The notes under the pieces are model-generated. The model ran no database searches. It was not told where the DNA came from and worked only from the letters and a program-made list of their open reading frames with translations. From an uncultured Lachnospiraceae bacterium (GTDB lineage Bacteria; Bacillota; Clostridia; Lachnospirales; Lachnospiraceae): DNA of 64,000 bases. Positions 1 through 64,000 of the stretch are shown piece by piece (within the stretch, counting starts at the first letter, position 1; the number at the start of each line of letters is the position of its first letter). The stretch spans positions 186,001 to 250,000 of the forward strand of contig CADAHQ010000001.1 in the NCBI GenBank assembly GCA_902787715.1. Reading direction: 5' to 3'. The translations under genes and the position numbers were made by a program.

Positions 1-374
1 TCGTAATCGGCCAGGCAATCCGCGAGGCGCTCGGCAACAAGGCGGGCATCACCCGCTACGGCTTCTTCCTGCTGCCGATGGATGAGACCCTTGTGGAGTG
101 CGCCATCGACCTTTCCGGCCGTCCGTACTTCGTTTACGATGTCAATACGACGGTAGACCGTCTGGGCGAGATGGACGTGGAGACAGCGAGAGAGTTCTTC
201 TACGCGATTTCCTACTCGGCAGGCATGAACCTGCATATCCGCGAGATTTCCGGCGGCAACAATCACCACATCCTTGAGGCGATGTTCAAGGCATTTGCCA
301 AGGCGTTGGACATGGCGACGGGCATCGATCCCCGCTTAGCATCCGAAGTGCTTTCCACCAAGGGATGCATCTGA
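1..374 (+). CDS. hisB: Imidazoleglycerol-phosphate dehydratase HisB, C-terminal part (5' end outside window)
   Basis: The frame is open from base 3 at the window edge, so the N-terminus is missing; about 123 residues are present. HisB dehydrates imidazole glycerol phosphate to imidazole acetol phosphate in histidine biosynthesis. Visible signatures are the RYG..PMDE region (residues encoded at about 54-86), the following DLSGRPYFVY stretch, and the C-terminal metal-binding block with GGNNHHILEA, which supplies the histidines that bind the catalytic manganese pair; the family's usual C-terminal helix (FKAFAKAL) follows. The stop is at 372-374. The hisIE gene starts 41 bases downstream, so this is the tail of a his operon running into the window. 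The assignment is firm; it is a single-function HisB fragment with no sign of a phosphatase domain in the part seen. Confidence 0.96.
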   Translation, partial: VIGQAIREALGNKAGITRYGFFLLPMDETLVECAIDLSGRPYFVYDVNTTVDRLGEMDVETAREFFYAISYSAGMNLHIREISGGNNHHILEAMFKAFAKALDMATGIDPRLASEVLSTKGCI

Positions 375-415
375 TCTGAAATCAAACGGCACCAAATGTG
401 CCTTACGGAGTTTCT

Positions 416-1696
416 ATGGAAAAGAATATCATTGCTTATATCAATGCGGAAAATGCCTTCTCCGCCTCGGTTCTTGAGCTTGCCATGAGCTATGAGCAGA
501 ACGGTGCGGACGGGCTTTACATCTACAACTATGACGACAACGAGGCGATTCAGACGGGATTTCTGCAGACCGTGAAGCTTCTGCTTCGCAAGGTGGACAT
601 TCCGCTGTACCTCGGTTGCGCCGTAAAGCGTTTCGAGGACATCAAGAAGGCCCTTTACACCGGCGCTTCCTACGTGGTGATTCCGTACGACCGGAGCTTC
701 CCGAAGGAAGAGGTCAAAAAGGGTATCGAGCGCTTCGGTCGGGACCGCATCGTTGTGGAATTTAACGCCGACATTGAAAAGCCGGACCACGCCTACGAAA
801 GCGTCAAGCTTTTGGAAGAGCTTAAGGACTTAGGCGTTGCGAAGTTTCAGTTAAAGCATGTAACCGTGTCCGCAGCCATGAACCGGATTCTGGAGAGCTG
901 CCCGCTGCCGGTGATTGTGCGTGACAGCCTTGTGCGGAACGATATCGAGACGCTTCTCTCGATGCCGAACTGCTGCGGCGTTGCAACGAACTATTATGAG
1001 AATAAGAATATTCTTAAGGTCAAGAGGGCACTCAAGGAACGCGGGCTGAATACGGTCTGCCTGGAGTCGACGGTTGCATTTGCCGACATGAAGACCAACG
1101 AAAACGGCCTTGTGCCCGTGGTTGTGCAGGACTACCGGACCCTCGAGGTTCTGATGGTTGCCTACATGAACGAAGAGGCCTTTAACAAGACCATTGAGAC
1201 CGGCCGCATGACATATTGGTCCAGAAGCCGGAACGAGCTCTGGGTGAAGGGCGAGACCAGCGGTCATTATCAGTTTGTGAAGGAGCTTCGCATCGACTGC
1301 GACAACGACACGCTCCTTGCGAAGGTGCACCAGCTGGGCGCTGCGTGCCACACGGGCAATACATCCTGCTTCTTTACTGAGCTTTGCAAGAAAGAATTTG
1401 CCGATTTCAATCCGTTGACGGTTCTCACGGAAGATTACAATATCATCATGGACCGCAAGGTCAATCCGAAGGAAGGCTCGTACACGAACTACCTCTTCGA
1501 AAAGGGAATCGACAAGATTTTAAAGAAGTGCGGCGAGGAAGCCACCGAGATTACCATCGCCGCGAAGAATCCGGACGCGGAAGAGCTCAAGTATGAAATC
1601 GCCGATTATCTGTATCATCTGATGGTTTTGATGGTGGAGTGCGATGTGGACTGGAATGACATCGTGAAAGAGCTCGCCAACCGCAGAAAGTCCTGA
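416..1696 (+). CDS. hisIE: HisF/HisA-like domain fused to HisI-HisE (phosphoribosyl-AMP cyclohydrolase / phosphoribosyl-ATP pyrophosphatase)
   Basis: A 426-residue protein of three parts. Residues 1 to about 205 resemble a HisA/HisF (beta-alpha)8 barrel ([38 protein letters not shown]), but the catalytic aspartates expected near the first strand are replaced (IAYINAENA), so this barrel is probably inactive. About residues 230-325 are HisI, with MTYWSRSR and the zinc-binding Cys/His set ([18 protein letters not shown]). About residues 350-426 are HisE, with the helical [10 protein letters not shown]-type motif ([17 protein letters not shown]) and [13 protein letters not shown]. Together HisE and HisI carry out steps 2 and 3 of histidine synthesis. 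I chose ATG 416 because CGGAG sits five bases upstream; an in-frame GTG at 398 would add six residues but lacks a good ribosome site. A HisIE is usually about 200 residues, so the extra barrel is the unusual part. Confidence 0.9.
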
Positions 1697-1708
1697 GGAG
1701 GTTGACCC

Positions 1709-1876
1709 ATGGATTTTGTTGTAGAATTCCTGCGCGAGGCAGGGCTGTTTATCGTCTATATCGCCATTGCCGTCTGCGGCGTCTTCGCGGGCAAGGCATA
1801 CCGCGCGCACAAGGACCGCAAGAAGGCCGAGGAGGCCGCGGCGCTTGCAGCTTCGGAGAATGCGGCTTCCGAATAA
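1709..1876 (+). CDS. Small single-pass membrane protein, 55 residues, function unknown
   Basis: ATG 1709 is preceded by GAGGAGG (1695-1701) at good spacing, only 12 bases after hisIE, so it is very likely translated as the last gene of the his transcription unit. The peptide has a short N-terminus, one hydrophobic helix at about residues 12-28 (LFIVYIAIAVCGVFAG), then a basic stretch (YRAHKDRKK) and an Ala/Glu-rich tail. The positive-inside rule predicts an outside N-terminus and a cytoplasmic tail. I recognise no family. It could be a small scaffold or regulatory membrane peptide; its link with histidine synthesis rests on position alone. The strong Shine-Dalgarno sequence and Clostridia-like codon use support a real gene. 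Confidence 0.72.
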   Translation: MDFVVEFLREAGLFIVYIAIAVCGVFAGKAYRAHKDRKKAEEAAALAASENAASE

Positions 1877-1884
1877 ATTTGTGC

Positions 1885-1913
1885 TTGCATTTTTCGAAAA
1901 ATAGTGGTAAACT
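1885..1913 (+). promoter_or_regulatory. Promoter of the rimP-nusA-infB operon
   Basis: TTGCAT (1885-1890), a 17-base spacer, and TAAACT (1908-1913) with the extended -10 dinucleotide TG at 1905-1906. The spacer contains a perfect 14-bp palindrome, ATTTTTCGAAAAAT (1889-1902). A related palindrome lies upstream of the rpsO promoter. Confidence 0.75.
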
Positions 1914-1939
1914 CCCTTTGTAACTAAGTTGGCAATGTG

Positions 1940-1965
1940 AGAGTGGGTCCGAAACGGCCCACTCT
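1940..1965 (+). promoter_or_regulatory. Leader hairpin upstream of rimP
   Basis: AGAGTGGG (1940-1947) pairs perfectly with CCCACTCT (1958-1965), extended by about two more pairs around a small loop. It is followed by TAAGTTTTGTGT, a loose T-rich tract. It lies between the promoter and the rimP start, so it may be an attenuator or a transcript-stabilising leader. NusA-dependent autogenous control of this operon is known in other bacteria, and I infer rather than show it here. Confidence 0.55.
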
Positions 1966-1997
1966 TAAGTTTTGTGTAAGGCACCTTCGGAGGCTTT

Positions 1998-2471
1998 ATG
2001 ACGAAAGTGAAAGAGTGCGAACAACGCACAGAAGGCTTGCTTCTGCCAATCCTTGCCGATCTCAATTTCGAGCTTGTGGACGTGGAGTTCGTAAAGGAAG
2101 CCGGAAACTGGTATCTGCGGGCTTACATCGATAAGCCGGGCGGAATAACCATCGACGACTGCGAGAAGGTTTCACGCACCTTAAGCGACGTGTTGGACCG
2201 TGAGGATTACATCGAAGAAGCGTATTATCTCGAGGTCAGTTCTCCGGGATTGACCAGACCGCTTAAGAAAGCGAAGGATTATGACCGAAACATCGGCCGT
2301 CCCGTGGACATCAAGCTGTTCCGGGCCGTTGAGGGGTGCAAGGAATTTACCGCAATTCTTGCTTCCTACACCGATGACACGGTGTGCGTAACTTTGGAAG
2401 ACGGAAAAGAGTTGACCATCGCGAAGAAGAACATCAGTCTGATTCGTCAGTCCTTTACCGAGGAAATCTGA
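1998..2471 (+). CDS. rimP: Ribosome maturation factor RimP
   Basis: A 157-residue protein of normal length for RimP, which helps assemble the 30S subunit. The N-terminal alpha/beta domain shows the typical NFELVDVEFVKEAGNWYLRAYID pattern in pieces (LVDVEFVKE, LRAYIDKPGG) followed by the ISPGLxRPL-type signature, here VSSPGLTRPLKK at about residues 83-94. The C-terminal Sm-like domain carries LEDGKELTIAKKNIS. ATG 1998 has GGAGG at about 1990 as its ribosome site. It is the first gene of the operon rimP-nusA-rnpM-ylxQ-infB-rbfA, the standard order in Firmicutes. Confidence 0.96.
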   Translation: MTKVKECEQRTEGLLLPILADLNFELVDVEFVKEAGNWYLRAYIDKPGGITIDDCEKVSRTLSDVLDREDYIEEAYYLEVSSPGLTRPLKKAKDYDRNIGRPVDIKLFRAVEGCKEFTAILASYTDDTVCVTLEDGKELTIAKKNISLIRQSFTEEI

Positions 2472-2517
2472 TCCGTGAAAACGGACATTCGAAAATACAT
2501 TCATAAGGAGGATCATC

Positions 2518-3612
2518 ATGAAAAAGGCTGCAAAAAAATCTGCAGAAGAGATGAAGAAGGAAGATTTTAAGGAGTTGATTGAGGCTCTCAATCTCATCGA
2601 GAAGGAGCGCGACATCAGCAAGGAAGTTTTGTTGAAGGCTATCGAGGATTCGCTTCTCGCCGCCTGCAAGGACGAGTACGGCAAGAGCGAAAACATCCGC
2701 GTGCACATCGATCCCGAGACCGGCGAATACAATGTGTTCCGCGATATGAAGGTGGTTGACGAGGTTGTGGACCCCGAGACGGAGATGACGCTTCTGCAGG
2801 CGCAGACCGCGCTGCCGTTGCGCGACATCGCCGTAGGTGACACCGTAAGCCTTGATGTCAAGACCAAGAACTTCGGCCGTATCGCAGCCGGCAAGGCTAA
2901 GCAGGTGATTGTGCAGAAGCTTCGCGAGGAGGAGCGCAAGGTTCTCTTCGGACAGTACTGCGGCAAGGAGAAGGAAGTTGTCACCGGTATTGTTCAGAAG
3001 TTCTCCAAGAAGAATGTCATCATAAGCCTCGGCAAGGTGGACGCATCCCTCATCGAGACCGAGCAGATCCCCGGCGAGGTATTCCGCACCGGCGACCGTG
3101 TGAAGGTTTACGTTGTGGAAGTTAAAGACATGACCAAGGGACCGCGCATCGTGGTATCCCGCACGCACCCCGAACTTGTAAAGCGTTTCTTCGAGAATGA
3201 GGTTTCCGAGGTTGCCGACGGCACAGTGGAAATCAAGGCACTCTCCAGAGAGGCCGGCAAGCGCACGAAGATGGCCGTATGGTCCAACGATCCGAAGGTG
3301 GATCCCGTAGGTGCCTGCGTCGGTGTCAACGGAAGCCGTGTCAACGCGGTTGTTGACGAGTTGAACGGAGAAAAGATCGACATCATCAGCTGGAGCGACA
3401 ACCCGGCACAGCTGATTGCCAATGCCCTTTCTCCGGCAGAGGTTATCTCCGTGGATGTCATTGAGGCAGAGCGTCTTGCGAACGTTATCGTTCCGGACGA
3501 CCAGCTTACTCTGGCAATCGGAAGCAAGGGACAAAACGCACGTCTTGCAGCCCGTCTCACCGGCTACAAGATTGATATCAAGAGCGAGTCGCAGGCCGAG
3601 GGCCTTGCGTAA
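2518..3612 (+). CDS. nusA: Transcription termination/antitermination factor NusA
   Basis: NusA binds RNA polymerase and modulates pausing, termination and antitermination. The 364-residue protein has the Firmicute architecture: an N-terminal polymerase-binding domain (residues 1 to about 140, with LIEALNLIEKERDISKE), an S1 domain (about 145-210, with VTGIVQKFSKKNVIIS), and tandem KH domains (GACVGVNGSRVNAVVDELNGEKIDI and IGSKGQNARLAARLTGYKIDI in parts, about 260-350). It lacks the acidic repeats found at the C-terminus in enterobacteria, as expected for this group. The extreme N-terminus is lysine-rich (MKKAAKKSAEEMKKE), a slight extension. The start has AAGGAGG at about 2507. Gene order with rimP and rnpM supports the call. 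Confidence 0.97.
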   Translation: MKKAAKKSAEEMKKEDFKELIEALNLIEKERDISKEVLLKAIEDSLLAACKDEYGKSENIRVHIDPETGEYNVFRDMKVVDEVVDPETEMTLLQAQTALPLRDIAVGDTVSLDVKTKNFGRIAAGKAKQVIVQKLREEERKVLFGQYCGKEKEVVTGIVQKFSKKNVIISLGKVDASLIETEQIPGEVFRTGDRVKVYVVEVKDMTKGPRIVVSRTHPELVKRFFENEVSEVADGTVEIKALSREAGKRTKMAVWSNDPKVDPVGACVGVNGSRVNAVVDELNGEKIDIISWSDNPAQLIANALSPAEVISVDVIEAERLANVIVPDDQLTLAIGSKGQNARLAARLTGYKIDIKSESQAEGLA

Positions 3613-3634
3613 GCACTTGTGAAAGGCAGGGACA

Positions 3635-3901
3635 ATGGTACCGAAGAAGATTCCGCTGCGCCGTTGTAACGGTTGCGGAGAGATGAAACCGAAGAAAGAA
3701 CTCATCCGGGTGATTCTTACACCGCAGGGGGAGATTGAATTGGACGTGACAGGCAAGAAAAACGGACGCGGCGCCTATGTGTGCCCTTCATCCGAATGCT
3801 TCGCCAAAGCCCGCAAGACCAAAGCCATCGAGCGGTCGTTAGGGGTCAGCGTTCCGGAGGAGATCTACGAGCGAATCGGGAAGGAATTGTCCGATGAATG
3901 A
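3635..3901 (+). CDS. rnpM: RNase P modulator RnpM (YlxR family)
   Basis: An 88-residue protein of the YlxR fold (DUF448). The signature RRCNGCGEMKPKKELIRV (residues about 8-25) and NGRGAYVCPSSECFAKARK (about 45-63) are both present. In Bacillus subtilis this protein binds the RNase P RNA and modulates its activity. It sits in the standard place between nusA and ylxQ. Its stop overlaps the next start by eight bases, so translation is probably coupled. Confidence 0.93.
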   Translation: MVPKKIPLRRCNGCGEMKPKKELIRVILTPQGEIELDVTGKKNGRGAYVCPSSECFAKARKTKAIERSLGVSVPEEIYERIGKELSDE

Positions 3902-4199
3902 TAAAAAAGCGCTGTCGATTTTAGGGCTTGCGCAGAAAGCCCGCGCTGTTGCCTCCGGTAACTTCCAGGTGGAGGAAGCCGTGCGAAGCGGCGCTGCCAA
4001 GCTCGTGATCATCGCCACGGACGCTTCGGAAAATGCGAAGCGTGATATTTCAAACATTACCTTTCACTACGGGGTGCCGGTTTACGAGTTCGGAGACCGC
4101 GGCACACTCGGACATGCCATCGGTAAGCAGGAGCGCGTGACGGCAGCCATCCTTTCGGAAGGATTGGCCGCGTCCTTTGCAAAAGCGCTCGAAGAATGA
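3894..4199 (+). CDS. ylxQ: L7Ae-family RNA-binding protein YlxQ
   Basis: A 101-residue protein of the ribosomal L7Ae/L30e/S12e/Gadd45 family, which binds kink-turn RNA. Visible features are LGLAQKARAVASGNFQVEEAVRSG near the start (residues about 8-31, shown here in part of the family pattern), LVIIATDASENAKRD, and a C-terminal VPVYEFGDRGTLGHAIGK. ATG 3894 overlaps the end of rnpM. The precise target in the cell is not established, though operon position suggests a role in ribosome or RNase P biology. Confidence 0.9.
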   Translation: MNDKKALSILGLAQKARAVASGNFQVEEAVRSGAAKLVIIATDASENAKRDISNITFHYGVPVYEFGDRGTLGHAIGKQERVTAAILSEGLAASFAKALEE

Positions 4200-4247
4200 A
4201 GGAATCAGTTTACTAGTTTAGATAAGCAATCGGAGGATAGAACGTAC

Positions 4248-7200
4248 ATGGCAAATATCAAACTCGGTGATTTGTGCAAAGAAATCGATGCGTCCTACAA
4301 GGAGATGATGACGTATCTGCGTGAGCACGGATGTGACGTGAAGAGCGCAGGCAGCGTTGTCGACGACGAGGATGCGGAGGTTAAGATTGCCATCACACTC
4401 TACGGCAAGCGGAAACGCAAGCCCGTGGAGAAGAAGGAGGACGATAAGCGTTCGCACGCCCGTTTTGACGACAAGGGAAACCGCGTCGTGAAGAAGGACG
4501 GCGTGATCTACAGTGTCGACAAGGGCGGCAATTACACGGTTTACAACGGTCCTCTCTATGACCAGAACCACAACCGCCTTGAGCCGAAGCGTACGATTTA
4601 CGATGCGGACAAGAAGCCTCTCCTTCGCAAGGGGAACGAGTTTTACAAGAAGAACGACAACGGCGAGACCGTGCTCTACGAGGGACCGATTTTCTCGGAG
4701 GACGGCAGACGTTTAAAGCGCCCGGGTTCCGCACAGGAGAAGCCGGAGGCAGCAGCTCCGCAGAAGGCTCCCGCAAAGAAGGAAGTCGAGGCGGAGAAGC
4801 CTGCAGAGATCAAGGAGCCCGAGACGGTTAAGGCGGTACAGCCTGAGGCAAATGCAACCGAGAAGGCCCCGGAGAAGCCTGCTGAGGCTCCGAAGGAAGA
4901 AAAGCCTGCGACAACGATTACAGAGCCGCAGATTACCAAGGCCGCACCGCGTCCCGTGGAGCGTCCTGTAGTTCGTGAGAACATTAACGACCGCAAGCCC
5001 AGAGAGGGTGCACCGGCAGGAGACCGCAGAAGCGGTGAGGGAAGATCCAACGCTAGCGTGGATCGTTCCGGCAATTCCTCCTACCGCGCACCGCGTGACG
5101 GCTCCGGAAGCGGCTACAACCGCGGACCCCGCACCGGCACGGCGCAGGGTCAGGGCCAGGGTCAGGGCGGCTTCAACCGTAACAGAGACGGCGGTGCAAG
5201 ACCTTCCTACAACCGTGACGGCCAGGGACAGGGCTTCCGTCGCGACGGTCAGGGCCAGGGCCAGGGTCAGGGCGGTTTCCGCAGACCCGGCGCAGGTCAG
5301 GGCCAGGGCGGCATGGGCCGTGCAGGCGGCGGATTCCCGCAGGGATTTGACAAGGATAAGGACAGCAGCGAGCGTCGTACCTTTACCCGCAGAAACGACA
5401 ACAGAAGCAGCGCCGGAAACTCGATCAAGGCGGATTTTGCGAGTGAAATCAACCGCGAACAGCGCGCTGCCGCATACAGCAACCGCGACCGTGACAAGAA
5501 CCGCAACAACCGGGATTTCGACGGTGACGGCAAGAAGGGCGGACGCAAGAATGCGACGCCGAAGAAGGATGTAAACCGCAAGGGCGCATTTATCATGCCC
5601 AAGGTAGAGCCGAAGAAGGAAGAAGATCCGAACGAGATCAAGAACATCACGATCCCCGAGGTCATCACCATCAAAGAGCTTGCTGACAAGATGAAGCAGA
5701 ACGCCTCTGCCATCATCAAGAAGCTCTTCCTCTCCGGAAAGCTCTACAACATCAACTCCGAAATCTCCTTTGAGGAGGCGGAGAATATTGCAATTGAATA
5801 CAACTACATCGTGGAGAAGGAACAGGTTGTCGACATGGTGGAAGAGTTGACCAAGGATACGGAAGATCCCGAGGAAAGCCTTGTGAGCCGTCCTCCGGTT
5901 GTCTGCGTCATGGGTCACGTTGACCACGGTAAGACTTCCATCCTCGACGCCATCCGTTCCGCACACGTTGCGGCCAAGGAAGCCGGCGGTATCACGCAGC
6001 ACATCGGAGCTTACATGGTTGAGAAGAACGGCAGACAGATCACGTTCCTCGATACCCCGGGCCACGAGGCATTTACCGCAATGCGTCTCCGCGGCGCCAT
6101 GGCTACCGATATCGCAGTGCTTGTCGTTGCTGCCGATGACGGTGTCATGCCGCAGACCATTGAGGCTATCAACCATGCGAAGGCAGCCGGTGTTGCCATC
6201 GTTGTGGCAATCAACAAGATGGATAAGGAAGGTGCCAACCCCGACCGCGTTCTCACGGAGCTCTCTGAGCAGGGCCTTGTGTCCGAGGAGTGGGGCGGCG
6301 ATATCGTTACCTGCCGCGTTTCCGCGAAGAAGGGCGACGGTATTGAGAACCTTCTTGAGATGATTCTTCTGACGGCGGACGTTTTGGAGCTTCGTTCGAA
6401 CCCGAACCGCCGCGCAAGAGGTCTTGTCATCGAGGCGAAGCTGGACAAGGGCCGCGGTCCCGTTGCCACCGTTCTGGTTCAGAAGGGTACGCTGCATGTG
6501 GGTGAGACCGTTGCCATCGGTGCATCCTTCGGTAAAATCCGCGCCATGATCAACGACAAGGGTCAGAAGGTAACGGAAGCTACGCCTTCCACGCCTGTGG
6601 AGATTCTCGGCTTGAACAGCGTTCCGAACGCCGGTGACGTCATGATCGCCACGGAGACCAACGAAGAGGCGAAGAACATTTCCGACGCTTATGTTGCACA
6701 GAGCAAGGAAAAGCTCATTGCAGAGACAAAGCAGAAGCTCTCTCTGGAGAGCCTGCATGATGCTGTTGCTGCCGGCGAGATGAAGGATCTCAACATCATC
6801 GTCAAAGCCGATGTGGCCGGTTCCGTGGAGGCTGTGAAGCAGTCGCTTCTCAAGCTTTCCAACGATGAGATTGCCGTGCATTGCATCCACGGCGGTGTCG
6901 GTAACATCAACGAGTCCGACGTGGTTTTGGCAAGTGCATCCAACGCCATCATCATCGGTTTCAACGTAAAGCCCGACAACACGGCCAAGGATACCGCCGA
7001 GCGCGAGAAGGTGGACGTACGTCTGTACTCCGTCATCTACAACGCAATCGACGACATCGAGGCTGCCATGAAGGGTATGCTGGATCCGGTATACGAGGAA
7101 GTTGTCATCGGTCATGCGGAGATTCGCCAGATCTTCAAGGCCAGCGGCCTCGGAAGCATCGCCGGTTCCTACATTCTCGACGGTAAGGCACAGAGAGGCT

Positions 7201-7391
7201 GCAAGGCCCGCATCACCAGAGACGGTGAGCAGATTTTCGACGGCAATCTTGCATCCTTAAAGCGTATGAAGGACGATGCCAAAGAAGTCGCAGCAGGATT
7301 CGAATGCGGTATCCTCTTCGAAAAATTCAATGACATCGCAGAGGGCGACCAGGTTGAACTGTACATTATGCAGCAGGTTGCCAGAAGTTAA
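4248..7391 (+). CDS. infB: Translation initiation factor IF-2 with a very long low-complexity N-terminus
   Basis: IF-2 is the GTPase that brings initiator fMet-tRNA to the 30S subunit. The GTP-binding domain starts near residue 550 with GHVDHGKT (residues 556-563), then DTPGHEAF and NKMDKEG, and the EF-Tu-like, central and C-terminal fMet-tRNA-binding domains follow to residue 1047. A short IF2-N domain is at the very start ([12 protein letters not shown]). Between them lie about 400 residues of disordered sequence: two similar motifs ([13 protein letters not shown] near residue 100 and [13 protein letters not shown] near 142), a Lys/Glu/Ala/Pro region, and an Arg/Gly/Gln/Asn-rich tract with GQGQGQ runs (about 260-380). 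A second IF2-N-like segment ([22 protein letters not shown]) sits near residue 470. The total length is well above the usual 700-900. GGAGG precedes the start. Confidence 0.97.
5144..5312 (+). repeat. In-frame GGYCAG hexamer repeats encoding Gly-Gln runs in IF-2
   Basis: Clusters of the hexamer GGCCAG/GGTCAG occur at about 5146-5170, 5220-5232, 5248-5274 and 5297-5310. They encode GQGQGQG blocks separated by Arg/Asn/Tyr-rich spacers. The alternating third base (C or T) suggests expansion followed by silent drift, or selection on the protein. Copy number may vary between strains. Confidence 0.8.
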
Positions 7392-7403
7392 ATTTGGAGC
7401 AGT

Positions 7404-7811
7404 ATGAAGAAAAACAGTACGAAAAACAGAATCGTCAGCCAGGAGGTGCGCAGGGAACTGAGCCGCCTCATCCTTGAGGAAGTCAAGGACCCTCGTATCG
7501 CCCAGCTGACTACCGTCACGGATGTGTATGTCGCACCCGATTTAAAGACGGCGAAAGTATATGTGAGCGTCTACGGAGACGAGGCTGTAAAGAAGGAGAC
7601 CTTCGCCGGTCTTCGCAACGCAGCGCCGTTTCTCCGCTCAATGCTTGCGAAAAACCTCAACATGAGACACACGCCGCAGTTGTTCTTTACCGCCGACGAC
7701 TCCCTGGAGTACGGCATGCGCATGGATGCTTTGATTGCCTCCGTATCCGCACAGAACAGCGATTCCGACGCAGAGGAAGACCCCGAAGCAGAGGACGACA
7801 AGACAGTTTGA
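7404..7811 (+). CDS. rbfA: Ribosome-binding factor A
   Basis: RbfA binds the 30S subunit and is needed for late 16S rRNA maturation. The 135-residue protein has the single KH-like domain: RIVSQEVRRELSRLILEEVKDPRI near the start (given in family pattern, residues about 8-32), TVTDVYVAPDLKTAKVYVSV (about 37-56) and LNMRHTPQLFFTADDSLEYG (about 82-101). The acidic tail (DSDAEEDPEAEDD) is disordered. It starts 12 bases after infB, as in most Firmicutes. Confidence 0.95.
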   Translation: MKKNSTKNRIVSQEVRRELSRLILEEVKDPRIAQLTTVTDVYVAPDLKTAKVYVSVYGDEAVKKETFAGLRNAAPFLRSMLAKNLNMRHTPQLFFTADDSLEYGMRMDALIASVSAQNSDSDAEEDPEAEDDKTV

Positions 7812-7827
7812 TAAAGGAGCGCATCAT

Positions 7828-8781
7828 ATGAAACAATTGTTTCAAAAAGCGATTTCCGGAGCAAAGACCATTGCCATCACAGGCCACAAACACCCCGACG
7901 GAGACTGCGTCGGCGCCTGTATGGCAATGTATCTGTATCTGACGAAAAAATACCCGAAAAAGCAGGTTACGGTATATCTTGAGACACCGCCGGAAAATCT
8001 CGCGGTGCTTCCTGCATGGGACAGAATTGACGACACCTTTACGCCGCCTGCAAAGCCCTTCGATCTGTTTCTGATTCTCGATTGCAGCAGCGAAGAGCGT
8101 TTTCCCGCAGCTTCCGAAATGGTTGCTGCCGCCAAATCCACCTTCGTCATCGACCATCATATGACGAACACGCATTTTGCGAACGGGGAAGTGGTTGTTC
8201 CGGACGCAAGCTCGACCTGTGAGGTTCTCTATGATCTTTTCTCGGCCAATGCCATCGACGAAGGCATTGCAACCGCCTTGTATCTCGGCATCGTGCATGA
8301 CACCGGCGTGTTTAAGTACGGTTCCTGCAAGGAGCACACGATGCAGGTAGCGGGAAAGCTTCTTTCCAAAGGCGTTGACGCCCAGCGCATCATCGACGAC
8401 ACGTTCTACCGGAAGACATTCTTACAGAACCGCATCATCGGCTATGCCACGTTAAATGCAAAGCTCTTCTTAGACGGCCGTGTCATCTTTACGCAGCTGT
8501 CCTTAGAGGATATGCAGAAGTTCGGCGCAAAGATCAAGGATACCGAGGGAGTCGTCGACCAGATTCGCCTTACGGAAGGCATCGAAGTGGCATTGTTTGC
8601 AAGGGAAGACGAGCCCGACACCTATAAACTCAGCATGCGCGCAATCTCCAAGGTGAACGTGGCGTCCATCTGTCAGGAATTCGGCGGCGGCGGTCACCGT
8701 CTTGCCGCCGGATGCAATACCAAGGGGCCCATGGAAGAGGTCCTTAAGAAGATTCTTGCTCTCGTAGAAGAGCAGTTGTAA
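7828..8781 (+). CDS. nrnA: DHH/DHHA1 phosphoesterase, NrnA-like oligoribonuclease/pAp phosphatase
   Basis: A 317-residue protein of the bifunctional NrnA family, which degrades very short RNAs and dephosphorylates 3'-phosphoadenosine 5'-phosphate. The DHH domain shows TGHKHPDGDCVGA (about residues 20-32), LDCSSEERFP and the eponymous VIDHHMTN. The DHHA1 domain ends with the glycine-rich EFGGGGHRLAAGC near residue 290. I chose ATG 7828 because AAGGAG lies 7 bases upstream (7814-7819); a longer open frame upstream overlaps rbfA and has no ribosome site. It is followed by truB with seven bases between them, the usual Firmicute arrangement rbfA-nrnA-truB-ribF. Confidence 0.92.
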   Translation: MKQLFQKAISGAKTIAITGHKHPDGDCVGACMAMYLYLTKKYPKKQVTVYLETPPENLAVLPAWDRIDDTFTPPAKPFDLFLILDCSSEERFPAASEMVAAAKSTFVIDHHMTNTHFANGEVVVPDASSTCEVLYDLFSANAIDEGIATALYLGIVHDTGVFKYGSCKEHTMQVAGKLLSKGVDAQRIIDDTFYRKTFLQNRIIGYATLNAKLFLDGRVIFTQLSLEDMQKFGAKIKDTEGVVDQIRLTEGIEVALFAREDEPDTYKLSMRAISKVNVASICQEFGGGGHRLAAGCNTKGPMEEVLKKILALVEEQL

Positions 8782-8788
8782 GGAATTC

Positions 8789-9766
8789 ATGAACGGAATC
8801 ATCGTTGTCAACAAAGAATGCGGATACACGTCCCACGATGTGGTGGCAGTGTTGCGCGGCGTGCTTTCGCAGAAGAAAATCGGACATACCGGGACACTGG
8901 ATCCGGACGCCTGCGGCGTTTTGCCGGTGTGCATCGGATTTGCGACGAAAATCTGCGACTACCTGATGGTGCAGAAGAAGGAATATGTTGCCACCGGAAG
9001 ACTGGGCATCACTACAGACACCCAGGATATTCACGGCACCGTGCTCTCGGAGAAGCCTTTCTTCGTCACGAAAGACCGCTTCCTGTCCGCGCTTTCCTCT
9101 TTTGTGGGAACCATCGAGCAACTTACGCCCATGTACTCCGCAAGAAAGATCGACGGCGTCAAGCTTGTGGATCTCGCACGACGGGGAATCACCATCGAGC
9201 GGTCCAAAAAGACGGTGCAGGTCTATGAGGCGGAGTGTCTTTCCTTTGATGAGGCAAGCGGGGACTATACCATTCGCATCTTATGCCAGAAGGGCACCTA
9301 TATCCGCACCATATGTAATGATTTGGGCGAAGTGCTCGGGTGCGGCTCCTGCATGACGTCGTTAGTCCGCACAAGGACAGGGCGGTTCTGCGTGGAAAAC
9401 AGTGTCTCCATCGATGAGCTTCGGACCATCCGAAACGAAGGACGGCTTTCCGAGGTGCTGATTCCCATCGACGCCATGTACCGCGGCAGTAAGCCTGTGT
9501 CCCTGTCGCCGGAATACCGGAAATATATTGCAAACGGCAATCCCTTGGAGCCCGAATGGCTGACTCCCATAGAGGAACCGCTCACGGGATTTGCCGATGT
9601 GTACGAAAACCTTTTGGGCGATCTCGAGAGCGCGAGTGTGCGCGTGTATATGGAGGGCGAATTTTACGCGATTTATCGCAAAAAAGGCCGCCGCTACGTG
9701 CCGCTGCAGATGTACCACGAAGTGGACAACGAGAAGAACCGGAAACGAACGGAGAACGAATCTTGA
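8789..9766 (+). CDS. truB: tRNA pseudouridine-55 synthase TruB
   Basis: TruB converts U55 in the T-loop of tRNA to pseudouridine. The 325-residue protein has the KxxGxTSHDVV opening (NKECGYTSHDVVAVL), the catalytic motif GHTGTLDPDACGVL with the nucleophilic aspartate at residue 38, and the YSARKIDG and KGTYIRTICNDLG motifs. The region after about residue 230 is the C-terminal extension that replaces the PUA domain in Firmicutes. Its stop codon overlaps the ribF start by four bases. Confidence 0.95.
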   Translation: MNGIIVVNKECGYTSHDVVAVLRGVLSQKKIGHTGTLDPDACGVLPVCIGFATKICDYLMVQKKEYVATGRLGITTDTQDIHGTVLSEKPFFVTKDRFLSALSSFVGTIEQLTPMYSARKIDGVKLVDLARRGITIERSKKTVQVYEAECLSFDEASGDYTIRILCQKGTYIRTICNDLGEVLGCGSCMTSLVRTRTGRFCVENSVSIDELRTIRNEGRLSEVLIPIDAMYRGSKPVSLSPEYRKYIANGNPLEPEWLTPIEEPLTGFADVYENLLGDLESASVRVYMEGEFYAIYRKKGRRYVPLQMYHEVDNEKNRKRTENES

Positions 9767-10695
9767 ACAGTTGTGAATACAAACAGGGCATGCGATTGGA
9801 AGGGCCGGTGTGTCTTACCATCGGCAAATTCGACGGCCTTCATAAAGGTCACCGGCAGTTGCTTTCCGCGATGCAGAAAACAGGGCTTCCCGTGACCATG
9901 CTTTCCGTGTCGGTCCCCGGTGCTTCGGAACTTCTGTCACAGGAGGAGAGTGCGATTCTTGCAGAGGCCTGCGGCGTTACCACCTTTGTCCGTCTGCCGC
10001 TTACAAACAAGCAAAAGCAGATGTCCGCCGCGTCATTTTTCCAGGAGATTTGCCTGGATGCATGTCACGCGGGCGTAATCGTGGTCGGGGAGAATTTCCG
10101 GTTCGGAAGAGACCGGGAAGGGGATGTTTTCCTGCTTCGGACCCTTTGCGAGATGTCGGGAGTCGAATGTATCATTTGCCCGATGCTTGCGGAGGACGGA
10201 GAGGATGTCTCCAGCACACGACTTCGGAATCTCCTGCAGGAGGGTGACATTCCGACGCTCAACCGGATGCTTGGATATGCCTTCCCCGTGCACGGGATCG
10301 TGTGCCGCGGGAAGCGCATCGGACACACCTTGTCGTTCCCGACGGTGAACCTGTGTCCGCCTGCGGAAAAGCTTCTTCCGCCATTCGGTGTGTACCGCAC
10401 AAGGATCCGGATCCGGGAGCGCGCCTACGACGCAGTTACCAACATCGGAACCAACCCCACGGTGCAGGACGGTCTTACCCACGAAATCACGGTGGAGACC
10501 CATGTGCCGGGGCTTACGGCGGAAACCTACGGCGAGGAAGCGACGGTTTCCTTCTATGAGTTTCTTCGCCCGCAACGGCAGTTTAATTCCCTTGAGGATC
10601 TTAAGAATCAGCTCCTCTTGGACACCAAAGCGGCACTAAAAGGGGCAACGGGTGGCACAAACACCGAAATCTTTCCTGATTTTTTCGAAAAATGA
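9763..10695 (+). CDS. ribF: Bifunctional riboflavin kinase / FAD synthetase RibF
   Basis: RibF makes FMN from riboflavin and then FAD. The N-terminal FAD synthetase domain has TIGKFDGLHKGHRQLL (about residues 19-34), a (H/N)xGH nucleotidyltransferase motif; the usual FDGVHxGH is slightly varied. SSTRLRNLLQEGD is near residue 150. The C-terminal flavokinase domain starts near residue 170 (GIVCRGKRIGHTLSFPTVNL) and includes the PTVQDG region. I place the start at TTG 9763, which overlaps truB's stop as TTGA and has GGAG at 9751-9754; an ATG 27 bases later (residue 10) has no ribosome site. Total 310 residues, normal for the family. Confidence 0.92.
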   Translation: MNSCEYKQGMRLEGPVCLTIGKFDGLHKGHRQLLSAMQKTGLPVTMLSVSVPGASELLSQEESAILAEACGVTTFVRLPLTNKQKQMSAASFFQEICLDACHAGVIVVGENFRFGRDREGDVFLLRTLCEMSGVECIICPMLAEDGEDVSSTRLRNLLQEGDIPTLNRMLGYAFPVHGIVCRGKRIGHTLSFPTVNLCPPAEKLLPPFGVYRTRIRIRERAYDAVTNIGTNPTVQDGLTHEITVETHVPGLTAETYGEEATVSFYEFLRPQRQFNSLEDLKNQLLLDTKAALKGATGGTNTEIFPDFFEK

Positions 10696-10708
10696 TGCAA
10701 AATGCCTG

Positions 10709-10737
10709 TTTACATATGGCGGGCAGTGTGCTATAGT
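10709..10737 (+). promoter_or_regulatory. Promoter of rpsO
   Basis: TTTACA (10709-10714), a 17-base spacer and TATAGT (10732-10737). A 12-bp palindrome TTTTTCGAAAAA (10681-10692) lies 16 bases upstream and overlaps the end of ribF. Confidence 0.8.
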
Positions 10738-10744
10738 ATCAAAG

Positions 10745-10803
10745 TCAACCGGATCTCGGTCTGCGGAGTCTCCGACCCTGGCTTAGATCCCGGCGATAAT
10801 TAC
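10745..10803 (+). promoter_or_regulatory. Structured rpsO 5' leader
   Basis: GGATCT near 10750 can pair with AGATCC near 10790, enclosing further pairing (CGGAG with CTCCG). Leaders of rpsO are commonly bound by S15 itself to repress translation in many bacteria. The structure is read by eye; regulation is inferred from that precedent. Confidence 0.5.
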
Positions 10804-10826
10804 AAGTTTTAACGGAGGTTAAGCGT

Positions 10827-11093
10827 ATGATCAGCAAGGAAAAGAAGAGCGCGATCATTGCCGAGTACGGCAAGAACCCGCAGGACACCGGTTCCGCAGA
10901 GGTTCAGATTGCAATCCTGTCCGCAAGAATCGAGGAGCTCACCGAGCACCTTAAGAAGAACAAGCAGGACAATCATTCCCGCCGCGGCCTTTACATGATG
11001 GTAGGTCGCAGAAGAGGTCTTCTGGATTATCTCAAGTCCAAGGACATCAACGCATATCGTGCATTGATCGAGAAGCTCGGTATTCGTAAATAA
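10827..11093 (+). CDS. rpsO: 30S ribosomal protein S15
   Basis: An 88-residue protein, the normal length of S15, a primary binder of the central domain of 16S rRNA. The conserved [16 protein letters not shown] (about residues 20-35), [18 protein letters not shown] and [13 protein letters not shown]-type motif (here [13 protein letters not shown]) are all present. GGAGG lies 8 bases before ATG 10827. It is a single-gene transcription unit with its own promoter and terminator. Confidence 0.98.
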
Positions 11094-11102
11094 CTATCGC
11101 GA

Positions 11103-11135
11103 AAAAGAGCTGCCTTGTATCGGCGGCTCTTTTTT
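11103..11135 (+). terminator. Intrinsic terminator of rpsO
   Basis: AGAGCTGCC (11106-11114) pairs with GGCGGCTCT (11122-11130), nine pairs including one G-U, followed directly by TTTTT. A second weaker hairpin (AACAGA with TCTGTT, 11139-11160) follows. Confidence 0.88.
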
Positions 11136-11174
11136 ACAACAGATCGGTCTGCGGTCTGTTTTACAAACAAATAA

Positions 11175-11280
11175 CCGGCAGAGTAAGATTTCAAGCGTAA
11201 AGTGTCCGAGGAACGGGGAGTTGTCTTCGGAACGAAAAGCCTTCCGGCTTGCGGTTTGAGATCTGCATCCCGCTGCTACC
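11175..11280 (+). promoter_or_regulatory. Tetrahydrofolate (THF) riboswitch
   Basis: The order of conserved blocks matches the THF riboswitch: GAGTAAG (11181-11187), CGTAAAGTG (11196-11204), the GGGGAGTTG block (11215-11223), AACGAAAAGC (11231-11240), GCGGTTTGA (11251-11259) and GCATCCCGCTGC (11265-11276). P1 forms from GGCAG (11177-11181) and CTGCT (11273-11277). P2 forms from AGATTTCAA (11186-11194) and TTTGAGATCT (11254-11263), and P3 from TCCGA and TTCGGA. It stands before a FolT-type folate transporter, the classic context for this class. It differs from the usual CGTTAAGTG by one base. Confidence 0.88.
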
Positions 11281-11287
11281 TTAAGGG

Positions 11288-11332
11288 AACTCCTTTTCGT
11301 AGCGTATAATCGGGACAGAAAGGAGTTTTTTT
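11288..11332 (+). promoter_or_regulatory. Riboswitch expression platform: hairpin that contains the folT Shine-Dalgarno sequence
   Basis: AACTCCTTT (11288-11296) pairs perfectly with AAAGGAGTT (11319-11327), followed by a run of T to 11332. The right arm contains the folT ribosome site AAAGGAG. The same hairpin could therefore act as an intrinsic terminator and as a lid over the ribosome site. Confidence 0.72.
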
Positions 11333-11956
11333 ATGTCTGAAATCACAACAAACAAAGCAATCGTATCCGCAGAAGGCCTCACGAAAGCCGTACCGGAGAA
11401 GGAGCATGCCCGCACAAGCCGCATGGTGAAGCTTTTGGCCCTCACGGGTCTGTTCATCGCCGTCGAGATTGTGACGGAGTACTATCTGTCCTTCACCCTC
11501 AGCTATACCTACCGTGTCGCTTTAACCTTTCTGATGCGCGCTATAGCGGGCTTTACCCTCGGTGCCGTCTTGGGCGGTGCCGCAGCAGGAGTTGCGGACC
11601 TTTACGCTATCGTTATTTGGGGCGGCAGCATGATTCCCTGGCTTACGGTGGTACGTTTCGCGCAGGGCTTCACCGCCGGTGCAATCCTGCACAAAAAGCT
11701 GACCACCGTGAAGATTATCGGTTCCGCCGTTGCCTGCACCTTCGTTTTGAACGTGGTAAGCACCTACGCGCGGTACAGCTATATCGGAACGCCCTTCACC
11801 CTTACGACGATCACGCCTTCTTTGATCGTTTATGCCATAAGCACGGTTGCCGAAATTTTGATTATGACGGTGTTCCGAACCAAACTTGCTCCGTTCATCA
11901 GCCGCTTCATGTACAATGCGGAAATCTGGAAGACGGAAGAGAAGAACGAAGACTAG
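11333..11956 (+). CDS. folT: Folate ECF transporter substrate-binding subunit FolT
   Basis: A 207-residue hydrophobic protein with about six membrane segments after a 30-residue cytoplasmic N-terminus. The pattern fits the folate-specific S component of energy-coupling-factor transporters (ALTGLFIAVEIVTEYYL, then RVALTFLMRAIAGFTLG, GGAAAGVADLYAIVIWGG and FTAGAILHKK). It would capture folate and pair with a shared EcfAAT energising module, whose genes are not in this window. The THF riboswitch in front and two folC genes behind strongly support folate as the ligand. The alternative, another vitamin S component, is unlikely given this context. Confidence 0.88.
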   Translation: MSEITTNKAIVSAEGLTKAVPEKEHARTSRMVKLLALTGLFIAVEIVTEYYLSFTLSYTYRVALTFLMRAIAGFTLGAVLGGAAAGVADLYAIVIWGGSMIPWLTVVRFAQGFTAGAILHKKLTTVKIIGSAVACTFVLNVVSTYARYSYIGTPFTLTTITPSLIVYAISTVAEILIMTVFRTKLAPFISRFMYNAEIWKTEEKNED

Positions 11957-11978
11957 CGCAGTTTTTGTCCGAACAAGG

Positions 11979-12007
11979 TTGCATTTCGTGTACAGATGGA
12001 GTACACT
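11979..12007 (+). promoter_or_regulatory. Promoter of the folC pair with an overlapping inverted repeat
   Basis: TTGCAT (11979-11984), a 17-base spacer and TACACT (12002-12007). An inverted repeat, GTGTAC (11988-11993) and GTACAC (12001-12006) with seven bases between, overlaps the spacer and the -10 element, which is where a repressor operator would lie. Confidence 0.65.
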
Positions 12008-12057
12008 AAAGAGAGAGAGAAAATGCCTTTTTGGCGCGTATATATCGTGAGGTAGCC

Positions 12058-13320
12058 ATGCGATTTGCAGATGCAGTACGATTTATAAGAAACAAGCAGA
12101 CAAATGTTACCAGACCCGGTCTGGAACGCATTCACGAGTGCCTGGGACTTCTTAAACATCCCGAGGCTTCGCAAAATATCATCCATGTGGTGGGTACCAA
12201 CGGTAAGGGTTCCACCGCCACGATGATCACAAACATTCTGGTCGCCGCCGGATATCACGTGGGGACCATGATTTCTCCTGCGCTTCACGGCGTGACGGAC
12301 TACTACCGGATCGACGGAAAGCCGATTTCCAACGAGCAGTTCATAAGCGGCGTGGAGACTCTGAAGTCGGCGCTTCGAAGCGTTGACACCGCTGCAACCC
12401 CCGGAAGGGAAGAGTTGAATCCCACGGAGTTTGAGCGCGCGGTGTGCGTCGGTCTCATTCTTTTCAAGATGGAAAACTGCGATTACACGGTTCTCGAGGC
12501 CGGCATGGGCGGCGCCAACGACGCCACCAACGTAGGGCAGGGCTGTCTTACGGTTGTCACGAAGATTGCCCTCGACCACACCGAATATCTCGGCAACACC
12601 CTTGAGACCATCACACGGGAGAAGCTCGGCATCGCAAGCCCGAACGAGCCCGTGGTAATCGGTGTCAATTCCCCCATCGTCACGCAGGCGGCTTCCCAGT
12701 GGTGCAAGGAAAACCGGCATGAGCTGTATCAGGCGTCCATTGCGGACGAAGGCTTCTTCCCCTCCGACCGCGCCATGATTGCCGATTATCAGAAGATCAA
12801 CATTGCAACCGCCCAGAAGTCGATTGAAGTGCTGTGCGAGAAGAGCGAGGCGTTTGCCGCATCCATCGACGATTTTGCTATGGAGGCCGGCATCCGCTCC
12901 GCATCCCTTCCGTACCGTTTTGACGTGCGAAAGAAGAATCCCTACCTGATTTTCGACGGCGGACACAACCCCGACTGTATCGATGCTTTGTGCCGGTCGC
13001 TGCAGGCATTTTCCGGGGATACGAAGTATATGATTGTGACGGGCGTTTTGGCGGACAAGGATTATCCTGCAATGTACGAGATGCTGCAGCAATATGCAGA
13101 AGGGTTTGTATGTCTGACGCCTCCGAACCACCGCGGTCTTCCCGCAAAGGACCTCTGTGAGGTGGTGCGTCGGTTCGACAAGCCCGCGGAGACCGTGGAT
13201 TCCATCGTGGAAGCCGTTGCGAAGATCAAAGAGCTTCGCAAGCAGGGGCACCATGTTCTGGTGACCGGGTCTCTCTATATCATGGCGGATATCGTCGCTG
13301 CCTGGAACAAGACAAGGTAG
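12058..13320 (+). CDS. folC: Folylpolyglutamate synthase / dihydrofolate synthase (first copy)
   Basis: FolC is a Mur-type ligase that adds glutamate to folates (and in many bacteria to dihydropteroate) using ATP. The 420-residue protein has the P-loop VVGTNGKGSTATM (about residues 44-56), the metal-binding YTVLEAGMGGANDATN region (family LExGLGGRxDATN), the ALDHTEYLG motif and the C-terminal FDGGHNPDCIDAL. ATG 12058 was chosen for its GAGG ribosome site; an upstream TTG in frame has none. The family's usual GLGGRLDATN arginine is absent here (GMGGANDATN). It is followed by a second folC after 17 bases. Confidence 0.92.
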   Translation: MRFADAVRFIRNKQTNVTRPGLERIHECLGLLKHPEASQNIIHVVGTNGKGSTATMITNILVAAGYHVGTMISPALHGVTDYYRIDGKPISNEQFISGVETLKSALRSVDTAATPGREELNPTEFERAVCVGLILFKMENCDYTVLEAGMGGANDATNVGQGCLTVVTKIALDHTEYLGNTLETITREKLGIASPNEPVVIGVNSPIVTQAASQWCKENRHELYQASIADEGFFPSDRAMIADYQKINIATAQKSIEVLCEKSEAFAASIDDFAMEAGIRSASLPYRFDVRKKNPYLIFDGGHNPDCIDALCRSLQAFSGDTKYMIVTGVLADKDYPAMYEMLQQYAEGFVCLTPPNHRGLPAKDLCEVVRRFDKPAETVDSIVEAVAKIKELRKQGHHVLVTGSLYIMADIVAAWNKTR

Positions 13321-13337
13321 GCTTTTTGGAGGGTTGT

Positions 13338-14642
13338 ATGACCTACGAACAAGTTGTGGAACGATTGACTAAGACGGAATTCTTTTCGGCTTTCGCCGGC
13401 CTGTACCGGATGCGCGCGATGCTTCGGTACTTTGACAATCCGCAGGATGCGATTCCCTGCGTGCATGTGGCCGGAACGAACGGGAAGGGTTCCGTTTGTT
13501 CTATGCTGGCATCGATTCTGATGCAGTCCGGATACCGCGTCGGACTTTTCACCTCGCCGTATCTTTTGGACATCCGCGAGCGCATCTGCGTAAACGGAGA
13601 GTGGATTTCCGAGGATGCCATGGCCCGTATCGGCACGAAGGTTTTCGACTACGTCGCCAAATCCTACGCTCCGGCGAACCAGTTTGAGCTTCTTACGGTG
13701 ATTGCCGAGCTTTATTTCCGGGAGCAGAAGTGCGACATCGTGATTCTGGAGACCGGTCTCGGCGGAACCTTCGACCCGACCAATGCGGTTTCCGCGCCAA
13801 TCTGCTCGGTGATTACGAATATCGGCCTCGACCACTGCGCAGTGCTGGGAGATACCATCGCCAAAATCGCCGCTGCAAAAGCCGGCATCATCAAGCCTGG
13901 CCGCGACGTCTGTGTTTACCCCGTGACGCGGGAGGCGGAGGAAGTCATCACCGCTTATGCGTTAAATGCCGCCGCCCCGATTCACATGACCGAGCGGGAT
14001 GCCGTTACCGAGTTGCCCGCCGTAACGGGGATGGAGCATTTTTCGTACAAGGGCACGGAAGTTTTGCTTCCGTTGCGCGGCAAGCACCAGCAGTACAATG
14101 CCGCCACGGTGCTGGAAGCCATCCGCGTGATCAACGAAAACGGCTTCTACGTAAGCGATGAGGATATTCAAAACGGCCTGCGCACCGTAACCTGGCCCGC
14201 GCGGCTTGAGGTTATCAATAAAAAACCCCTCGTCTATCTCGACGGCGGTCACAACCCGCAGTGCCTTGCGGCGGTTTCCGAGTTTTTCCGCTCGGAGGAG
14301 TTCGCCGGCAAGAAACTTACGGTCATCTGCAGCATGGTCCGGGACAAGGATGTCCGCGGGATGCTCTCGATTCTGTCGGGGCTTTCCGACCGGCTGTATT
14401 TCTACCGCTTTGAGCACAAGCGCGCCCTCACAAACGAGGAGATTATCACCCTTTGCAAAGACTTTTCCATGACGCGCATCACGGACCTCACCCAGGCGAT
14501 CGACACATTACTTTCCGACGCGAAGAGCAACGAGGTGTTCCTGATCACCGGTTCCCTGTATCTGGTTTCGGAAGTCCGCGAGGCAATGCGCGCCTACCGG
14601 GAACGAAAGAGCCTTACCGCGAGTAAAGAGGTATCCGAATGA
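13338..14642 (+). CDS. folC: Folylpolyglutamate synthase / dihydrofolate synthase (second copy)
   Basis: A 434-residue paralogue of the preceding gene. It has HVAGTNGKGSVCSML (about residues 40-54), LFTSPYLLDIRERICVNG (the folate-binding loop), ILETGLGGTFDPTNAV, GLDHCAVLGDTIAKIAAAKAGIIK and LDGGHNPQCLAAV. This copy matches the canonical FolC loop SPHL..ERI more closely than copy one, so it may be the main FolC while copy one has a narrower job. ATG 13338 follows GGAGG with five bases between; an in-frame TTG at 13326 is too close to the ribosome site. Its stop overlaps the next start (ATGA). Confidence 0.93.
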   Translation: MTYEQVVERLTKTEFFSAFAGLYRMRAMLRYFDNPQDAIPCVHVAGTNGKGSVCSMLASILMQSGYRVGLFTSPYLLDIRERICVNGEWISEDAMARIGTKVFDYVAKSYAPANQFELLTVIAELYFREQKCDIVILETGLGGTFDPTNAVSAPICSVITNIGLDHCAVLGDTIAKIAAAKAGIIKPGRDVCVYPVTREAEEVITAYALNAAAPIHMTERDAVTELPAVTGMEHFSYKGTEVLLPLRGKHQQYNAATVLEAIRVINENGFYVSDEDIQNGLRTVTWPARLEVINKKPLVYLDGGHNPQCLAAVSEFFRSEEFAGKKLTVICSMVRDKDVRGMLSILSGLSDRLYFYRFEHKRALTNEEIITLCKDFSMTRITDLTQAIDTLLSDAKSNEVFLITGSLYLVSEVREAMRAYRERKSLTASKEVSE

Positions 14643-16423
14643 ACGAAGAGAACAAAGAAATCGTCGAGACCGAAGAGTGCCGGGAGATTGCCAGCCAGAA
14701 GAAGTTAAATAAGATTCTGCTCCTTGCATTTATCGGCATGACCTTAATCGCTGCCGGTCTGATTATCGCCCTTGCGGCCGCAAACAAAGAGAAGAACAAA
14801 ACGCCCGGGACGACCCCCACCGTGACGGAAACTGCGGCAAATGCAACCGAAACTCCGGCGCTGACGCAAACCGCTACGCCTTCCGCGACTCCGGCTCCTA
14901 CGGATTCGCCGGAGGTTTCCCCGACGGAAGCCGCAACAGCGACGCCTACGGTAACGCCGGAAGTCTCACCTTCGCCCACCGAAGCCGTGACTCCCACGGA
15001 TGTTCCGACACCGACGGCAGCTGCCACGGCAACGCCTACGCAGGCTCCGACAAACACGCCGACGCCCACGGTTTTTGTGAAGGAATCCGGCACGCCGGTT
15101 GCCAACCACGGTCAGCTTCAGGTCAAGGGAACGCAGATTGTGGATAAAAACGGCAAGGTCTATCAGCTGAAGGGTGTCAGCACCCACGGACTCCAGTGGT
15201 TCCCGCAGTTTGTTTGCCTTGAGACGTTCCGTTGCATCCGCGACGAGTGGGGTGCCAACGCCGTGCGCCTTGCGATGTACACCGACGAAAACGGCTACTG
15301 CGCCGGCGGCGACAAGGCAAAGCTCAAAGCTTTGGTGAAAAACGGCGTCAATTATGCGACGCAACTTGGGCTTTACGTCATTATCGACTGGCATATTCTC
15401 CACGATTATGACCCGAACCAGAACAAGGACGAAGCGAAGAAGTTCTTTGAGGAGATGGCGAAGGAATTCTGCGACTACAACAATGTATTTTACGAGATTT
15501 GCAATGAGCCCAACGGCGGCGTCGGCTGGTCCTCGGTGAAGAGCTATGCCGAGGAAGTGATTCCGATTATCCGCAGATACGACAAGGACGCCATCATCAT
15601 CGTGGGAACCCCCACCTGGTCCCAGGATGTGGATATCGCAGCGAAAGACCCGATCAAGGGATATAACAACATCATGTATGCGCTGCATTTCTACGCGGGA
15701 ACCCACAAAGACAGCCTTCGGAGCAAGATGAAGACCGCCATTGAAGCAGGACTTCCGGTGTTTGTTTCCGAGTACGGCATCTGCGACGCCTCCGGAAACG
15801 GCGCCTGCAACGAGCCCGAGGCGAACAAGTGGGTTGCCATGATGGACACCTACGGCGTGAGCTACATGATTTGGAACCTCGCCAACAAAAACGAGTCCTC
15901 GTCCCTGATCCGCGAGAGCTGCAAAAAGCTCAGCGGCTTCACCGAGGCGGACCTGAACCAGGAAGGCCTTTGGCTTATCAAGATGCTCGGAGGAAAGCTC
16001 CCTCCCATGACGGAGAAGGAGAAGGAAGACCTGATTAACAAAGCCGGCGGAAGCGGCGGCGGCGATGTGGCTGCGCCGGATCCGGTGATCGGCAAGGGCT
16101 CGGGAAGCGGGCTGACCGTGGATTTCGCGTCTGTCAACACCTGGAACGAAACCGACTACAAATGCTACCAGTTCGGCGTGACCATCGCCAACACCAAGGG
16201 GAGCAGTGCCCGCAACTGGAAGGTCGTCATCACCTTTAATGCCGATGTCAAAACCGACAATTTCTGGTGCTGCGACGCCAAATGCTCCGGCAAAACCCTG
16301 ACCTTAACCCCTGCCAACTTCAACAATGTGATCGGAGCAAACCAGACCACCTCGGACATCGGTCTGATTCTGCAGTCGAAATCCCTGCTGAAGATAAGTT
16401 CCGTGACCATCACCTGTGAATAA
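14639..16423 (+). CDS. Membrane-anchored GH5 endoglucanase with C-terminal carbohydrate-binding module
   Basis: A 594-residue protein of four parts. A cytoplasmic tail and an uncleaved-looking signal anchor (hydrophobic at about residues 26-48) would place the rest outside the cell. Residues about 55-145 are a Thr/Pro/Ala-rich linker. Residues about 155-455 are a GH5 catalytic domain resembling subfamily 2 cellulases, with ANAVRLAMY, YVIIDWHIL, the acid/base in YEICNEPNGG (E290) and the nucleophile in FVSEYGI (E378). After a Gly/Ser linker, residues about 495-594 look like a CBM2-type module (NWKVVITF, TLTLTPANFNNVIGANQT). It likely cuts beta-1,4-glucan at the cell surface. It overlaps folC by four bases, so it is cotranscribed with an unrelated gene. 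Confidence 0.88.
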   Translation: MNEENKEIVETEECREIASQKKLNKILLLAFIGMTLIAAGLIIALAAANKEKNKTPGTTPTVTETAANATETPALTQTATPSATPAPTDSPEVSPTEAATATPTVTPEVSPSPTEAVTPTDVPTPTAAATATPTQAPTNTPTPTVFVKESGTPVANHGQLQVKGTQIVDKNGKVYQLKGVSTHGLQWFPQFVCLETFRCIRDEWGANAVRLAMYTDENGYCAGGDKAKLKALVKNGVNYATQLGLYVIIDWHILHDYDPNQNKDEAKKFFEEMAKEFCDYNNVFYEICNEPNGGVGWSSVKSYAEEVIPIIRRYDKDAIIIVGTPTWSQDVDIAAKDPIKGYNNIMYALHFYAGTHKDSLRSKMKTAIEAGLPVFVSEYGICDASGNGACNEPEANKWVAMMDTYGVSYMIWNLANKNESSSLIRESCKKLSGFTEADLNQEGLWLIKMLGGKLPPMTEKEKEDLINKAGGSGGGDVAAPDPVIGKGSGSGLTVDFASVNTWNETDYKCYQFGVTIANTKGSSARNWKVVITFNADVKTDNFWCCDAKCSGKTLTLTPANFNNVIGANQTTSDIGLILQSKSLLKISSVTITCE

Positions 16424-16428
16424 GAGAA

Positions 16429-16473
16429 GCGGCCCGTCGGCAATCTTTTTGCCGATGCGGCCGCGTTTTGTTT
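16429..16473 (+). terminator. Strong intrinsic terminator after the GH5 gene
   Basis: GCGGCC (16429-16434) pairs with GGCCGC (16459-16464), with an inner stem TCGGCAA/TTGCCGA, followed by GTTTTGTTT. Confidence 0.9.
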
Positions 16474-16529
16474 CCCTGTGAAAAATTTGCGTAAAAACAT
16501 ATATTTTAGTGGCATTTTCCGCGAGTTTG

Positions 16530-16538
16530 TGCTATACT
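16530..16538 (+). promoter_or_regulatory. Extended -10 promoter of pnp and start of a 170-base leader
   Basis: TG (16530-16531), one base, then TATACT (16533-16538). The -35 region is poor (TGGCAT at 16510-16515, 17-base spacer), which is common when an extended -10 is present. The leader to 16715 can form several hairpins, for example GGACG with CGTCC near 16673-16686. The pnp leader is a target of self-control by PNPase in other bacteria. Confidence 0.65.
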
Positions 16539-16715
16539 GAAATGCGGTATGAAAACATATTTTTAAGCGGTATCGGCGAGGATGGAGTCCTAGCCCGTGA
16601 CTACTGACAAGCAGACGGCATGTGCGCCTGTTTCTCAGTTGTTACGGCGGCTCCGTCGACACCGTACCTGAGGACGAGCGCGTCCGTCCGAATCCGGCGC
16701 GCAGAAAGAGGTACT

Positions 16716-18800
16716 ATGTTTAAGAGTTTTTCCATGGAGCTTGCCGGCAGAACGCTGACCGTTGATATCGATCGCGTTGCCAAGCAGGCAAACGGTGCGG
16801 CGTTCATGCACTACGGCGACACCACCGTACTTTCCACCGCTACGGCAAGCGAAAAGCCCCGTGACGGCATCGATTTCTTCCCCTTGAGCGTTGAGTACGA
16901 GGAGAAGATGTACGCTGTGGGCAAGATCCCCGGCGGTTTCAACAAGCGTGAGGGCAAGGCAAGCGAGAATGCGATTCTTACTTCCCGTGTTATCGACCGC
17001 CCCATGCGTCCCCTGTTCCCGAAGGACTACAGAAATGATGTTACGCTGAACAACCTGGTCCTTTCGGTAGACCCCGAGTGCACGCCGGAGCTTACGGCTA
17101 TGCTCGGTTCCGCAATCGCAGTAGCGATTTCCGACATCCCGTTCGACGGCCCCTGCGCAACGACGCAGGTCGGTCTCATTGACGGTTCGTTCATCATCAA
17201 CCCGTCCCAGACGCAACTTCAGAATTCCGACCTCAAGCTCACCGTGGCTTCTACGAGAGACAAGGTTATCATGATCGAGGCCGGTGCAAACGAGCTTCCC
17301 GAGGACAAGATGATCGAGGCCATTTACCTCGCTGACGGTGTCAACAAGGACATCATAAAGTTCATCGACAAGATTGTTGCCGAGTGCGGCAAGCCGAAGC
17401 ACAGCTACACCAGCTGCGCAATTCCGGAAGAGCTGTTCGCAGCAATCAAGGAGATTGTTCCTCCGGCTGACATGGAAGTTCTCATGTTCTCCCCGGAGAA
17501 GCAGGAGCGCGAAGAGCGCATCCGCGCTATGAAGGACACCCTTGCAGAGAAGTTCGCCGAGAACGAAGAGTGGCTTCCGCTCATCGATGAGGCTGTTTAC
17601 CAGTACGAGAAGAAGACGGTTCGCAAGATGATTCTGAAGGATCAGAAGCGTCCCGACGGTCGTGCCATGACCCAGATTCGTCCTCTCGCAGCTGAGGTTG
17701 ATATCATCCCGAGAGTTCACGGTTCTTCCATGTTCACCCGCGGACAGACCCAGATCTGTGACGTCGTAACCCTCGCACCTTTGGCAGATGCACAGAAGCT
17801 CGACGGTCTTGATGAGACAGCAGTCAACAAGAGATATATGCATCACTACAATTTCCCGTCCTACTCCGTAGGCGAGACGAAGCCTTCCAGAGGACCGGGA
17901 CGCCGTGAAATCGGCCACGGTGCATTGGCTGAGAGAGCCCTTCTTCCGGTTCTTCCCAGCGAAGAGGAGTTCCCTTACGCAATCCGCGCCGTATCCGAGA
18001 CCTTCGAGTCCAACGGTTCCACATCCATGGCTTCGACCTGCGCATCCTGCATGTCTCTCATGGCTGCCGGTGTTCCGATTAAGCGTATGGTTGCAGGTAT
18101 CAGCTGCGGTCTTGTGACCGGCGAAACCGACGACGATTATGTTCTTCTCACCGATATCCAGGGTCTTGAGGATTTCTTCGGTGACATGGACTTCAAGGTA
18201 ACCGGTACCACCGAGGGTATCACGGCCATCCAGATGGATATCAAGATTCACGGTCTGACCCGTCCGATCGTTGAAGGTGCCATCAAGCGCTGCCGCGAGG
18301 CAAGACTCTTCATCATGGACACCTGCATGAAGCCCGCTATTGCAGAGCCTCGTAAGGAAGTCAGCAAATACGCTCCGAAGATCATGCAGATTCAGATCGA
18401 TCCGCAGAAGATCGGCGATGTTGTGGGCCAGAGAGGCAAGACCATCAACGCCATCATCGAGCAGACCGGCGTTCGTATCGATATCGACGACAGCGGTGCA
18501 GTTTCCATCTGCGGTACCGACAAGGAAGCAATGGACAAGGCTGTCAAGCTCGTTCAGACGATTGTCACCGACTTCGAAGAGGGCATGGTTCTCGAGGGAA
18601 CTGTTGTCAGTATCAAGGACTTCGGTGCATTTATCGAGTTTGCGCCCGGCAAAGAGGGACTGGTTCACATCTCCCGCATTGCCAAGAACCGCATCAACCG
18701 CGTCGAGGATGTCCTCACGCTCGGCGACCATGTCAAGTGTGTCTGCCTCGGCAAGGACAAGATGGGACGCCTCAGCTTCTCCATCAAGGACGCACAGTAA
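16716..18800 (+). CDS. pnp: Polyribonucleotide nucleotidyltransferase (PNPase)
   Basis: PNPase degrades RNA 3' to 5' by phosphorolysis and is part of the RNA degradosome. The 694-residue protein has two RNase PH-like domains (first: ELAGRTLTVDIDRVAKQANGA and GGFNKREGKASE; second: RPDGRAMTQIRPL, GPGRREIGHGALAERAL), an all-helical linker between them, then a KH domain (IGDVVGQRGKTINAIIEQTG, about residues 565-585) and an S1 domain (GTVVSIKDFGAFIEF, about 630-645). ATG 16716 follows AAAGAGG; the open frame continues upstream without a ribosome site. Note that a long antisense frame here is only a shadow. Confidence 0.97.
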   Translation: MFKSFSMELAGRTLTVDIDRVAKQANGAAFMHYGDTTVLSTATASEKPRDGIDFFPLSVEYEEKMYAVGKIPGGFNKREGKASENAILTSRVIDRPMRPLFPKDYRNDVTLNNLVLSVDPECTPELTAMLGSAIAVAISDIPFDGPCATTQVGLIDGSFIINPSQTQLQNSDLKLTVASTRDKVIMIEAGANELPEDKMIEAIYLADGVNKDIIKFIDKIVAECGKPKHSYTSCAIPEELFAAIKEIVPPADMEVLMFSPEKQEREERIRAMKDTLAEKFAENEEWLPLIDEAVYQYEKKTVRKMILKDQKRPDGRAMTQIRPLAAEVDIIPRVHGSSMFTRGQTQICDVVTLAPLADAQKLDGLDETAVNKRYMHHYNFPSYSVGETKPSRGPGRREIGHGALAERALLPVLPSEEEFPYAIRAVSETFESNGSTSMASTCASCMSLMAAGVPIKRMVAGISCGLVTGETDDDYVLLTDIQGLEDFFGDMDFKVTGTTEGITAIQMDIKIHGLTRPIVEGAIKRCREARLFIMDTCMKPAIAEPRKEVSKYAPKIMQIQIDPQKIGDVVGQRGKTINAIIEQTGVRIDIDDSGAVSICGTDKEAMDKAVKLVQTIVTDFEEGMVLEGTVVSIKDFGAFIEFAPGKEGLVHISRIAKNRINRVEDVLTLGDHVKCVCLGKDKMGRLSFSIKDAQ

Positions 18801-18828
18801 TATCGCCCGAACGGCTACCGCAGCATAA

Positions 18829-21942
<3,114 letters not shown>

Positions 21943-21960
21943 TCGACAACGGAGGCACGG

Positions 21961-24186
21961 ATGAGTTCTCTTTGGTATGATACCCCCTGTGGGAACGATT
22001 GGAATCGCGGACTGCCCGTTGGAAACGGAACGCTCGGTGCAATGATTCTCTCGGAAGAACGGGAGAGCAGGCTTCAACTGAACGAAGACAGCATCTGGAA
22101 CGGCGGTCCGAAGCAAAGAATTAACAACAAGGCATACGCCGAACTCCCTGCGGTACGAAAGCTCATCCGTGCGGGAGATATCCCCGGAGCAGAGCGGCTT
22201 CTCACGGATTCCTTCTCCGGTGTTCCGGAGAGTTGCCGCGCGTACTCGCTGCTCGGATGGCTTCGCATACAGTACGAAGCGGAGGGCGAGATTACATCCC
22301 TGCGTCGCGAGTTGGACCTTGAAAATGGCGTTTACACCTGCCTTCGAACCTTTGACAACAAGACGATCCGCGAAACGATTCTCGCCGATTACACCACGGG
22401 AACCCTTGCGATTCGTATTACAGGAGAGAACGGAAGCCCGGTTTCCTTCTCGTGCGATTTAAATTGCCTTCCCAACGCCGATTCCGGTTATTCGGAGGGC
22501 AACACAACCTACGCAAAAGGCACGCTCGGAGTTTTGGAGTCCGGAAGTTCATACCGTTTTGTCTGCGGAATGAGGGCATTTGCCGAGGGCGGACAATGTC
22601 ATGTCGCCGGTCGCTATGTAAGAGTCGCCGGTGTTTCGTCCCTCACGCTGGTTCTTGCCTGCGCTACGACATACCGGTATGAAAAGCCGGAAGACGCAGT
22701 GGAAGAGAGGTTGACATATTCCCGGGATCCCTTCGAGGTTATCGCAAGAACCCACGAGAACGATTACAAAAAAATGTTTTTTCGGACCCGGATTACGCTT
22801 CCCTATGACACCGCGCTTGACGAGGTGCCAACGGACCGAAGGCTTTTGCAATTTGATGAGAACAATCCGGATCTCGGGCTTGTCTGCACCTATTTTGACT
22901 ACGGGCGGTATCTGCTGATTTCCAGCTCCCGAAAAGGCTCGCTTCCCGCGAATCTGCAGGGAATCTGGAACCCCCATATGGACCCGCCCTGGGGCAGCAA
23001 ATACACCATCAACATCAACCTGGAGATGAATTACTGGCCTGCGGAGCGTCTCGGCCTTGCGGAGTGCGCAGAGCCCCTGTTTTCTCTGATGCGGCGCATG
23101 GCAGATTCGGGTCGTGAGACGGCGCGGAAGATGTACGGTTGCCGCGGCATCGTCGCCCACCACAACACCGATTTGTGGGGCGATACCGCACCCCAGGACG
23201 AGTGGATTCCCGGGACCTACTGGGTGATGGGAATGGCATGGCTCTGTACGCATATCAGGACACATTACCGGTATTGCAAAGACATCGCATTTTTACGGGA
23301 GAACTACGAAGTCCTTCGGGATGCCGCAGCCTTTTTCCTCGATTTCTGCGAAGTGACAGCAGAAGGAATCTCTCTGTGTCCCTCGGTATCTCCGGAGAAT
23401 ACATACATTCTTCCCTCCGGCGTGCGCGGATGCGCCTGCAAAAACTCGACCATGGATTTGAGCATCCTTCGGGATCTTCTCACGGACTTTCTCGCGATTC
23501 AAAAGCTTTTAGGCGAAGAGGACGAAGCGTTCCGGAAGCGTTGTGAAGCTCTTCTTGCAGCCATTCCGCCGCTTTCCGTCGGTCGTTACGGTCAGATTAT
23601 GGAGTGGGAGAAGGACTACGAAGAGGCGGAGCCCGGACACCGGCATATTTCGCATCTCTATGCCTTGTTCCCATCGCAGGTCATTTCGCCTGACGAAACC
23701 CCGGAACTCGCCGCTGCGGCCCGTGTCACCTTGGACCGGCGTCTTGCCAACGGCGGCGGCCACACCGGCTGGAGCCGCGCGTGGATTATCAATATGTTCG
23801 CCCACCTTTGGGACGGTGAGAACTGCTGGAAAAACCTTGCAGCCCTTTTGACCCGCTCGACACTGCCGAATCTCTTAGATAACCATCCGCCGTTCCAGAT
23901 TGACGGAAACTTCGGCGGAATCACCGGATACGCCGAGATGTTATTGCAGAGTAACGACAAAAGAGTTGTTTTACTCCCGGCTCTTCCGGCTTGCTGGAGC
24001 CGTGGTTCCGCAGACGGTATCTACGCCGTGGGCGGTGCGAGATACGACTTCTCCTGGCAGGACGGAGCGATTGTCAGCTGCACTGTCACGGCGGAAGCGG
24101 ACGATTACACGACAACGGTGTATTACAACAACACCCTTCGGAAGATTACTCTTCGAAAAGGGGAGAGCACGACGATTGCAGGATAA
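21961..24186 (+). CDS. GH95 family glycosidase, probable alpha-L-fucosidase
   Basis: A 741-residue cytoplasmic enzyme of GH95, which includes inverting alpha-1,2-L-fucosidases and some alpha-L-galactosidases. Diagnostic stretches are WNRGLPVGNGTLGAMI near the start, QLNEDSIWNGG, SSRKGSLPANLQGIWN, TININLEMNYWPAE, HHNTDLWGDTAP, GHTGWSRAWIINMFAHLWDG and IDGNFGGITGYAEML. By comparison with Bifidobacterium AfcA, likely catalytic residues are the asparagines of NIN (351 and 353), E479 in VSPENTY and D648 in IDGNFGG; that mapping is from memory of the motif order. No signal peptide is seen. The pairing with lacZ fits removal of Fuc-alpha-1,2-Gal caps from xyloglucan side chains, host glycans or milk oligosaccharides. 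Confidence 0.9.
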   Translation: MSSLWYDTPCGNDWNRGLPVGNGTLGAMILSEERESRLQLNEDSIWNGGPKQRINNKAYAELPAVRKLIRAGDIPGAERLLTDSFSGVPESCRAYSLLGWLRIQYEAEGEITSLRRELDLENGVYTCLRTFDNKTIRETILADYTTGTLAIRITGENGSPVSFSCDLNCLPNADSGYSEGNTTYAKGTLGVLESGSSYRFVCGMRAFAEGGQCHVAGRYVRVAGVSSLTLVLACATTYRYEKPEDAVEERLTYSRDPFEVIARTHENDYKKMFFRTRITLPYDTALDEVPTDRRLLQFDENNPDLGLVCTYFDYGRYLLISSSRKGSLPANLQGIWNPHMDPPWGSKYTININLEMNYWPAERLGLAECAEPLFSLMRRMADSGRETARKMYGCRGIVAHHNTDLWGDTAPQDEWIPGTYWVMGMAWLCTHIRTHYRYCKDIAFLRENYEVLRDAAAFFLDFCEVTAEGISLCPSVSPENTYILPSGVRGCACKNSTMDLSILRDLLTDFLAIQKLLGEEDEAFRKRCEALLAAIPPLSVGRYGQIMEWEKDYEEAEPGHRHISHLYALFPSQVISPDETPELAAAARVTLDRRLANGGGHTGWSRAWIINMFAHLWDGENCWKNLAALLTRSTLPNLLDNHPPFQIDGNFGGITGYAEMLLQSNDKRVVLLPALPACWSRGSADGIYAVGGARYDFSWQDGAIVSCTVTAEADDYTTTVYYNNTLRKITLRKGESTTIAG

Positions 24187-24203
24187 CGGAAAGGAGAACC
24201 ACG

Positions 24204-25055
24204 GTGCGTTTTTTCGACATCTTCAAAGTGATTTTGTTCGGCATCGTCGAAGGACTCACCGAGTGGATTCCCGTAAGTAACACCGGACATCTTGCGGTGC
24301 TTTCGCATTACCTAAGTTTCGACGCCTACGAGGCAAATGCCGTCTTTCGCGAGATGCTTGTTGCAGGGGCCGCCTTCGGAGCAGCCTGCGCCGCTGCACT
24401 TTTGTTCCTGCCTGGCAACACCCTGATGGTGCAACGGATTCAAAAGCAGCGAAGTATATCCAGGGAACGCACCGCATTCTGGGCCGTGGTGACCGCCTCG
24501 TTTCTGCCGACGGCGCTCATCGGGTTATTTTTCTCGGATGAATTTGCCGGGTTTGCCTTCGCGCCGAATTCGGTCCGCAACTTAAAGATGGTTGTGGTTG
24601 CCATGATTACGGGCGGATTGTTTTACCTGGTTTCGGAGTTTCGTATCAGGCGTGGCGCCATCCGATACGAAAAGACGGAAGAGATTCCGCCCCGGCTGAT
24701 TTTCATCGCAGGACTGACGCAGATGATTTCGTTTATCCCCGGAAGCAGCCGCTTCGGTGTGTTGGTGTTAACGCTTGCCCTGTTCGGCGTAAGCCGCGCA
24801 GCCTGTGTTTCCACAGCGGTGTTTATCAGTATTCCTTCGCTGTTTGTGTCATCCCTTCTTCCGACGCTGTTTTATCTTTTCAAGCTGAACGGCATCGAGG
24901 TTTCCTTTGTGATGACGGCAGCGTTGGTTTCCTTCTTTACTTCGTTTTTCACGCTCCGTGAGATTATCCGACGCCTCTCGAAGGCCGATCTCACGAAGCT
25001 CGGCCGGTACCGGATCGGGTTCGGCGTTTTGTTGTTACTGTTTTGCATTCTTTGA
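24204..25055 (+). CDS. uppP: Undecaprenyl-diphosphatase UppP (BacA family), divergent
   Basis: A 283-residue polytopic membrane protein. UppP recycles undecaprenyl pyrophosphate to the monophosphate carrier used in wall synthesis. The first motif is clear ([18 protein letters not shown], residues about 12-29) and retains the two glutamates, but the usual SSTGH serine pair is SNTGH. In the second motif, PGTSRSGAT is PGSSRFGVL, which keeps the arginine but loses the following serine and the threonine. It may therefore be altered in rate or substrate. GTG 24204 is the start, with AAGGAG at 24191-24196. It lies between the GH95 gene (17 bases) and ftsK (17 bases). Confidence 0.82.
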
Positions 25056-25072
25056 TTAAGGAGGTCGGTTTC

Positions 25073-28000
25073 ATGGCTTCAAAGCAGACAAAAGGCACTG
25101 TGGAATTTCCGAAGAAAAGCCGCAAGGCGGATGCTTCGGTGAAGAAATCCCAGACTGCATCCGACACGAAAGAAAAATCGCAAACCAGCGAGACGGACGA
25201 ATTTATCGAAAAGCGTCGCGCGGCCATGGCCAAGAGCAAGGAAGTCCGCGACGAAGTTGTCATCGTACTGACGGCTCTTTTGGTTATTCTTCTGTACTTA
25301 AGCATCTTCAACGCCTGCGGAAAGGTGGGAGAGTGGATCAGCATCGTTTTGTTCGGTCTTCTCGGCGGAATTCTTCCGTACATCTTCCCGGTGGCTTTGT
25401 TCGGCATGGTCTGGTATGTGCGCCATAACTCCGACGACCCGCTGGCGGTCCGCAAGACCACGGTCTTCGGCATCTCGCAGGTGTTCCTCGCTGCTTTGGT
25501 GCATATCATCAGCAACGTGGCTGCTGACGAAAAATTCCTCAGCTCCTTCAAGGTCGGCTACGCCGAAAAGCGCGGCGGCGGATTCTTAGGCGCCTGTGTC
25601 GCGGAGCCTTTGTACGGGCTCTTCGGAAAGCCTGCCTCCATCATCATTCTGGTTGCACTTTTGCTTGTTTGCATCATCGTCATCATCGGCAAGGGTCTCT
25701 TCCGCCTCATCAAGAAGTACATCGAGGAGAAGCGCGAAGAGAGCCGCGAAGCCTACGAGGAAGAACCTGCACCGGGTACTGATACAAAGACCATGACCCT
25801 TGAGCAGATTCAGGAAGCGAACCGGAAGCGCCGCGTCACCATGGTGGATGTGGACGCGCCGGTTGCGCCGGTGGATTTAAGCTTCTACGGTGTCGAACAG
25901 GCACCCGAGCCGCCGAAGAAAAAGCCCGGCTTCTTCGACCGCATCCGCAAGAAGACCCCGGAGCCGTCGCCCACGCCCGTGTATATGGCTGTATTTTCCG
26001 AGGACGGATCGAAGATCGGCTACATCGACCCGAAGGCCGCGAAGGTCATCGAGCAGGGTATCCCGGGCGCTCCAACGCCGGCCCAGAACAATACGCCTGC
26101 GGCAAATGCTTCCTCGCAATTCGCGCCGGATTCCATCGGCCGCAACTCGAAGGTTTCCGCCAGCGGCCATCCGTTCTACCAGATTGAACTCGACAACAAA
26201 TTCCGCGAGACGAACACCTCCGGCGGAAGCATATTGAAAGACAACTACGAGAGCACCGGAACCCCCGGTTCCTCCGTATCCGAAAAGGAAGCCGCAAGAC
26301 GCGCCGCGGTGGAGCGCAGGCTCAACGCAGGCAATGTTTCCCAGATACCGATTCAGGGCTTGTCGGACAACACCGATGCGACTGCAGGACCTTCCACAAG
26401 CGCCCAGACGCAAACGCCGGCTGCTTCCGCGAACACTTCGGCCAATGCATCCTACAATCCTTACGATGCCGTGGAGCCTGACGAGGCTGTGGCACCTTCC
26501 CGCGAGGAGATGCAAAGCGGCGGGCTTCGTCTGGTAAAGGGAGGGGAAAGCCATTCCGCAAGACACGAGCAAGTCTCGACGCAGGGTGCAAGACCGACAA
26601 ACTCCCAGACGAGTTCCGCGAGTGCAGGTTCCGAAGAGAAAGAGGCAGGAGAGGACGCACCGTTAGCGCAGATTGTTGCACCGGTTCGCGAGTACCGCTT
26701 CCCGCCCATTGACCTTTTGAAGCGCCCCTCCGCAAAGAGCGCCGGCATGTCCGGTGACCAGCTCAAAGCGACGGCAGCCAAGCTTCAAAACACTTTGCAA
26801 AGCTTCGGTGTCAACGTCACCGTCACCAACATAAGCTGCGGCCCCAGCGTTACCCGCTACGAGCTCACTCCCGAGCAGGGCGTTAAGGTAAGCCGCATCA
26901 CCAGCCTTGAAAATGATATCAAATTAAACCTCGCTGCAGAGGATATCCGCATCGAGGCGCCGATCCCCGGCAAGGCCGCCGTGGGTATCGAAGTGCCCAA
27001 CACGGAAGCCTCCGGCGTTATGCTTCGGACCCTTATTGAGTCTCCGGAGTTTAAGAACAACAAGGGCAAGATTACATTTGCAGTAGGTAAAGACATCGGA
27101 GGCAACATCGTGCTTTCCGATATCGCAAAGATGCCGCACCTGTTGATTGCCGGCGCCACCGGTTCCGGCAAATCGGTCTGCATTAACACGATGATCATCA
27201 GCCTTCTCTACAAGTATAAGCCGGAAGACCTCCGTCTTATCATGGTTGACCCGAAGGTGGTGGAGCTGAGTGTTTACAACGGTATTCCGCACCTGCTGAT
27301 TCCGGTTGTCACCGATCCGAGAAAAGCCAGCAACGCCCTGAACTGGGCGGTTGCCGAGATGACCCACCGGTACGAGCTGTTCGCACAGCAGGGTGTACGA
27401 AACCTTGAAGGCTTCAACGAGAAGATTGAGGCGAGCCTTGTGCCTTTGTTCGATGACAAGAACAACGTGCTTCGCAAGATGCCGCAGATTGTCATCATCG
27501 TGGATGAGCTTGCCGACCTCATGATGGTTGCACCCGGCGAGGTGGAGGATGCCATCTGCCGTCTGGCCCAGCTTGCCCGGGCCGCAGGCATTCACCTGAT
27601 TATCGCGACCCAGCGTCCTTCCGTGGATGTCATCACCGGTTTGATTAAGGCAAACATCCCGTCGAGAATTGCATTTGCCGTCTCCTCGGGTATCGACTCG
27701 CGAACCATCCTCGATCAGGTTGGCGCGGAGAAGCTCCTCGGCAAGGGTGACATGCTGTTCTTCCCGCAGGGCATTCCGAAGCCGGTCCGCCTGCAGGGAC
27801 CTTACGTCTCCGACGAGGAGATTGCAGGCATCGTCGAGTATCTCACGCGGAACAATTCCGTCAACTACGACGCGAAGGCTTCCGAGGACATCGCGAACAA
27901 CGATGTGGCTACCGTGAGCGAGCAGATGAAGGGCGGAGACAGCGGCCCCGGCGACGGGCGCGATGAATTCTTCGCACAGGCCGGACGTTTCATCATTGAA

Positions 28001-28186
28001 AAGGACAAAGCCTCCATCGGTATGTTGCAGCGCGTTTACAAGATCGGTTTCAACCGCGCGGCACGCATCATGGACCAGCTCTCCGAGGCCGGCGTCGTCG
28101 GTCCCGAGGAGGGAACCAAGCCCCGCAAGATTCTGATGAGCGCCGCGGAGTTTGAAGCCTTCTTAGCAGAGCAGGGCAGACAATGA
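25073..28186 (+). CDS. ftsK: DNA translocase FtsK/SpoIIIE
   Basis: This motor pumps chromosome arms through the division or sporulation septum. The 1037-residue protein has an N-terminal membrane part (about residues 55-230, roughly four helices), a long low-complexity linker rich in Ser, Thr, Ala and Pro (about 235-540), and the RecA-type motor with alpha and beta domains. Walker A is GATGSGKS (694-701), Walker B is [13 protein letters not shown], and the C-terminal gamma winged helix (about 960-1037) includes [24 protein letters not shown], which reads KOPS/SRS-type sites. ATG 25073 follows AAGGAGG. If the adjacent terminus inference holds, this gene and xerS are within 25 kb of a dif candidate, though that may be chance. 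Confidence 0.95.
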
Positions 28187-28207
28187 TCGAAAGAGGGGGA
28201 AGTTCCT

Positions 28208-30220
28208 ATGGGAATCGTTCATGTACTGAGTACAGAAACTGTCAATCAAATTGCCGCTGGCGAGGTCATCGAACGCCCGGCATCCGTTGTCAAGGAGCTT
28301 GCGGAAAATGCCGCCGACTCCGGCGCGACCCGCATCACTGTAGAAATCGCAGACGGCGGAGTGTCACTGGTGCGTGTCACCGACAACGGCTCCGGATTTG
28401 CCTCGGAGGATATCCGGACAGCGTTCCTGCGGCATGCGACAAGCAAGATTTCCTGTGGAGAGGATCTGTGGCGAATCCACAGCCTCGGTTTTCGCGGCGA
28501 GGCGCTCTCGAGTATCGCCGCCGTTGCGAAGGTGGAACTTCTCACATACAATGAACAGGACTACCTCGGAAGCCGCTACGTAATTGAGGGCGGCGAGGAG
28601 GTTACCTTAGAGGAGGCCGGATGTCCGGCCGGTACCACAATGTTTGTGCGGGATCTTTTCTACAACGTCCCCGCCAGACGGAAGTTTTTAAAATCCGCGA
28701 CCACGGAAGCAGGGTATTGCAACGAATGGCTCAACCGCTTCGCAGTATCCCATCCGGAGATAGCCGTCACCTTCCTTTCCCAGGGACGGACAATATTCCA
28801 CACCCCGGGCAACGGGAAGCTGAAGGATACGATTTTCGCAGTCTACGGACGGGAGATTGCCGAGAACCTTCTCCCGGTTTCCTACGAGGGCATCGGCTTA
28901 ACCGTCAGCGGATGCATCGGCGCCACTGTAATAACCCGGAGCAACCGCAATATGGAGCTTTGCTTCGTCAACGGCCGGGATGTGCGAAGCCGCATCGTCA
29001 TGCAGGCGGTGGAGGAAGCGTACCGCACCTACGTGATGCAGCATAAGTATCCTTTCACCGCATTGTTTTTGACCATTCGCCCGGACATTCTGGATGTAAA
29101 TATTCATCCCACCAAGAGTGACGTACGCTTTACCGACAGCGACGAAGTTTCCCACGCGGTCTACACCGCAGTGCGAAACGCCCTGACATCCGCCAACTTA
29201 ATCCGCATGTCCGAGCTTCCGCAAGAAGGAGAGCCTAAACCGCAGGCGCAGGCACCCGCAGAACCCGAAGAAAAGAAAAAGGAGCCGCGTCCCGCGGAAT
29301 CCTTCGAGGTTCACCGGATAGAAGAGACGAAGCCAGATGTAACGTCTCCGGTGTCCTTTGATGCGGAACGTGTTTCGGATGAATTTGCCGATGTCTTCGG
29401 ACGAAACTCACTGAAGACACCTGTGCAAAGCGAAATCCCGGCAAATCCTTCTCCGGTTTTCACGCAAACAGATTCTTACGTTGCTGAGCCGGCCGGCGCG
29501 GATACTTACGATAACGATTCGAAGTCTTCCGAAGCGGAAGCGTCCCCGATTCCTTACGAAGCCGCAGTAAAGCCTGCGGCGGTATCGGAGCCCGACGCCG
29601 TCACCTACGAGCAGCTGACGTTTGCAGACCCCTCGCAGGATAAGAATTACCGCATCGTCGGGCAGGTGTTCAACACCTACTGGATTATCGAGCTGCCGAA
29701 CCAGATGATGATGATCGACCAGCATGCCGCCCACGAGCGCATCAATTATGAGCGTCTGATTGCAGAACTCAAGAACGGCGAGGAATGCACCCAGCAGATT
29801 GCGCCGCCGGAGGTGGTGACACTGTCCATGCGTGAGGAGGAAACCTTCCTTGCGAACCGGGAGCATTTTACGAAGCTGGGCTTTGACGTGAGGGAACTCG
29901 GAGGGCAGGAGTACGGCATCTACGGAGCGCCCACCGTGCTTCTCGGCATTCCGCCGAAGGATTATTTCCAGGACACCCTCGAGTTGCTTTCCCAGGAACG
30001 CCGCGGGGATGACCCTCTCTTGCGGGTCGCCGAGAAAGTGGCTTCCATGTCCTGCAAGGCCGCCATCAAGGGCGGGCAGGAGATTTCCCTGTTGGAAGCG
30101 AAGCATCTGATTTCGGAGCTTATGAAGCTGGAAAATCCGTACCATTGTCCGCACGGTCGCCCGATTATCGTCTCCATGACGAAGACGGACATGGAGAAGC
30201 GCTTCAAGCGCATCGTTTAA
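28208..30220 (+). CDS. mutL: DNA mismatch repair protein MutL
   Basis: MutL couples mismatch recognition by MutS to strand removal. The 670-residue protein has the GHKL ATPase domain with NQIAAGEVIERPASVVKEL, DNGSG and HATSKI (residues about 15-100), and the C-terminal dimerisation/endonuclease domain containing DQHAAHERINYE, the metal-binding DQHA(x)2E(x)4E motif of endonuclease-active MutL. A disordered acidic linker occupies about residues 335-470. It sits directly before miaA, the standard Firmicute order, but mutS is not in the window before it (ftsK is). Confidence 0.95.
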   Translation: MGIVHVLSTETVNQIAAGEVIERPASVVKELAENAADSGATRITVEIADGGVSLVRVTDNGSGFASEDIRTAFLRHATSKISCGEDLWRIHSLGFRGEALSSIAAVAKVELLTYNEQDYLGSRYVIEGGEEVTLEEAGCPAGTTMFVRDLFYNVPARRKFLKSATTEAGYCNEWLNRFAVSHPEIAVTFLSQGRTIFHTPGNGKLKDTIFAVYGREIAENLLPVSYEGIGLTVSGCIGATVITRSNRNMELCFVNGRDVRSRIVMQAVEEAYRTYVMQHKYPFTALFLTIRPDILDVNIHPTKSDVRFTDSDEVSHAVYTAVRNALTSANLIRMSELPQEGEPKPQAQAPAEPEEKKKEPRPAESFEVHRIEETKPDVTSPVSFDAERVSDEFADVFGRNSLKTPVQSEIPANPSPVFTQTDSYVAEPAGADTYDNDSKSSEAEASPIPYEAAVKPAAVSEPDAVTYEQLTFADPSQDKNYRIVGQVFNTYWIIELPNQMMMIDQHAAHERINYERLIAELKNGEECTQQIAPPEVVTLSMREEETFLANREHFTKLGFDVRELGGQEYGIYGAPTVLLGIPPKDYFQDTLELLSQERRGDDPLLRVAEKVASMSCKAAIKGGQEISLLEAKHLISELMKLENPYHCPHGRPIIVSMTKTDMEKRFKRIV

Positions 30221-30235
30221 GTAAAGGAGACATCT

Positions 30236-31177
30236 TTGGAGCCCTTAGTCATTCTGACCGGCCCGACCGGTGTGGGAAAAACCGAACTCTCCATAACCCT
30301 TGCGAAAGCCATCGGCGGCGAGATCATAAGCGCCGATTCCATGCAGGTGTACCGCGGCATGGACATCGGAACTGCGAAGATTCTTCCCTCCGAGATGCAT
30401 GGCGTTCCGCACTACGGCATCGATATCATCGACCCGATGGAGAGCTGGGACGTGGTTCGCTTTACCGAAATGGCGAAGGAAGCGATTGCGAAGATCCGCG
30501 CAAACGGCCATATTCCGATTGTGGTGGGCGGCACCGGGTTTTATATCCAGGCGCTCCTTAAGGACCTCCCCTTTGACGAGGAGCCCGAGGACACCGCGTT
30601 CCGGGACGCATGCGCGAAGGAAGATGCGAAGGTGCTTCATGCGCGCCTTTCGGAGATTGACCCTGAGAGCGCCGCAGCGATTCCTCCCGGGAACAAAAAG
30701 CGCGTCATTCGCGCGTTAGAGTATTATCACTTTCACGGGGAGCCGATTTCCGCCCTCAACAAACGGCAGAGCGAGACCGCATCCCCTTACAATTTTGCCT
30801 ATTTCGTTCTCACCATGCCACGGGTTGCTCTCTATGAGCGCATCGGCCTCCGGGTTGACCGGATGATTGCCGACGGCTTAGCAGAAGAGGTGCGAAAGCT
30901 TCTCGCAAAGGGCGTCCCCACGGAGTGTCCGGCGATGCTTGCCATCGGGTACCGGCAGATGCTTCCGTATCTTGCGGGCGAATGTTCGCTCTCCGAGGCA
31001 TCGGAGCAGATTAAGCTTGAGACAAGGCATTTTGCGAAACGGCAGATGACGTGGTTTCGCAGGGAACGGGATGTCATTCCGCTTCCCAAGGACGAGCTCA
31101 CGGAAAAGGGCCTTCTTAAGGCCATCCTCGGTGTTCTTCGCGACAAATGCATCATAGACGGGAGTTCTTTACAATGA
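30236..31177 (+). CDS. miaA: tRNA dimethylallyltransferase MiaA
   Basis: MiaA adds a dimethylallyl group to A37 of tRNAs that read UNN codons. The 313-residue protein opens with the P-loop TGPTGVGKT (residues 8-16), followed by EIISADSMQVYRGMDIGTAK, HYGIDIIDP and VVGGTGFYIQALL. The C-terminal part has KRVIRALEYYH and the RQMTWFRRERDV motif. The start is TTG 30236, with AAAGGAG at 30223-30229; no ATG is well placed. The last base triplet overlaps the next start (ATGA at 31174). Confidence 0.95.
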   Translation: MEPLVILTGPTGVGKTELSITLAKAIGGEIISADSMQVYRGMDIGTAKILPSEMHGVPHYGIDIIDPMESWDVVRFTEMAKEAIAKIRANGHIPIVVGGTGFYIQALLKDLPFDEEPEDTAFRDACAKEDAKVLHARLSEIDPESAAAIPPGNKKRVIRALEYYHFHGEPISALNKRQSETASPYNFAYFVLTMPRVALYERIGLRVDRMIADGLAEEVRKLLAKGVPTECPAMLAIGYRQMLPYLAGECSLSEASEQIKLETRHFAKRQMTWFRRERDVIPLPKDELTEKGLLKAILGVLRDKCIIDGSSLQ

Positions 31178-32466
31178 ATCTGGAATCACAATACAAGCAA
31201 CTCGGCATCAGCCCGGAAGTGTATGCCTACGGCGTAAAAACCGAGGAATCCCTGGCAAAACGATTTGCTGCCATCGACAAAACGGCGGAGTTCTGCCAGA
31301 TGAAGGTCATCGCCGCAATGCAGAAAAACCGCGTGAGCGCGGAATGCTTCGAGGCTTCCACGGGCTACGGTTATAACGACCTCGGAAGAGACACACTGGA
31401 GGCCGTATACGCCGATTGTTTCCACACGGAGAGCGCCCTTGTGCGGGCGCAGATCACCTGCGGAACCCACGCATTGGCCCTCGCCATGGCTGCGAATCTA
31501 CGGCCCGGAGATGAGATTCTCTCCCCGGTGGGAAAGCCTTACGATACCCTTGAGCAGGTGATTGGAATTCATCCCGCGAAGGGGTCGTTGGCAGAGTTCG
31601 GCATCACGTACCGGCAGGTGGAGCTTCTCCCCGACGGCTCCTTTGATTACGACGCCATCCGCGCGGCGATTAACGAGCGCACGAAGCTTATTGAGATTCA
31701 GCGAAGCAAAGGCTATCTCACAAGACCTACATTTTCCGTGGAGGCCATCGGAGAACTGATTGCCTTTATCAAGTCGGTAAAGCCCGATGTGATTTGCATG
31801 GTTGACAATTGCTACGGTGAATTTGTCGAGGAGAAGGAGCCATCGGACGTGGGCGCCGACCTGGTAGTCGGGTCCTTAATTAAGAATCCCGGCGGCGGTC
31901 TTGCCCCTATCGGCGGTTATATCGTGGGCAAGAGCGAATATGTGGAGCAATGCGCTTACCGCCTCACAAGTCCCGGCCTCGGAAGAGAAGTGGGCGCATC
32001 CCTCGGCGTTACAAGAAGCCTTATGCAGGGACTGTTCCTTGCTCCTTACGCTGTTGCCTCGGCACTGAAGGGCGCCATTTTCGCGGCCTCGTTGTACGAG
32101 CAGCTGGGCTTTCCGTGCGTTCCCGGCGCGGCAGAAGAACGCCATGATATCATTCAGGCCGTAACCCTCGGAACTCCCGAGAGAGTCATTGCATTTTGCA
32201 AGGGCATTCAGGCCGGAAGCCCCGTGGACAGCTATGTGACGCCGGAACCCTGGGCGATGCCCGGATACCATTCGGATGTCATCATGGCGGCCGGCACCTT
32301 CATTCAGGGAGCCTCCATCGAGCTCTCCGCCGACGGCCCCATTGAACCGCCTTACGCGGTGTATTTCCAGGGCGGTCTCACGTGGGCTCACGCCAAATTC
32401 GGCATTCTCATGTCGCTCCAGAAGCTCGCCGAGGGCGGCTACCTGCCAAAGCCCCTTCCCTTGTAA
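31174..32466 (+). CDS. ynbB: PLP-dependent enzyme of the YnbB / methionine gamma-lyase-like family
   Basis: A 430-residue fold-type I PLP enzyme of the Met_gamma_lyase family (PF06838), often annotated as an aluminium-resistance or methionine gamma-lyase protein. Visible blocks are GYGYNDLGRDTLE, QITCGTHALALAMAANLRPGDEI, MVDNCYGEFVEE and the PLP lysine in GSLIKNPGGGLAP (K237). It ends with AVYFQGGLTWAHAKFGILMSLQKL. The true reaction in this family is not firmly established. It follows miaA by overlap, as ynbB follows the miaA-hfq region in Bacillus. Its stop codon forms part of the -35 element of the radC promoter. Confidence 0.88.
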   Translation: MNLESQYKQLGISPEVYAYGVKTEESLAKRFAAIDKTAEFCQMKVIAAMQKNRVSAECFEASTGYGYNDLGRDTLEAVYADCFHTESALVRAQITCGTHALALAMAANLRPGDEILSPVGKPYDTLEQVIGIHPAKGSLAEFGITYRQVELLPDGSFDYDAIRAAINERTKLIEIQRSKGYLTRPTFSVEAIGELIAFIKSVKPDVICMVDNCYGEFVEEKEPSDVGADLVVGSLIKNPGGGLAPIGGYIVGKSEYVEQCAYRLTSPGLGREVGASLGVTRSLMQGLFLAPYAVASALKGAIFAASLYEQLGFPCVPGAAEERHDIIQAVTLGTPERVIAFCKGIQAGSPVDSYVTPEPWAMPGYHSDVIMAAGTFIQGASIELSADGPIEPPYAVYFQGGLTWAHAKFGILMSLQKLAEGGYLPKPLPL

Positions 32467-32489
32467 GTGCGCGGGCGATATGGTATAAT
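32461..32489 (+). promoter_or_regulatory. Promoter of radC-mreBCD
   Basis: TTGTAA (32461-32466), a 17-base spacer and a consensus TATAAT (32484-32489) with extended -10 TG (32481-32482). The -35 contains the stop codon of the upstream gene. This probably drives radC and the elongasome genes that follow. Confidence 0.85.
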
Positions 32490-32538
32490 AAGAGTTCAAA
32501 GTTCCGAAATCCCCCGGAGAAAGGGAAAAGAGGAACCG

Positions 32539-33228
<690 letters not shown>

Positions 33229-33243
33229 AAGACGGGAGAAACT

Positions 33244-34272
33244 ATGGCGGAACGAATCTACGGAATCGATTTCGGCACCTATGCCATTAAGATTTATCGC
33301 TGCAGACAGGGCGTCTGCTTTCATCAAAAGAGCGTGATTGCCTCGCGGGAGAAGGGGCCTGTCATCGCCATCGGCGAGGAAGCCGCGGAGATGATCGGCA
33401 AGCAGCCGGAGTACATCCGCATCGACCAGCCCATCCGAAACGGCGTGGTCGCGAGCTTTGACACCATGCTTTCCCTGATGAACTGCATCGCCATGGACAT
33501 GACCCGCGCCGGCGACAAATGCAAGGGCGGCACCTTCATCATCGCGGTTCCCACGGAAGTCACGGATGTGGAGAAGAAGACCTTTTACGATATCATTGAT
33601 TCCTCCATCATCCGCCCCAAGCGCATCCGCATCACCGAGAAACCCCTTGCCGACGCCCTCGGCTGCGGCATCGACATCACGTCGAGCCAGGGTGCCTTGA
33701 TTGTGAATATCGGCGCCGACACCACGGAGATCAGCGTTATCTCCCAGGGCGGTATCGTCTTAAGCCGCCTCTGTCCCTACGGCGGTTACAAATTTGACGA
33801 AGCCGTGATTGCTGCCGTCCGCAGACAGTTCAACCTTCTGATCGGGCCCCGCACGGCGGAGCATATCAAGATTTCCCTTGTGGATTTTGCGTCCGACGGA
33901 AGCGCCACCGGGAATGCCTACGGAAGAGATTTCGTGTCCGGTCTTCCCAGAGAGCGGGAGCTCACCTCGGATCTTGTGAACCGCGCAGTGGCAGAACCTC
34001 TCATGACCATTGTGGACGCCATCAAGGCGGTTTTGGAGCGCATTCCCCCGGAGATTTCGGCGGATGTCTTCCACGGCGGAATCACCATAAGCGGAGCGTC
34101 CTCCGCCATGAAGGGATTGGCTGAATTTGTCGCAAGCGCCACGGGTCTTCGGGTCAACATTGTGGAGGACGGCGCGCTGAGCGTTGTGAAGGGCCTCGGG
34201 CTGGTAATGGAAGACGAGCGGTATGCTCATCTTGCAAAGCCCCTCCGGCAGACCTATTACGAGAACGATTGA
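33244..34272 (+). CDS. mreB: Rod-shape-determining protein MreB
   Basis: MreB is the bacterial actin that guides lateral wall synthesis. The 342-residue protein has the actin-fold phosphate-1 motif GIDFGTYAIKIY near the start, ALIVNIGADTTEISVI (phosphate 2, about residues 155-170), GGYKFDEAV and the adenosine motif region FHGGITISGASSAMKGL. It is closer to the clostridial divergent MreB types than to canonical MreB: the usual GAGIDV.EP.G stretch is GCGIDITSSQG. It leads the mreBCD-PBP2 set. Confidence 0.93.
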   Translation: MAERIYGIDFGTYAIKIYRCRQGVCFHQKSVIASREKGPVIAIGEEAAEMIGKQPEYIRIDQPIRNGVVASFDTMLSLMNCIAMDMTRAGDKCKGGTFIIAVPTEVTDVEKKTFYDIIDSSIIRPKRIRITEKPLADALGCGIDITSSQGALIVNIGADTTEISVISQGGIVLSRLCPYGGYKFDEAVIAAVRRQFNLLIGPRTAEHIKISLVDFASDGSATGNAYGRDFVSGLPRERELTSDLVNRAVAEPLMTIVDAIKAVLERIPPEISADVFHGGITISGASSAMKGLAEFVASATGLRVNIVEDGALSVVKGLGLVMEDERYAHLAKPLRQTYYEND

Positions 34273-34295
34273 AAGCTGTAACATGAGGTAACGGT

Positions 34296-35156
34296 ATGAG
34301 TTCACGAAAGAAAAATTACGGCGTGGAACCGAAGTACATTTTGATGCTTGCGGTATTGCTGTGCCTCATGCTCATTTTCTGTTCCTACAAGTTCCCGAAG
34401 GTGTTCAAGCCCCTTTCCCGTGCCATGAACTCGGTGCTTGTCCCCATGCAAAAGGGCGTCCGCGTAATCGGCGCAGGCATTGATGATCTCAAAGCAAAAT
34501 TCGACGACATCGACGAGCTTCGGGCAGAAAAGAAAGCCCTGGAGAGAGAAGTGGAAGAGCTCCGCGAGAAAACCGAGCGTCTCGAGCAGGACCTCTACCG
34601 CATGGAGCGGTACAAGCAGCTGATTGAGCTTGATGAGACTTATCCGGAATACACCAAGGTCGGCGCGAACATCATCGCAAAGGACAGTTCCGGTTTCTAC
34701 GCGACCTTTACCATCGACAAGGGCACGAAGGACGGACTGAAGGTGGATATGAACGTCATCGCCGACGCCGGACTGGTGGGTATCATCATTGACGTCGGAT
34801 ATGAATACGCCATCGTGCGCTCCATCATCGACGATAAGAGTTATGTAAGCGCCACGGTCATGAAGACCGGCGACATCTGCATGGTCGGCGGAAGTCTGGA
34901 GCTTTTACAGAAAGGCTTCATCCGCGTTGTGGAGCTCTCCGTAAACACCCAGGCGAAGAACAATTACAAGGTTTACACCTCCGAATACAGCCAGAAATAC
35001 CTTCCCGGCATTCTGATCGGATACATCTCCAATATCACCCCGGTGGCGGACGGCCTTTCGAAGGAAGCGTACCTCACACCGGTTGTTGACTTTGAGCATT
35101 TGTCTTCGGTTCTGGTTATCAAGGAACTGAAGATTCCGGCGGTAGAACCGAAGTAA
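34296..35156 (+). CDS. mreC: Rod-shape-determining protein MreC
   Basis: MreC connects MreB to the outside wall machinery. The 286-residue protein has one membrane helix (about residues 14-30), a coiled coil rich in Glu/Lys/Leu (about 65-105, LRAEKKALEREVEELREK in part), and the beta-rich external domain with ANIIAKDSSGFYATFTIDKG, the family's NVIADAGLVGII and LPGILIGYIS motifs. It lies between mreB (23 bases) and mreD (9 bases). Confidence 0.94.
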   Translation: MSSRKKNYGVEPKYILMLAVLLCLMLIFCSYKFPKVFKPLSRAMNSVLVPMQKGVRVIGAGIDDLKAKFDDIDELRAEKKALEREVEELREKTERLEQDLYRMERYKQLIELDETYPEYTKVGANIIAKDSSGFYATFTIDKGTKDGLKVDMNVIADAGLVGIIIDVGYEYAIVRSIIDDKSYVSATVMKTGDICMVGGSLELLQKGFIRVVELSVNTQAKNNYKVYTSEYSQKYLPGILIGYISNITPVADGLSKEAYLTPVVDFEHLSSVLVIKELKIPAVEPK

Positions 35157-35165
35157 GGAGTCCTT

Positions 35166-35714
35166 ATGTTGACAGTGTTGATCCTCGGCATCGAGGTATT
35201 CATGAGTTTCCTGCTGCAGAGCACGGTGTTTGTCTGGCTTTCCGTCGGACACGCGGTGCCTGACCTTTTATTGATTGTCACCGTCGCGGCAGGATACCAA
35301 AACTCACGCATCACCGGCATGGTCACGGGCTTCTTCTGCGGACTGCTTTTGGATATTTCCTCCGGCGGAGTTCTCGGCATCTACGCCCTGTTTTACATGC
35401 TCATCGGCTACACCTGCGGCAAATTCAACAAATATTATATCCAGCGCGACTGGTTCGTTCCCCTGGGCCTTATCGCCGCGGCGGAATTTGCCTTATGCAC
35501 GCTTATTTACATCTTCGGATACCTGATCAACGGAGACACCCGTTTCCTCCGCTATGTGCGGTCGATCTTCCTTCCGAAGATGCTGTACACGGTGATTATC
35601 GCCATTGTTTACTATTTGATTTTGACATTCCTGTACGAACACGTCATCAACCGCAACGCGGAGGATGAGGCGTTCCTCGCCCCGGAAAGCATAGTTCCGG
35701 AAGAGACCAAGTGA
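35166..35714 (+). CDS. mreD: Rod-shape-determining protein MreD
   Basis: A 182-residue integral membrane protein with about five to six hydrophobic segments and the MreD pattern PDLLLIVTVAAGYQNSRITGMVTGFFCGLLLDISSGGVLGIYAL in pieces (PDLLLIV, GFFCGLLLDISSGG). It is thought to form a complex with MreC and PBP2/RodA. Sequence conservation in this family is low, so the call rests on pattern plus position. Confidence 0.9.
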   Translation: MLTVLILGIEVFMSFLLQSTVFVWLSVGHAVPDLLLIVTVAAGYQNSRITGMVTGFFCGLLLDISSGGVLGIYALFYMLIGYTCGKFNKYYIQRDWFVPLGLIAAAEFALCTLIYIFGYLINGDTRFLRYVRSIFLPKMLYTVIIAIVYYLILTFLYEHVINRNAEDEAFLAPESIVPEETK

Positions 35715-35724
35715 GGCTTACTGC

Positions 35725-38583
35725 ATGTTCGACCCTGATTTCAATGATGATTCCAGGCAATCGCTTCTGACGGACCGTCTGGTCCCGACCATGCTGATTA
35801 TCGCCGCCTTGTTCGGCATCCTCATCGGCCGGCTGTTCTTTATGCAGATGATCGATGAGTCCTCGGCTAAGGTCAAGGAAGACACGTCCACCAAAACGAA
35901 GACGGTTGCAGTACCGGCGACTCGCGGCAATATCTACGATTGCAAGGGAGTCCTTTTGGCGTATAACGACCTGCAGTACAACCTGGAAATGTATGACTCC
36001 GCATCCCTCTCGACCAATGCCGAGAAAAATGCGGCCATCTATTCGTTGATTCAGCTTCTTCGGGAGTTCAATTACAAGCGGGAATTCGATTTCTATATCA
36101 AAATCGACGAGCACGGATACCTGGCGTTCACGGTTTCCGGAAACGCCTTGCTCCGATTCAAGAAAAATGCCTACGGTCTTACCAGCATCGACAAGCTGAC
36201 GGAAGAGCAGAAGGCGGCCACAGCGGAAGATGTGTTCAATTTCCTGCGCTACGGCGCCAGCGGCTCCCGCATGTTCCAGATTTCCGACGAGTACAGCCTT
36301 GAAGATGCTCTGGAGATCATGGCGTACCGCTACCAGCTCTTCATTCTGTATCCGAGCTACTCGTCCTTCCGCATCGTAAGCGACATCAGCGACCGGGCCC
36401 GCATCAGTTTCTACGAAAACACTACCAAGATCCCCGGCATTGAGATTACGAAATCCACGAAGCGTGTCTATAACAACGCGGAGTATTTTGCGCATATCAT
36501 CGGTTATATCGGCCTCGTAAACGCCGAGGAGCTCGCGACCCTTCGCGAGACCAACGACCGCTATACCGACCGCAGTATCGTCGGTAAACTGGGTATCGAG
36601 AAGTCCTACGAAGCCGAGCTCTCGGGCACGGACGGTGTGGCGACCATCATCATCAACGATTACGGGCAGGTTGTCTCAAAGAGCGTGACAACAGAGCCCA
36701 TTGCAGGCAACGATTTGTATCTTACGCTGGATTCCGATCTGCAGATCGGCTGCTACAACATCTTAAAGCGAAACATCGCCGCAATTCTTCTTAAGAAGAT
36801 TGTTCCCGACCTGGACTACGGTACCAAGGGAACCGACGCAACCGACATCAAGGTCCCGATTTTCGAGGTGTATTACGCGCTTCTCAACAATCACGTCATC
36901 GATACGACGCATTTTTCGTCGGAGGACGCCACGGCCCTTGAAAAAAAGGTGCTACAGCAGTTTGAGAGCACAGAAGAAAATATCTGGAACCGGCTTTTAG
37001 CGCTTTTGGACGAGAACTGTACAACCACCAACAAGGAAGCCGGCGAGACGATGGGAGAGTACCTCTCGTTTTTGTACAGCAAGCTCGGCACTTCCAACTG
37101 GGATATCCTGAACACCTCGGCGGTGGACACCGCGGACGACCAGTATCAGGACTATATCAACAACAAATTAAGCCTCAGCAAATTCCTCCAGTACGCCATC
37201 ACCCGGGGCTGGATTAAGCTGGACCGCTTAAACATCGGTTCCGAATACTACGACACCAACGAGCTCTACAAGTACCTTCACGATTACGTGGTTTCGCATC
37301 TTCGGGACGATTCCGAATACCAGAGCAAGATTTACCGCACCCTCGTGTTCAACAAGACGCTGTCCGGGCGCGATATCTCCCTGCTTCTGTACGACCAGGG
37401 TGTTTTGAAGGAGGACGCGGACACCTATAAGTCGCTGCAAAACGGCACCCTGAGCGCTTACAATTTCATGACCCGTAAGATTAAGCTTCTGGAGATTACG
37501 CCGGCAATGCTCGCGCTCGAGCCCTGCAGTGGTTCCATCGTCATGACCGACCCTTCGTCGGGGCTTGTACGGTGCCTTGTGTCGTACCCGAGTTACGACA
37601 ACAACTACCTTACAAACTCCATCGACATGACCTACTACAACAAGCTTCTCGCCGACAAATCCTACCCCATGGTATGTCGTGCCACCACCTCGAAGACCAC
37701 CACCGGTTCCACCTTCAAGCCTTTGATGGCCGTTGCCGGTCTTACGGAGGGCGTCATCACCACCGATGAGCTGATTAAGGACGAGGCCATCTTTAAAAAG
37801 GTCGAGCCTTCGCCGCGATGCTGGGCATGGCCGGGAAGCCACCATTCCATCAACGTCACCGATGCCATCCGGGATTCGTGTAACTACTTCTTCTACGAAG
37901 TCGGTTACCGGCTCTCCTTAAACGACAGAGAAGAGTACGTGGATGCCCTGGGTATCCGCACCATTCAGCGCTACGGTCGATTGTTCGGCTTAGGCGACAA
38001 GTCGGGCGTGGAGATGTCCGAGACGGCTCCCGTCATGTCGAACACTGACGCCGTTCGTACCGCCATCGGCTATTACCACAGCTTTGCGCCGGTGCAGATC
38101 TGCCGCTACTTAACAACCGTCACCAATGAGGGCATCTGCTACGACTTTACCCTGATTGACAAGGTAATGTCCCAAAACGGAGAGTTGATGCGCAAAAACG
38201 CCGCTACGGTCCATAACCGGATCACCGAGGTTTCCCAGAGCTCCTGGAACGCCGTGAAGCTCGGAATGTACAAGGTTATCAACGCGGAAGGGTCGTCCTT
38301 AAAGCGCATCTTTGCAAACCTTAACGTCCAGGTTGCGGGCAAGACCGGTACCGCACAGGTCAGCTACAACCACCCGAACAATGCGTTGTTCATCTCGTTC
38401 GCACCGTACAGCTCCCCGGAAGTCTGCATCACGGTGGTTATCCCGAACGGGTACTCGTCCTCCAACGCCGCTTACGTGGCGCGCGAGGTTTACGGATTCT
38501 ATTTCGAGGGAGAGAACAAGGAGGCGCTCCTTAGCGGCAACGTCATCGCCGGTTCCATCCTCGACGTCGGTTACACCGACTGA
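35725..38583 (+). CDS. mrdA: Penicillin-binding protein 2 (elongation transpeptidase) with a large insertion
   Basis: A class B PBP that cross-links peptidoglycan during elongation together with RodA. The 952-residue protein has a membrane anchor (about residues 15-38), the pedestal domain (ATRGNIYDCKGVLLAYN, about 70-90; AHIIGYIGLV), and the transpeptidase with STFK (S662 nucleophile), the SCN motif (DSCNYFFYEVG) and KTGTAQ near residue 873. Typical PBP2 has 600-720 residues. The extra length is mainly an acidic, Tyr/Asn/Asp-rich helical block at about residues 355-590, inserted between the start of the transpeptidase fold (TLDSDLQIGCYNIL) and CSGSIVMTDPSSG. Clostridial PBP2 enzymes often carry such an insertion; its job is not known to me. 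Confidence 0.92.
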   Translation: MFDPDFNDDSRQSLLTDRLVPTMLIIAALFGILIGRLFFMQMIDESSAKVKEDTSTKTKTVAVPATRGNIYDCKGVLLAYNDLQYNLEMYDSASLSTNAEKNAAIYSLIQLLREFNYKREFDFYIKIDEHGYLAFTVSGNALLRFKKNAYGLTSIDKLTEEQKAATAEDVFNFLRYGASGSRMFQISDEYSLEDALEIMAYRYQLFILYPSYSSFRIVSDISDRARISFYENTTKIPGIEITKSTKRVYNNAEYFAHIIGYIGLVNAEELATLRETNDRYTDRSIVGKLGIEKSYEAELSGTDGVATIIINDYGQVVSKSVTTEPIAGNDLYLTLDSDLQIGCYNILKRNIAAILLKKIVPDLDYGTKGTDATDIKVPIFEVYYALLNNHVIDTTHFSSEDATALEKKVLQQFESTEENIWNRLLALLDENCTTTNKEAGETMGEYLSFLYSKLGTSNWDILNTSAVDTADDQYQDYINNKLSLSKFLQYAITRGWIKLDRLNIGSEYYDTNELYKYLHDYVVSHLRDDSEYQSKIYRTLVFNKTLSGRDISLLLYDQGVLKEDADTYKSLQNGTLSAYNFMTRKIKLLEITPAMLALEPCSGSIVMTDPSSGLVRCLVSYPSYDNNYLTNSIDMTYYNKLLADKSYPMVCRATTSKTTTGSTFKPLMAVAGLTEGVITTDELIKDEAIFKKVEPSPRCWAWPGSHHSINVTDAIRDSCNYFFYEVGYRLSLNDREEYVDALGIRTIQRYGRLFGLGDKSGVEMSETAPVMSNTDAVRTAIGYYHSFAPVQICRYLTTVTNEGICYDFTLIDKVMSQNGELMRKNAATVHNRITEVSQSSWNAVKLGMYKVINAEGSSLKRIFANLNVQVAGKTGTAQVSYNHPNNALFISFAPYSSPEVCITVVIPNGYSSSNAAYVAREVYGFYFEGENKEALLSGNVIAGSILDVGYTD

Positions 38584-38608
38584 TACCAAAACAAGGAGTG
38601 AATACTGT

Positions 38609-39331
38609 ATGAAAAACGATACCTCTGTGGTCGTAAAGGGCTACAAGGACGGAATCCTTCTGATTCTCGATGCGGAGATGCCGTTTGACGAGCTTCTCGC
38701 CCACATCCGCCGCAAGTTTGAGGATTCCGCAAAATTCTTAGGCTCCGCGAAATTAGCACTGACATTTTCCGGAAGAACCCTCTCGATTCCCGAGCAGAAG
38801 GATGTCCTTGGCGTCATCTCGGAGGTCAGCGACCTGGAGATCATGTGCGTCTTCGACAACGATGAATCGACCGAAGAAGTGATGAAGAAGACGGTGGATT
38901 CCGTCATCAGCAGCCTCTCGAACCAGACCGGCAAATTCTTCTTCGGTTCGGTGGAAGACGGCTCCCATATCGAAACGGAAAATTCCATGGTTGTCATCGG
39001 CAATGTGGAGAAGGGCGGTTCCGTATCCTGCGGAGGAAGCCTTGTGGTACTGGGAGCGCTGCTCGGATCCGCCACTGCCGGCACCAACGGCAACCGGGAA
39101 GCATTGATTTTCGCATCCCACCTGGATGCCGAGCACCTTCAGATTGTGAAGACCGTATACGATCCAGAGGCTCTCACCGAGAAGGAAAAGAAGAAGCTTC
39201 GCAAGGCGGAGAACAAGGCCCATCTGGACCGCGCCGCACGCCTTGTCACCTTAAAGGATGACGGTATCGCCATCACTCCCGTGGAGGAGGACACGCTGCG
39301 GTTTGACAGCGATCTGTCGGAATTGCTGTAG
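38609..39331 (+). CDS. minC: Septum-site determining protein MinC
   Basis: MinC blocks FtsZ assembly at wrong sites. The 240-residue protein has the N-terminal domain (VVVKGYKDGILLILDAEMPFDEL) and the C-terminal beta-helix domain (VVIGNVEKGGSVSCGGSLVVLGALLGSATAG and FASHLDAEHLQI, both shown in part of the family pattern). In most Clostridia minC is followed by minD and minE before rodA. Here a 50-base gap with one small hairpin leads straight to rodA. AAGGAG lies upstream of ATG 38609. A lysine-rich segment after the beta-helix (about residues 190-215) is unusual. Confidence 0.88.
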   Translation: MKNDTSVVVKGYKDGILLILDAEMPFDELLAHIRRKFEDSAKFLGSAKLALTFSGRTLSIPEQKDVLGVISEVSDLEIMCVFDNDESTEEVMKKTVDSVISSLSNQTGKFFFGSVEDGSHIETENSMVVIGNVEKGGSVSCGGSLVVLGALLGSATAGTNGNREALIFASHLDAEHLQIVKTVYDPEALTEKEKKKLRKAENKAHLDRAARLVTLKDDGIAITPVEEDTLRFDSDLSELL

Positions 39332-39381
39332 CATTTGCCGACGAAAGGCAAAAGAGTAGTTGAACTAAAGAGAGAGTGACC

Positions 39382-40584
39382 ATGTTTAAGAAGAAAGGCT
39401 ATTCGCTTTCCTATTACCGTTTCTCCGTCGTCGCCATTGTGGTGGCTTTGCTGGCGCTTTCCTGCGTTTTACTGCAGAGGCTCCAGGGCGGGGAGACACA
39501 AGTCATGCTCAAGCAGATTGCAGGTATCTTGCTTGGCTTATTTGTCATGGTCATGGTTTCCCTTGTGGATTACCATTTCATCTGCAAATTCTTCGTCCCG
39601 TTGTACTTATTCAACATTCTTCTCATGTTCATCTGCAAATACGTAACCTACAGCATGTTTCCTCTCGTTTACGGCTGGAAGCACTACGAAGCCAAGCGCT
39701 GGATTAAGATCGGCGGTCACGGTCAGGCCGGTTCCGGCTTTGAGTTCATGCCCTCCGAGATATCAAAGCTGATTCTGATTATTTTCATGGCAAAGCTGTT
39801 TTGCCTTTTGGAGAAGCGCATCAACACCGTGCTCGGTTTGCTGGTCATCGTCATTACCGTGGGCATCCCGATTTTCCTGGTGTTCGACCAGCCGGACCTC
39901 TCCACCAGTATCGTTTTAACCGCAAGCTTTTTGTTCCTGCTCTTTATCGCTGGGCTCTCGTACAAGATACTGAGTGTCGGCCTTCTTGTGGGCATACCCA
40001 TGCTGGCCGGATTATTCTGGTATGTCATGCAGGATTATCAGATCCTGTTGAACGAATACCAGCAGGATCGAATCATTTCGCTGTTTAACCCCGAGCAGTA
40101 CCCGAAGCTCATGTACCAGCAGAACAACGCCGCTGCCGCCGTGGCCGCGGGAGGCATGTTCGGAAAGACCATCGTGGGAGACCCCGGACGGCGTCTCACG
40201 GACTTCGTGCCTGTGGTGGAGAGTGACTTTATCTTCACGTCCGTTGCGGAAGAGTTCGGCTTCGTCGGATGCGTGTTCGTGCTTTTGCTGTTCTTCTCGT
40301 TTGTTTTCTTAAGTTTCCATATCGCACGCCGCGCAAAGGACCGTCTCGGTTACCTCATCGCCTCCGGCATCGCAATCACCATCACACTGCAGACCGTAGT
40401 TAACATCGGCGTTGTGCTTTCCCTGCTTCCGAACACGGGAATCCCGCTGCCGTTTTTGAGCATCGGTCTAAGCTCGCTGATCACCAACATGGCGACCGTG
40501 GGACTGTTGTTAAACGTGGGACTTCAGGACCGGGATGTGGTCGTGGACGAGAAGTATGAATTTGAAGAGGGTTTGTTAGATTAG
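39382..40584 (+). CDS. rodA: Rod shape-determining glycosyltransferase RodA (SEDS family)
   Basis: SEDS proteins polymerise glycan strands and pair with a class B PBP. The 400-residue protein has about ten membrane helices. Signature stretches are GHGQAGSGFEFMPSEISKLILI (in part), FDQPDLSTSIVL, FVPVVESDFIFTSVAEEFGFVG and NTGIPLPFLSIGLSSL, with the catalytic aspartate expected in FVPVVESDF. Genomic position after mreBCD and PBP2 makes it RodA rather than FtsW. I chose ATG 39382; GTG 39376 is an equally possible start two codons earlier. Confidence 0.93.
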   Translation: MFKKKGYSLSYYRFSVVAIVVALLALSCVLLQRLQGGETQVMLKQIAGILLGLFVMVMVSLVDYHFICKFFVPLYLFNILLMFICKYVTYSMFPLVYGWKHYEAKRWIKIGGHGQAGSGFEFMPSEISKLILIIFMAKLFCLLEKRINTVLGLLVIVITVGIPIFLVFDQPDLSTSIVLTASFLFLLFIAGLSYKILSVGLLVGIPMLAGLFWYVMQDYQILLNEYQQDRIISLFNPEQYPKLMYQQNNAAAAVAAGGMFGKTIVGDPGRRLTDFVPVVESDFIFTSVAEEFGFVGCVFVLLLFFSFVFLSFHIARRAKDRLGYLIASGIAITITLQTVVNIGVVLSLLPNTGIPLPFLSIGLSSLITNMATVGLLLNVGLQDRDVVVDEKYEFEEGLLD

Positions 40585-40610
40585 CAACCCCGGGAAAGGA
40601 GGCTGTATCC

Positions 40611-41633
40611 ATGAAGCGAAACCTTCGTAAGACATTGCGTTCCGTTATCGCATTGCTTCTTTCGGCGGCTCTTATCGTGCTTTCGCTCGGCGGATGCGGC
40701 AAGCGCGGAGAGGACATGCTGATGGGCGGCTACGCTGCCTCGGACAACGTGGTTAACACAGACATCGGCGCGATGAAGCCGGCTGCATTTGCCCCGCTTC
40801 TTTCGGAATGGTTTCTTTGCGACATCACCAAGGACCAGATGTCCACGGATTATGTTTTCGATGCGGCAAATTCCAACCGCAAAGGCTCGGTTTTCGTCAT
40901 CGACCGCACGGACAACAAGCTTCTCTTCGGATACCGGATGTTTGACGCGGTATATCCCGCCAGCGTCACGAAGCTTATGACAGCACTGGTTGTCCTGGAG
41001 CACTGTGACCCCAAGGAGGTTGTCACCATCAGTAAGACCGTGGCCGCCATGACCCGCGGTTCCACCGCAGAGCTCAAGGAAGGGGACCTCATCACGGTCT
41101 ACAACCTTCTGATTGTCCTTTTGATACTCTCCGCGAACAATGCGGCCCTTGCCCTTGCGGAGCACGTGGCCGGCTCGGAGGAAGAATTTGTCAAGCTGAT
41201 GAACCAGGAGATGGACCGCCTCGGCGCCAACGACACCACCTTCGCAAACGCCAGCGGTCTTCACGCCGACCGGCATCAGACCACGGCATTTGACATGTAT
41301 GTGGTGTATCAGGAGTGCACCAAATACGCCGCCTTCCGCGAGATTGCGAAGATGACCAGCGGCGAGTACGAATATACAAACGCCGCCGGAGAGCAGTGCG
41401 TGCGGGCCTACAAGACCAGCAACCGCTTCCAGACCGGCAAATACCCTTACCCCGAATATCTTACGATTCTCGGCGGAAAAGCAGGCTCCACGGAACGCGC
41501 CGGCTTCTGCCTGATTGAGCAGGTGAAGTCCTCGGAAACGGGCAAGGAATACCTGCTCGGGATTTTCTTCTGCGAGACGGAAGAGAAGTTGTATACGAAG
41601 ATGAACGAGCTCATGGAGACATATTGTAAATAA
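40611..41633 (+). CDS. D-alanyl-D-alanine carboxypeptidase, lipoprotein form
   Basis: A 340-residue penicillin-binding protein of the DacA/DacF type (S11 peptidase) that trims pentapeptides. A signal peptide with lipobox LSLGGCGK suggests a lipid-anchored mature protein from Cys26 or close to it. Active-site motifs are SVTK (S118, in PASVTKLMTA), SANNAA (SxN) and GGKAGST, where the third motif has KAG in place of KTG. No C-terminal membrane-anchoring domain of DacF type is seen. It follows rodA by 26 bases. Confidence 0.87.
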   Translation: MKRNLRKTLRSVIALLLSAALIVLSLGGCGKRGEDMLMGGYAASDNVVNTDIGAMKPAAFAPLLSEWFLCDITKDQMSTDYVFDAANSNRKGSVFVIDRTDNKLLFGYRMFDAVYPASVTKLMTALVVLEHCDPKEVVTISKTVAAMTRGSTAELKEGDLITVYNLLIVLLILSANNAALALAEHVAGSEEEFVKLMNQEMDRLGANDTTFANASGLHADRHQTTAFDMYVVYQECTKYAAFREIAKMTSGEYEYTNAAGEQCVRAYKTSNRFQTGKYPYPEYLTILGGKAGSTERAGFCLIEQVKSSETGKEYLLGIFFCETEEKLYTKMNELMETYCK

Positions 41634-41656
41634 GAACCGCGGCCGCGAAAAAATGG

Positions 41657-41685
41657 TTGTTATTTTCCCGTCCATGTACTATAAT
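41657..41685 (+). promoter_or_regulatory. Strong promoter of the small P-loop gene
   Basis: TTGTTA (41657-41662), a 17-base spacer and a consensus TATAAT (41680-41685). The leader to 41744 contains GGAGAGAGGTTTCTCC, which can fold into a small hairpin. Confidence 0.85.
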
Positions 41686-41744
41686 ATTGGTATCGGAGAG
41701 AGGTTTCTCCGACACGATTTCAATTCCTGAAGGAGGGCTTTGCC

Positions 41745-42164
41745 ATGGTACAGATTATTGCCGGCGAGAAAGGAAAGGGGAAGACTAAGATTCTTTTGGA
41801 CAAGGTGAATTCCGATGTGCTCACATCAAAGGGAACCATCGTCTATTTGGATAAAAGCAACAAGCATATGTATGAGCTCAACAACAAGATCCGCCTCATC
41901 AATGTGAACGATTACTGCATTGAGTGCGCATCCGAGTTCGTAGGGTTCATCTGCGGAATCATTTCCCAGGATCACGACCTTGAGAAGGTTTATCTTGACA
42001 GCTTCCTTAAGGTTGCATGCCTTAACATCGAGGACATCGAGCGCGTAATTGCCAAGCTGGACATGATTTCCGTAAAGTTCAATGTTGACATCATCATCAG
42101 CCTCTCCGCGAATGCCGAGACGTTGACGGAAGCAGTTCGCTCCAAGGTGATCGTCGCATTGTAA
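41745..42164 (+). CDS. Small P-loop protein of unknown function (often mislabelled PilT)
   Basis: A 139-residue soluble protein beginning with a Walker A motif, IIAGEKGKGKTK (residues 4-15), and a possible Walker B (KVYLDSF, about 80-86). The rest is alpha/beta. It is too short for a PilT retraction ATPase and lacks the Asp and His boxes of that family. Similar short proteins in Lachnospiraceae carry the label twitching motility protein PilT, but I see no evidence for that. It is a monocistronic unit with its own strong promoter and terminator, placed between the D,D-carboxypeptidase and the HlyD-yggS-sepF cluster. The ribosome site is AAGGAGGG. Confidence 0.82.
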   Translation: MVQIIAGEKGKGKTKILLDKVNSDVLTSKGTIVYLDKSNKHMYELNNKIRLINVNDYCIECASEFVGFICGIISQDHDLEKVYLDSFLKVACLNIEDIERVIAKLDMISVKFNVDIIISLSANAETLTEAVRSKVIVAL

Positions 42165-42187
42165 TTCGCAGCGATTGAATTTGCAAC

Positions 42188-42217
42188 GGGGACCATCTCA
42201 CGGATGGTCCCCTGTTT
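42188..42217 (+). terminator. Intrinsic terminator of the P-loop gene
   Basis: GGGGACCATC (42188-42197) pairs perfectly with GATGGTCCCC (42203-42212), followed by TGTTT. Confidence 0.88.
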
Positions 42218-42234
42218 ATGATACGAGGGAAACA

Positions 42235-43617
42235 GTGGATCGGAAACGCCTGCAGGAGAGAAGCCACGAGAGAAAAGCCGGGAATATCGGATTGGGCATC
42301 TTTTTGTTCATTCTGATTTATATCGCGGTTTGTTTCTTTTTGTCTCTCCGGGAGAGCCATCCCACCATCTACGAAGTGCAGAAGATTGCCCTTGCCACCA
42401 ACAACCTTGCACAGGCTGTCGTGGTCCGCGAGGAGCAGAACGTCACCACCACGTCCCCGGGCTATATCAACTACTACATGAAAAGCGGCACCCGGGTCGC
42501 CAAAAACGAGACCGTGTTCTCCCTTGAGAACAGCCGCCAGATCCGGAGCTCCCTTTTTGAGAACGTCAAACTCTCCTTAAGCGAGTCCGACGTGGCCGAC
42601 ATCAAGGCCAACATTGAGTCCTTCCACAAGACCTACGAGTCCGGTTCCGTGGCTGCCATCAATGAGCTGCGCGCGAACCTCCACTCGCAGATTGTAAGCA
42701 TCTCCGATATGTATCTTCTGGAGAACCTTGCAAAGATTATCGAAGCCGACGGCTCCTCCCGCGGAATCTCGCTCTCGAAGGCTCCGTACTCCGGAATCGT
42801 TTCCTTCTTCACCGATTCCTTGGACGGCCTTACCGCAGACGCAGTTTCCAAAGAAACCTTCGACGATAAGCAATATACCAGCGGAACGCTGTATTCCGCA
42901 GAGCTTCGCGAAGCCGGGAGCACGGCTTACAAGCTCGTGACCAACGAAAACTGGTCCCTCATCCTCAATCTGACAGAAGAGCAGTACACGGCATTGGAAG
43001 GCCAGACGCGGCTTTCATTTACGATTACCGATGACGGCTTGAGCATGAATATGCCGGTTACGCTTTACAAAAAGGGAGAGGGCAGATTTGCCCGCATCGA
43101 TCTCTCCAAATACCTCATCCGCTATATCGGAAAGCGCTTCTTAACGGTTTCCATCGACCTCTCCCAGTCGGAAGGTCTGAAGATTCCGGTGAAGTCCATC
43201 GTGGAAAAGTATTTCTACGTGGTTCCGAAGGAATTTATCGTAAACGACCAGGGAAAGACCGGCATCACGGTATGTGAGCTGGATGAGACCAACACCCTGC
43301 AGTACCGTTTCTGCGAGGCTGAGGTTTACTATTACGACGATGATTATGCGTACATTGATGAATCCGTCATCAAGGCGCACGGTCAATATATTACGATTCC
43401 TCACACGACGAACCAGTATCAGGTTTCGACACAGAAGAAGCTCGAGGGCGTCTATTGCGTCAACAAGGGCTACGCCCAGTTCCGTATGATCGAGCGGCTC
43501 TATAACGGCGCCGACTACGTCATTGTGAAGTCCGGCATCGCCAAGAGCATCAACGTCTACGACTTCATCTGGGAGGACGCCTCCACGCTGTCTGAGGATC
43601 AGCTGATCAACCAATAG
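42235..43617 (+). CDS. HlyD-like membrane-anchored adaptor protein
   Basis: A 460-residue protein with a basic cytoplasmic N-terminus (VDRKRLQERSHERKAG), one membrane helix (about residues 20-40) and an extracellular part. The outer part starts with a lipoyl-like/barrel-sandwich half motif (VREEQNVTTTSPGYINYYMKSGTRVAKNETVFSL in pieces), a helical stretch, and then beta-rich segments. This resembles the HlyD/RND adaptor family, but no transporter partner gene is nearby and the organism has no outer membrane. The start is GTG 42235 with GAGGGA upstream; ATG codons upstream lie inside the preceding terminator. It forms an operon with yggS, sepF and lspA, which hints at a role in division or wall growth. 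Confidence 0.8.
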   Translation: MDRKRLQERSHERKAGNIGLGIFLFILIYIAVCFFLSLRESHPTIYEVQKIALATNNLAQAVVVREEQNVTTTSPGYINYYMKSGTRVAKNETVFSLENSRQIRSSLFENVKLSLSESDVADIKANIESFHKTYESGSVAAINELRANLHSQIVSISDMYLLENLAKIIEADGSSRGISLSKAPYSGIVSFFTDSLDGLTADAVSKETFDDKQYTSGTLYSAELREAGSTAYKLVTNENWSLILNLTEEQYTALEGQTRLSFTITDDGLSMNMPVTLYKKGEGRFARIDLSKYLIRYIGKRFLTVSIDLSQSEGLKIPVKSIVEKYFYVVPKEFIVNDQGKTGITVCELDETNTLQYRFCEAEVYYYDDDYAYIDESVIKAHGQYITIPHTTNQYQVSTQKKLEGVYCVNKGYAQFRMIERLYNGADYVIVKSGIAKSINVYDFIWEDASTLSEDQLINQ

Positions 43618-43647
43618 CAAGAAATCAATAAAAGGGAAGTGATATTT

Positions 43648-44367
43648 ATGTCTGAATATTCGGTATCCGATTCTCTCGCCGAAGTGCGCAGCGAGATTGC
43701 TGAAGCCTGCAAGCGTGCCGGGAGAAATCCGGCTGACGTCGCTTTGATTGCGGTCAGCAAGACAAAGCCCGTGTCCATGATCAATGAAGCCATGGAAGCA
43801 GGGCAGACGCTCTTCGGCGAAAACAAAGTGCAGGAGATGTGCGAAAAGTCCGTTGAGCTGCAAGACACCGGCGCCGTATGGCACTTAATCGGCCACCTGC
43901 AGAAGAACAAGGTGCGCAAGGCAGTCGCAGTGGCCGCCATGATCCATTCCGTGGATTCCCTTGCCCTGGCCGCCGAGATTTCCAAGGAGGCCGCCCGCAT
44001 CGGTAAAGTGCAGGATATTTTACTGGAAGTCAATGTTGCAGAAGAGGACAGCAAATTCGGCCTCTCCGTGGCGGAAACCCCCGACGTTGCTAAGGAAATC
44101 GCAAAACTTCCGAACCTTCATCTGTGCGGACTCATGACAGTTGCTCCGTATACTCCGGTTCCCGAGGAAAATCGGAAGTATTTTTCAGCTTTGCGTCAAT
44201 TAGCAGTTGACATTGCATCACAAAATATTGATAATATAGATATGTGTTGCCTTTCCATGGGAATGAGCAACGATTATGCGATAGCGATAGAAGAGGGAGC
44301 AACGTATGTGCGCGTCGGTTCGAAGATTTTCGGCGAGCGCATCTATACGACAGAAGGGAGAGTCTAA
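43648..44367 (+). CDS. yggS: Pyridoxal phosphate homeostasis protein YggS/YlmE
   Basis: A 239-residue PLP-binding protein with the alanine-racemase-like N-terminal barrel fold but no racemase activity in characterised members; it buffers PLP. The PLP lysine is K38 in IAVSKTKPV. FGENKVQEMCEK, WHLIGHLQKNK, HSVDSLALA and LSMGMSNDYAIAIEEGATYVRVGSKIFG are all typical. ATG 43648 follows AAAAGGGAAG; an in-frame GTG nine bases earlier is less well placed. Position before sepF matches ylmE-ylmF (sepF) in Bacillus. Confidence 0.95.
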   Translation: MSEYSVSDSLAEVRSEIAEACKRAGRNPADVALIAVSKTKPVSMINEAMEAGQTLFGENKVQEMCEKSVELQDTGAVWHLIGHLQKNKVRKAVAVAAMIHSVDSLALAAEISKEAARIGKVQDILLEVNVAEEDSKFGLSVAETPDVAKEIAKLPNLHLCGLMTVAPYTPVPEENRKYFSALRQLAVDIASQNIDNIDMCCLSMGMSNDYAIAIEEGATYVRVGSKIFGERIYTTEGRV

Positions 44368-44370
44368 AAC

Positions 44371-45144
44371 ATGGGCATTTTCAGCAAATTGTCAAACTGG
44401 GTCAACGGCGATGACGACGAAGACCTTGATGAGGAATATGATAACTACGTCTATGACGAGGAAGACGAGGACGACGAAGAGGACGAAAAGCCCTCTGTTT
44501 TCGCGCGTCTGAAGGCTCGGTTCCTTCGAAGCGACGACGAGATTCCGACGGACGACGAGGACGAGGATGATTACGAGGAGCCTGCGCCTGCCGCTAAGAG
44601 CAGACCCACATCTTCGTATGCTTCCAACACGCGCTTAAACACGACGCTCGGGCAGAGCACCGCGTCCACAGCAAGATATCAGAGTGCTGTGGCACAGAGA
44701 GAGCGCAACTACACCAACACGGTAGCCCGCCAGGCAACCGCTGCCGGTCAGTTCTCCCACACGACGACGAATCCTAACGCGGCTTACCCGCAGAAGACGC
44801 CTTTGGTTCCTTCTCCGGAGCGCACCGCCAGCTTAAACGCCGCTGCCAATGCACCGCAGAAGCAGTTCTCCGTTATGAAGCCCACCAGCTTCGAGGATTC
44901 CTCCAGCATCGTGGATGTGCTTCGCAACGGCAAGGCCATCATCGTGAACTTCGAGGGCTTCAACCCTGCAATCGCACAGCGCATCATGGATTTTGTCTGC
45001 GGATGCATCTACACCATCGACGGACAGATCCTGCAGATTTCCGGCTACATCTTCATCGTGGCACCGAAGGACGTCGACATTACCGGCGACTACACCGCAT
45101 TCCTGCAGCAGGATGCGTTCGGTGTTCCGACATTCCGTCAGTAA
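44371..45144 (+). CDS. sepF: Cell division protein SepF with long acidic N-terminus
   Basis: SepF anchors FtsZ to the membrane and shapes the septum. The 257-residue protein starts with the amphipathic membrane-binding helix (MGIFSKLSNWVNG), then an extremely acidic, disordered segment (about residues 14-72) and a Gln/Thr/Ala-rich linker. The SepF core domain is at about residues 165-257, with NGKAIIVNFEGFNPAIAQRIMDFVCGCIYTIDGQIL in pieces and FIVAPKDVDITGDY. SepF is usually about 150 residues, so the linker is long. It starts three bases after yggS ends. Confidence 0.94.
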   Translation: MGIFSKLSNWVNGDDDEDLDEEYDNYVYDEEDEDDEEDEKPSVFARLKARFLRSDDEIPTDDEDEDDYEEPAPAAKSRPTSSYASNTRLNTTLGQSTASTARYQSAVAQRERNYTNTVARQATAAGQFSHTTTNPNAAYPQKTPLVPSPERTASLNAAANAPQKQFSVMKPTSFEDSSSIVDVLRNGKAIIVNFEGFNPAIAQRIMDFVCGCIYTIDGQILQISGYIFIVAPKDVDITGDYTAFLQQDAFGVPTFRQ

Positions 45145-45162
45145 CGTAAGGAGCAAGGGAAA

Positions 45163-45741
45163 TTGTCCGAACAACCGTCTAAAACCAAATTGTCGGAACG
45201 CTTTCCGAAACTGTGTTACGCCTGGCTGCCGGTTCTTTTGGTTGCGATTGACCGCATCAGCAAAGTCTGGGTAAATACGGTTCTAAAAGAAAAAGAGTGC
45301 ATTCCGGTCATCGGCAATGCCGTGACGTTTCGCTATATTGAGAATTCCGGCGCTGCCTGGGGCATCTTCAACAACTCCGTGGATGTTCTGACCATCGCCT
45401 CGGTGCTTGTGATTGTCGGCATCTTTTTTATCCTTAAGCGCGTCCCTTCGGACAAACGGTTCCGCCCGCTGTTGTTAACACTTCTGTTGATCATAAGCGG
45501 TGCCTTCGGAAACCTGTACGACCGCCTTGTTTATCACCATGTGAAGGACTTCATTTCCTTCGACGTGATTCATTTTCCGGTGTTTAACATCGCCGACATC
45601 TATGTAACCTGCGCAACATTCCTTCTCGTAATTCTTCTCTTGTTTGTCTACAAGGAAGAGGAGTTGTCCTTCCTCCCGTTCTTCGGAGGCGACACGCAGA
45701 AGCAGTCGAAGAAGAGTGATGGCGACACCGAAAGCAAGTAA
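45163..45741 (+). CDS. lspA: Lipoprotein signal peptidase LspA
   Basis: LspA cleaves the signal peptide of diacylglyceryl-modified prolipoproteins. The 192-residue protein has four membrane segments, the opening DRISKVWV motif, RYIENSGAAWGIF, and the two catalytic aspartates: D120 in GNLYDRLVYH and D145 in FNIADIYV. A C-terminal basic tail (about 40 residues, TQKQSKKSDGD) extends beyond the usual 150-165. The start is TTG 45163, with AAGGAG at 45148-45153. The D,D-carboxypeptidase lipoprotein upstream is a likely client. Confidence 0.93.
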   Translation: MSEQPSKTKLSERFPKLCYAWLPVLLVAIDRISKVWVNTVLKEKECIPVIGNAVTFRYIENSGAAWGIFNNSVDVLTIASVLVIVGIFFILKRVPSDKRFRPLLLTLLLIISGAFGNLYDRLVYHHVKDFISFDVIHFPVFNIADIYVTCATFLLVILLLFVYKEEELSFLPFFGGDTQKQSKKSDGDTESK

Positions 45742-45752
45742 TATGGTAATTA

Positions 45753-45788
45753 CCCCTTAAGTCACACCTGATTTAAGGGGTTGCATTT
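45753..45788 (+). terminator. Probable terminator between lspA and rluD
   Basis: CCCCTTAA (45753-45760) pairs with TTAAGGGG (45773-45780), followed by TTGCATTTT. The T tract is imperfect, so some read-through into rluD is plausible. Confidence 0.68.
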
Positions 45789-45805
45789 TATGAAGGGAGA
45801 TTCCC

Positions 45806-46720
45806 ATGGACCAGCAGACGTTTCTCGTGGAAGACGATCTGGCGAACGAGCGCATCGACAAAATCATCGCTGCGGTCATTCCCTCCGTGACAAGAAGCTA
45901 TGCCCAGCGTTTGGTCGCCGCGGCAAATGCTTCCGTCAACGGCGTCGTCGTTACCAAAGACAGCCTGAAACTAAAATGCGGCGACTGTGTGCGCGTAACC
46001 CTGCCGGAGCCGGAGCCTTTGGTGATTGAGCCGGAGGACATCCCCCTGGATATTGTCTATGAAGATGCGGATCTTTTGGTCGTAAATAAGCCGAAGGGCA
46101 TGGTTGTACATCCCGCGCCGGGGCATAATAGCGGAACCCTCGTAAACGCGCTCTTAGCGCATTGTAAGGGGCAGCTGTCGGGCATCAACGGCGTTGCGCG
46201 GCCGGGAATCGTTCATCGCATCGACCGGGACACCACAGGCCTGTTGGTGGTTTGCAAGAATGATACGGCGCATATGGAGCTTTCCAGGCAGCTTGCAGTG
46301 CATTCCATCACAAGACGCTACGACTGCATCTGCGAGGGAGTGGTGACCGCTGACGGCACCGTGGATGCTCCCATCGGCCGCAGTCCGAAGGATCGCAAAA
46401 AAATGGCAATTCAGAAGGACGGCAGAAGAGCTGTCACCCATTATCATGTGGTGGAACCCCTTCGCAATCGGTACACGTATCTGCAGTGCAACCTGGAAAC
46501 GGGCCGTACGCACCAGATTCGCGTCCATATGGCGTCCATTCACCATCCGTTATTAGGAGACACCGTCTACGGCCGTGAAAAGCAGCCCTACGATACCCAG
46601 GGGCAGGTTTTGCATGCAGGGCTTCTCGGGTTTGTTCACCCGGGAAGCGGGGAATACATGGAATTCGAAGCACCGCTTCCCGAATACTTTCAGGAGCTTC
46701 TTGCCAAGCTTCGCGGATAG
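45806..46720 (+). CDS. rluD: Large-subunit rRNA pseudouridine synthase, RluD/RluA family
   Basis: A 304-residue enzyme with an N-terminal S4 RNA-binding domain (ERIDKIIAAVIPSVTRSYAQRLV) and the RluA catalytic domain. The active-site motif is GIVHRIDRDTTGLLVV with the catalytic aspartate in HRIDRDT. GMVVHPAPGH, KDRKKMAI and TGRTHQIRVHMASI are further family marks. In Bacillus the orthologue ylyB also follows lspA. It probably modifies 23S rRNA; which position cannot be told from sequence. Confidence 0.95.
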   Translation: MDQQTFLVEDDLANERIDKIIAAVIPSVTRSYAQRLVAAANASVNGVVVTKDSLKLKCGDCVRVTLPEPEPLVIEPEDIPLDIVYEDADLLVVNKPKGMVVHPAPGHNSGTLVNALLAHCKGQLSGINGVARPGIVHRIDRDTTGLLVVCKNDTAHMELSRQLAVHSITRRYDCICEGVVTADGTVDAPIGRSPKDRKKMAIQKDGRRAVTHYHVVEPLRNRYTYLQCNLETGRTHQIRVHMASIHHPLLGDTVYGREKQPYDTQGQVLHAGLLGFVHPGSGEYMEFEAPLPEYFQELLAKLRG

Positions 46721-46788
46721 ATTGATCGGATAATTCGTTTCAAGCAGTATGACAAGGCTCCTCATTTCTCGGAGGCCAAGGAAGTAAC

Positions 46789-48048
46789 ATGGAGAGAAGA
46801 GCACTTCAAAAACTGATTGCACTCTCGGAAGAGGAAGGCGCTTTCGTTGTCCACGGTCTGTCGGGCGCCGGAAAAAGCTTCCTTCTTCGAAAGCTTACCG
46901 AAGTCTATGGAAAGAGCGGCCGGTATATCCTTTCGGATATCGCCATCGACCGCGAGCTTCGCGATTGCCTTCTTTCGGCTGCGGCTTCCGAAGCGCCGGA
47001 TTCCGTAATCGCGGCTTTGGCGGAGTATTTTTCGATGGACCGGGAGCGCATACTCGATACGTTCTTTCTTTTCGACGGTGCCGAATCCCTGGGGGATTCC
47101 GTCTCATTGCTTCTCGGTAAGCACCTTCCCAAGCGGACCGCCTGGGCTACAAACCGCATCGACCGTGTTTCCGCGGAGGTTCGTTGCTGCGAGGTGAAGC
47201 CTCTTTCGTTTGTTGAATTTCTCTCCGAGATCGGTCATCCGGAGTACGCGGACATGATTGCTTCCCATGTGGAAGGCAACCATCCGATTCCCGATCTGTT
47301 TTCCCAGGAGTTTGACGATCTGTATTACGATTATTTGCTCACAGGAGGCTTTCCGCAGGCCGTAGAGACGTATCTGCGGGACCGGACGGATATTTCAGCA
47401 TTACGTCTTACACACGCTCAGATTTACGCGAATATCGCGTGCCGTCTGTCGGAGGAGCTGCCTTCGGACATAAAGCTGTCCAGACTTCAAGCGCTGTTTA
47501 AATACTACGCAGGTAGTTCCGACGTTTTTCACCCGGGGAGCATACATCGCGGCATGACGCGGAAGGATTTTGCGAAGGAACACCGGTATCTTGTACAAAA
47601 CGGCTTCCTTCTTCCGGTCGCAACCATGCGGGAAGACGCAGGAGCGAAGAGTACTACCGATGTCGACAACTATTCGCTGACCGATTGCGGTTTGTACCGT
47701 TTCCTGCAAAATGATTACGACAGTTTTTACAATACGGACCGCGAGGAAATGCCGTATTCCGTGCTTCGCAACGCGCTGTATTGCGCATGCCACTCTTCTG
47801 ATACTCCGGTAGTACGGTGGGAGAGCAGTCGAAATCTCCGCCTGCCTCTTTTGCTTTCCGAATCGCGTATTTTTGTGACCTTTACTTCCGAACAGACACG
47901 GCGAAGTCGCGCTGCAGGCGCCTTCAAAGCGCTGCATCCGGACTGGGAAAACTACCATATCACGGACGTCAAAGCAAAGGAAAAAGGCCCTGACCACAAG
48001 ATACAGTGGTTTGAATTTGAGCAGACACTAATGTCAAAAAAAAGATGA
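46789..48048 (+). CDS. AAA-type ATPase with DUF4143-like C-terminus
   Basis: A 419-residue protein with a P-loop, VHGLSGAGKSFLLRKL (about residues 21-36), a Walker B-like segment, TFFLFDGAESLGD (about 90-102), and EVKPLSFVEFLSEIG, which matches the L(R/K)PLSFxEF motif of the AAA_14/DUF4143 ATPases. The C-terminal region (about 230-419) follows the DUF4143 pattern (YLVQNGFLLPV, SLTDCGLYRFL), but the E..K..DF nuclease-like catalytic triad near the end is not clear (WESSRNLRLPLL, QWFEFEQT). The role of this family is unsettled; members are scattered and often horizontally moved. It stands alone on the strand switch side of the operon block. Confidence 0.75.
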   Translation: MERRALQKLIALSEEEGAFVVHGLSGAGKSFLLRKLTEVYGKSGRYILSDIAIDRELRDCLLSAAASEAPDSVIAALAEYFSMDRERILDTFFLFDGAESLGDSVSLLLGKHLPKRTAWATNRIDRVSAEVRCCEVKPLSFVEFLSEIGHPEYADMIASHVEGNHPIPDLFSQEFDDLYYDYLLTGGFPQAVETYLRDRTDISALRLTHAQIYANIACRLSEELPSDIKLSRLQALFKYYAGSSDVFHPGSIHRGMTRKDFAKEHRYLVQNGFLLPVATMREDAGAKSTTDVDNYSLTDCGLYRFLQNDYDSFYNTDREEMPYSVLRNALYCACHSSDTPVVRWESSRNLRLPLLLSESRIFVTFTSEQTRRSRAAGAFKALHPDWENYHITDVKAKEKGPDHKIQWFEFEQTLMSKKR

Positions 48049-48068
48049 AAACGAATTGATTTTGCTTA

Positions 48069-48098
48069 TTGACAATGAAATTCTATAATAGTAGAATT
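48069..48098 (+). promoter_or_regulatory. Promoter of the BlaI-like gene overlapped by an inverted repeat (putative autoregulatory operator)
   Basis: TTGACA (48069-48074), a 17-base spacer and TAGAAT (48092-48097). AATTCTA (48079-48085) and TAGAATT (48092-48098) form a perfect inverted repeat with six bases between, covering the spacer and the whole -10 element. Confidence 0.75.
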
Positions 48099-48105
48099 AA
48101 TATTG

Positions 48106-48123
48106 CACAGCAAACTTGCTGTG
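48106..48123 (+). repeat. Perfect inverted repeat in the 5' leader of the BlaI-like gene
   Basis: CACAGCAA (48106-48113) and TTGCTGTG (48116-48123) with two bases between. It lies just downstream of the predicted transcription start, so it is either a second operator or a transcript hairpin. Confidence 0.7.
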
Positions 48124-48185
48124 GCTCTGCGATTTTCTTGTACTACAGTTTGAGAATTACAGACAATAAGTGGAGATGATATCAT

Positions 48186-48560
48186 ATGGGTGACATCAGA
48201 CTGCATGAAGGCGAATTGAACGTGATGGAATTGCTTTGGTCCAACCAGAGTCTTTCCGCGAAAGATATTGCCAAGATTATCAAAGATTACATCGGCTGGG
48301 AGAAAAATACGACGTACACCGTTATCAAGCGTTTGATTGATAAAGGCGCAATCGTTCGTGAAGAACCCGGTTTCATTTGTAAGGCTGTAATCACAAAGGC
48401 AGAAATTCAGCGGATCGAATCCAAAGCATTGTTCGACAAATTGTTCGGCGGCGACATCACGAATTTCTTCAAAGAATATCTTGCAAATGAAAAGCTCGGT
48501 GCCGAGGAAATCCGCGAGCTTCGAAAGATTGTCGATACACAATATCGAAAACTGTTTTAA
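48186..48560 (+). CDS. BlaI/MecI/CopY-family transcriptional repressor, orphan
   Basis: A 124-residue winged-helix protein of the penicillinase-repressor family. Residues about 7-72 form the DNA-binding domain (LNVMELLWSNQSLSAKDIAK, NTTYTVIKRLIDKGAI, shown in part), where the recognition helix is NTTYTVIKRL. The C-terminal half is the dimerisation helix pair. In known systems BlaI/MecI partners with a BlaR1/MecR1 sensor protease that cuts the repressor at an N-F bond; I see none next to this gene. A TTGACA promoter upstream is overlapped by inverted repeats, so it is probably self-repressed. Its targets could include the penicillin-binding or wall genes nearby, which is speculation. Confidence 0.85.
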   Translation: MGDIRLHEGELNVMELLWSNQSLSAKDIAKIIKDYIGWEKNTTYTVIKRLIDKGAIVREEPGFICKAVITKAEIQRIESKALFDKLFGGDITNFFKEYLANEKLGAEEIRELRKIVDTQYRKLF

Positions 48561-48594
48561 ACAATCCGTAATTTTCTTATAAAACAGCATAAAA

Positions 48595-48623
48595 GACGCC
48601 CGGGGCAGAGTGCTTCGGGCGTT
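48595..48623 (+). terminator. Hairpin after the BlaI-like gene
   Basis: GACGCCCG...GCA (48595-48607) pairs with TGC..CGGGCGTT (48611-48623) around GAG. No T run follows, so it may be a weak terminator or an mRNA end-protecting stem. Confidence 0.5.
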
Positions 48624-48640
48624 ATCCTGAAATCTATATT

Positions 48641-48668
48641 ATTTCGCTAAACGCAGGTTTTACGAAAT
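48641..48668 (+). other. dif: Candidate dif site (XerS recombination site)
   Basis: A 28-bp imperfect palindrome with 11-6-11 layout: left arm ATTTCGCTAAA (48641-48651), centre CGCAGG (48652-48657) and right arm TTTTACGAAAT (48658-48668). The arms match as inverted repeats at 9 of 11 positions, with the outer six bases perfect. It lies 36 bases before the start of a XerS-like recombinase gene. In Lactococcus and Streptococcus the dif(SL) site likewise lies beside xerS. The local sequence is AT-rich. Function is inferred from layout and context only. Confidence 0.6.
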
Positions 48669-48704
48669 ATTGTCATGCAAAAAGAGGCGAAAACGAGGTG
48701 TTTT

Positions 48705-49757
48705 ATGGCAAATGACTCTTATCACAAGCAAATGACCATCAAAAACGAATTAAAGCTTCGCGACATCCGTAAGGACCTTCCTTCGTTCTGTGACCGTTTT
48801 TTCCGCGGCATTGAACCAACAACTGCGTCACGTACACGAATTGCTTACGCAACCGATCTTCGTCAATTCTTTTTGTACGCGCAGAAAAACATTGCTGCAT
48901 TTGCCGGCGTTAATCTGCTCACTGCAAACATCACAATTCTTGACGAAATCACTTGCTACGATATCGAGAATTATCTCGACTATCTGAAGGTTTACACCAA
49001 CGAGGAAGGAATTCAGGTAACCAACGGGGAAAACGGTTTAAAGCGAAAACTTTCCGCCGTTCGTGCATTGTACCGTTATTTCTATTTTCATCACGAAGTT
49101 CAGACCAATCCAGCAGCTCAGGTTGCGGTTCCGAAGATTCACGAAAAAGCCATCGTCCGTCTTGACGAAAACGAAACCGCCGAGCTTTTGGACACCGTTG
49201 AATATGGCATGGGCGGTTCCGATCAACAACAACGGTTTCACGAAAAAAACAAGGACCGCGATCTGGCTATGGTCACATTATTGCTTGGCACCGGCATCCG
49301 AATCTCCGAATGCATCGGATTAAACGTTGAGGACGTGGATTTCGACAACGACCGCATTAAAGTGACGCGAAAAGGCGGTAATGAGGCCTATGTATATTTC
49401 GGCGATGAGGTTCGCGAAGCCCTGGAGACCTATTATACCAAGCGCTCCTCTCTCGCTGCGCTTCCCGGAAGCGAGAACGCGTTATTTTTATCGAACCGAA
49501 AGAGCCGTATGACCGTCCGGGCCGCTGAATTCTTAGTCAAAAAATACGCCGGCGCCGCAGTTTCCCTTAAGAAAATTACGCCGCACAAGCTTCGAAGCAC
49601 CTACGGCACGCAGTTATACAAGGAAACCGGCGATATTTACCTTGTAGCGGATGTTTTAGGCCACAAGGACGTCAACACAACGCGCCGCCATTATGCCGCA
49701 ATTGAGGAGGAACGCCGCCGCTCCGCCAAGGACAAGGTCCATCTTCGCAAGGACTGA
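48705..49757 (+). CDS. xerS: Tyrosine recombinase, XerS-like (chromosome dimer resolution)
   Basis: A 350-residue tyrosine recombinase. The N-terminal SAM-like domain (about residues 20-150) is followed by the catalytic domain with R199 (GTGIRISECIGL), H294 and R297 (HKLRSTYG), H320 (LGHKDVNTT) and the nucleophile Y330 (RRHYAAI). Length and the KNKDRDLAMVTLLLGTGIR block resemble the streptococcal single recombinase XerS (about 356 residues) more than XerC/XerD (about 295-305). It would resolve chromosome dimers at the dif site just upstream, activated or aided by FtsK. ATG 48705 follows GAGG; ATG 48675 upstream lacks a ribosome site. An integrase of a mobile element is the alternative, but no phage or ICE genes are nearby. 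Confidence 0.88.
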   Translation: MANDSYHKQMTIKNELKLRDIRKDLPSFCDRFFRGIEPTTASRTRIAYATDLRQFFLYAQKNIAAFAGVNLLTANITILDEITCYDIENYLDYLKVYTNEEGIQVTNGENGLKRKLSAVRALYRYFYFHHEVQTNPAAQVAVPKIHEKAIVRLDENETAELLDTVEYGMGGSDQQQRFHEKNKDRDLAMVTLLLGTGIRISECIGLNVEDVDFDNDRIKVTRKGGNEAYVYFGDEVREALETYYTKRSSLAALPGSENALFLSNRKSRMTVRAAEFLVKKYAGAAVSLKKITPHKLRSTYGTQLYKETGDIYLVADVLGHKDVNTTRRHYAAIEEERRRSAKDKVHLRKD

Positions 49758-49773
49758 ATCACACAAATTACTC

Positions 49774-49832
49774 CGGTTACAGCGTCATTCGCAACAGGAA
49801 GCGATCCTTCCTGCCGATGGTTGCTGTAACCG
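49774..49832 (+). terminator. Two-tier inverted repeat between xerS and the convergent transglutaminase gene
   Basis: CGGTTACAGC (49774-49783) pairs with GCTGTAACCG (49823-49832), and an inner stem CAGGAAG (49795-49801) pairs with CTTCCTG (49807-49813). CTTTTATT follows on the plus strand. It overlaps the last codons of the minus-strand gene, so it could end transcription from both sides. Confidence 0.6.
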
Positions 49833-52287
49833 CTTTTATTATGTTCCGGAACAGATTGGTTCCTTCCGTAAGTTCTTCCTCCGAAAGTGTCTTTCCGCTG
49901 AAGGAAGCCTGTTCCACGAGGGCGAGGTATCTCTCTGCAGTTCCCGCGGAAACGCCTTGTTTTTCAGCTAAAATCACGGCCATATCTCTATGATAAATAT
50001 TCTTTTTCTCTGTGTTTCCGAACCGTTTTAACGCAGCTGCAAGGGCCATGTACTGGTTCACAAGGCGCGCATTGTCTTTCTTGTCGAACAACGCGTAATG
50101 TCTGCGCAGACGTTTCACTGCAAATAACGCGAGAAATGCGACGGCGCCTGCAATAATCACAATGGCAATCACCGGAGCTGCATTTTTGAAGTTTTCCGCA
50201 ACGGCTGCAACCGGCGAATCATCATCGGAATCCCCGCCGGAAAGCAGGCCTCCGAACCGCGACCAGAAGCTGCCGCCGTCCGCGGTATCTTCAGACTCCG
50301 CCACGGTAAATTCCACCGGAATCCAGCCGAAACCGTCCATATAAAGCTCCACCCAGGCATGGGCATTGGCATCCGGAACATTCACCCGCAAAACGGACAG
50401 CGATTCCCCTTCCTGCAGCGTGATATTACGACCTTCATACCAGTCGGAAGGATCTTCGTTCTCCAGTTCCGTCATCTCAATGGCATCATCATATTGTACG
50501 TAGTAGCCTTCCACGTAACGCGCAGGAATCCCTTCGGCCCGCAAAAGCATCGCCGCAGCCGTCGCAAAATGCGCACAGAAGCCGTGTTTCTGTTTCGTCA
50601 GAAAATACTCCACGAAATCCTGCCCGTAGGGCGTGATTCCCGGCTGCTGCGTGTAACGGAACTCCTGATAGAAATACCGCATGATGGATTCCGCAATTTC
50701 CAATGTTGTGTCGCCGCTTATATATTCATCACAAATCTTATTAAGTGTTTCCCGGATGTTGTCCGGAATCCGTAAATAATTGCGATATACATATTTCCGA
50801 TAGGATTCCTCGATGGAATTATCATAATTTTCCAGAAGGCGGTAAGCTTCCTCAGGGTCGTTGTACGCCTCCTGAAATAAACTGTAGGGATAATACTCGA
50901 GCGTTCGCGTCTGATTGATGCGAATCGTCGAATTGATCAAATCACCGTTAAAAAGGTTTCGTGCACCGATTTTTACAGGGAGCTCATCCTGCCGGATTAC
51001 TGTATAGTACGGCATGTATAGATAGTTCGGATTCGCATCGAGATTGGTGATGTTCATCTTAGCTTTCGCGAAGGAATCCGAATTGTTTTCATAAAGGAAT
51101 GCAAGCAAAGCACTTTCCTTGTTTGCCACTTCGGAGAGCATGCTGTCTGTCATCCGGTATGGCGCCTTTTGTAATGTCTCGGTGCTTGCAAGGGGTTTCC
51201 AGCTGTTCGATTCGTAAACTTCTCCCACAAAACCACGCAGATAAAAGCCGTCCACATTGTCAGGGACGTGTTCCACCATAAGGTCCGGTTCCATATCGAA
51301 ACGAACGCTTCGCACGCCGCCTAAACGGCCTTCATTCAAGCCACCGGTGCTTGCATATTGGTTAAAGAACGCCATGATGCCGGACAATGCGAGGTCCTTA
51401 ACAATCGGGTCCGTTTTGTTCTTCAGCTTGCTGTAATTATTTTTCCGGTATTTCGGCGCGATTCCGACAGCGACACCGCCGAGAATCAGAAGCACTGCGG
51501 TAAGAACAACCGCCGCAATTACAACCTGCTTTGTGGCATATGCAAACCGCTCCGAAGTGCGGATGATTCGCCCCTTGGAAATCTTCACATTTTTTGCGGT
51601 ATTCTTCATGGGCATCTGATAGCGATGGCTTAGCCGCAGAAGCACAACCCCCAGAAAACCGCACAGAATCATCGCAAGATAGAAATAATTCAGCGAATCA
51701 TCAAGATACATGCAAACCTGCACAACCGGATACATCAACAACAATGTAAAGAACGGACTTCCCATGCCCGAGATCACATTGTTGTAAAGGCAAATCATGA
51801 GAGCCATGATATTCAGCATACAGCATGTTATTGTCACGGTACGGTTGGTGATAACTTCCGTATAGACACGGACACCCTGCAGATTCATCTTCTCGTCCAC
51901 TGTGCTCATGACACAGTTGAGGACGGCATTCATACCGCTGTTCGCATACCACCGCGTGAGAATCGCCATCGCGATAAATGCGATGAAATAGACGATATAT
52001 CCGAGATTGAACGTCAGGTTATTGTAATACAAAAGCCCCATTCCGACGGAAGAAATCAGGGATACCACAAGCAAAACACTGATACGACAGGGAAGGTCGA
52101 AGCTTGTGATAAACAATCCCATGGTTCCGAACTGGCATAAAAACACAAGGATTCCCCGAAGGAGACAAACCGTAAGACGGGATCTCCGATTGAGTTTTGT
52201 GTATCCGAAATCCATGGATATCCCGGAGTCCGATCGATAGGCGCTTGCATATTCGAATAGTTTTCGCTCACTGCGCTTCATTTTCAT
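49777..52287 (-). CDS. Membrane transglutaminase-like protein (TgpA-type)
   Basis: An 836-residue protein. Residues about 35-230 contain several membrane helices, then an extracellular stretch, and the transglutaminase-like core at about 540-670. The triad is visible as C571 (KHGFCAHFATAAAMLLR), H643 (ANAHAWVEL) and an acidic position in FGWIPVEFT. Another membrane helix (about 725-745) precedes a cytoplasmic DUF4129-like tail. These proteins form a common triad with MoxR and DUF58, as here; the usual view is peptidase or cross-linking activity at the cell surface, not proven. Start ATG 52287 has GGAGAG upstream on the minus strand. Base composition is more AT-rich than in the left half of the window. 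Confidence 0.9.
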   Translation of the reverse strand: MKMKRSERKLFEYASAYRSDSGISMDFGYTKLNRRSRLTVCLLRGILVFLCQFGTMGLFITSFDLPCRISVLLVVSLISSVGMGLLYYNNLTFNLGYIVYFIAFIAMAILTRWYANSGMNAVLNCVMSTVDEKMNLQGVRVYTEVITNRTVTITCCMLNIMALMICLYNNVISGMGSPFFTLLLMYPVVQVCMYLDDSLNYFYLAMILCGFLGVVLLRLSHRYQMPMKNTAKNVKISKGRIIRTSERFAYATKQVVIAAVVLTAVLLILGGVAVGIAPKYRKNNYSKLKNKTDPIVKDLALSGIMAFFNQYASTGGLNEGRLGGVRSVRFDMEPDLMVEHVPDNVDGFYLRGFVGEVYESNSWKPLASTETLQKAPYRMTDSMLSEVANKESALLAFLYENNSDSFAKAKMNITNLDANPNYLYMPYYTVIRQDELPVKIGARNLFNGDLINSTIRINQTRTLEYYPYSLFQEAYNDPEEAYRLLENYDNSIEESYRKYVYRNYLRIPDNIRETLNKICDEYISGDTTLEIAESIMRYFYQEFRYTQQPGITPYGQDFVEYFLTKQKHGFCAHFATAAAMLLRAEGIPARYVEGYYVQYDDAIEMTELENEDPSDWYEGRNITLQEGESLSVLRVNVPDANAHAWVELYMDGFGWIPVEFTVAESEDTADGGSFWSRFGGLLSGGDSDDDSPVAAVAENFKNAAPVIAIVIIAGAVAFLALFAVKRLRRHYALFDKKDNARLVNQYMALAAALKRFGNTEKKNIYHRDMAVILAEKQGVSAGTAERYLALVEQASFSGKTLSEEELTEGTNLFRNIIKAVTATIGRKDRFLLRMTL

Positions 52288-52339
52288 GATGATTTCGACT
52301 CTCCTTTCTCCGGGATTCCAAGTATTACGCGTATAAAAC

Positions 52340-53407
52340 TCAAAGCAGGAACAATCTCGCCAGATTCTCTTTGTTTATGAGGATCTTCGATGACTCTTTC
52401 TTTGCAAACGGCTGGCACGTGAGAACAAGGACGCTGCGCATCCCTGCGGTCTCAGTCACGGCAGTAATATCCGCAAGACCGCTTTCCTTCGGCTTCACAT
52501 AATACAAAGCAAAAAGGCACTCTCTCACTTTGTCCGGATTCGTCACGGACACCTGTTGCAGTGTCGTGGACACGTTCGGCAGATAGCCGTAGGAAAAGGC
52601 GATGTTCATCTTACAAAGCTGCATTCCGACGCTGTACATCACATCAAAATACGCATCCATCTCCGCGTTGGTCCGAAAATCCTGGCATAGGAAGATTTCA
52701 AACATCTCTCCCGTCAGATCCGCGAACTCCTTAACCATGAGTTCCTGTTCCTTCGCGCTGAGCTTCCAATGAATCTGCTGCGGGCGGTCGCCGCTCCGGT
52801 AATTGCGAATCTCAAAAATCTCCGAAGTGTCGTTTCCCTTGGCATTTCGTTCGTGAACCGCCTCCTCGGAAACGGAAACGGAAAACTCATCAAAAAGTCC
52901 ATCCGCGGAAAATGCAACCGGCAGAACAATCGCTTCCGCAGTCGCGTCGATTTTCACAATCTTTTTGAGAATCCCCATAGCATCCCAAAGCGTAACATCC
53001 AAAAGCTTTGCATGGAAACTGCCGCTGTTCACAAGCTTCAGCGGAACTTCAACTTTCATGTTTTCTTTCGGCCCGAGAAACAATTCCCATATATGCTCCG
53101 TGTCGTTGGTGATCAGCTCGTTGGAAATCAAAAACCGGAAATTCATCCGAAGCTGAGGGATGATGCTTTTATTGTTTGCGGAGAGAATAACCGCCGTAGG
53201 CTCCTCGCGGTTTACCACAGCATCACGGAAAGAGATCCCGAATACAATCTTTTTGCAAGAGAGAAAAAAGCAGAAAAAAGATAAAATCGGGGCAATCAAA
53301 GCGACAACCAGCAGCATCAACGTAACGGCATGGTTGTTGAAGAGATATAAAAGATATAAAATGACCAGCAGTATCAGATAGCGGATAACCGCAATAACCC
53401 TTGTCAT
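52340..53407 (-). CDS. DUF58 domain protein
   Basis: A 355-residue protein with two membrane helices near the N-terminus (about residues 8-45) and a DUF58 domain (about 185-300). The conserved signature is GDRPQQIHWKLSAKEQELMVKEF (in part), in which the RxIxW..SA(R/K) motif is diagnostic. DUF58 proteins resemble von Willebrand A domains and are partners of MoxR ATPases. ATG 53407 is preferred over an in-frame TTG two codons earlier because GGGAGAGAG is better spaced. It lies between moxR (30 bases) and the transglutaminase gene (52 bases). Confidence 0.9.
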   Translation of the reverse strand: MTRVIAVIRYLILLVILYLLYLFNNHAVTLMLLVVALIAPILSFFCFFLSCKKIVFGISFRDAVVNREEPTAVILSANNKSIIPQLRMNFRFLISNELITNDTEHIWELFLGPKENMKVEVPLKLVNSGSFHAKLLDVTLWDAMGILKKIVKIDATAEAIVLPVAFSADGLFDEFSVSVSEEAVHERNAKGNDTSEIFEIRNYRSGDRPQQIHWKLSAKEQELMVKEFADLTGEMFEIFLCQDFRTNAEMDAYFDVMYSVGMQLCKMNIAFSYGYLPNVSTTLQQVSVTNPDKVRECLFALYYVKPKESGLADITAVTETAGMRSVLVLTCQPFAKKESSKILINKENLARLFLL

Positions 53408-53437
53408 GAGCAACTCTCTCTCCCGTAGGCAGCCGAA

Positions 53438-54358
53438 TTAAATCTTCGGCATGTAGATATCGTCTGCAATCTTCTCCAAAACGGCATCCGTGTCAATATT
53501 CTTCGACTTCGCGCGGGCGCTTAAGACAAGACGATGCGTCATGATACAGGAAAGATTTGCAAGCACATCCTCGGTGTTGACGAAGGAACGTTCGTTCATG
53601 AATGCATGGGATTTGGCCATACGAAGCAAAGCCTTGCTTCCGCGAGGGCTTAAACCAAGCTGGATATTCTCTGAGGACCGGGTAGCCTCGGTGATATTGA
53701 CAATCATCTCATAGATGGCATCATCCACATGAACTGCGGAAACTTCGTTTTGCATCGCAAGAAATTGATCGGCGGAAATGATCGGTACGATGGTTTCCGG
53801 AACGGAATCCTGACGAAGGATCTCCAGCGAGGAAGAATGATTCGGATATCCCATGCTCAGCCGAACCATGAAGCGGTCGACCTGAGATTCCGGCAGTTTC
53901 TGGGTTCCCGCGGAACCGAAGGGATTCTGGGTTGCAATAACGATGAAAGGCTTCGGAACAAACCGTGTCTGCCCGTCTACTGTCACTTTGCCCTCTTCCA
54001 TCAGCTCAAGCAAAGCGGACTGCGTCTTCGGGGATGTACGGTTGATCTCGTCGGCCAGCAACAGATTACACATCGCCGCACCTTCATGAAACTCAAACTG
54101 CTGCGATTGATTGTTATACATATTGAAACCGGTGATATCACTTGGCATGACATCGGGAGTAAACTGTACTCTTCGATACGAAAGCGACATGGATTGAGAG
54201 ATGGCCATAGCCAGAGTCGTTTTGCCGACGCCGGGAATGTCCTCAAGAAGAATATGGCCGCCTGCAAACATCGCGCAGAGCACCTTCGAAATAATGTCAT
54301 CTTTACCCTTGATGGACTTCTTAATCTCACCTACAATTGCCTGAATTCGTGAATCCAC
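53438..54358 (-). CDS. MoxR family AAA+ ATPase
   Basis: A 306-residue AAA+ ATPase of the MoxR subfamily, thought to be a chaperone for assembly or activation of partner complexes. It shows GKDDIISKVLCAMFAGGHILLEDIPGVGKTTLA (P-loop at about residues 38-46, shown in family context), LLADEINRTSPKTQSALLELMEE (Walker B and family motif), and VIATQNPFGSAGTQKLPESQVDRFM (sensor 1 and arginine region). The start is GTG 54358, preceded by GGAGG on the minus strand. It heads the moxR-DUF58-transglutaminase operon and is divergent from ttcA. Confidence 0.94.
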   Translation of the reverse strand: MDSRIQAIVGEIKKSIKGKDDIISKVLCAMFAGGHILLEDIPGVGKTTLAMAISQSMSLSYRRVQFTPDVMPSDITGFNMYNNQSQQFEFHEGAAMCNLLLADEINRTSPKTQSALLELMEEGKVTVDGQTRFVPKPFIVIATQNPFGSAGTQKLPESQVDRFMVRLSMGYPNHSSSLEILRQDSVPETIVPIISADQFLAMQNEVSAVHVDDAIYEMIVNITEATRSSENIQLGLSPRGSKALLRMAKSHAFMNERSFVNTEDVLANLSCIMTHRLVLSARAKSKNIDTDAVLEKIADDIYMPKI

Positions 54359-54395
54359 GTTCTTTTCCTCCGGATACGCATAAGTTCTATTTATA

Positions 54396-54404
54396 CTATA
54401 CCAT
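54396..54404 (-). promoter_or_regulatory. Extended -10 promoter of the moxR operon
   Basis: On the minus strand TGGTATAGT: TG, one base, then TATAGT (plus-strand ACTATA at 54396-54401). The -35 region is poor. Confidence 0.6.
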
Positions 54405-54464
54405 AGAATGCGAAAACGCGCTACATATTTCGTCGGAAGCCGCCTATGCAGGAAGGCCTTGGGA

Positions 54465-54473
54465 TGGTATAAT
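54465..54473 (+). promoter_or_regulatory. Extended -10 promoter of ttcA
   Basis: TGGTATAAT: TG (54465-54466), one base, then consensus TATAAT (54468-54473). The -35 is weak. Confidence 0.65.
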
Positions 54474-54522
54474 GAGCATGCGAATTTTGAGAATAACCAT
54501 TCCGAAGGGAAGGAATTGACGA

Positions 54523-55278
54523 ATGAGATTGCAACAATTGCTGAGTTACGTAAGACGAGCTGTCGATGATTATAAGATGATAAAGGAAGGGGATGTGATT
54601 GCTGTCGGTATCTCCGGCGGTAAAGACAGCCTTACCCTGCTGTATGCTTTGGCGCAACTGCGCCGGTTTTATCCGGAACATTATGAACTAAAAGCAATCT
54701 CCGTAAATCTCGGATACGAAATTGATTATACTGCAATCAGGGAATTATGCGATAAGCTGCAGGTGGAATTGACCATTGTTCCTACGCAGATTTCCGAAAT
54801 CGTGTTTGATATCAGAAAAGAGAGCAACCCCTGCAGTTTATGTGCAAAGCTTCGCAAGGGAGCATTTAACGATGCAGCGAAAAGTCTCGGCTGCAATAAG
54901 ATAGCTTACGCTCATCACAAAGATGATGTGATTGAAACATTATTGATGTCGCTGGTGTTCGAGGGCCGGATTCACACCTTCTCTCCGGTGACGTATCTCG
55001 ACCGTACCGATCTCACGCTGATTCGCCCGTTGCTCTATGTCAACGAGTGCGACGTGCGCGGGTTTGCAAACAAATATACTCTGCCGGTATTTCGGAATCC
55101 CTGTCCTGCGGATGGCGCCACGAAGCGGGAGGACGCCGCAGAATGGATTCGCAACTGGGACGAGGCAGCTCCCGGCGTGCGTGACAGACTCTTCCGTGCC
55201 GTATTGTCCGGGGTCATCCCGGAATGGCGGCTTCCGGGTGAAGCAGGGACATCGGCCGTCGATGAAACCGTCAAATAA
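54523..55278 (+). CDS. ttcA: TtcA-family tRNA thiolation protein
   Basis: A 251-residue PP-loop ATPase related to TtcA, which makes 2-thiocytidine 32 in some tRNAs. The PP-loop ISGGKDSLTLL (about residues 30-40), the CxxC pair in NPCSLCAKLRKG (about 105-116) that binds an iron-sulphur cluster in this family, and YAHHKDDVIETLLMSL are present. Later cysteine context (FRNPCPADG) supplies the third cluster ligand region. It is one of only two plus-strand genes right of 49.76 kb. The precise tRNA substrate cannot be told from sequence; TtcA is the closest named family. Confidence 0.88.
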   Translation: MRLQQLLSYVRRAVDDYKMIKEGDVIAVGISGGKDSLTLLYALAQLRRFYPEHYELKAISVNLGYEIDYTAIRELCDKLQVELTIVPTQISEIVFDIRKESNPCSLCAKLRKGAFNDAAKSLGCNKIAYAHHKDDVIETLLMSLVFEGRIHTFSPVTYLDRTDLTLIRPLLYVNECDVRGFANKYTLPVFRNPCPADGATKREDAAEWIRNWDEAAPGVRDRLFRAVLSGVIPEWRLPGEAGTSAVDETVK

Positions 55279-55286
55279 TCTCCCCA

Positions 55287-55619
55287 TCACTCATAGTAAG
55301 GAATCAAAAGGGAATATCCGTAATAAATGCGATCTCCGGAAAGGTTGTTGGTTTTCTTGATTTCTTTGATGTAGTCCTGCATGCTGCCGAACTCATCCGA
55401 ATAATACTCGGAAGCGATGGACCAGATGCAGTCACCTTCCTGAACGCTCACGGACGTGAGACGCTTAATGCGGTCCGTCTTTCCCACTGCCTTGCCGTTT
55501 CTGCAGGTGGCAATCAAAACAAACAATGCAATGATTGCTACTGCGGCAAATGCAACAATCGCTCTCCTGTATGCTCTGCGGAATGCTCTTCTTCTCGCTC
55601 TCGTCATCGTCTTTTTCAT
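55287..55619 (-). CDS. yneA: LysM-domain membrane protein, YneA-like cell-division inhibitor
   Basis: A 110-residue protein: a very basic N-terminus (MKKTMTRARRRAFRRAYRR), one membrane helix (about residues 20-37) and an extracellular LysM domain (about 55-110, VQEGDCIWSIASEYY to SLLIPYY). This is the layout of Bacillus YneA, an SOS-induced inhibitor of division, and as in Bacillus the gene is divergent from lexA. Its promoter is a consensus one with a LexA box inside. ATG 55619 follows GGAGAGAGGG on the minus strand; the open frame runs 12 codons further upstream without a ribosome site. Confidence 0.87.
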   Translation of the reverse strand: MKKTMTRARRRAFRRAYRRAIVAFAAVAIIALFVLIATCRNGKAVGKTDRIKRLTSVSVQEGDCIWSIASEYYSDEFGSMQDYIKEIKKTNNLSGDRIYYGYSLLIPYYE

Positions 55620-55658
55620 ACCCTCTCTCCTGTCTGACCTTCGGCCCGGATGCAAATT

Positions 55659-55807
55659 CGAACATCTGTTCTTTCGATGATGTCATTATACGAACATCCG
55701 TTCGAAATGTCAATAGAAAGAACGCTGAAAAAGTGCACAAAAATCGAACACTTGTTCCGGCGAATATTTGTTCACTTTTTTTGGGGTATTTTTCGAACAA
55801 ACGTTTT
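55659..55807. promoter_or_regulatory. Cluster of five LexA (SOS) boxes
   Basis: Five matches to the Firmicute CGAAC-N4-GTTCG motif: CGAACATCTGTTCT (55659-55672), CGAACATCCGTTCG (55691-55704, perfect arms), CGAACACTTGTTCC (55745-55758), CGAATATTTGTTCA (55761-55774) and CGAACAAACGTTTT (55794-55807). The first two sit on the yneA side, the last on the -35 of lexA, and the middle pair between. Confidence 0.92.
55685..55713 (-). promoter_or_regulatory. Consensus promoter of the yneA-like gene with LexA box in the spacer
   Basis: On the minus strand TTGACA (plus-strand TGTCAA at 55708-55713), a 17-base spacer and TATAAT (plus-strand ATTATA at 55685-55690). The perfect SOS box 55691-55704 fills 14 of the 17 spacer bases. 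Confidence 0.9.
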
Positions 55808-55834
55808 GATTTTGGGGCAAAAGTATGCTACAAT
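55806..55834 (+). promoter_or_regulatory. Promoter of lexA
   Basis: TTGATT (55806-55811), a 17-base spacer and TACAAT (55829-55834) with extended -10 TG (55826-55827). The SOS box at 55794-55807 overlaps the first bases of the -35, fitting autorepression. Confidence 0.8.
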
Positions 55835-55883
55835 AGTTCCAGAATACGGAATCCGTGGGATTTCTCACGAGAAGGAGGCCGCC

Positions 55884-56498
55884 ATGCCGGGTAAGATTAC
55901 AAAGAAACAGGAAGAGATTCTCGAGTTTATCAAGTCGCAGATCCTTGCCAAAGGTTATCCGCCGTCGGTGCGTGACATCTGCGAAGCCGTTCATCTTCGC
56001 TCCACTTCCTCCGTGCATTCGCATCTTGCGACTCTGGAGGAGAACGGGTATATTCACCGCGATCCGCAGAAGCCCCGTTGTATCGAGATCGTGGATGACT
56101 CCTTCCGTCTCACCAACCGCGAGGTCGTCAACGTTCCGGTAATCGGTACGGTTGCTGCCGGCCAGCCCATACTCGCTTCCGAGTCCATTGTGGACTATTT
56201 CCCGATCCCCTCGGAGTACATGCCGAATGCCGAGACCTTCTTTTTGAAAGTCAAAGGCGAAAGCATGATCAATGTAGGCATCTACGACGGCGACCGCGTT
56301 CTTGTTCGACGCCAGAACACCGCTTACAACGGCGATACCGTTGTTGCTCTTGTGGACGATTCCGCGACAGTTAAGACCTTCTACAAAGAGAACGGTCACA
56401 TTCGTCTTCAGCCGGAGAACGATTCCATGGATCCCATCATCGTTCCGGATTGTCAGATTCTCGGCGTTGTCATCGGCTTGTTCCGCTTCTACCGTTAG
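55884..56498 (+). CDS. lexA: SOS repressor LexA
   Basis: A 204-residue LexA with an N-terminal winged helix ([30 protein letters not shown], in family pattern; TSSVHSHL recognition helix) and the C-terminal S24 peptidase domain. The self-cleavage site is A92-G93 in VAAGQP, the catalytic serine S127 in KGESMIN and the lysine K164 in ATVKTFY. RecA-stimulated cleavage relieves repression after DNA damage. ATG 55884 follows AAGGAGG; the frame is open upstream but has no ribosome site. The five SOS boxes upstream are its own operators and those of the divergent gene. Confidence 0.97.
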
Positions 56499-56505
56499 GA
56501 TTTAC

Positions 56506-56541
56506 AAAACCCCGGACAGCATTCCTGCCCGGGGTTTCTTT
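56506..56541. terminator. Convergent terminator between lexA and the nadD-yqeK-rsfS gene
   Basis: AAACCCCGG (56507-56515) pairs with CCGGGGTTT (56529-56537), with inner CAG/CTG, followed by CTTTTC on the plus strand. The A run on the other side gives a T tract for the minus strand as well. Confidence 0.85.
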
Positions 56542-56565
56542 TCACCTGATTCTGTTAACCGTTTC

Positions 56566-58227
56566 TCACTCGCTCCACTCTGCGGTGTCAATCGTCGTTC
56601 CGTCGCGCCATACGCGTTCAAGGTCGTAGAACAGACGATCCTCCGAAGAGAAAACATGAACAACGATGTCGCCGTAGTCAAGCAGGATCCAGCCGCTGTT
56701 CTTTGCACCCTCGATGCGCTTGGGCTCCACCTGATAGTCGCGGTACAGACGCATCTGAACCTCGTCCACCATGGCTTCCACCTGGGATGCGTTGCTTCCG
56801 TCGGCGATTACAAAGTAATCCGCAATCGTGGAAACCTTCTCGATTTCAATCACGCGCACATCGAAGCCCTTCTTATCCTCAAGGGCGAGAAATGCAGTCT
56901 TTGCAAGATCTTTTGAGGTATACTCACTCATGGTACTCTCATTCTCCTTCTGTGTGATATCTTTTTCCTCCGCAGATGCGGTATTTTCCGTATTCAAGCG
57001 CTTCTTAAGCGCCTCCAAAACACGGTAGGACTGGGAACAGATTGTCGCGCCGATGGTCTCTAAGAACCGGATGCTGGCCTTCGTCACTTCGTAAGCTCCG
57101 ACGGTAATGTCATTAAGTGCAATATTTCGAAGTTCGGAAAGCGAGATGTCAATGGGCCGGTGGTCGCGGTACGGCTCAAAGTAGTCCGCGTCGTAGACCG
57201 CCAGATCCACGTCGTTCATCTCCACATCGCCGAGGCAGTGCTTTCCGATGGCGTCCAAAACCACAGGGTTCGTGATTCCGTATTCATGCTCGGCCATGTA
57301 CCGTCCCACAGGAGCATGCAGCACATCGCCGACCTTCTCCTGCTCCTCCTCGTGCGGCACATTGTTTTCCTTTGCGTAGGCAACCAACTCGGGGATGGAC
57401 ATGCATTTGGCGCAGTCATGAAGAATGCCCGCGATAAATGCATCCTGCACTTCATCGTAACAGCCGTCCGCGCAGGGCTTTCTGTGCATGGACTCATAGC
57501 GCTCCGCAAGCAGGTTTGCTGCGGTATACGCAACGCCTGTCACATGCCAGAGGCGGTACATATGAAGCTTTTTTGTAAGGCGTTCTCTGAGCGAATCAAA
57601 AAGTTCTATCGTCTCTTTCCGAAGAATCGTCGGCTCCTTCGTATAAACCCCGAAACGCCTGCAGTAATCGGCAACCCGGGCAGGAATCTCCGGTGAAGGC
57701 TTCCCGCTTTCAAGGCACTCCCGTAAGGCGGTGGAAGAAACCGGATTATACGGAAGGTCCAGCGGATAAAACACATTCCCGTATTCTTCGTTTCTCTGTG
57801 CAATCAGATTCTGAAACGACTGCGTATTTTCCTCTCTCGGTGCCACCAAAATCTTCGCTAAGGAAGCGATGGTTTCCGGCTCATGCCACTTCGGAAAATC
57901 CCGTAGCGAATCCTCGCCCATAATATAGTAAATCTCGCCGTCCGGATGGTCCTTCATAAGAATCGTCAACGTATCGGACGTGTAGGATCTGCCGTCCCTC
58001 TCGAACTCCATCAGGTTGATGTCGACGGAAGGCTCCGTGCTTAAAGCAAGCGTAAGCATGGCAAGGCGATGCACATCCGCCGTGGCCACCTCGGCCTTGT
58101 GCGGAGGAATCCGCGCAGGCATCAGAAAGACGATATCAAGGCCGTATTGTTCCTTCGCTTTCTTTGCAATAGCGATATGACCGTTGTGGACGGGGTCAAA
58201 GGTTCCCCCGAGTATTCCGACTTTCAT
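56566..58227 (-). CDS. nadD: Fusion of nicotinate-nucleotide adenylyltransferase (NadD), YqeK phosphohydrolase and ribosomal silencing factor RsfS
   Basis: One 553-residue open frame holds three proteins that are separate neighbours in Bacillus. Residues 1 to about 200 are NadD (GGTFDPVHNGH at 7-17 and the VSSTALR motif), which makes the NAD precursor deamido-NAD. Residues about 205-415 are the HD-domain YqeK family (LWHVTGVAYTAANLL, GILHDCAK), characterised as Ap4A hydrolases. Residues 433-553 are RsfS (SKDLAKTAFLALEDKKGFDVRVIEI in part, YFVIADGSNASQVEAMVDEV in part), which blocks 50S-30S joining in starvation. An acidic linker joins the last two. An internal ATG at 56931 with AAGGAG 12 bases upstream could also start RsfS alone, so both forms may exist. 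Upstream genes are yhbY and obgE. Confidence 0.92.
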   Translation of the reverse strand: MKVGILGGTFDPVHNGHIAIAKKAKEQYGLDIVFLMPARIPPHKAEVATADVHRLAMLTLALSTEPSVDINLMEFERDGRSYTSDTLTILMKDHPDGEIYYIMGEDSLRDFPKWHEPETIASLAKILVAPREENTQSFQNLIAQRNEEYGNVFYPLDLPYNPVSSTALRECLESGKPSPEIPARVADYCRRFGVYTKEPTILRKETIELFDSLRERLTKKLHMYRLWHVTGVAYTAANLLAERYESMHRKPCADGCYDEVQDAFIAGILHDCAKCMSIPELVAYAKENNVPHEEEQEKVGDVLHAPVGRYMAEHEYGITNPVVLDAIGKHCLGDVEMNDVDLAVYDADYFEPYRDHRPIDISLSELRNIALNDITVGAYEVTKASIRFLETIGATICSQSYRVLEALKKRLNTENTASAEEKDITQKENESTMSEYTSKDLAKTAFLALEDKKGFDVRVIEIEKVSTIADYFVIADGSNASQVEAMVDEVQMRLYRDYQVEPKRIEGAKNSGWILLDYGDIVVHVFSSEDRLFYDLERVWRDGTTIDTAEWSE

Positions 58228-58284
58228 GGCACACCCCCGTATTAATAATTGTCCTTCTCAAAAGCCGACAGGATTGCGCGACGC

Positions 58285-58575
58285 CTATTTGGGAAGCACG
58301 ATGGTCGCCTTCGTCTTGGAAGGCTTGTACAGGATGATGCGCTTTCCGATCACCTGCACCGTCTCCGAGCCGGTTCTCTCCGAAATCAGCGTGGCAAGCT
58401 CCTTCGCGTCATCGTCGCAGTTGTTCAAAACCGCGATTTTGATGAGCTCACGGGCTTCCAAAGCCTCGCGCAGAGCATTGCAAAGCTCCGGCGTAATGCT
58501 GGCTTTTCCGACCCGGAAGATGGGCTCAATATTCATTGCAAGGCCTTTTAAATAGGCTCTTTGTTTACTGTTCAT
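58285..58575 (-). CDS. yhbY: YhbY/CRS1-YhbY (CRM) domain RNA-binding protein
   Basis: A 96-residue protein made of one CRM domain: RAYLKGLAMNIEPIFRVGKASITPELCNALREAL (residues about 6-39, in pieces), LIKIAVLNN, and a C-terminal GSETVQVIGKRIILYK with the GxxG-like loop. YhbY binds pre-50S particles. The gene lies between obgE and nadD, as in Bacillus (yqeI region). Confidence 0.93.
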   Translation of the reverse strand: MNSKQRAYLKGLAMNIEPIFRVGKASITPELCNALREALEARELIKIAVLNNCDDDAKELATLISERTGSETVQVIGKRIILYKPSKTKATIVLPK

Positions 58576-58603
58576 AACAATCCTCTTTCATCGAACAAAA
58601 GCA

Positions 58604-59902
58604 TTATTTGTAATAGTCAAACTGCAGACCGTACATCCGCACGGTGTCGCCCTCCTGGATTCCCAGTTCCTCCAGCTGCTCCAAAATCCCGTTGGTCTTC
58701 AAGAAATTCTGGAAGAACTCGAAGCCCTTCTCGGAATCGAGGTTCGTATAGCCGAGCATACGCTCGATGCGGGGTCCCTCCACAACGTACATCTTCGACT
58801 CCTCGTCGTACTCCACGGTAAAAGGCTCGTCTGCCACATCCGAAAGCGTCTCCGGAAAATACTCCTGCGTAAACACTACGGGCTCCTCTTTGCTCTCCTG
58901 CAGCTTGTTGTAAAGCGCGTAGAGAACTTCCTTTACGCCCTTGCCTGTAGCCGCGGAAATCGGCATCAAAACCGCATCCGGCATGGTGTCCGCAAGGCCG
59001 TCCCGAAGAAGGGAAAGGGCAATCTCCTGCTCCTCCTCGGTGAAGAGGTCCATCTTGTTCACCGCGATAATCTGCGGCTTTTTCGCGAGGACTTCGCTGT
59101 ATTTGGCGAGCTCTTCGTTGATGGTTTTAATATCCTCCGCGGGATCCCGTCCCTCGGTGGATGCGCCGTCCACGATATGAAGAATCACGCGGCACCGCTC
59201 CACATGCTTAAGGAAGCGGTGACCTAAGCCGACGCCCTCCGAAGCGCCCTCGATCAGGCCGGGAATGTCGGCAATGACAAAGCCGTTGGTCCCCTCCAGA
59301 TCCACGACGCCCAGGTTGGGATGAAGCGTCGTAAAATGATAGTTTGCCACCTTCGGTTTTGCGTTGGAAACGCGGGAAAGGAAGGTGGATTTGCCGACGT
59401 TCGGATAGCCTACAAGGCCCACGTCCGCGATGACTTTAAGTTCCAGAAGGACGCGAAGCTCGGTTCCTTTTTTACCGGGCTGTGCATACTTCGGCACCTG
59501 CATGGTGGCAGTTGCGTAATGCATGTTGCCCTTACCGCCGCGTCCGCCGTGAAGAATAATCTGTCTGCGGTTATCGTGGGACATGTCGGCGATGACCTTG
59601 CCGCTGTCGGCCTCCTTGATCACGGTTCCTTCCGGGACCTTGACCACGAGATCCGCACCGTCCGCGCCGTGGCAGCAGTTGTTACCGCCGTTTTCACCGT
59701 TTCCGGCAGCATACTTTTTGATGTAGCGGAAATCATTCAGCGTATTCAGACCGTCGTCGACCTCGAAGATGAGATCGCCGCCGCGCCCGCCGTCGCCGCC
59801 GTTGGGACCGCCCGCCGCAACGAACATCTCACGTCGGAAACCGACATGACCGTCGCCGCCGTTTCCGGAGCGGATGGTTATGATGGCAGTATCTGCAAAC
59901 AT
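58604..59902 (-). CDS. obgE: GTPase ObgE/CgtA
   Basis: A 432-residue GTPase for 50S assembly and stress control. It has the glycine-rich Obg fold (RSGNGGDGHVGFRREMFVAAGGPNGGDGGRGGD in pieces, residues 10-45), the G domain (GYPNVGKST near residue 166, VVDLEGTNGFVIADIPGLIEGASEGVGLG in parts, NKMDL) and a C-terminal OCT domain (from about 345, FTVEYDEESKMYVVEGPRIERML in part). The internal repeat DNA of the glycine-rich fold is GC-rich. It starts after a terminator and the rplU-prp-rpmA operon. Confidence 0.97.
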   Translation of the reverse strand: MFADTAIITIRSGNGGDGHVGFRREMFVAAGGPNGGDGGRGGDLIFEVDDGLNTLNDFRYIKKYAAGNGENGGNNCCHGADGADLVVKVPEGTVIKEADSGKVIADMSHDNRRQIILHGGRGGKGNMHYATATMQVPKYAQPGKKGTELRVLLELKVIADVGLVGYPNVGKSTFLSRVSNAKPKVANYHFTTLHPNLGVVDLEGTNGFVIADIPGLIEGASEGVGLGHRFLKHVERCRVILHIVDGASTEGRDPAEDIKTINEELAKYSEVLAKKPQIIAVNKMDLFTEEEQEIALSLLRDGLADTMPDAVLMPISAATGKGVKEVLYALYNKLQESKEEPVVFTQEYFPETLSDVADEPFTVEYDEESKMYVVEGPRIERMLGYTNLDSEKGFEFFQNFLKTNGILEQLEELGIQEGDTVRMYGLQFDYYK

Positions 59903-59926
59903 AGCTTCCTCCTGTGTTTTCTACGA

Positions 59927-59964
59927 ATAAAAACCCCGTTCCGTCGTGTAGCGGAACGGGGTTT
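59927..59964 (-). terminator. Terminator of the rplU-prp-rpmA operon
   Basis: A 13-bp stem: AAACCCCGTTCCG (59931-59943) with CGGAACGGGGTTT (59952-59964). On the minus strand the arm is followed by a T run (plus-strand A run 59927-59933). Confidence 0.9.
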
Positions 59965-59981
59965 GCGTCTTTCCTACCGGA

Positions 59982-60266
59982 TTACTCAGCTACCGGATAT
60001 ACACTTGCCTGCTTCCGGCCGCCGGCCTTGGTCTCAAAGCGAAGCGTTCCGTCTACCAAAGCAAACAACGTATCATCTCCGCCGCGTCCTACATTGACAC
60101 CGGGATGAATCTTGGTTCCGCGCTGCTTGAAAAGGATGTTGCCGGCCTTAACGAACTGGCCGTCTGCTCTCTTGGCGCCGAGACGCTTGGACTCGGAATC
60201 TCTGCCGTTCTTCGTGGAGCCGACACCCTTCTTGTGAGCGAACAATTGAAGGTTCATTCTCAACAT
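59982..60266 (-). CDS. rpmA: 50S ribosomal protein L27, Prp-processed form
   Basis: A 94-residue L27. The extension MLRMNLQLF precedes the [21 protein letters not shown] core (in part), so it is of the Firmicute type cleaved by Prp after the phenylalanine to expose the functional N-terminus at the peptidyl-transferase centre. [20 protein letters not shown] and [15 protein letters not shown] are family-typical. GGAGG precedes ATG 60266. The adjacent prp gene supports the processing model. Confidence 0.97.
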
Positions 60267-60280
60267 GACTCTTTACCTCC

Positions 60281-60610
60281 TTAATCGAATAAACTATTCA
60301 CAGTTACCGTTACATTTCGCGGATACTCCTCCGCGATGGATGTGAGCGCAAGCTGCAACGATTGCAGAAAAAGCTCACTCTCGGGGCTCACAGGAGCCGA
60401 TACCATGCATTGCAGCATACCGTCGGATTCCGTTACCTTGGCCGTGTCCTTCGCCAACTCCGTGATGGAATTTACACAGGAAAGCGTCAAAGCCGAAACC
60501 GCAGAGCACAGGATGTCCTTGCCACGCTTGCTGTAATCCGCATGACCGATACAGGAAAAGCCCTTGAGGCGCCCGTCGGTGACATCCTTGAAAAATACTG
60601 CACGAATCAT
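60281..60610 (-). CDS. prp: Ribosomal-processing cysteine protease Prp
   Basis: A 109-residue cysteine protease that removes the N-terminal extension of L27. The catalytic histidine and cysteine lie in FSCIGHADYSKRGKDILCSAVSAL (family motif G-H-x(9-11)-D-x-x-C-A/S-x-x-S), residues about 18-41. It sits between rplU and rpmA as in other Firmicutes. I prefer ATG 60610 over an in-frame TTG three codons earlier because GGGAG is then nine bases upstream. Confidence 0.95.
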   Translation of the reverse strand: MIRAVFFKDVTDGRLKGFSCIGHADYSKRGKDILCSAVSALTLSCVNSITELAKDTAKVTESDGMLQCMVSAPVSPESELFLQSLQLALTSIAEEYPRNVTVTVNSLFD

Positions 60611-60637
60611 AGAAAACAACTCCCGCCCGACCTGCGA

Positions 60638-60946
60638 TCAAAGCTTGATCGAATCGATCTTAACCTGCGTATAGGGCTGTCTGTGGCCGTTCTTCTTGTG
60701 ATATCCGCTCTTTCTCTTGTACCGGTAAACGATAACCTTCTTGGCCTTACCATCGCCGAGAACCGTCGCCGATACGGTAGCACCGGAAACAACAGGGTTG
60801 CCGACAACCAGCTCGCCGTTATTTACAGCAAGAACCTGGTCGAACACGTAGCTCTCGCCTTCCGCTGCACCGAGTTTTTCTACTCTAATGATATCGCCTT
60901 CCGCTACCTTGTACTGCTTTCCGCCGGTCGCAATAATTGCGTACAT
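60638..60946 (-). CDS. rplU: 50S ribosomal protein L21
   Basis: A 102-residue L21, a 23S rRNA-binding protein. The opening [18 protein letters not shown], the middle [16 protein letters not shown] and the C-terminal [28 protein letters not shown] region (in parts) are standard. AGGAGG precedes ATG 60946. It heads the rplU-prp-rpmA operon. Confidence 0.98.
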
Positions 60947-60961
60947 ACAGGGTACCTCCTA

Positions 60962-61040
60962 TTATCATTACTCGCCAGTTACGGTGATGCTCCGATGAAA
61001 AAAGGGCATACTTCGACCTCACTGTGCGGCATACTGTAAC
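60962..61040 (-). promoter_or_regulatory. Structured leader of rplU
   Basis: About 80 bases between the promoter and rplU. It carries two copies of GTATGCC and several possible short stems. L21 leaders with a conserved fold are known in Firmicutes; whether this one belongs to that RNA family needs a covariance search. Confidence 0.45.
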
Positions 61041-61069
61041 AATATAGCACAGGGTCCGCGTGCTGTCAA
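61041..61069 (-). promoter_or_regulatory. Strong promoter of rplU-prp-rpmA
   Basis: On the minus strand TTGACA (plus-strand TGTCAA 61064-61069), a 17-base spacer and TATATT (plus-strand AATATA 61041-61046) with extended -10 TG. Confidence 0.9.
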
Positions 61070-61079
61070 GAAAATTTTC

Positions 61080-62273
61080 TTACAATTGCAAATACTTTTT
61101 TATATCCTCGGAAAGAGGCCTTCTGCGCTTTAACCGGGTGATTTCCACAAGTCCGAGGGGCGTCATGTCCACAACCCGCACCCGGTCCGGATCCCCGGCC
61201 ACAGCTTTTCGAAGTTCCTCCAAAAGCGCCGTCCGGTCCTTCTCCTCCGTCATATTGATAAAGTCCACCATAATGATGCCGGAGAGGTTCCGAAGTCGCA
61301 TCTGCGCGGCAATCTCCCGTGCGGCTTCCACATTCACGGAAAGGAATCCGTCCCGCACGCTCTTGCCCTCGCTGGCCTTTCCGGTATTCACGTCGATGAC
61401 CGTCATGGCTTCCGTCGGCTCAATCACAAGATACGCGCCGCTCCTAAGCCACACTTTCTTAGCCACAAGCTCCGAAAGCCTTTTCTTCATATCAAACTCC
61501 GCGGAAATCGGATAGTCCGAGGGGTCCCGCACAACGAGCCGGTCGCGGAAATCCGGCCGGAAGCTCTCGGCAAATGCCTCCACCTCCGCGGCGATCTCCG
61601 GATCCTGCACCAAAATCCTGTCGGGAACCGACGTCTTCTCGTCCCGAAGGTCACAGAGGTACGCCGGAAGGCCGCTTAGAAGTCTTGACCCCGCAACCCG
61701 CGTAAGACCTTCCCGTACGATCCGCTCATACCGCTCCTTAAGCACCGTAAACTCGCGGAAGATGTCGCTCTCCTCCGCGTGATATGCGTTTGTGCGAAGC
61801 ATGAGGCCGAAGGAACCGTCCATCCACTCCGAAACCGTGCTGCGCATTTTCTTTTTCCAATCCGCATCGGTGATTTTCACGGAGAACCGCAGATCCTTCG
61901 CTCCGTGGAACAACACCAGATATACACCGGTCAGCGAGATGTCCGTGACAACCGTCGCCGGCTTGTTTTTTCCCTCTTCCCGCTCCACCTGCACGATGAG
62001 TTCATCCCCCTGGTGCAGCTTCCCGTCGCGGTGGGTCTGTTTCACAATGGGCGCATCGATGCGGTCGGTCTTTAAGAAGCAGTTGCGCTCTCTTCCCACA
62101 TTTACGAAGGCCCCGCCGATTCCGGGCGTAATCTGCCGTACCGTCGCAACGTAAATGTCCCCCGGCCGGAGTTCTCCGTCCGGTCCGGATATCGTTACGC
62201 CCGTAAGCTCCGAATCGGCAAATGCCGCCTGCACAACGGCGTCCCCTTCCCGGTAAAAGATTCTGGTGTCCAT
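61080..62273 (-). CDS. rng: Ribonuclease E/G family endoribonuclease
   Basis: A 397-residue RNase G-type enzyme. It has the S1 region (GDIYVATVRQITPGIGGAFVNVGRERNCFL in parts, residues about 37-67), the DNase I-like catalytic domain with the magnesium-binding aspartates in MTVIDVNTGKASEGKS and IIMVDFINM, and ends near the Zn-link region, of which the CPxC motif is not seen (LVEITRLKRRRPLSEDI). It therefore may differ in quaternary structure from the tetrameric E. coli enzyme. In this group it matures rRNA or turns over mRNA. It lies between rplU (minus) and the TIGR03936 gene. Confidence 0.93.
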   Translation of the reverse strand: MDTRIFYREGDAVVQAAFADSELTGVTISGPDGELRPGDIYVATVRQITPGIGGAFVNVGRERNCFLKTDRIDAPIVKQTHRDGKLHQGDELIVQVEREEGKNKPATVVTDISLTGVYLVLFHGAKDLRFSVKITDADWKKKMRSTVSEWMDGSFGLMLRTNAYHAEESDIFREFTVLKERYERIVREGLTRVAGSRLLSGLPAYLCDLRDEKTSVPDRILVQDPEIAAEVEAFAESFRPDFRDRLVVRDPSDYPISAEFDMKKRLSELVAKKVWLRSGAYLVIEPTEAMTVIDVNTGKASEGKSVRDGFLSVNVEAAREIAAQMRLRNLSGIIMVDFINMTEEKDRTALLEELRKAVAGDPDRVRVVDMTPLGLVEITRLKRRRPLSEDIKKYLQL

Positions 62274-62318
62274 CGACTGCTCTCTCTCCTTATACTCCCG
62301 TCCGCAACTGCCGGCGGT

Positions 62319-63119
62319 TTATTTCATGGTCAAAAGCGACTCCATATGCCCGTCCTTAAGCCCGTACAGCTCCATGCGATGGGAGGAGAACATCCGTCCC
62401 TCCGGAATCCCGCCGGAAACGCTCAAAGCGTCCGAAAGAAGCTCTGCGGAGATGTTGTTCTCACTTCCGGCATCCACCGCGAAAAGCATCCGAAGTGCCC
62501 CCGGCCGGTGTGCGGCATGACGGCTTCTCTCCGCGCCGAACCCCTCAGTCAGATTCTCCGGCACGGCAAATACATCGTCGTCGCAGAGCCAGCGGATGGC
62601 TCCGTCCTCAGACACAATGCCAAGCGCATGGATACCGCTTCGCACATCCACATCCCGGGTTCCGTTTTTCGTCGGCTTCGCGACAACCGCTTTCTGCGCA
62701 GCAGCAAGGGCTGTCGCGGCGGCAAGCAGCTGTCCCTGATAACTTTCCGTCTCCTCCAAAAGGTACAGCGCTCCGGCAATCAAGGACATGCCGGTCTGTT
62801 TTTTGGTGTTCGGCTCCTGCTGTGGAAGCACATAGGCATCCGTGATGGCAAAGCCGTCGCACATGGTGCCCTGAAGACGCTCCTTAATCTCCTGCGCCTC
62901 CAAATCCTCCGTAAGTTCCACATCAAAGTACTCCCCGTCGCTGCTCACGGAAAGCGCGAGAGGCTGGGCAAAACTCAGAATCATATGAGGATGAAAGCCT
63001 GCGCTGTAGGCGACAGGCAGTCCCGCACGCGCGATGGCGTGCTGGAAAAACCGCATCACATCCAGGTGACCTAAAAAGCGCATGCGGTCGAATTTGGCGA
63101 ATCCGATACGTACTTTCAT
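62319..63119 (-). CDS. TIGR03936/DUF2344 domain protein
   Basis: A 266-residue protein starting KVRIGFAKFDRMRFLGHLDVMRFFQHAIARAGLPVAYSAGFHPHM (residues 2-46, in parts), the diagnostic opening of the family found next to or fused with the radical SAM protein TIGR03960. It overlaps that gene by four bases. Function is unknown; the constant pairing with rSAM, rng and L21/L27 genes suggests a role in RNA or ribosome modification, which is inference. Confidence 0.88.
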   Translation of the reverse strand: MKVRIGFAKFDRMRFLGHLDVMRFFQHAIARAGLPVAYSAGFHPHMILSFAQPLALSVSSDGEYFDVELTEDLEAQEIKERLQGTMCDGFAITDAYVLPQQEPNTKKQTGMSLIAGALYLLEETESYQGQLLAAATALAAAQKAVVAKPTKNGTRDVDVRSGIHALGIVSEDGAIRWLCDDDVFAVPENLTEGFGAERSRHAAHRPGALRMLFAVDAGSENNISAELLSDALSVSGGIPEGRMFSSHRMELYGLKDGHMESLLTMK

Positions 63120-64000
63120 GCTTCACCTCCGTCCGCTTTTTTACGGGGTTTCACGCAGATGCCGCACCCAAACACAGCGGCACCGCAGCCCGAACATTTC
63201 GTCATGCAGTTCGGCGTGACAAGCTCCTGCTTCGCCCGCTCGTACTCGCGGTACAGGAAATCCCTCCGCACGCCGATATCGATGTGATCCCACGGGAGGA
63301 TCTCGTCGTAAGGGCGCTCGCGAAGGTTGTAAAACTCCACGCTCACGCCGTATTTGTCCATAATTTCTTTCCAGATATCGTACTTAAAATTCTCCGTCCA
63401 CGCATCGTAGATGCATCCGCGGCGGTACGCCTCCTCAATCACTCTGGAAAGCTTGCGGTCGCCCCGCGCAAAGATGCCCTCCAGCTCGCTGGTCTCGGCG
63501 TCATGCCAGTGGTACACAAGGCTCTTCGCATTTCTCTGCTCCTGCACGGTGGCCTTCAACAGGCGCTGCCTTGTGAGGAACACGTCCTTCGAGATCATCG
63601 GCATCCACTGAAACGGCGTGAAGGGCTTGGCGATGAAGTACGACGTGCTGATAGTGACGTTGGCCCTGCCGTGGCGCTGCTCCTTCGGAAGCGCATAAAA
63701 TTCTCTCGCAATGGCATTGCCGAGTTCTGCGATTCCCGCCACATCCGTCTCGGTCTCCGTGGGAAGGCCCAGCATAAAGTAGAGCTTAACCTTGTTCCAT
63801 CCCGCAGCAAATGCCTTGGCAGCTCCGGAGAGAATGTCCTCCTCCGTGAGGCCTTTATTGATAACGTTGCGCATGCGCTGGGTTCCCGCCTCCGGCGCGA
63901 AGGTGATGCTGGAGCGGTTCACGTCCTGAACCTTCTGCATGACGTCCACCGCAAAGGAGTCGATGCGAAGGGACGGCAGGGAAAGGTTTACATGCCGTTC
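63116..64000 (-). CDS. Radical SAM protein, TIGR03960 family, C-terminal part (5' end outside window)
   Basis: The frame is open to the right edge, so the N-terminus, including the CxxxCxxC cluster motif, is not in the window. About 294 residues are present. LPSLRIDSF, SSITFAPEAGTQRMRNVINKG, KLYFMLGLPTETE and STSYFIAKPFTPFQW are typical of the TIGR03960 proteins, as is the C-terminal SGCGAAVFGCGIC zinc or iron-sulphur ligand region. It forms the first of a rSAM-TIGR03936-rng series on the minus strand. The substrate is unknown. Confidence 0.93.
   Translation of the reverse strand, partial: ERHVNLSLPSLRIDSFAVDVMQKVQDVNRSSITFAPEAGTQRMRNVINKGLTEEDILSGAAKAFAAGWNKVKLYFMLGLPTETETDVAGIAELGNAIAREFYALPKEQRHGRANVTISTSYFIAKPFTPFQWMPMISKDVFLTRQRLLKATVQEQRNAKSLVYHWHDAETSELEGIFARGDRKLSRVIEEAYRRGCIYDAWTENFKYDIWKEIMDKYGVSVEFYNLRERPYDEILPWDHIDIGVRRDFLYREYERAKQELVTPNCMTKCSGCGAAVFGCGICVKPRKKADGGEA

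Follow-up and report, generated by a model that had tools for sequence, protein, structure and literature searches.

A probable chromosomal dif site beside the gene for a single XerS-like recombinase in an uncultured Lachnospiraceae bacterium

Lachnospiraceae are among the commonest bacteria of gut and rumen. Does the short near-palindrome in front of a tyrosine recombinase gene in one such genome serve as the chromosomal dif site, and which kind of Xer system would it belong to? We found no published account of chromosome dimer resolution in Lachnospiraceae, and no literature that pairs XerS, or a dif site plus a Xer recombinase, with this family, in a search whose scope left aside most subscription papers and all bioRxiv preprints. 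The available portion of a 2017 review of Xer recombination covers XerCD, XerS, XerH and XerA and contains no word beginning with "Clostridi" or "Lachno" (PMC5357621), and Kono 2011, in the part at hand, treats organisms with XerCD, "Lachno" and "Eubacterium" being absent from that text (PMC3025954).

In this study, we examined a 64,000-nucleotide stretch of an uncultured Lachnospiraceae genome (the window) together with related genomes, named loci, plasmids and viral contigs. The 28-mer at positions 48641 to 48668 is, judging from these comparisons, very probably the dif site of its own genome, and we are highly confident in the fuller reading that it is the chromosomal dif and that the adjacent gene encodes the one Xer recombinase acting on it.

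The 28-bp site and its conservation

The site lies on the forward strand and reads ATTTCGCTAAACGCAGGTTTTACGAAAT. Its 11-6-11 layout, ATTTCGCTAAA-CGCAGG-TTTTACGAAAT, with symmetry at 9 of the 11 arm positions, confirms the layout and near-symmetric arms described in the initial annotation. Alignment with the sites of relatives delimits a left arm, ATTTCGCTAAA (48641 to 48651), as a TTCGC-type half-site and a right arm, TTTTACGAAAT (48658 to 48668), as a TTCGT-type half-site on the other strand. The centre CGCAGG (48652 to 48657) falls on the variable middle of the aligned sites, where six variable bases are flanked by invariant AAA and TTT, and by analogy with other Xer sites it would be the region of strand exchange. 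The proportions are those of a dif site, i.e., about 28 bp with two dyad arms of about 11 bp around a centre of 6 to 8 bp. The arm pattern has one match in the whole draft genome (2.48 Mb, 54 contigs, 97.5% complete), the single copy that had been expected, and the gap to the likely start codon of the recombinase gene (48705) is 36 bp.

Palindrome strength was dropped as evidence for a dif site, as the window holds 13 places with at least 9/11 symmetry in the 11-6-11 layout compared to a mean of 7.2 in 20 base shuffles. Since equally strong palindromes are common in the window, the case for the site rests on comparison with relatives. A protein search over 61 genomes, including the own genome, gave some match in 58. 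Within the genus, the site is located upstream of the orthologous gene in all 18 loci fetched, with 0 to 6 differences, and the site pattern (at most one mismatch) is present in 19 of 22 genomes. The three others (G011, G020 and G021) are drafts of 79 to 86% completeness in which the orthologous gene is absent or weakly matched; every genus genome with the orthologous gene keeps the site (19/19, own included). A single copy is found in 18 of these 19 genomes and two copies in G007. In an alignment of 19 genus sequences, the majority base holds on average 0.92 of a column within the site compared to 0.55 and 0.51 in the 60-bp flanks, and it is this conservation, much lower in the flanks, that lifts the site above chance. 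The second copy in G007 (contig C19, L318, ~4092 to 4113) carries one change and lies between open reading frames (ORFs), about 0.7 kb from a toxin-antitoxin-like pair named by inspection.

We also examined 80 named loci, mostly from Lachnospiraceae metagenome-assembled genomes (MAGs). In 35 of them, a site deviating from the arm pattern at no more than one base was found, and each time the nearest such site precedes the gene match, at a distance of 33 to 4,238 bp; in the other 45, no such site was found in the fetched DNA, which for some includes little upstream sequence. A scan for symmetric sites revealed diverged forms in 15 of these 45 loci. In seven of them, GCG...CGC replaces TCG...CGA, both arms being altered together, and eight carry a TATACGACAAA... 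form, which is also seen in a ninth locus (L163) among those matched by the pattern. Conservation beside the gene, proposed as a check in the initial annotation, came out in favor of the site, being seen in all 18 genus loci and 35 of the 80 named loci.

Two further observations come from these loci. An identical palindrome, TATCAATATACATCCCTATGTATTGATA, begins ~250 to 390 bp upstream of the xer match in 15 of them, many named Mediterraneibacter (L139, L141, L143, L149, L151, L153, L157, L161, L166, L171, L175, L179, L180, L182 and L183). Also, one MAG contig titled Alphaproteobacteria (L126) combines a 59% identical recombinase with a Lachnospiraceae-type site, and its title is probably a binning or naming error.

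On a wider scale, a looser site pattern matched 240 of the 392 genomes searched in the order, mostly once, and was absent from 152, compared to about 81 of 392 for the reversed control. Among genomes of the class, a stricter pattern matched 58 of 393 (11 of 23 inside the order and 47 of 370 outside), and its reversed control 9 of 393. Two other clostridial families (f58 and f77) carry TTCGCTAAA-N6-TTTAGCGAA or similar, in a few genomes near the middle of a long contig (G526 and G753); with terminus position examined in members of the order only, these are possibly sites of the same dif type outside the order. Three contigs (L215, L216 and L218, i.e., G373:C10, G373:C26 and G392:C21) harbor extra sites with different centres and no xer gene in the fetched parts and are perhaps secondary replicons.

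We also analyzed whether the two arms vary together, using 79 distinct sites, i.e., 72 distinct collected ones and seven more from the genus, named-locus and diverged-form searches. Arm covariation was 0.197 compared to 0.071 in shuffles, none of 300 being as high, with most of the sites having been found by a pattern that fixes 14 arm bases. For the four arm pairs that this pattern leaves free, covariation was 0.496 compared to 0.191, and for the eight distinct genus sites found by position alone it was 0.175 compared to 0.064, again with none of 300 shuffles as high in either case; all these shuffles ignore the kinship of the sites. An earlier set of 43 sites (36 of the 72 distinct ones and seven others) had given 0.218 compared to 0.074 (none of 500 shuffles as high), with slid registers at 0.044 or less, although two of five measures were no better than in shuffles (pairs with changes on both sides, 4 versus 4.5; further pair types, 8 versus 8.0). 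Because that set was hand-picked, the count was redone on all 79 sites. Arm position 7 is asymmetric, with pairing in only 30 of the 79 distinct sites.

The recombinase and its relation to known Xer systems

The gene downstream of the site (48705 to 49757, forward strand) encodes a XerS-like tyrosine recombinase of 350 amino acids; an upstream ATG at 48675 would give 360 amino acids and is the less likely start. The catalytic set is complete (R199, K223, H294, R297, H320 and Y330), each residue being kept in 68 to 71 of 71 aligned rows, and the protein is accordingly predicted to be an active tyrosine recombinase of the R-K-H-R-H/W-Y type. The upstream neighbour is a BlaI/CopY-type repressor-like gene (48186 to 48560, forward strand; BlaI and CopY models, below their cut-offs), for which no mechanistic part is claimed.

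The initial annotation had called the gene XerS-like, as part of a XerS-type one-recombinase system, and the locus a mirror of the dif(SL)-xerS arrangement of streptococci. The best NCBIfam model is indeed XerS, yet the score of 190.2 bits is below the NCBI curated cut-off of 267, whereas two Lactobacillales plasmid XerS proteins, to which the window protein is ~30% identical, reach 463.2 and 456.7 bits. None of 41 genus, family and order genomes, own included, passed this cut-off. In a tree of 71 rows, in which XerS was represented by the Lactobacillales plasmid pair, this pair and a XerD group were placed apart from the Lachnospirales proteins, the fork excluding XerS being supported at 94/95. 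The genus proteins formed one clade. Placement in the tree is approximate because some long plasmid branches fall inside the Lachnospirales group.

As in the XerS/difSL system of streptococci and lactococci, there is one tyrosine recombinase of ~350 amino acids, with the site beside its gene and at the terminus, and in this respect the proposed parallel stands. In contrast, the site here measures 28 bp with a 6-bp centre, while difSL is described as 31 bp with an 11-bp centre in the section of the review available (PMC5357621), and gene and site can be unlinked. Adjacency was seen throughout the genus loci. By the curated cut-off, the recombinase is XerS-like but not XerS. A search upstream of plasmid xerS genes (L231 to L234) for a site of the streptococcal type gave no clear common palindrome.

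The XerCD/dif system of most bacteria likewise has a 28-bp 11-6-11 site at the terminus and an FtsK with a gamma domain. The window encodes such a DNA translocase at 25043 to 28186 (forward strand), about 20 kb from the site, with the gamma domain at 27959 to 28138 (PF09397, 95.7 bits). However, instead of two Xer recombinases of ~300 amino acids, the two tyrosine recombinases of the 97.5% complete draft genome are the 350-aa Xer protein and a 430-aa integrase, no XerC or XerD being found there, and the arms are unlike those of the Bacillus subtilis, Escherichia coli and Frankia dif sites. On the 386-kb terminus contig, the best matches to these three arm types miss 6 of 22 bases, no better than in one shuffled copy. 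A competing XerCD pair or another dif, which the initial annotation had named as evidence against its proposal, thus did not turn up in that genome or, for known dif types, on that contig.

Three genus members of 97% completeness (G010, G014 and G019) have the XerS-like gene as their sole PF00589 match. G015 harbors a 314-aa Xer-like gene, the only such candidate in the genus, and further PF00589 genes of 282 and 277 amino acids occur in G006 and G015. In the order outside the genus, a Xer-like gene of ~300 amino acids is frequent; two that were scanned passed the XerD cut-off and adjoin SpoIIM- and NUDIX-like genes (names by inspection). Additional XerS-like genes were observed in two genomes. 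On one contig (L207, G059:C23; 10828 and 14014 to 15151), a second, distant gene encodes a protein of 34% identity. This gene has a site of its own, located at its start or just before it, and a further dif-like site lies 4.3 kb away; in the tree, the protein is closest to a Brevibacillus plasmid recombinase. On another (L211, G024), genes at 6207 to 7250 (45% identical to that of the window) and 10025 to 11101 (56%) are 2.8 kb apart, both downstream of a site at 2612.

Among other single-recombinase systems, XerH/difH of Helicobacter and Campylobacter is similar in having one recombinase of 354 to 362 amino acids with dif near its gene, as far as the review is available (PMC5357621). In sequence, XerH is a weak match to the window protein, at 37 bits (5jjv) compared to 89 for E. 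coli XerD, and also ranks below XerA. The closest published parallel, an order-wide system with a single recombinase that was discovered by way of its site, is XerL of Legionellales, in which, according to the accessible part of its description, gene and dif may be unlinked, the arms are long and symmetric, and the site serves plasmids as well as an integrative element (PMC9765430). XerL belongs to another phylum and was set beside the present system by its published description only. The pairing of a dif site with one dedicated XerS-like recombinase would be a known kind of system in a new form, a view that is well supported by the sequence comparisons.

Replication terminus, plasmids and phages

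On the own contig C1 (386,272 bp, joined from 20 stretches), GC skew is positive over the first 200 kb, stays near zero across a broad flat zone (200 to 240 kb) and then turns negative; its cumulative maximum falls at 199,765, with the site 35 kb away, at 234,641. The 3.403-Mb genome G341, a single contig, has the site at 1.7216 Mb and the flip in the sign of the skew within 5 kb of it, at ~1.717 Mb. In G057, G412, G149, G268, G292 and G004, the last of these a genus member, skew is positive over the 20 kb preceding the site and negative over the 20 kb following it (6/6), so that a sign change at the site was seen in all seven relatives sampled; one stretch 41 kb before the site in G268 has the wrong sign. 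The position at the replication terminus expected of a dif site was thus found in 7/7 relatives, while the skew check suggested by the initial annotation came out less sharply on the own contig, with the site in the flat zone 35 kb from the maximum.

Site and gene proved to be separable. The site-gene adjacency noted at the outset holds for 18/18 genus loci but not in some families of the order, where the best-matching recombinase gene is 1.13 Mb (G149), 0.99 Mb (G268), 0.50 Mb (G292) or 0.25 Mb (G341) from the site; the distance is 25 kb in G412 and 0.9 kb in G057. The skew switch is still at the site in all six genomes. Four further TTCGTAAAA-N6-TTTTACGAA palindromes were observed away from the terminus of the one-contig genome G412 (C1, 263571, 271761, 1104354 and 3384776). 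We also looked for FtsK-orienting octamers, but those with the strongest skew in the 150 kb to each side (CGGAGGAG and related ones) seem to reflect an overall strand bias, and none proved usable.

The site also occurs on mobile replicons. An 8.55-kb contig (G097:C140, L206), whose ends overlap by 123 bp and thus form a circle of about 8.43 kb, is a plasmid that encodes two Rep3 initiators and a serine resolvase and has a single dif-like site. For the Butyrivibrio megaplasmids, one exact match was obtained in the 186 kb of pCY186 and none in pCY360; this is weak evidence, since the reversed control also matched at one mismatch.

In viral contigs, a 19-base site pattern was found in at least 120 stretches compared to 1 for the reversed pattern. 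Eighty of these stretches were analyzed (L323 to L402), and in 74 of them the site lies outside ORFs of at least 90 amino acids. Together with four hits of the genus pattern they form 43 nucleotide clusters; these four, which fall within an ORF of a single phage group, probably have no relation to the site. Genes resembling those of filamentous phages are joined to the site in L328 (1994), L374 (5186), L377 (8591) and L372 (6778), and in the first three of these a 56% identical xer gene, presumably that of the host, is on the other side of the site, the same order of phage genes, site and host-type xer as in dif-integrated filamentous phages. Matches to the Zot family and to replication initiators were scanned in L328 and L374, the Zot match of L374 being below the Pfam cut-off, and L377 was judged by near-identical ORFs. 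In other viral pieces, the genes beside the site form families of 29, 10 and 8 neighbours, and portal and large-terminase genes are near the site in L324 and L325. The link to packaging genes is tentative because, with one member per family scanned, only the second (10 neighbours) gave a match, a weak one to a terminase small subunit. Xer-like genes occur in 5 of 84 viral pieces, many of which are partial contigs. The viral sites are likely dif mimics.

Two GenBank records named "Bacteriophage sp." (MT835478, L229, and MT835555, L230) encode recombinases of 55 to 56% identity, but as they are unannotated and marked UNVERIFIED, a phage-borne origin was dropped. Their chromosomal-type arrangement of site plus xer suggests that they are probably bacterial DNA or prophage flanks.

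Alternative readings, mechanism and significance

A tyrosine recombinase adjoining a short inverted repeat could also be the integrase of a mobile element next to its attachment site. We give this reading practically no credence, as the site is present in all 19 genus genomes with the gene, in single copy in 18, the genus proteins form one clade, and the genes flanking it in the window resemble ordinary chromosomal ones; vertical conservation, together with the location at the terminus, largely refutes this reading. It is also very improbable that the palindrome is an operator at which a regulator or the recombinase itself controls xer transcription. With 36 bp between it and the likely start codon, the site does fall within the promoter or leader of the gene, and in several genus relatives a promoter-like TTGATT...TATAAT was recognized by eye directly after it. 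An operator of xer, however, would move with xer, so the sites of G149, G268, G292 and G341, which stay at the skew switch with the gene 0.25 to 1.13 Mb away, argue strongly against a site that is merely such an operator. The plasmid and most of the fetched viral pieces, too, carry the site with no xer gene in the piece. Autoregulation could nevertheless coexist with dif function.

Other readings accept the dif site and assign it another partner or main role. That the XerS-like protein acts with a second Xer protein, as XerC does with XerD, is unlikely, even though many relatives in the order also encode the ~300-aa Xer-like gene, two tested examples of which score above the XerD cut-off, and position 7 consistently differs between the arms. 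The own draft genome yielded no gene of this kind, and the genus offers only the 314-aa candidate of G015, besides the PF00589 genes of 282 and 277 amino acids in G006 and G015, yet all 19 genus genomes with the orthologue keep the site. A slight asymmetry is also reported for other single-recombinase sites in the part of the review consulted (PMC5357621). Finally, the main role of the site might be the unloading of SMC complexes or the marking of the terminus, and dimer resolution would then come second; in B. subtilis, SMC is unloaded at dif by XerD (cited in the available text of PMC13342612). We regard this as distinctly unlikely, since filamentous-phage genes joined to the site suggest integration, which needs strand exchange.

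The favored reading thus remains a chromosomal dif served by the one adjacent-gene recombinase, which the initial annotation had proposed as a candidate and which is supported by single copy, conservation in the genus and a location at or near the skew switch. Its workings are inferred, including binding, cleavage, dimer resolution, control by FtsK and action of a single recombinase. Homologous recombination would join sister chromosomes into a dimer, whose two dif sites would meet at the terminus near division, probably under the control of FtsK, encoded 20 kb away with its gamma domain. Two recombinase molecules would bind the two near-symmetric arms of each site, and strand exchange in the 6-bp centre would yield two monomers. 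The slight difference between the arms (TTCGC on one side, mostly TTCGT on the other) may set which strand is cut first.

With moderate confidence, we extend this reading to an order-wide single-recombinase dif/Xer system, distinct from XerCD, XerS, XerH, XerA and XerL, that may serve Lachnospirales and perhaps further clostridial families. Its dif would be widely exploited in gut and rumen: plasmids carry the site, filamentous phages appear to integrate beside the host xer gene, and many tailed phages seem to have a dif mimic close to packaging genes and may thereby use the host recombinase to integrate or to resolve multimers of the phage genome. A defined site together with one recombinase would make dimer resolution, terminus organisation and the evolution from two recombinases to a single one directly testable in this order. 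The site is also a likely integration target for phages and plasmids that have no integrase, and it may serve as a terminus marker for orienting uncultured genomes.
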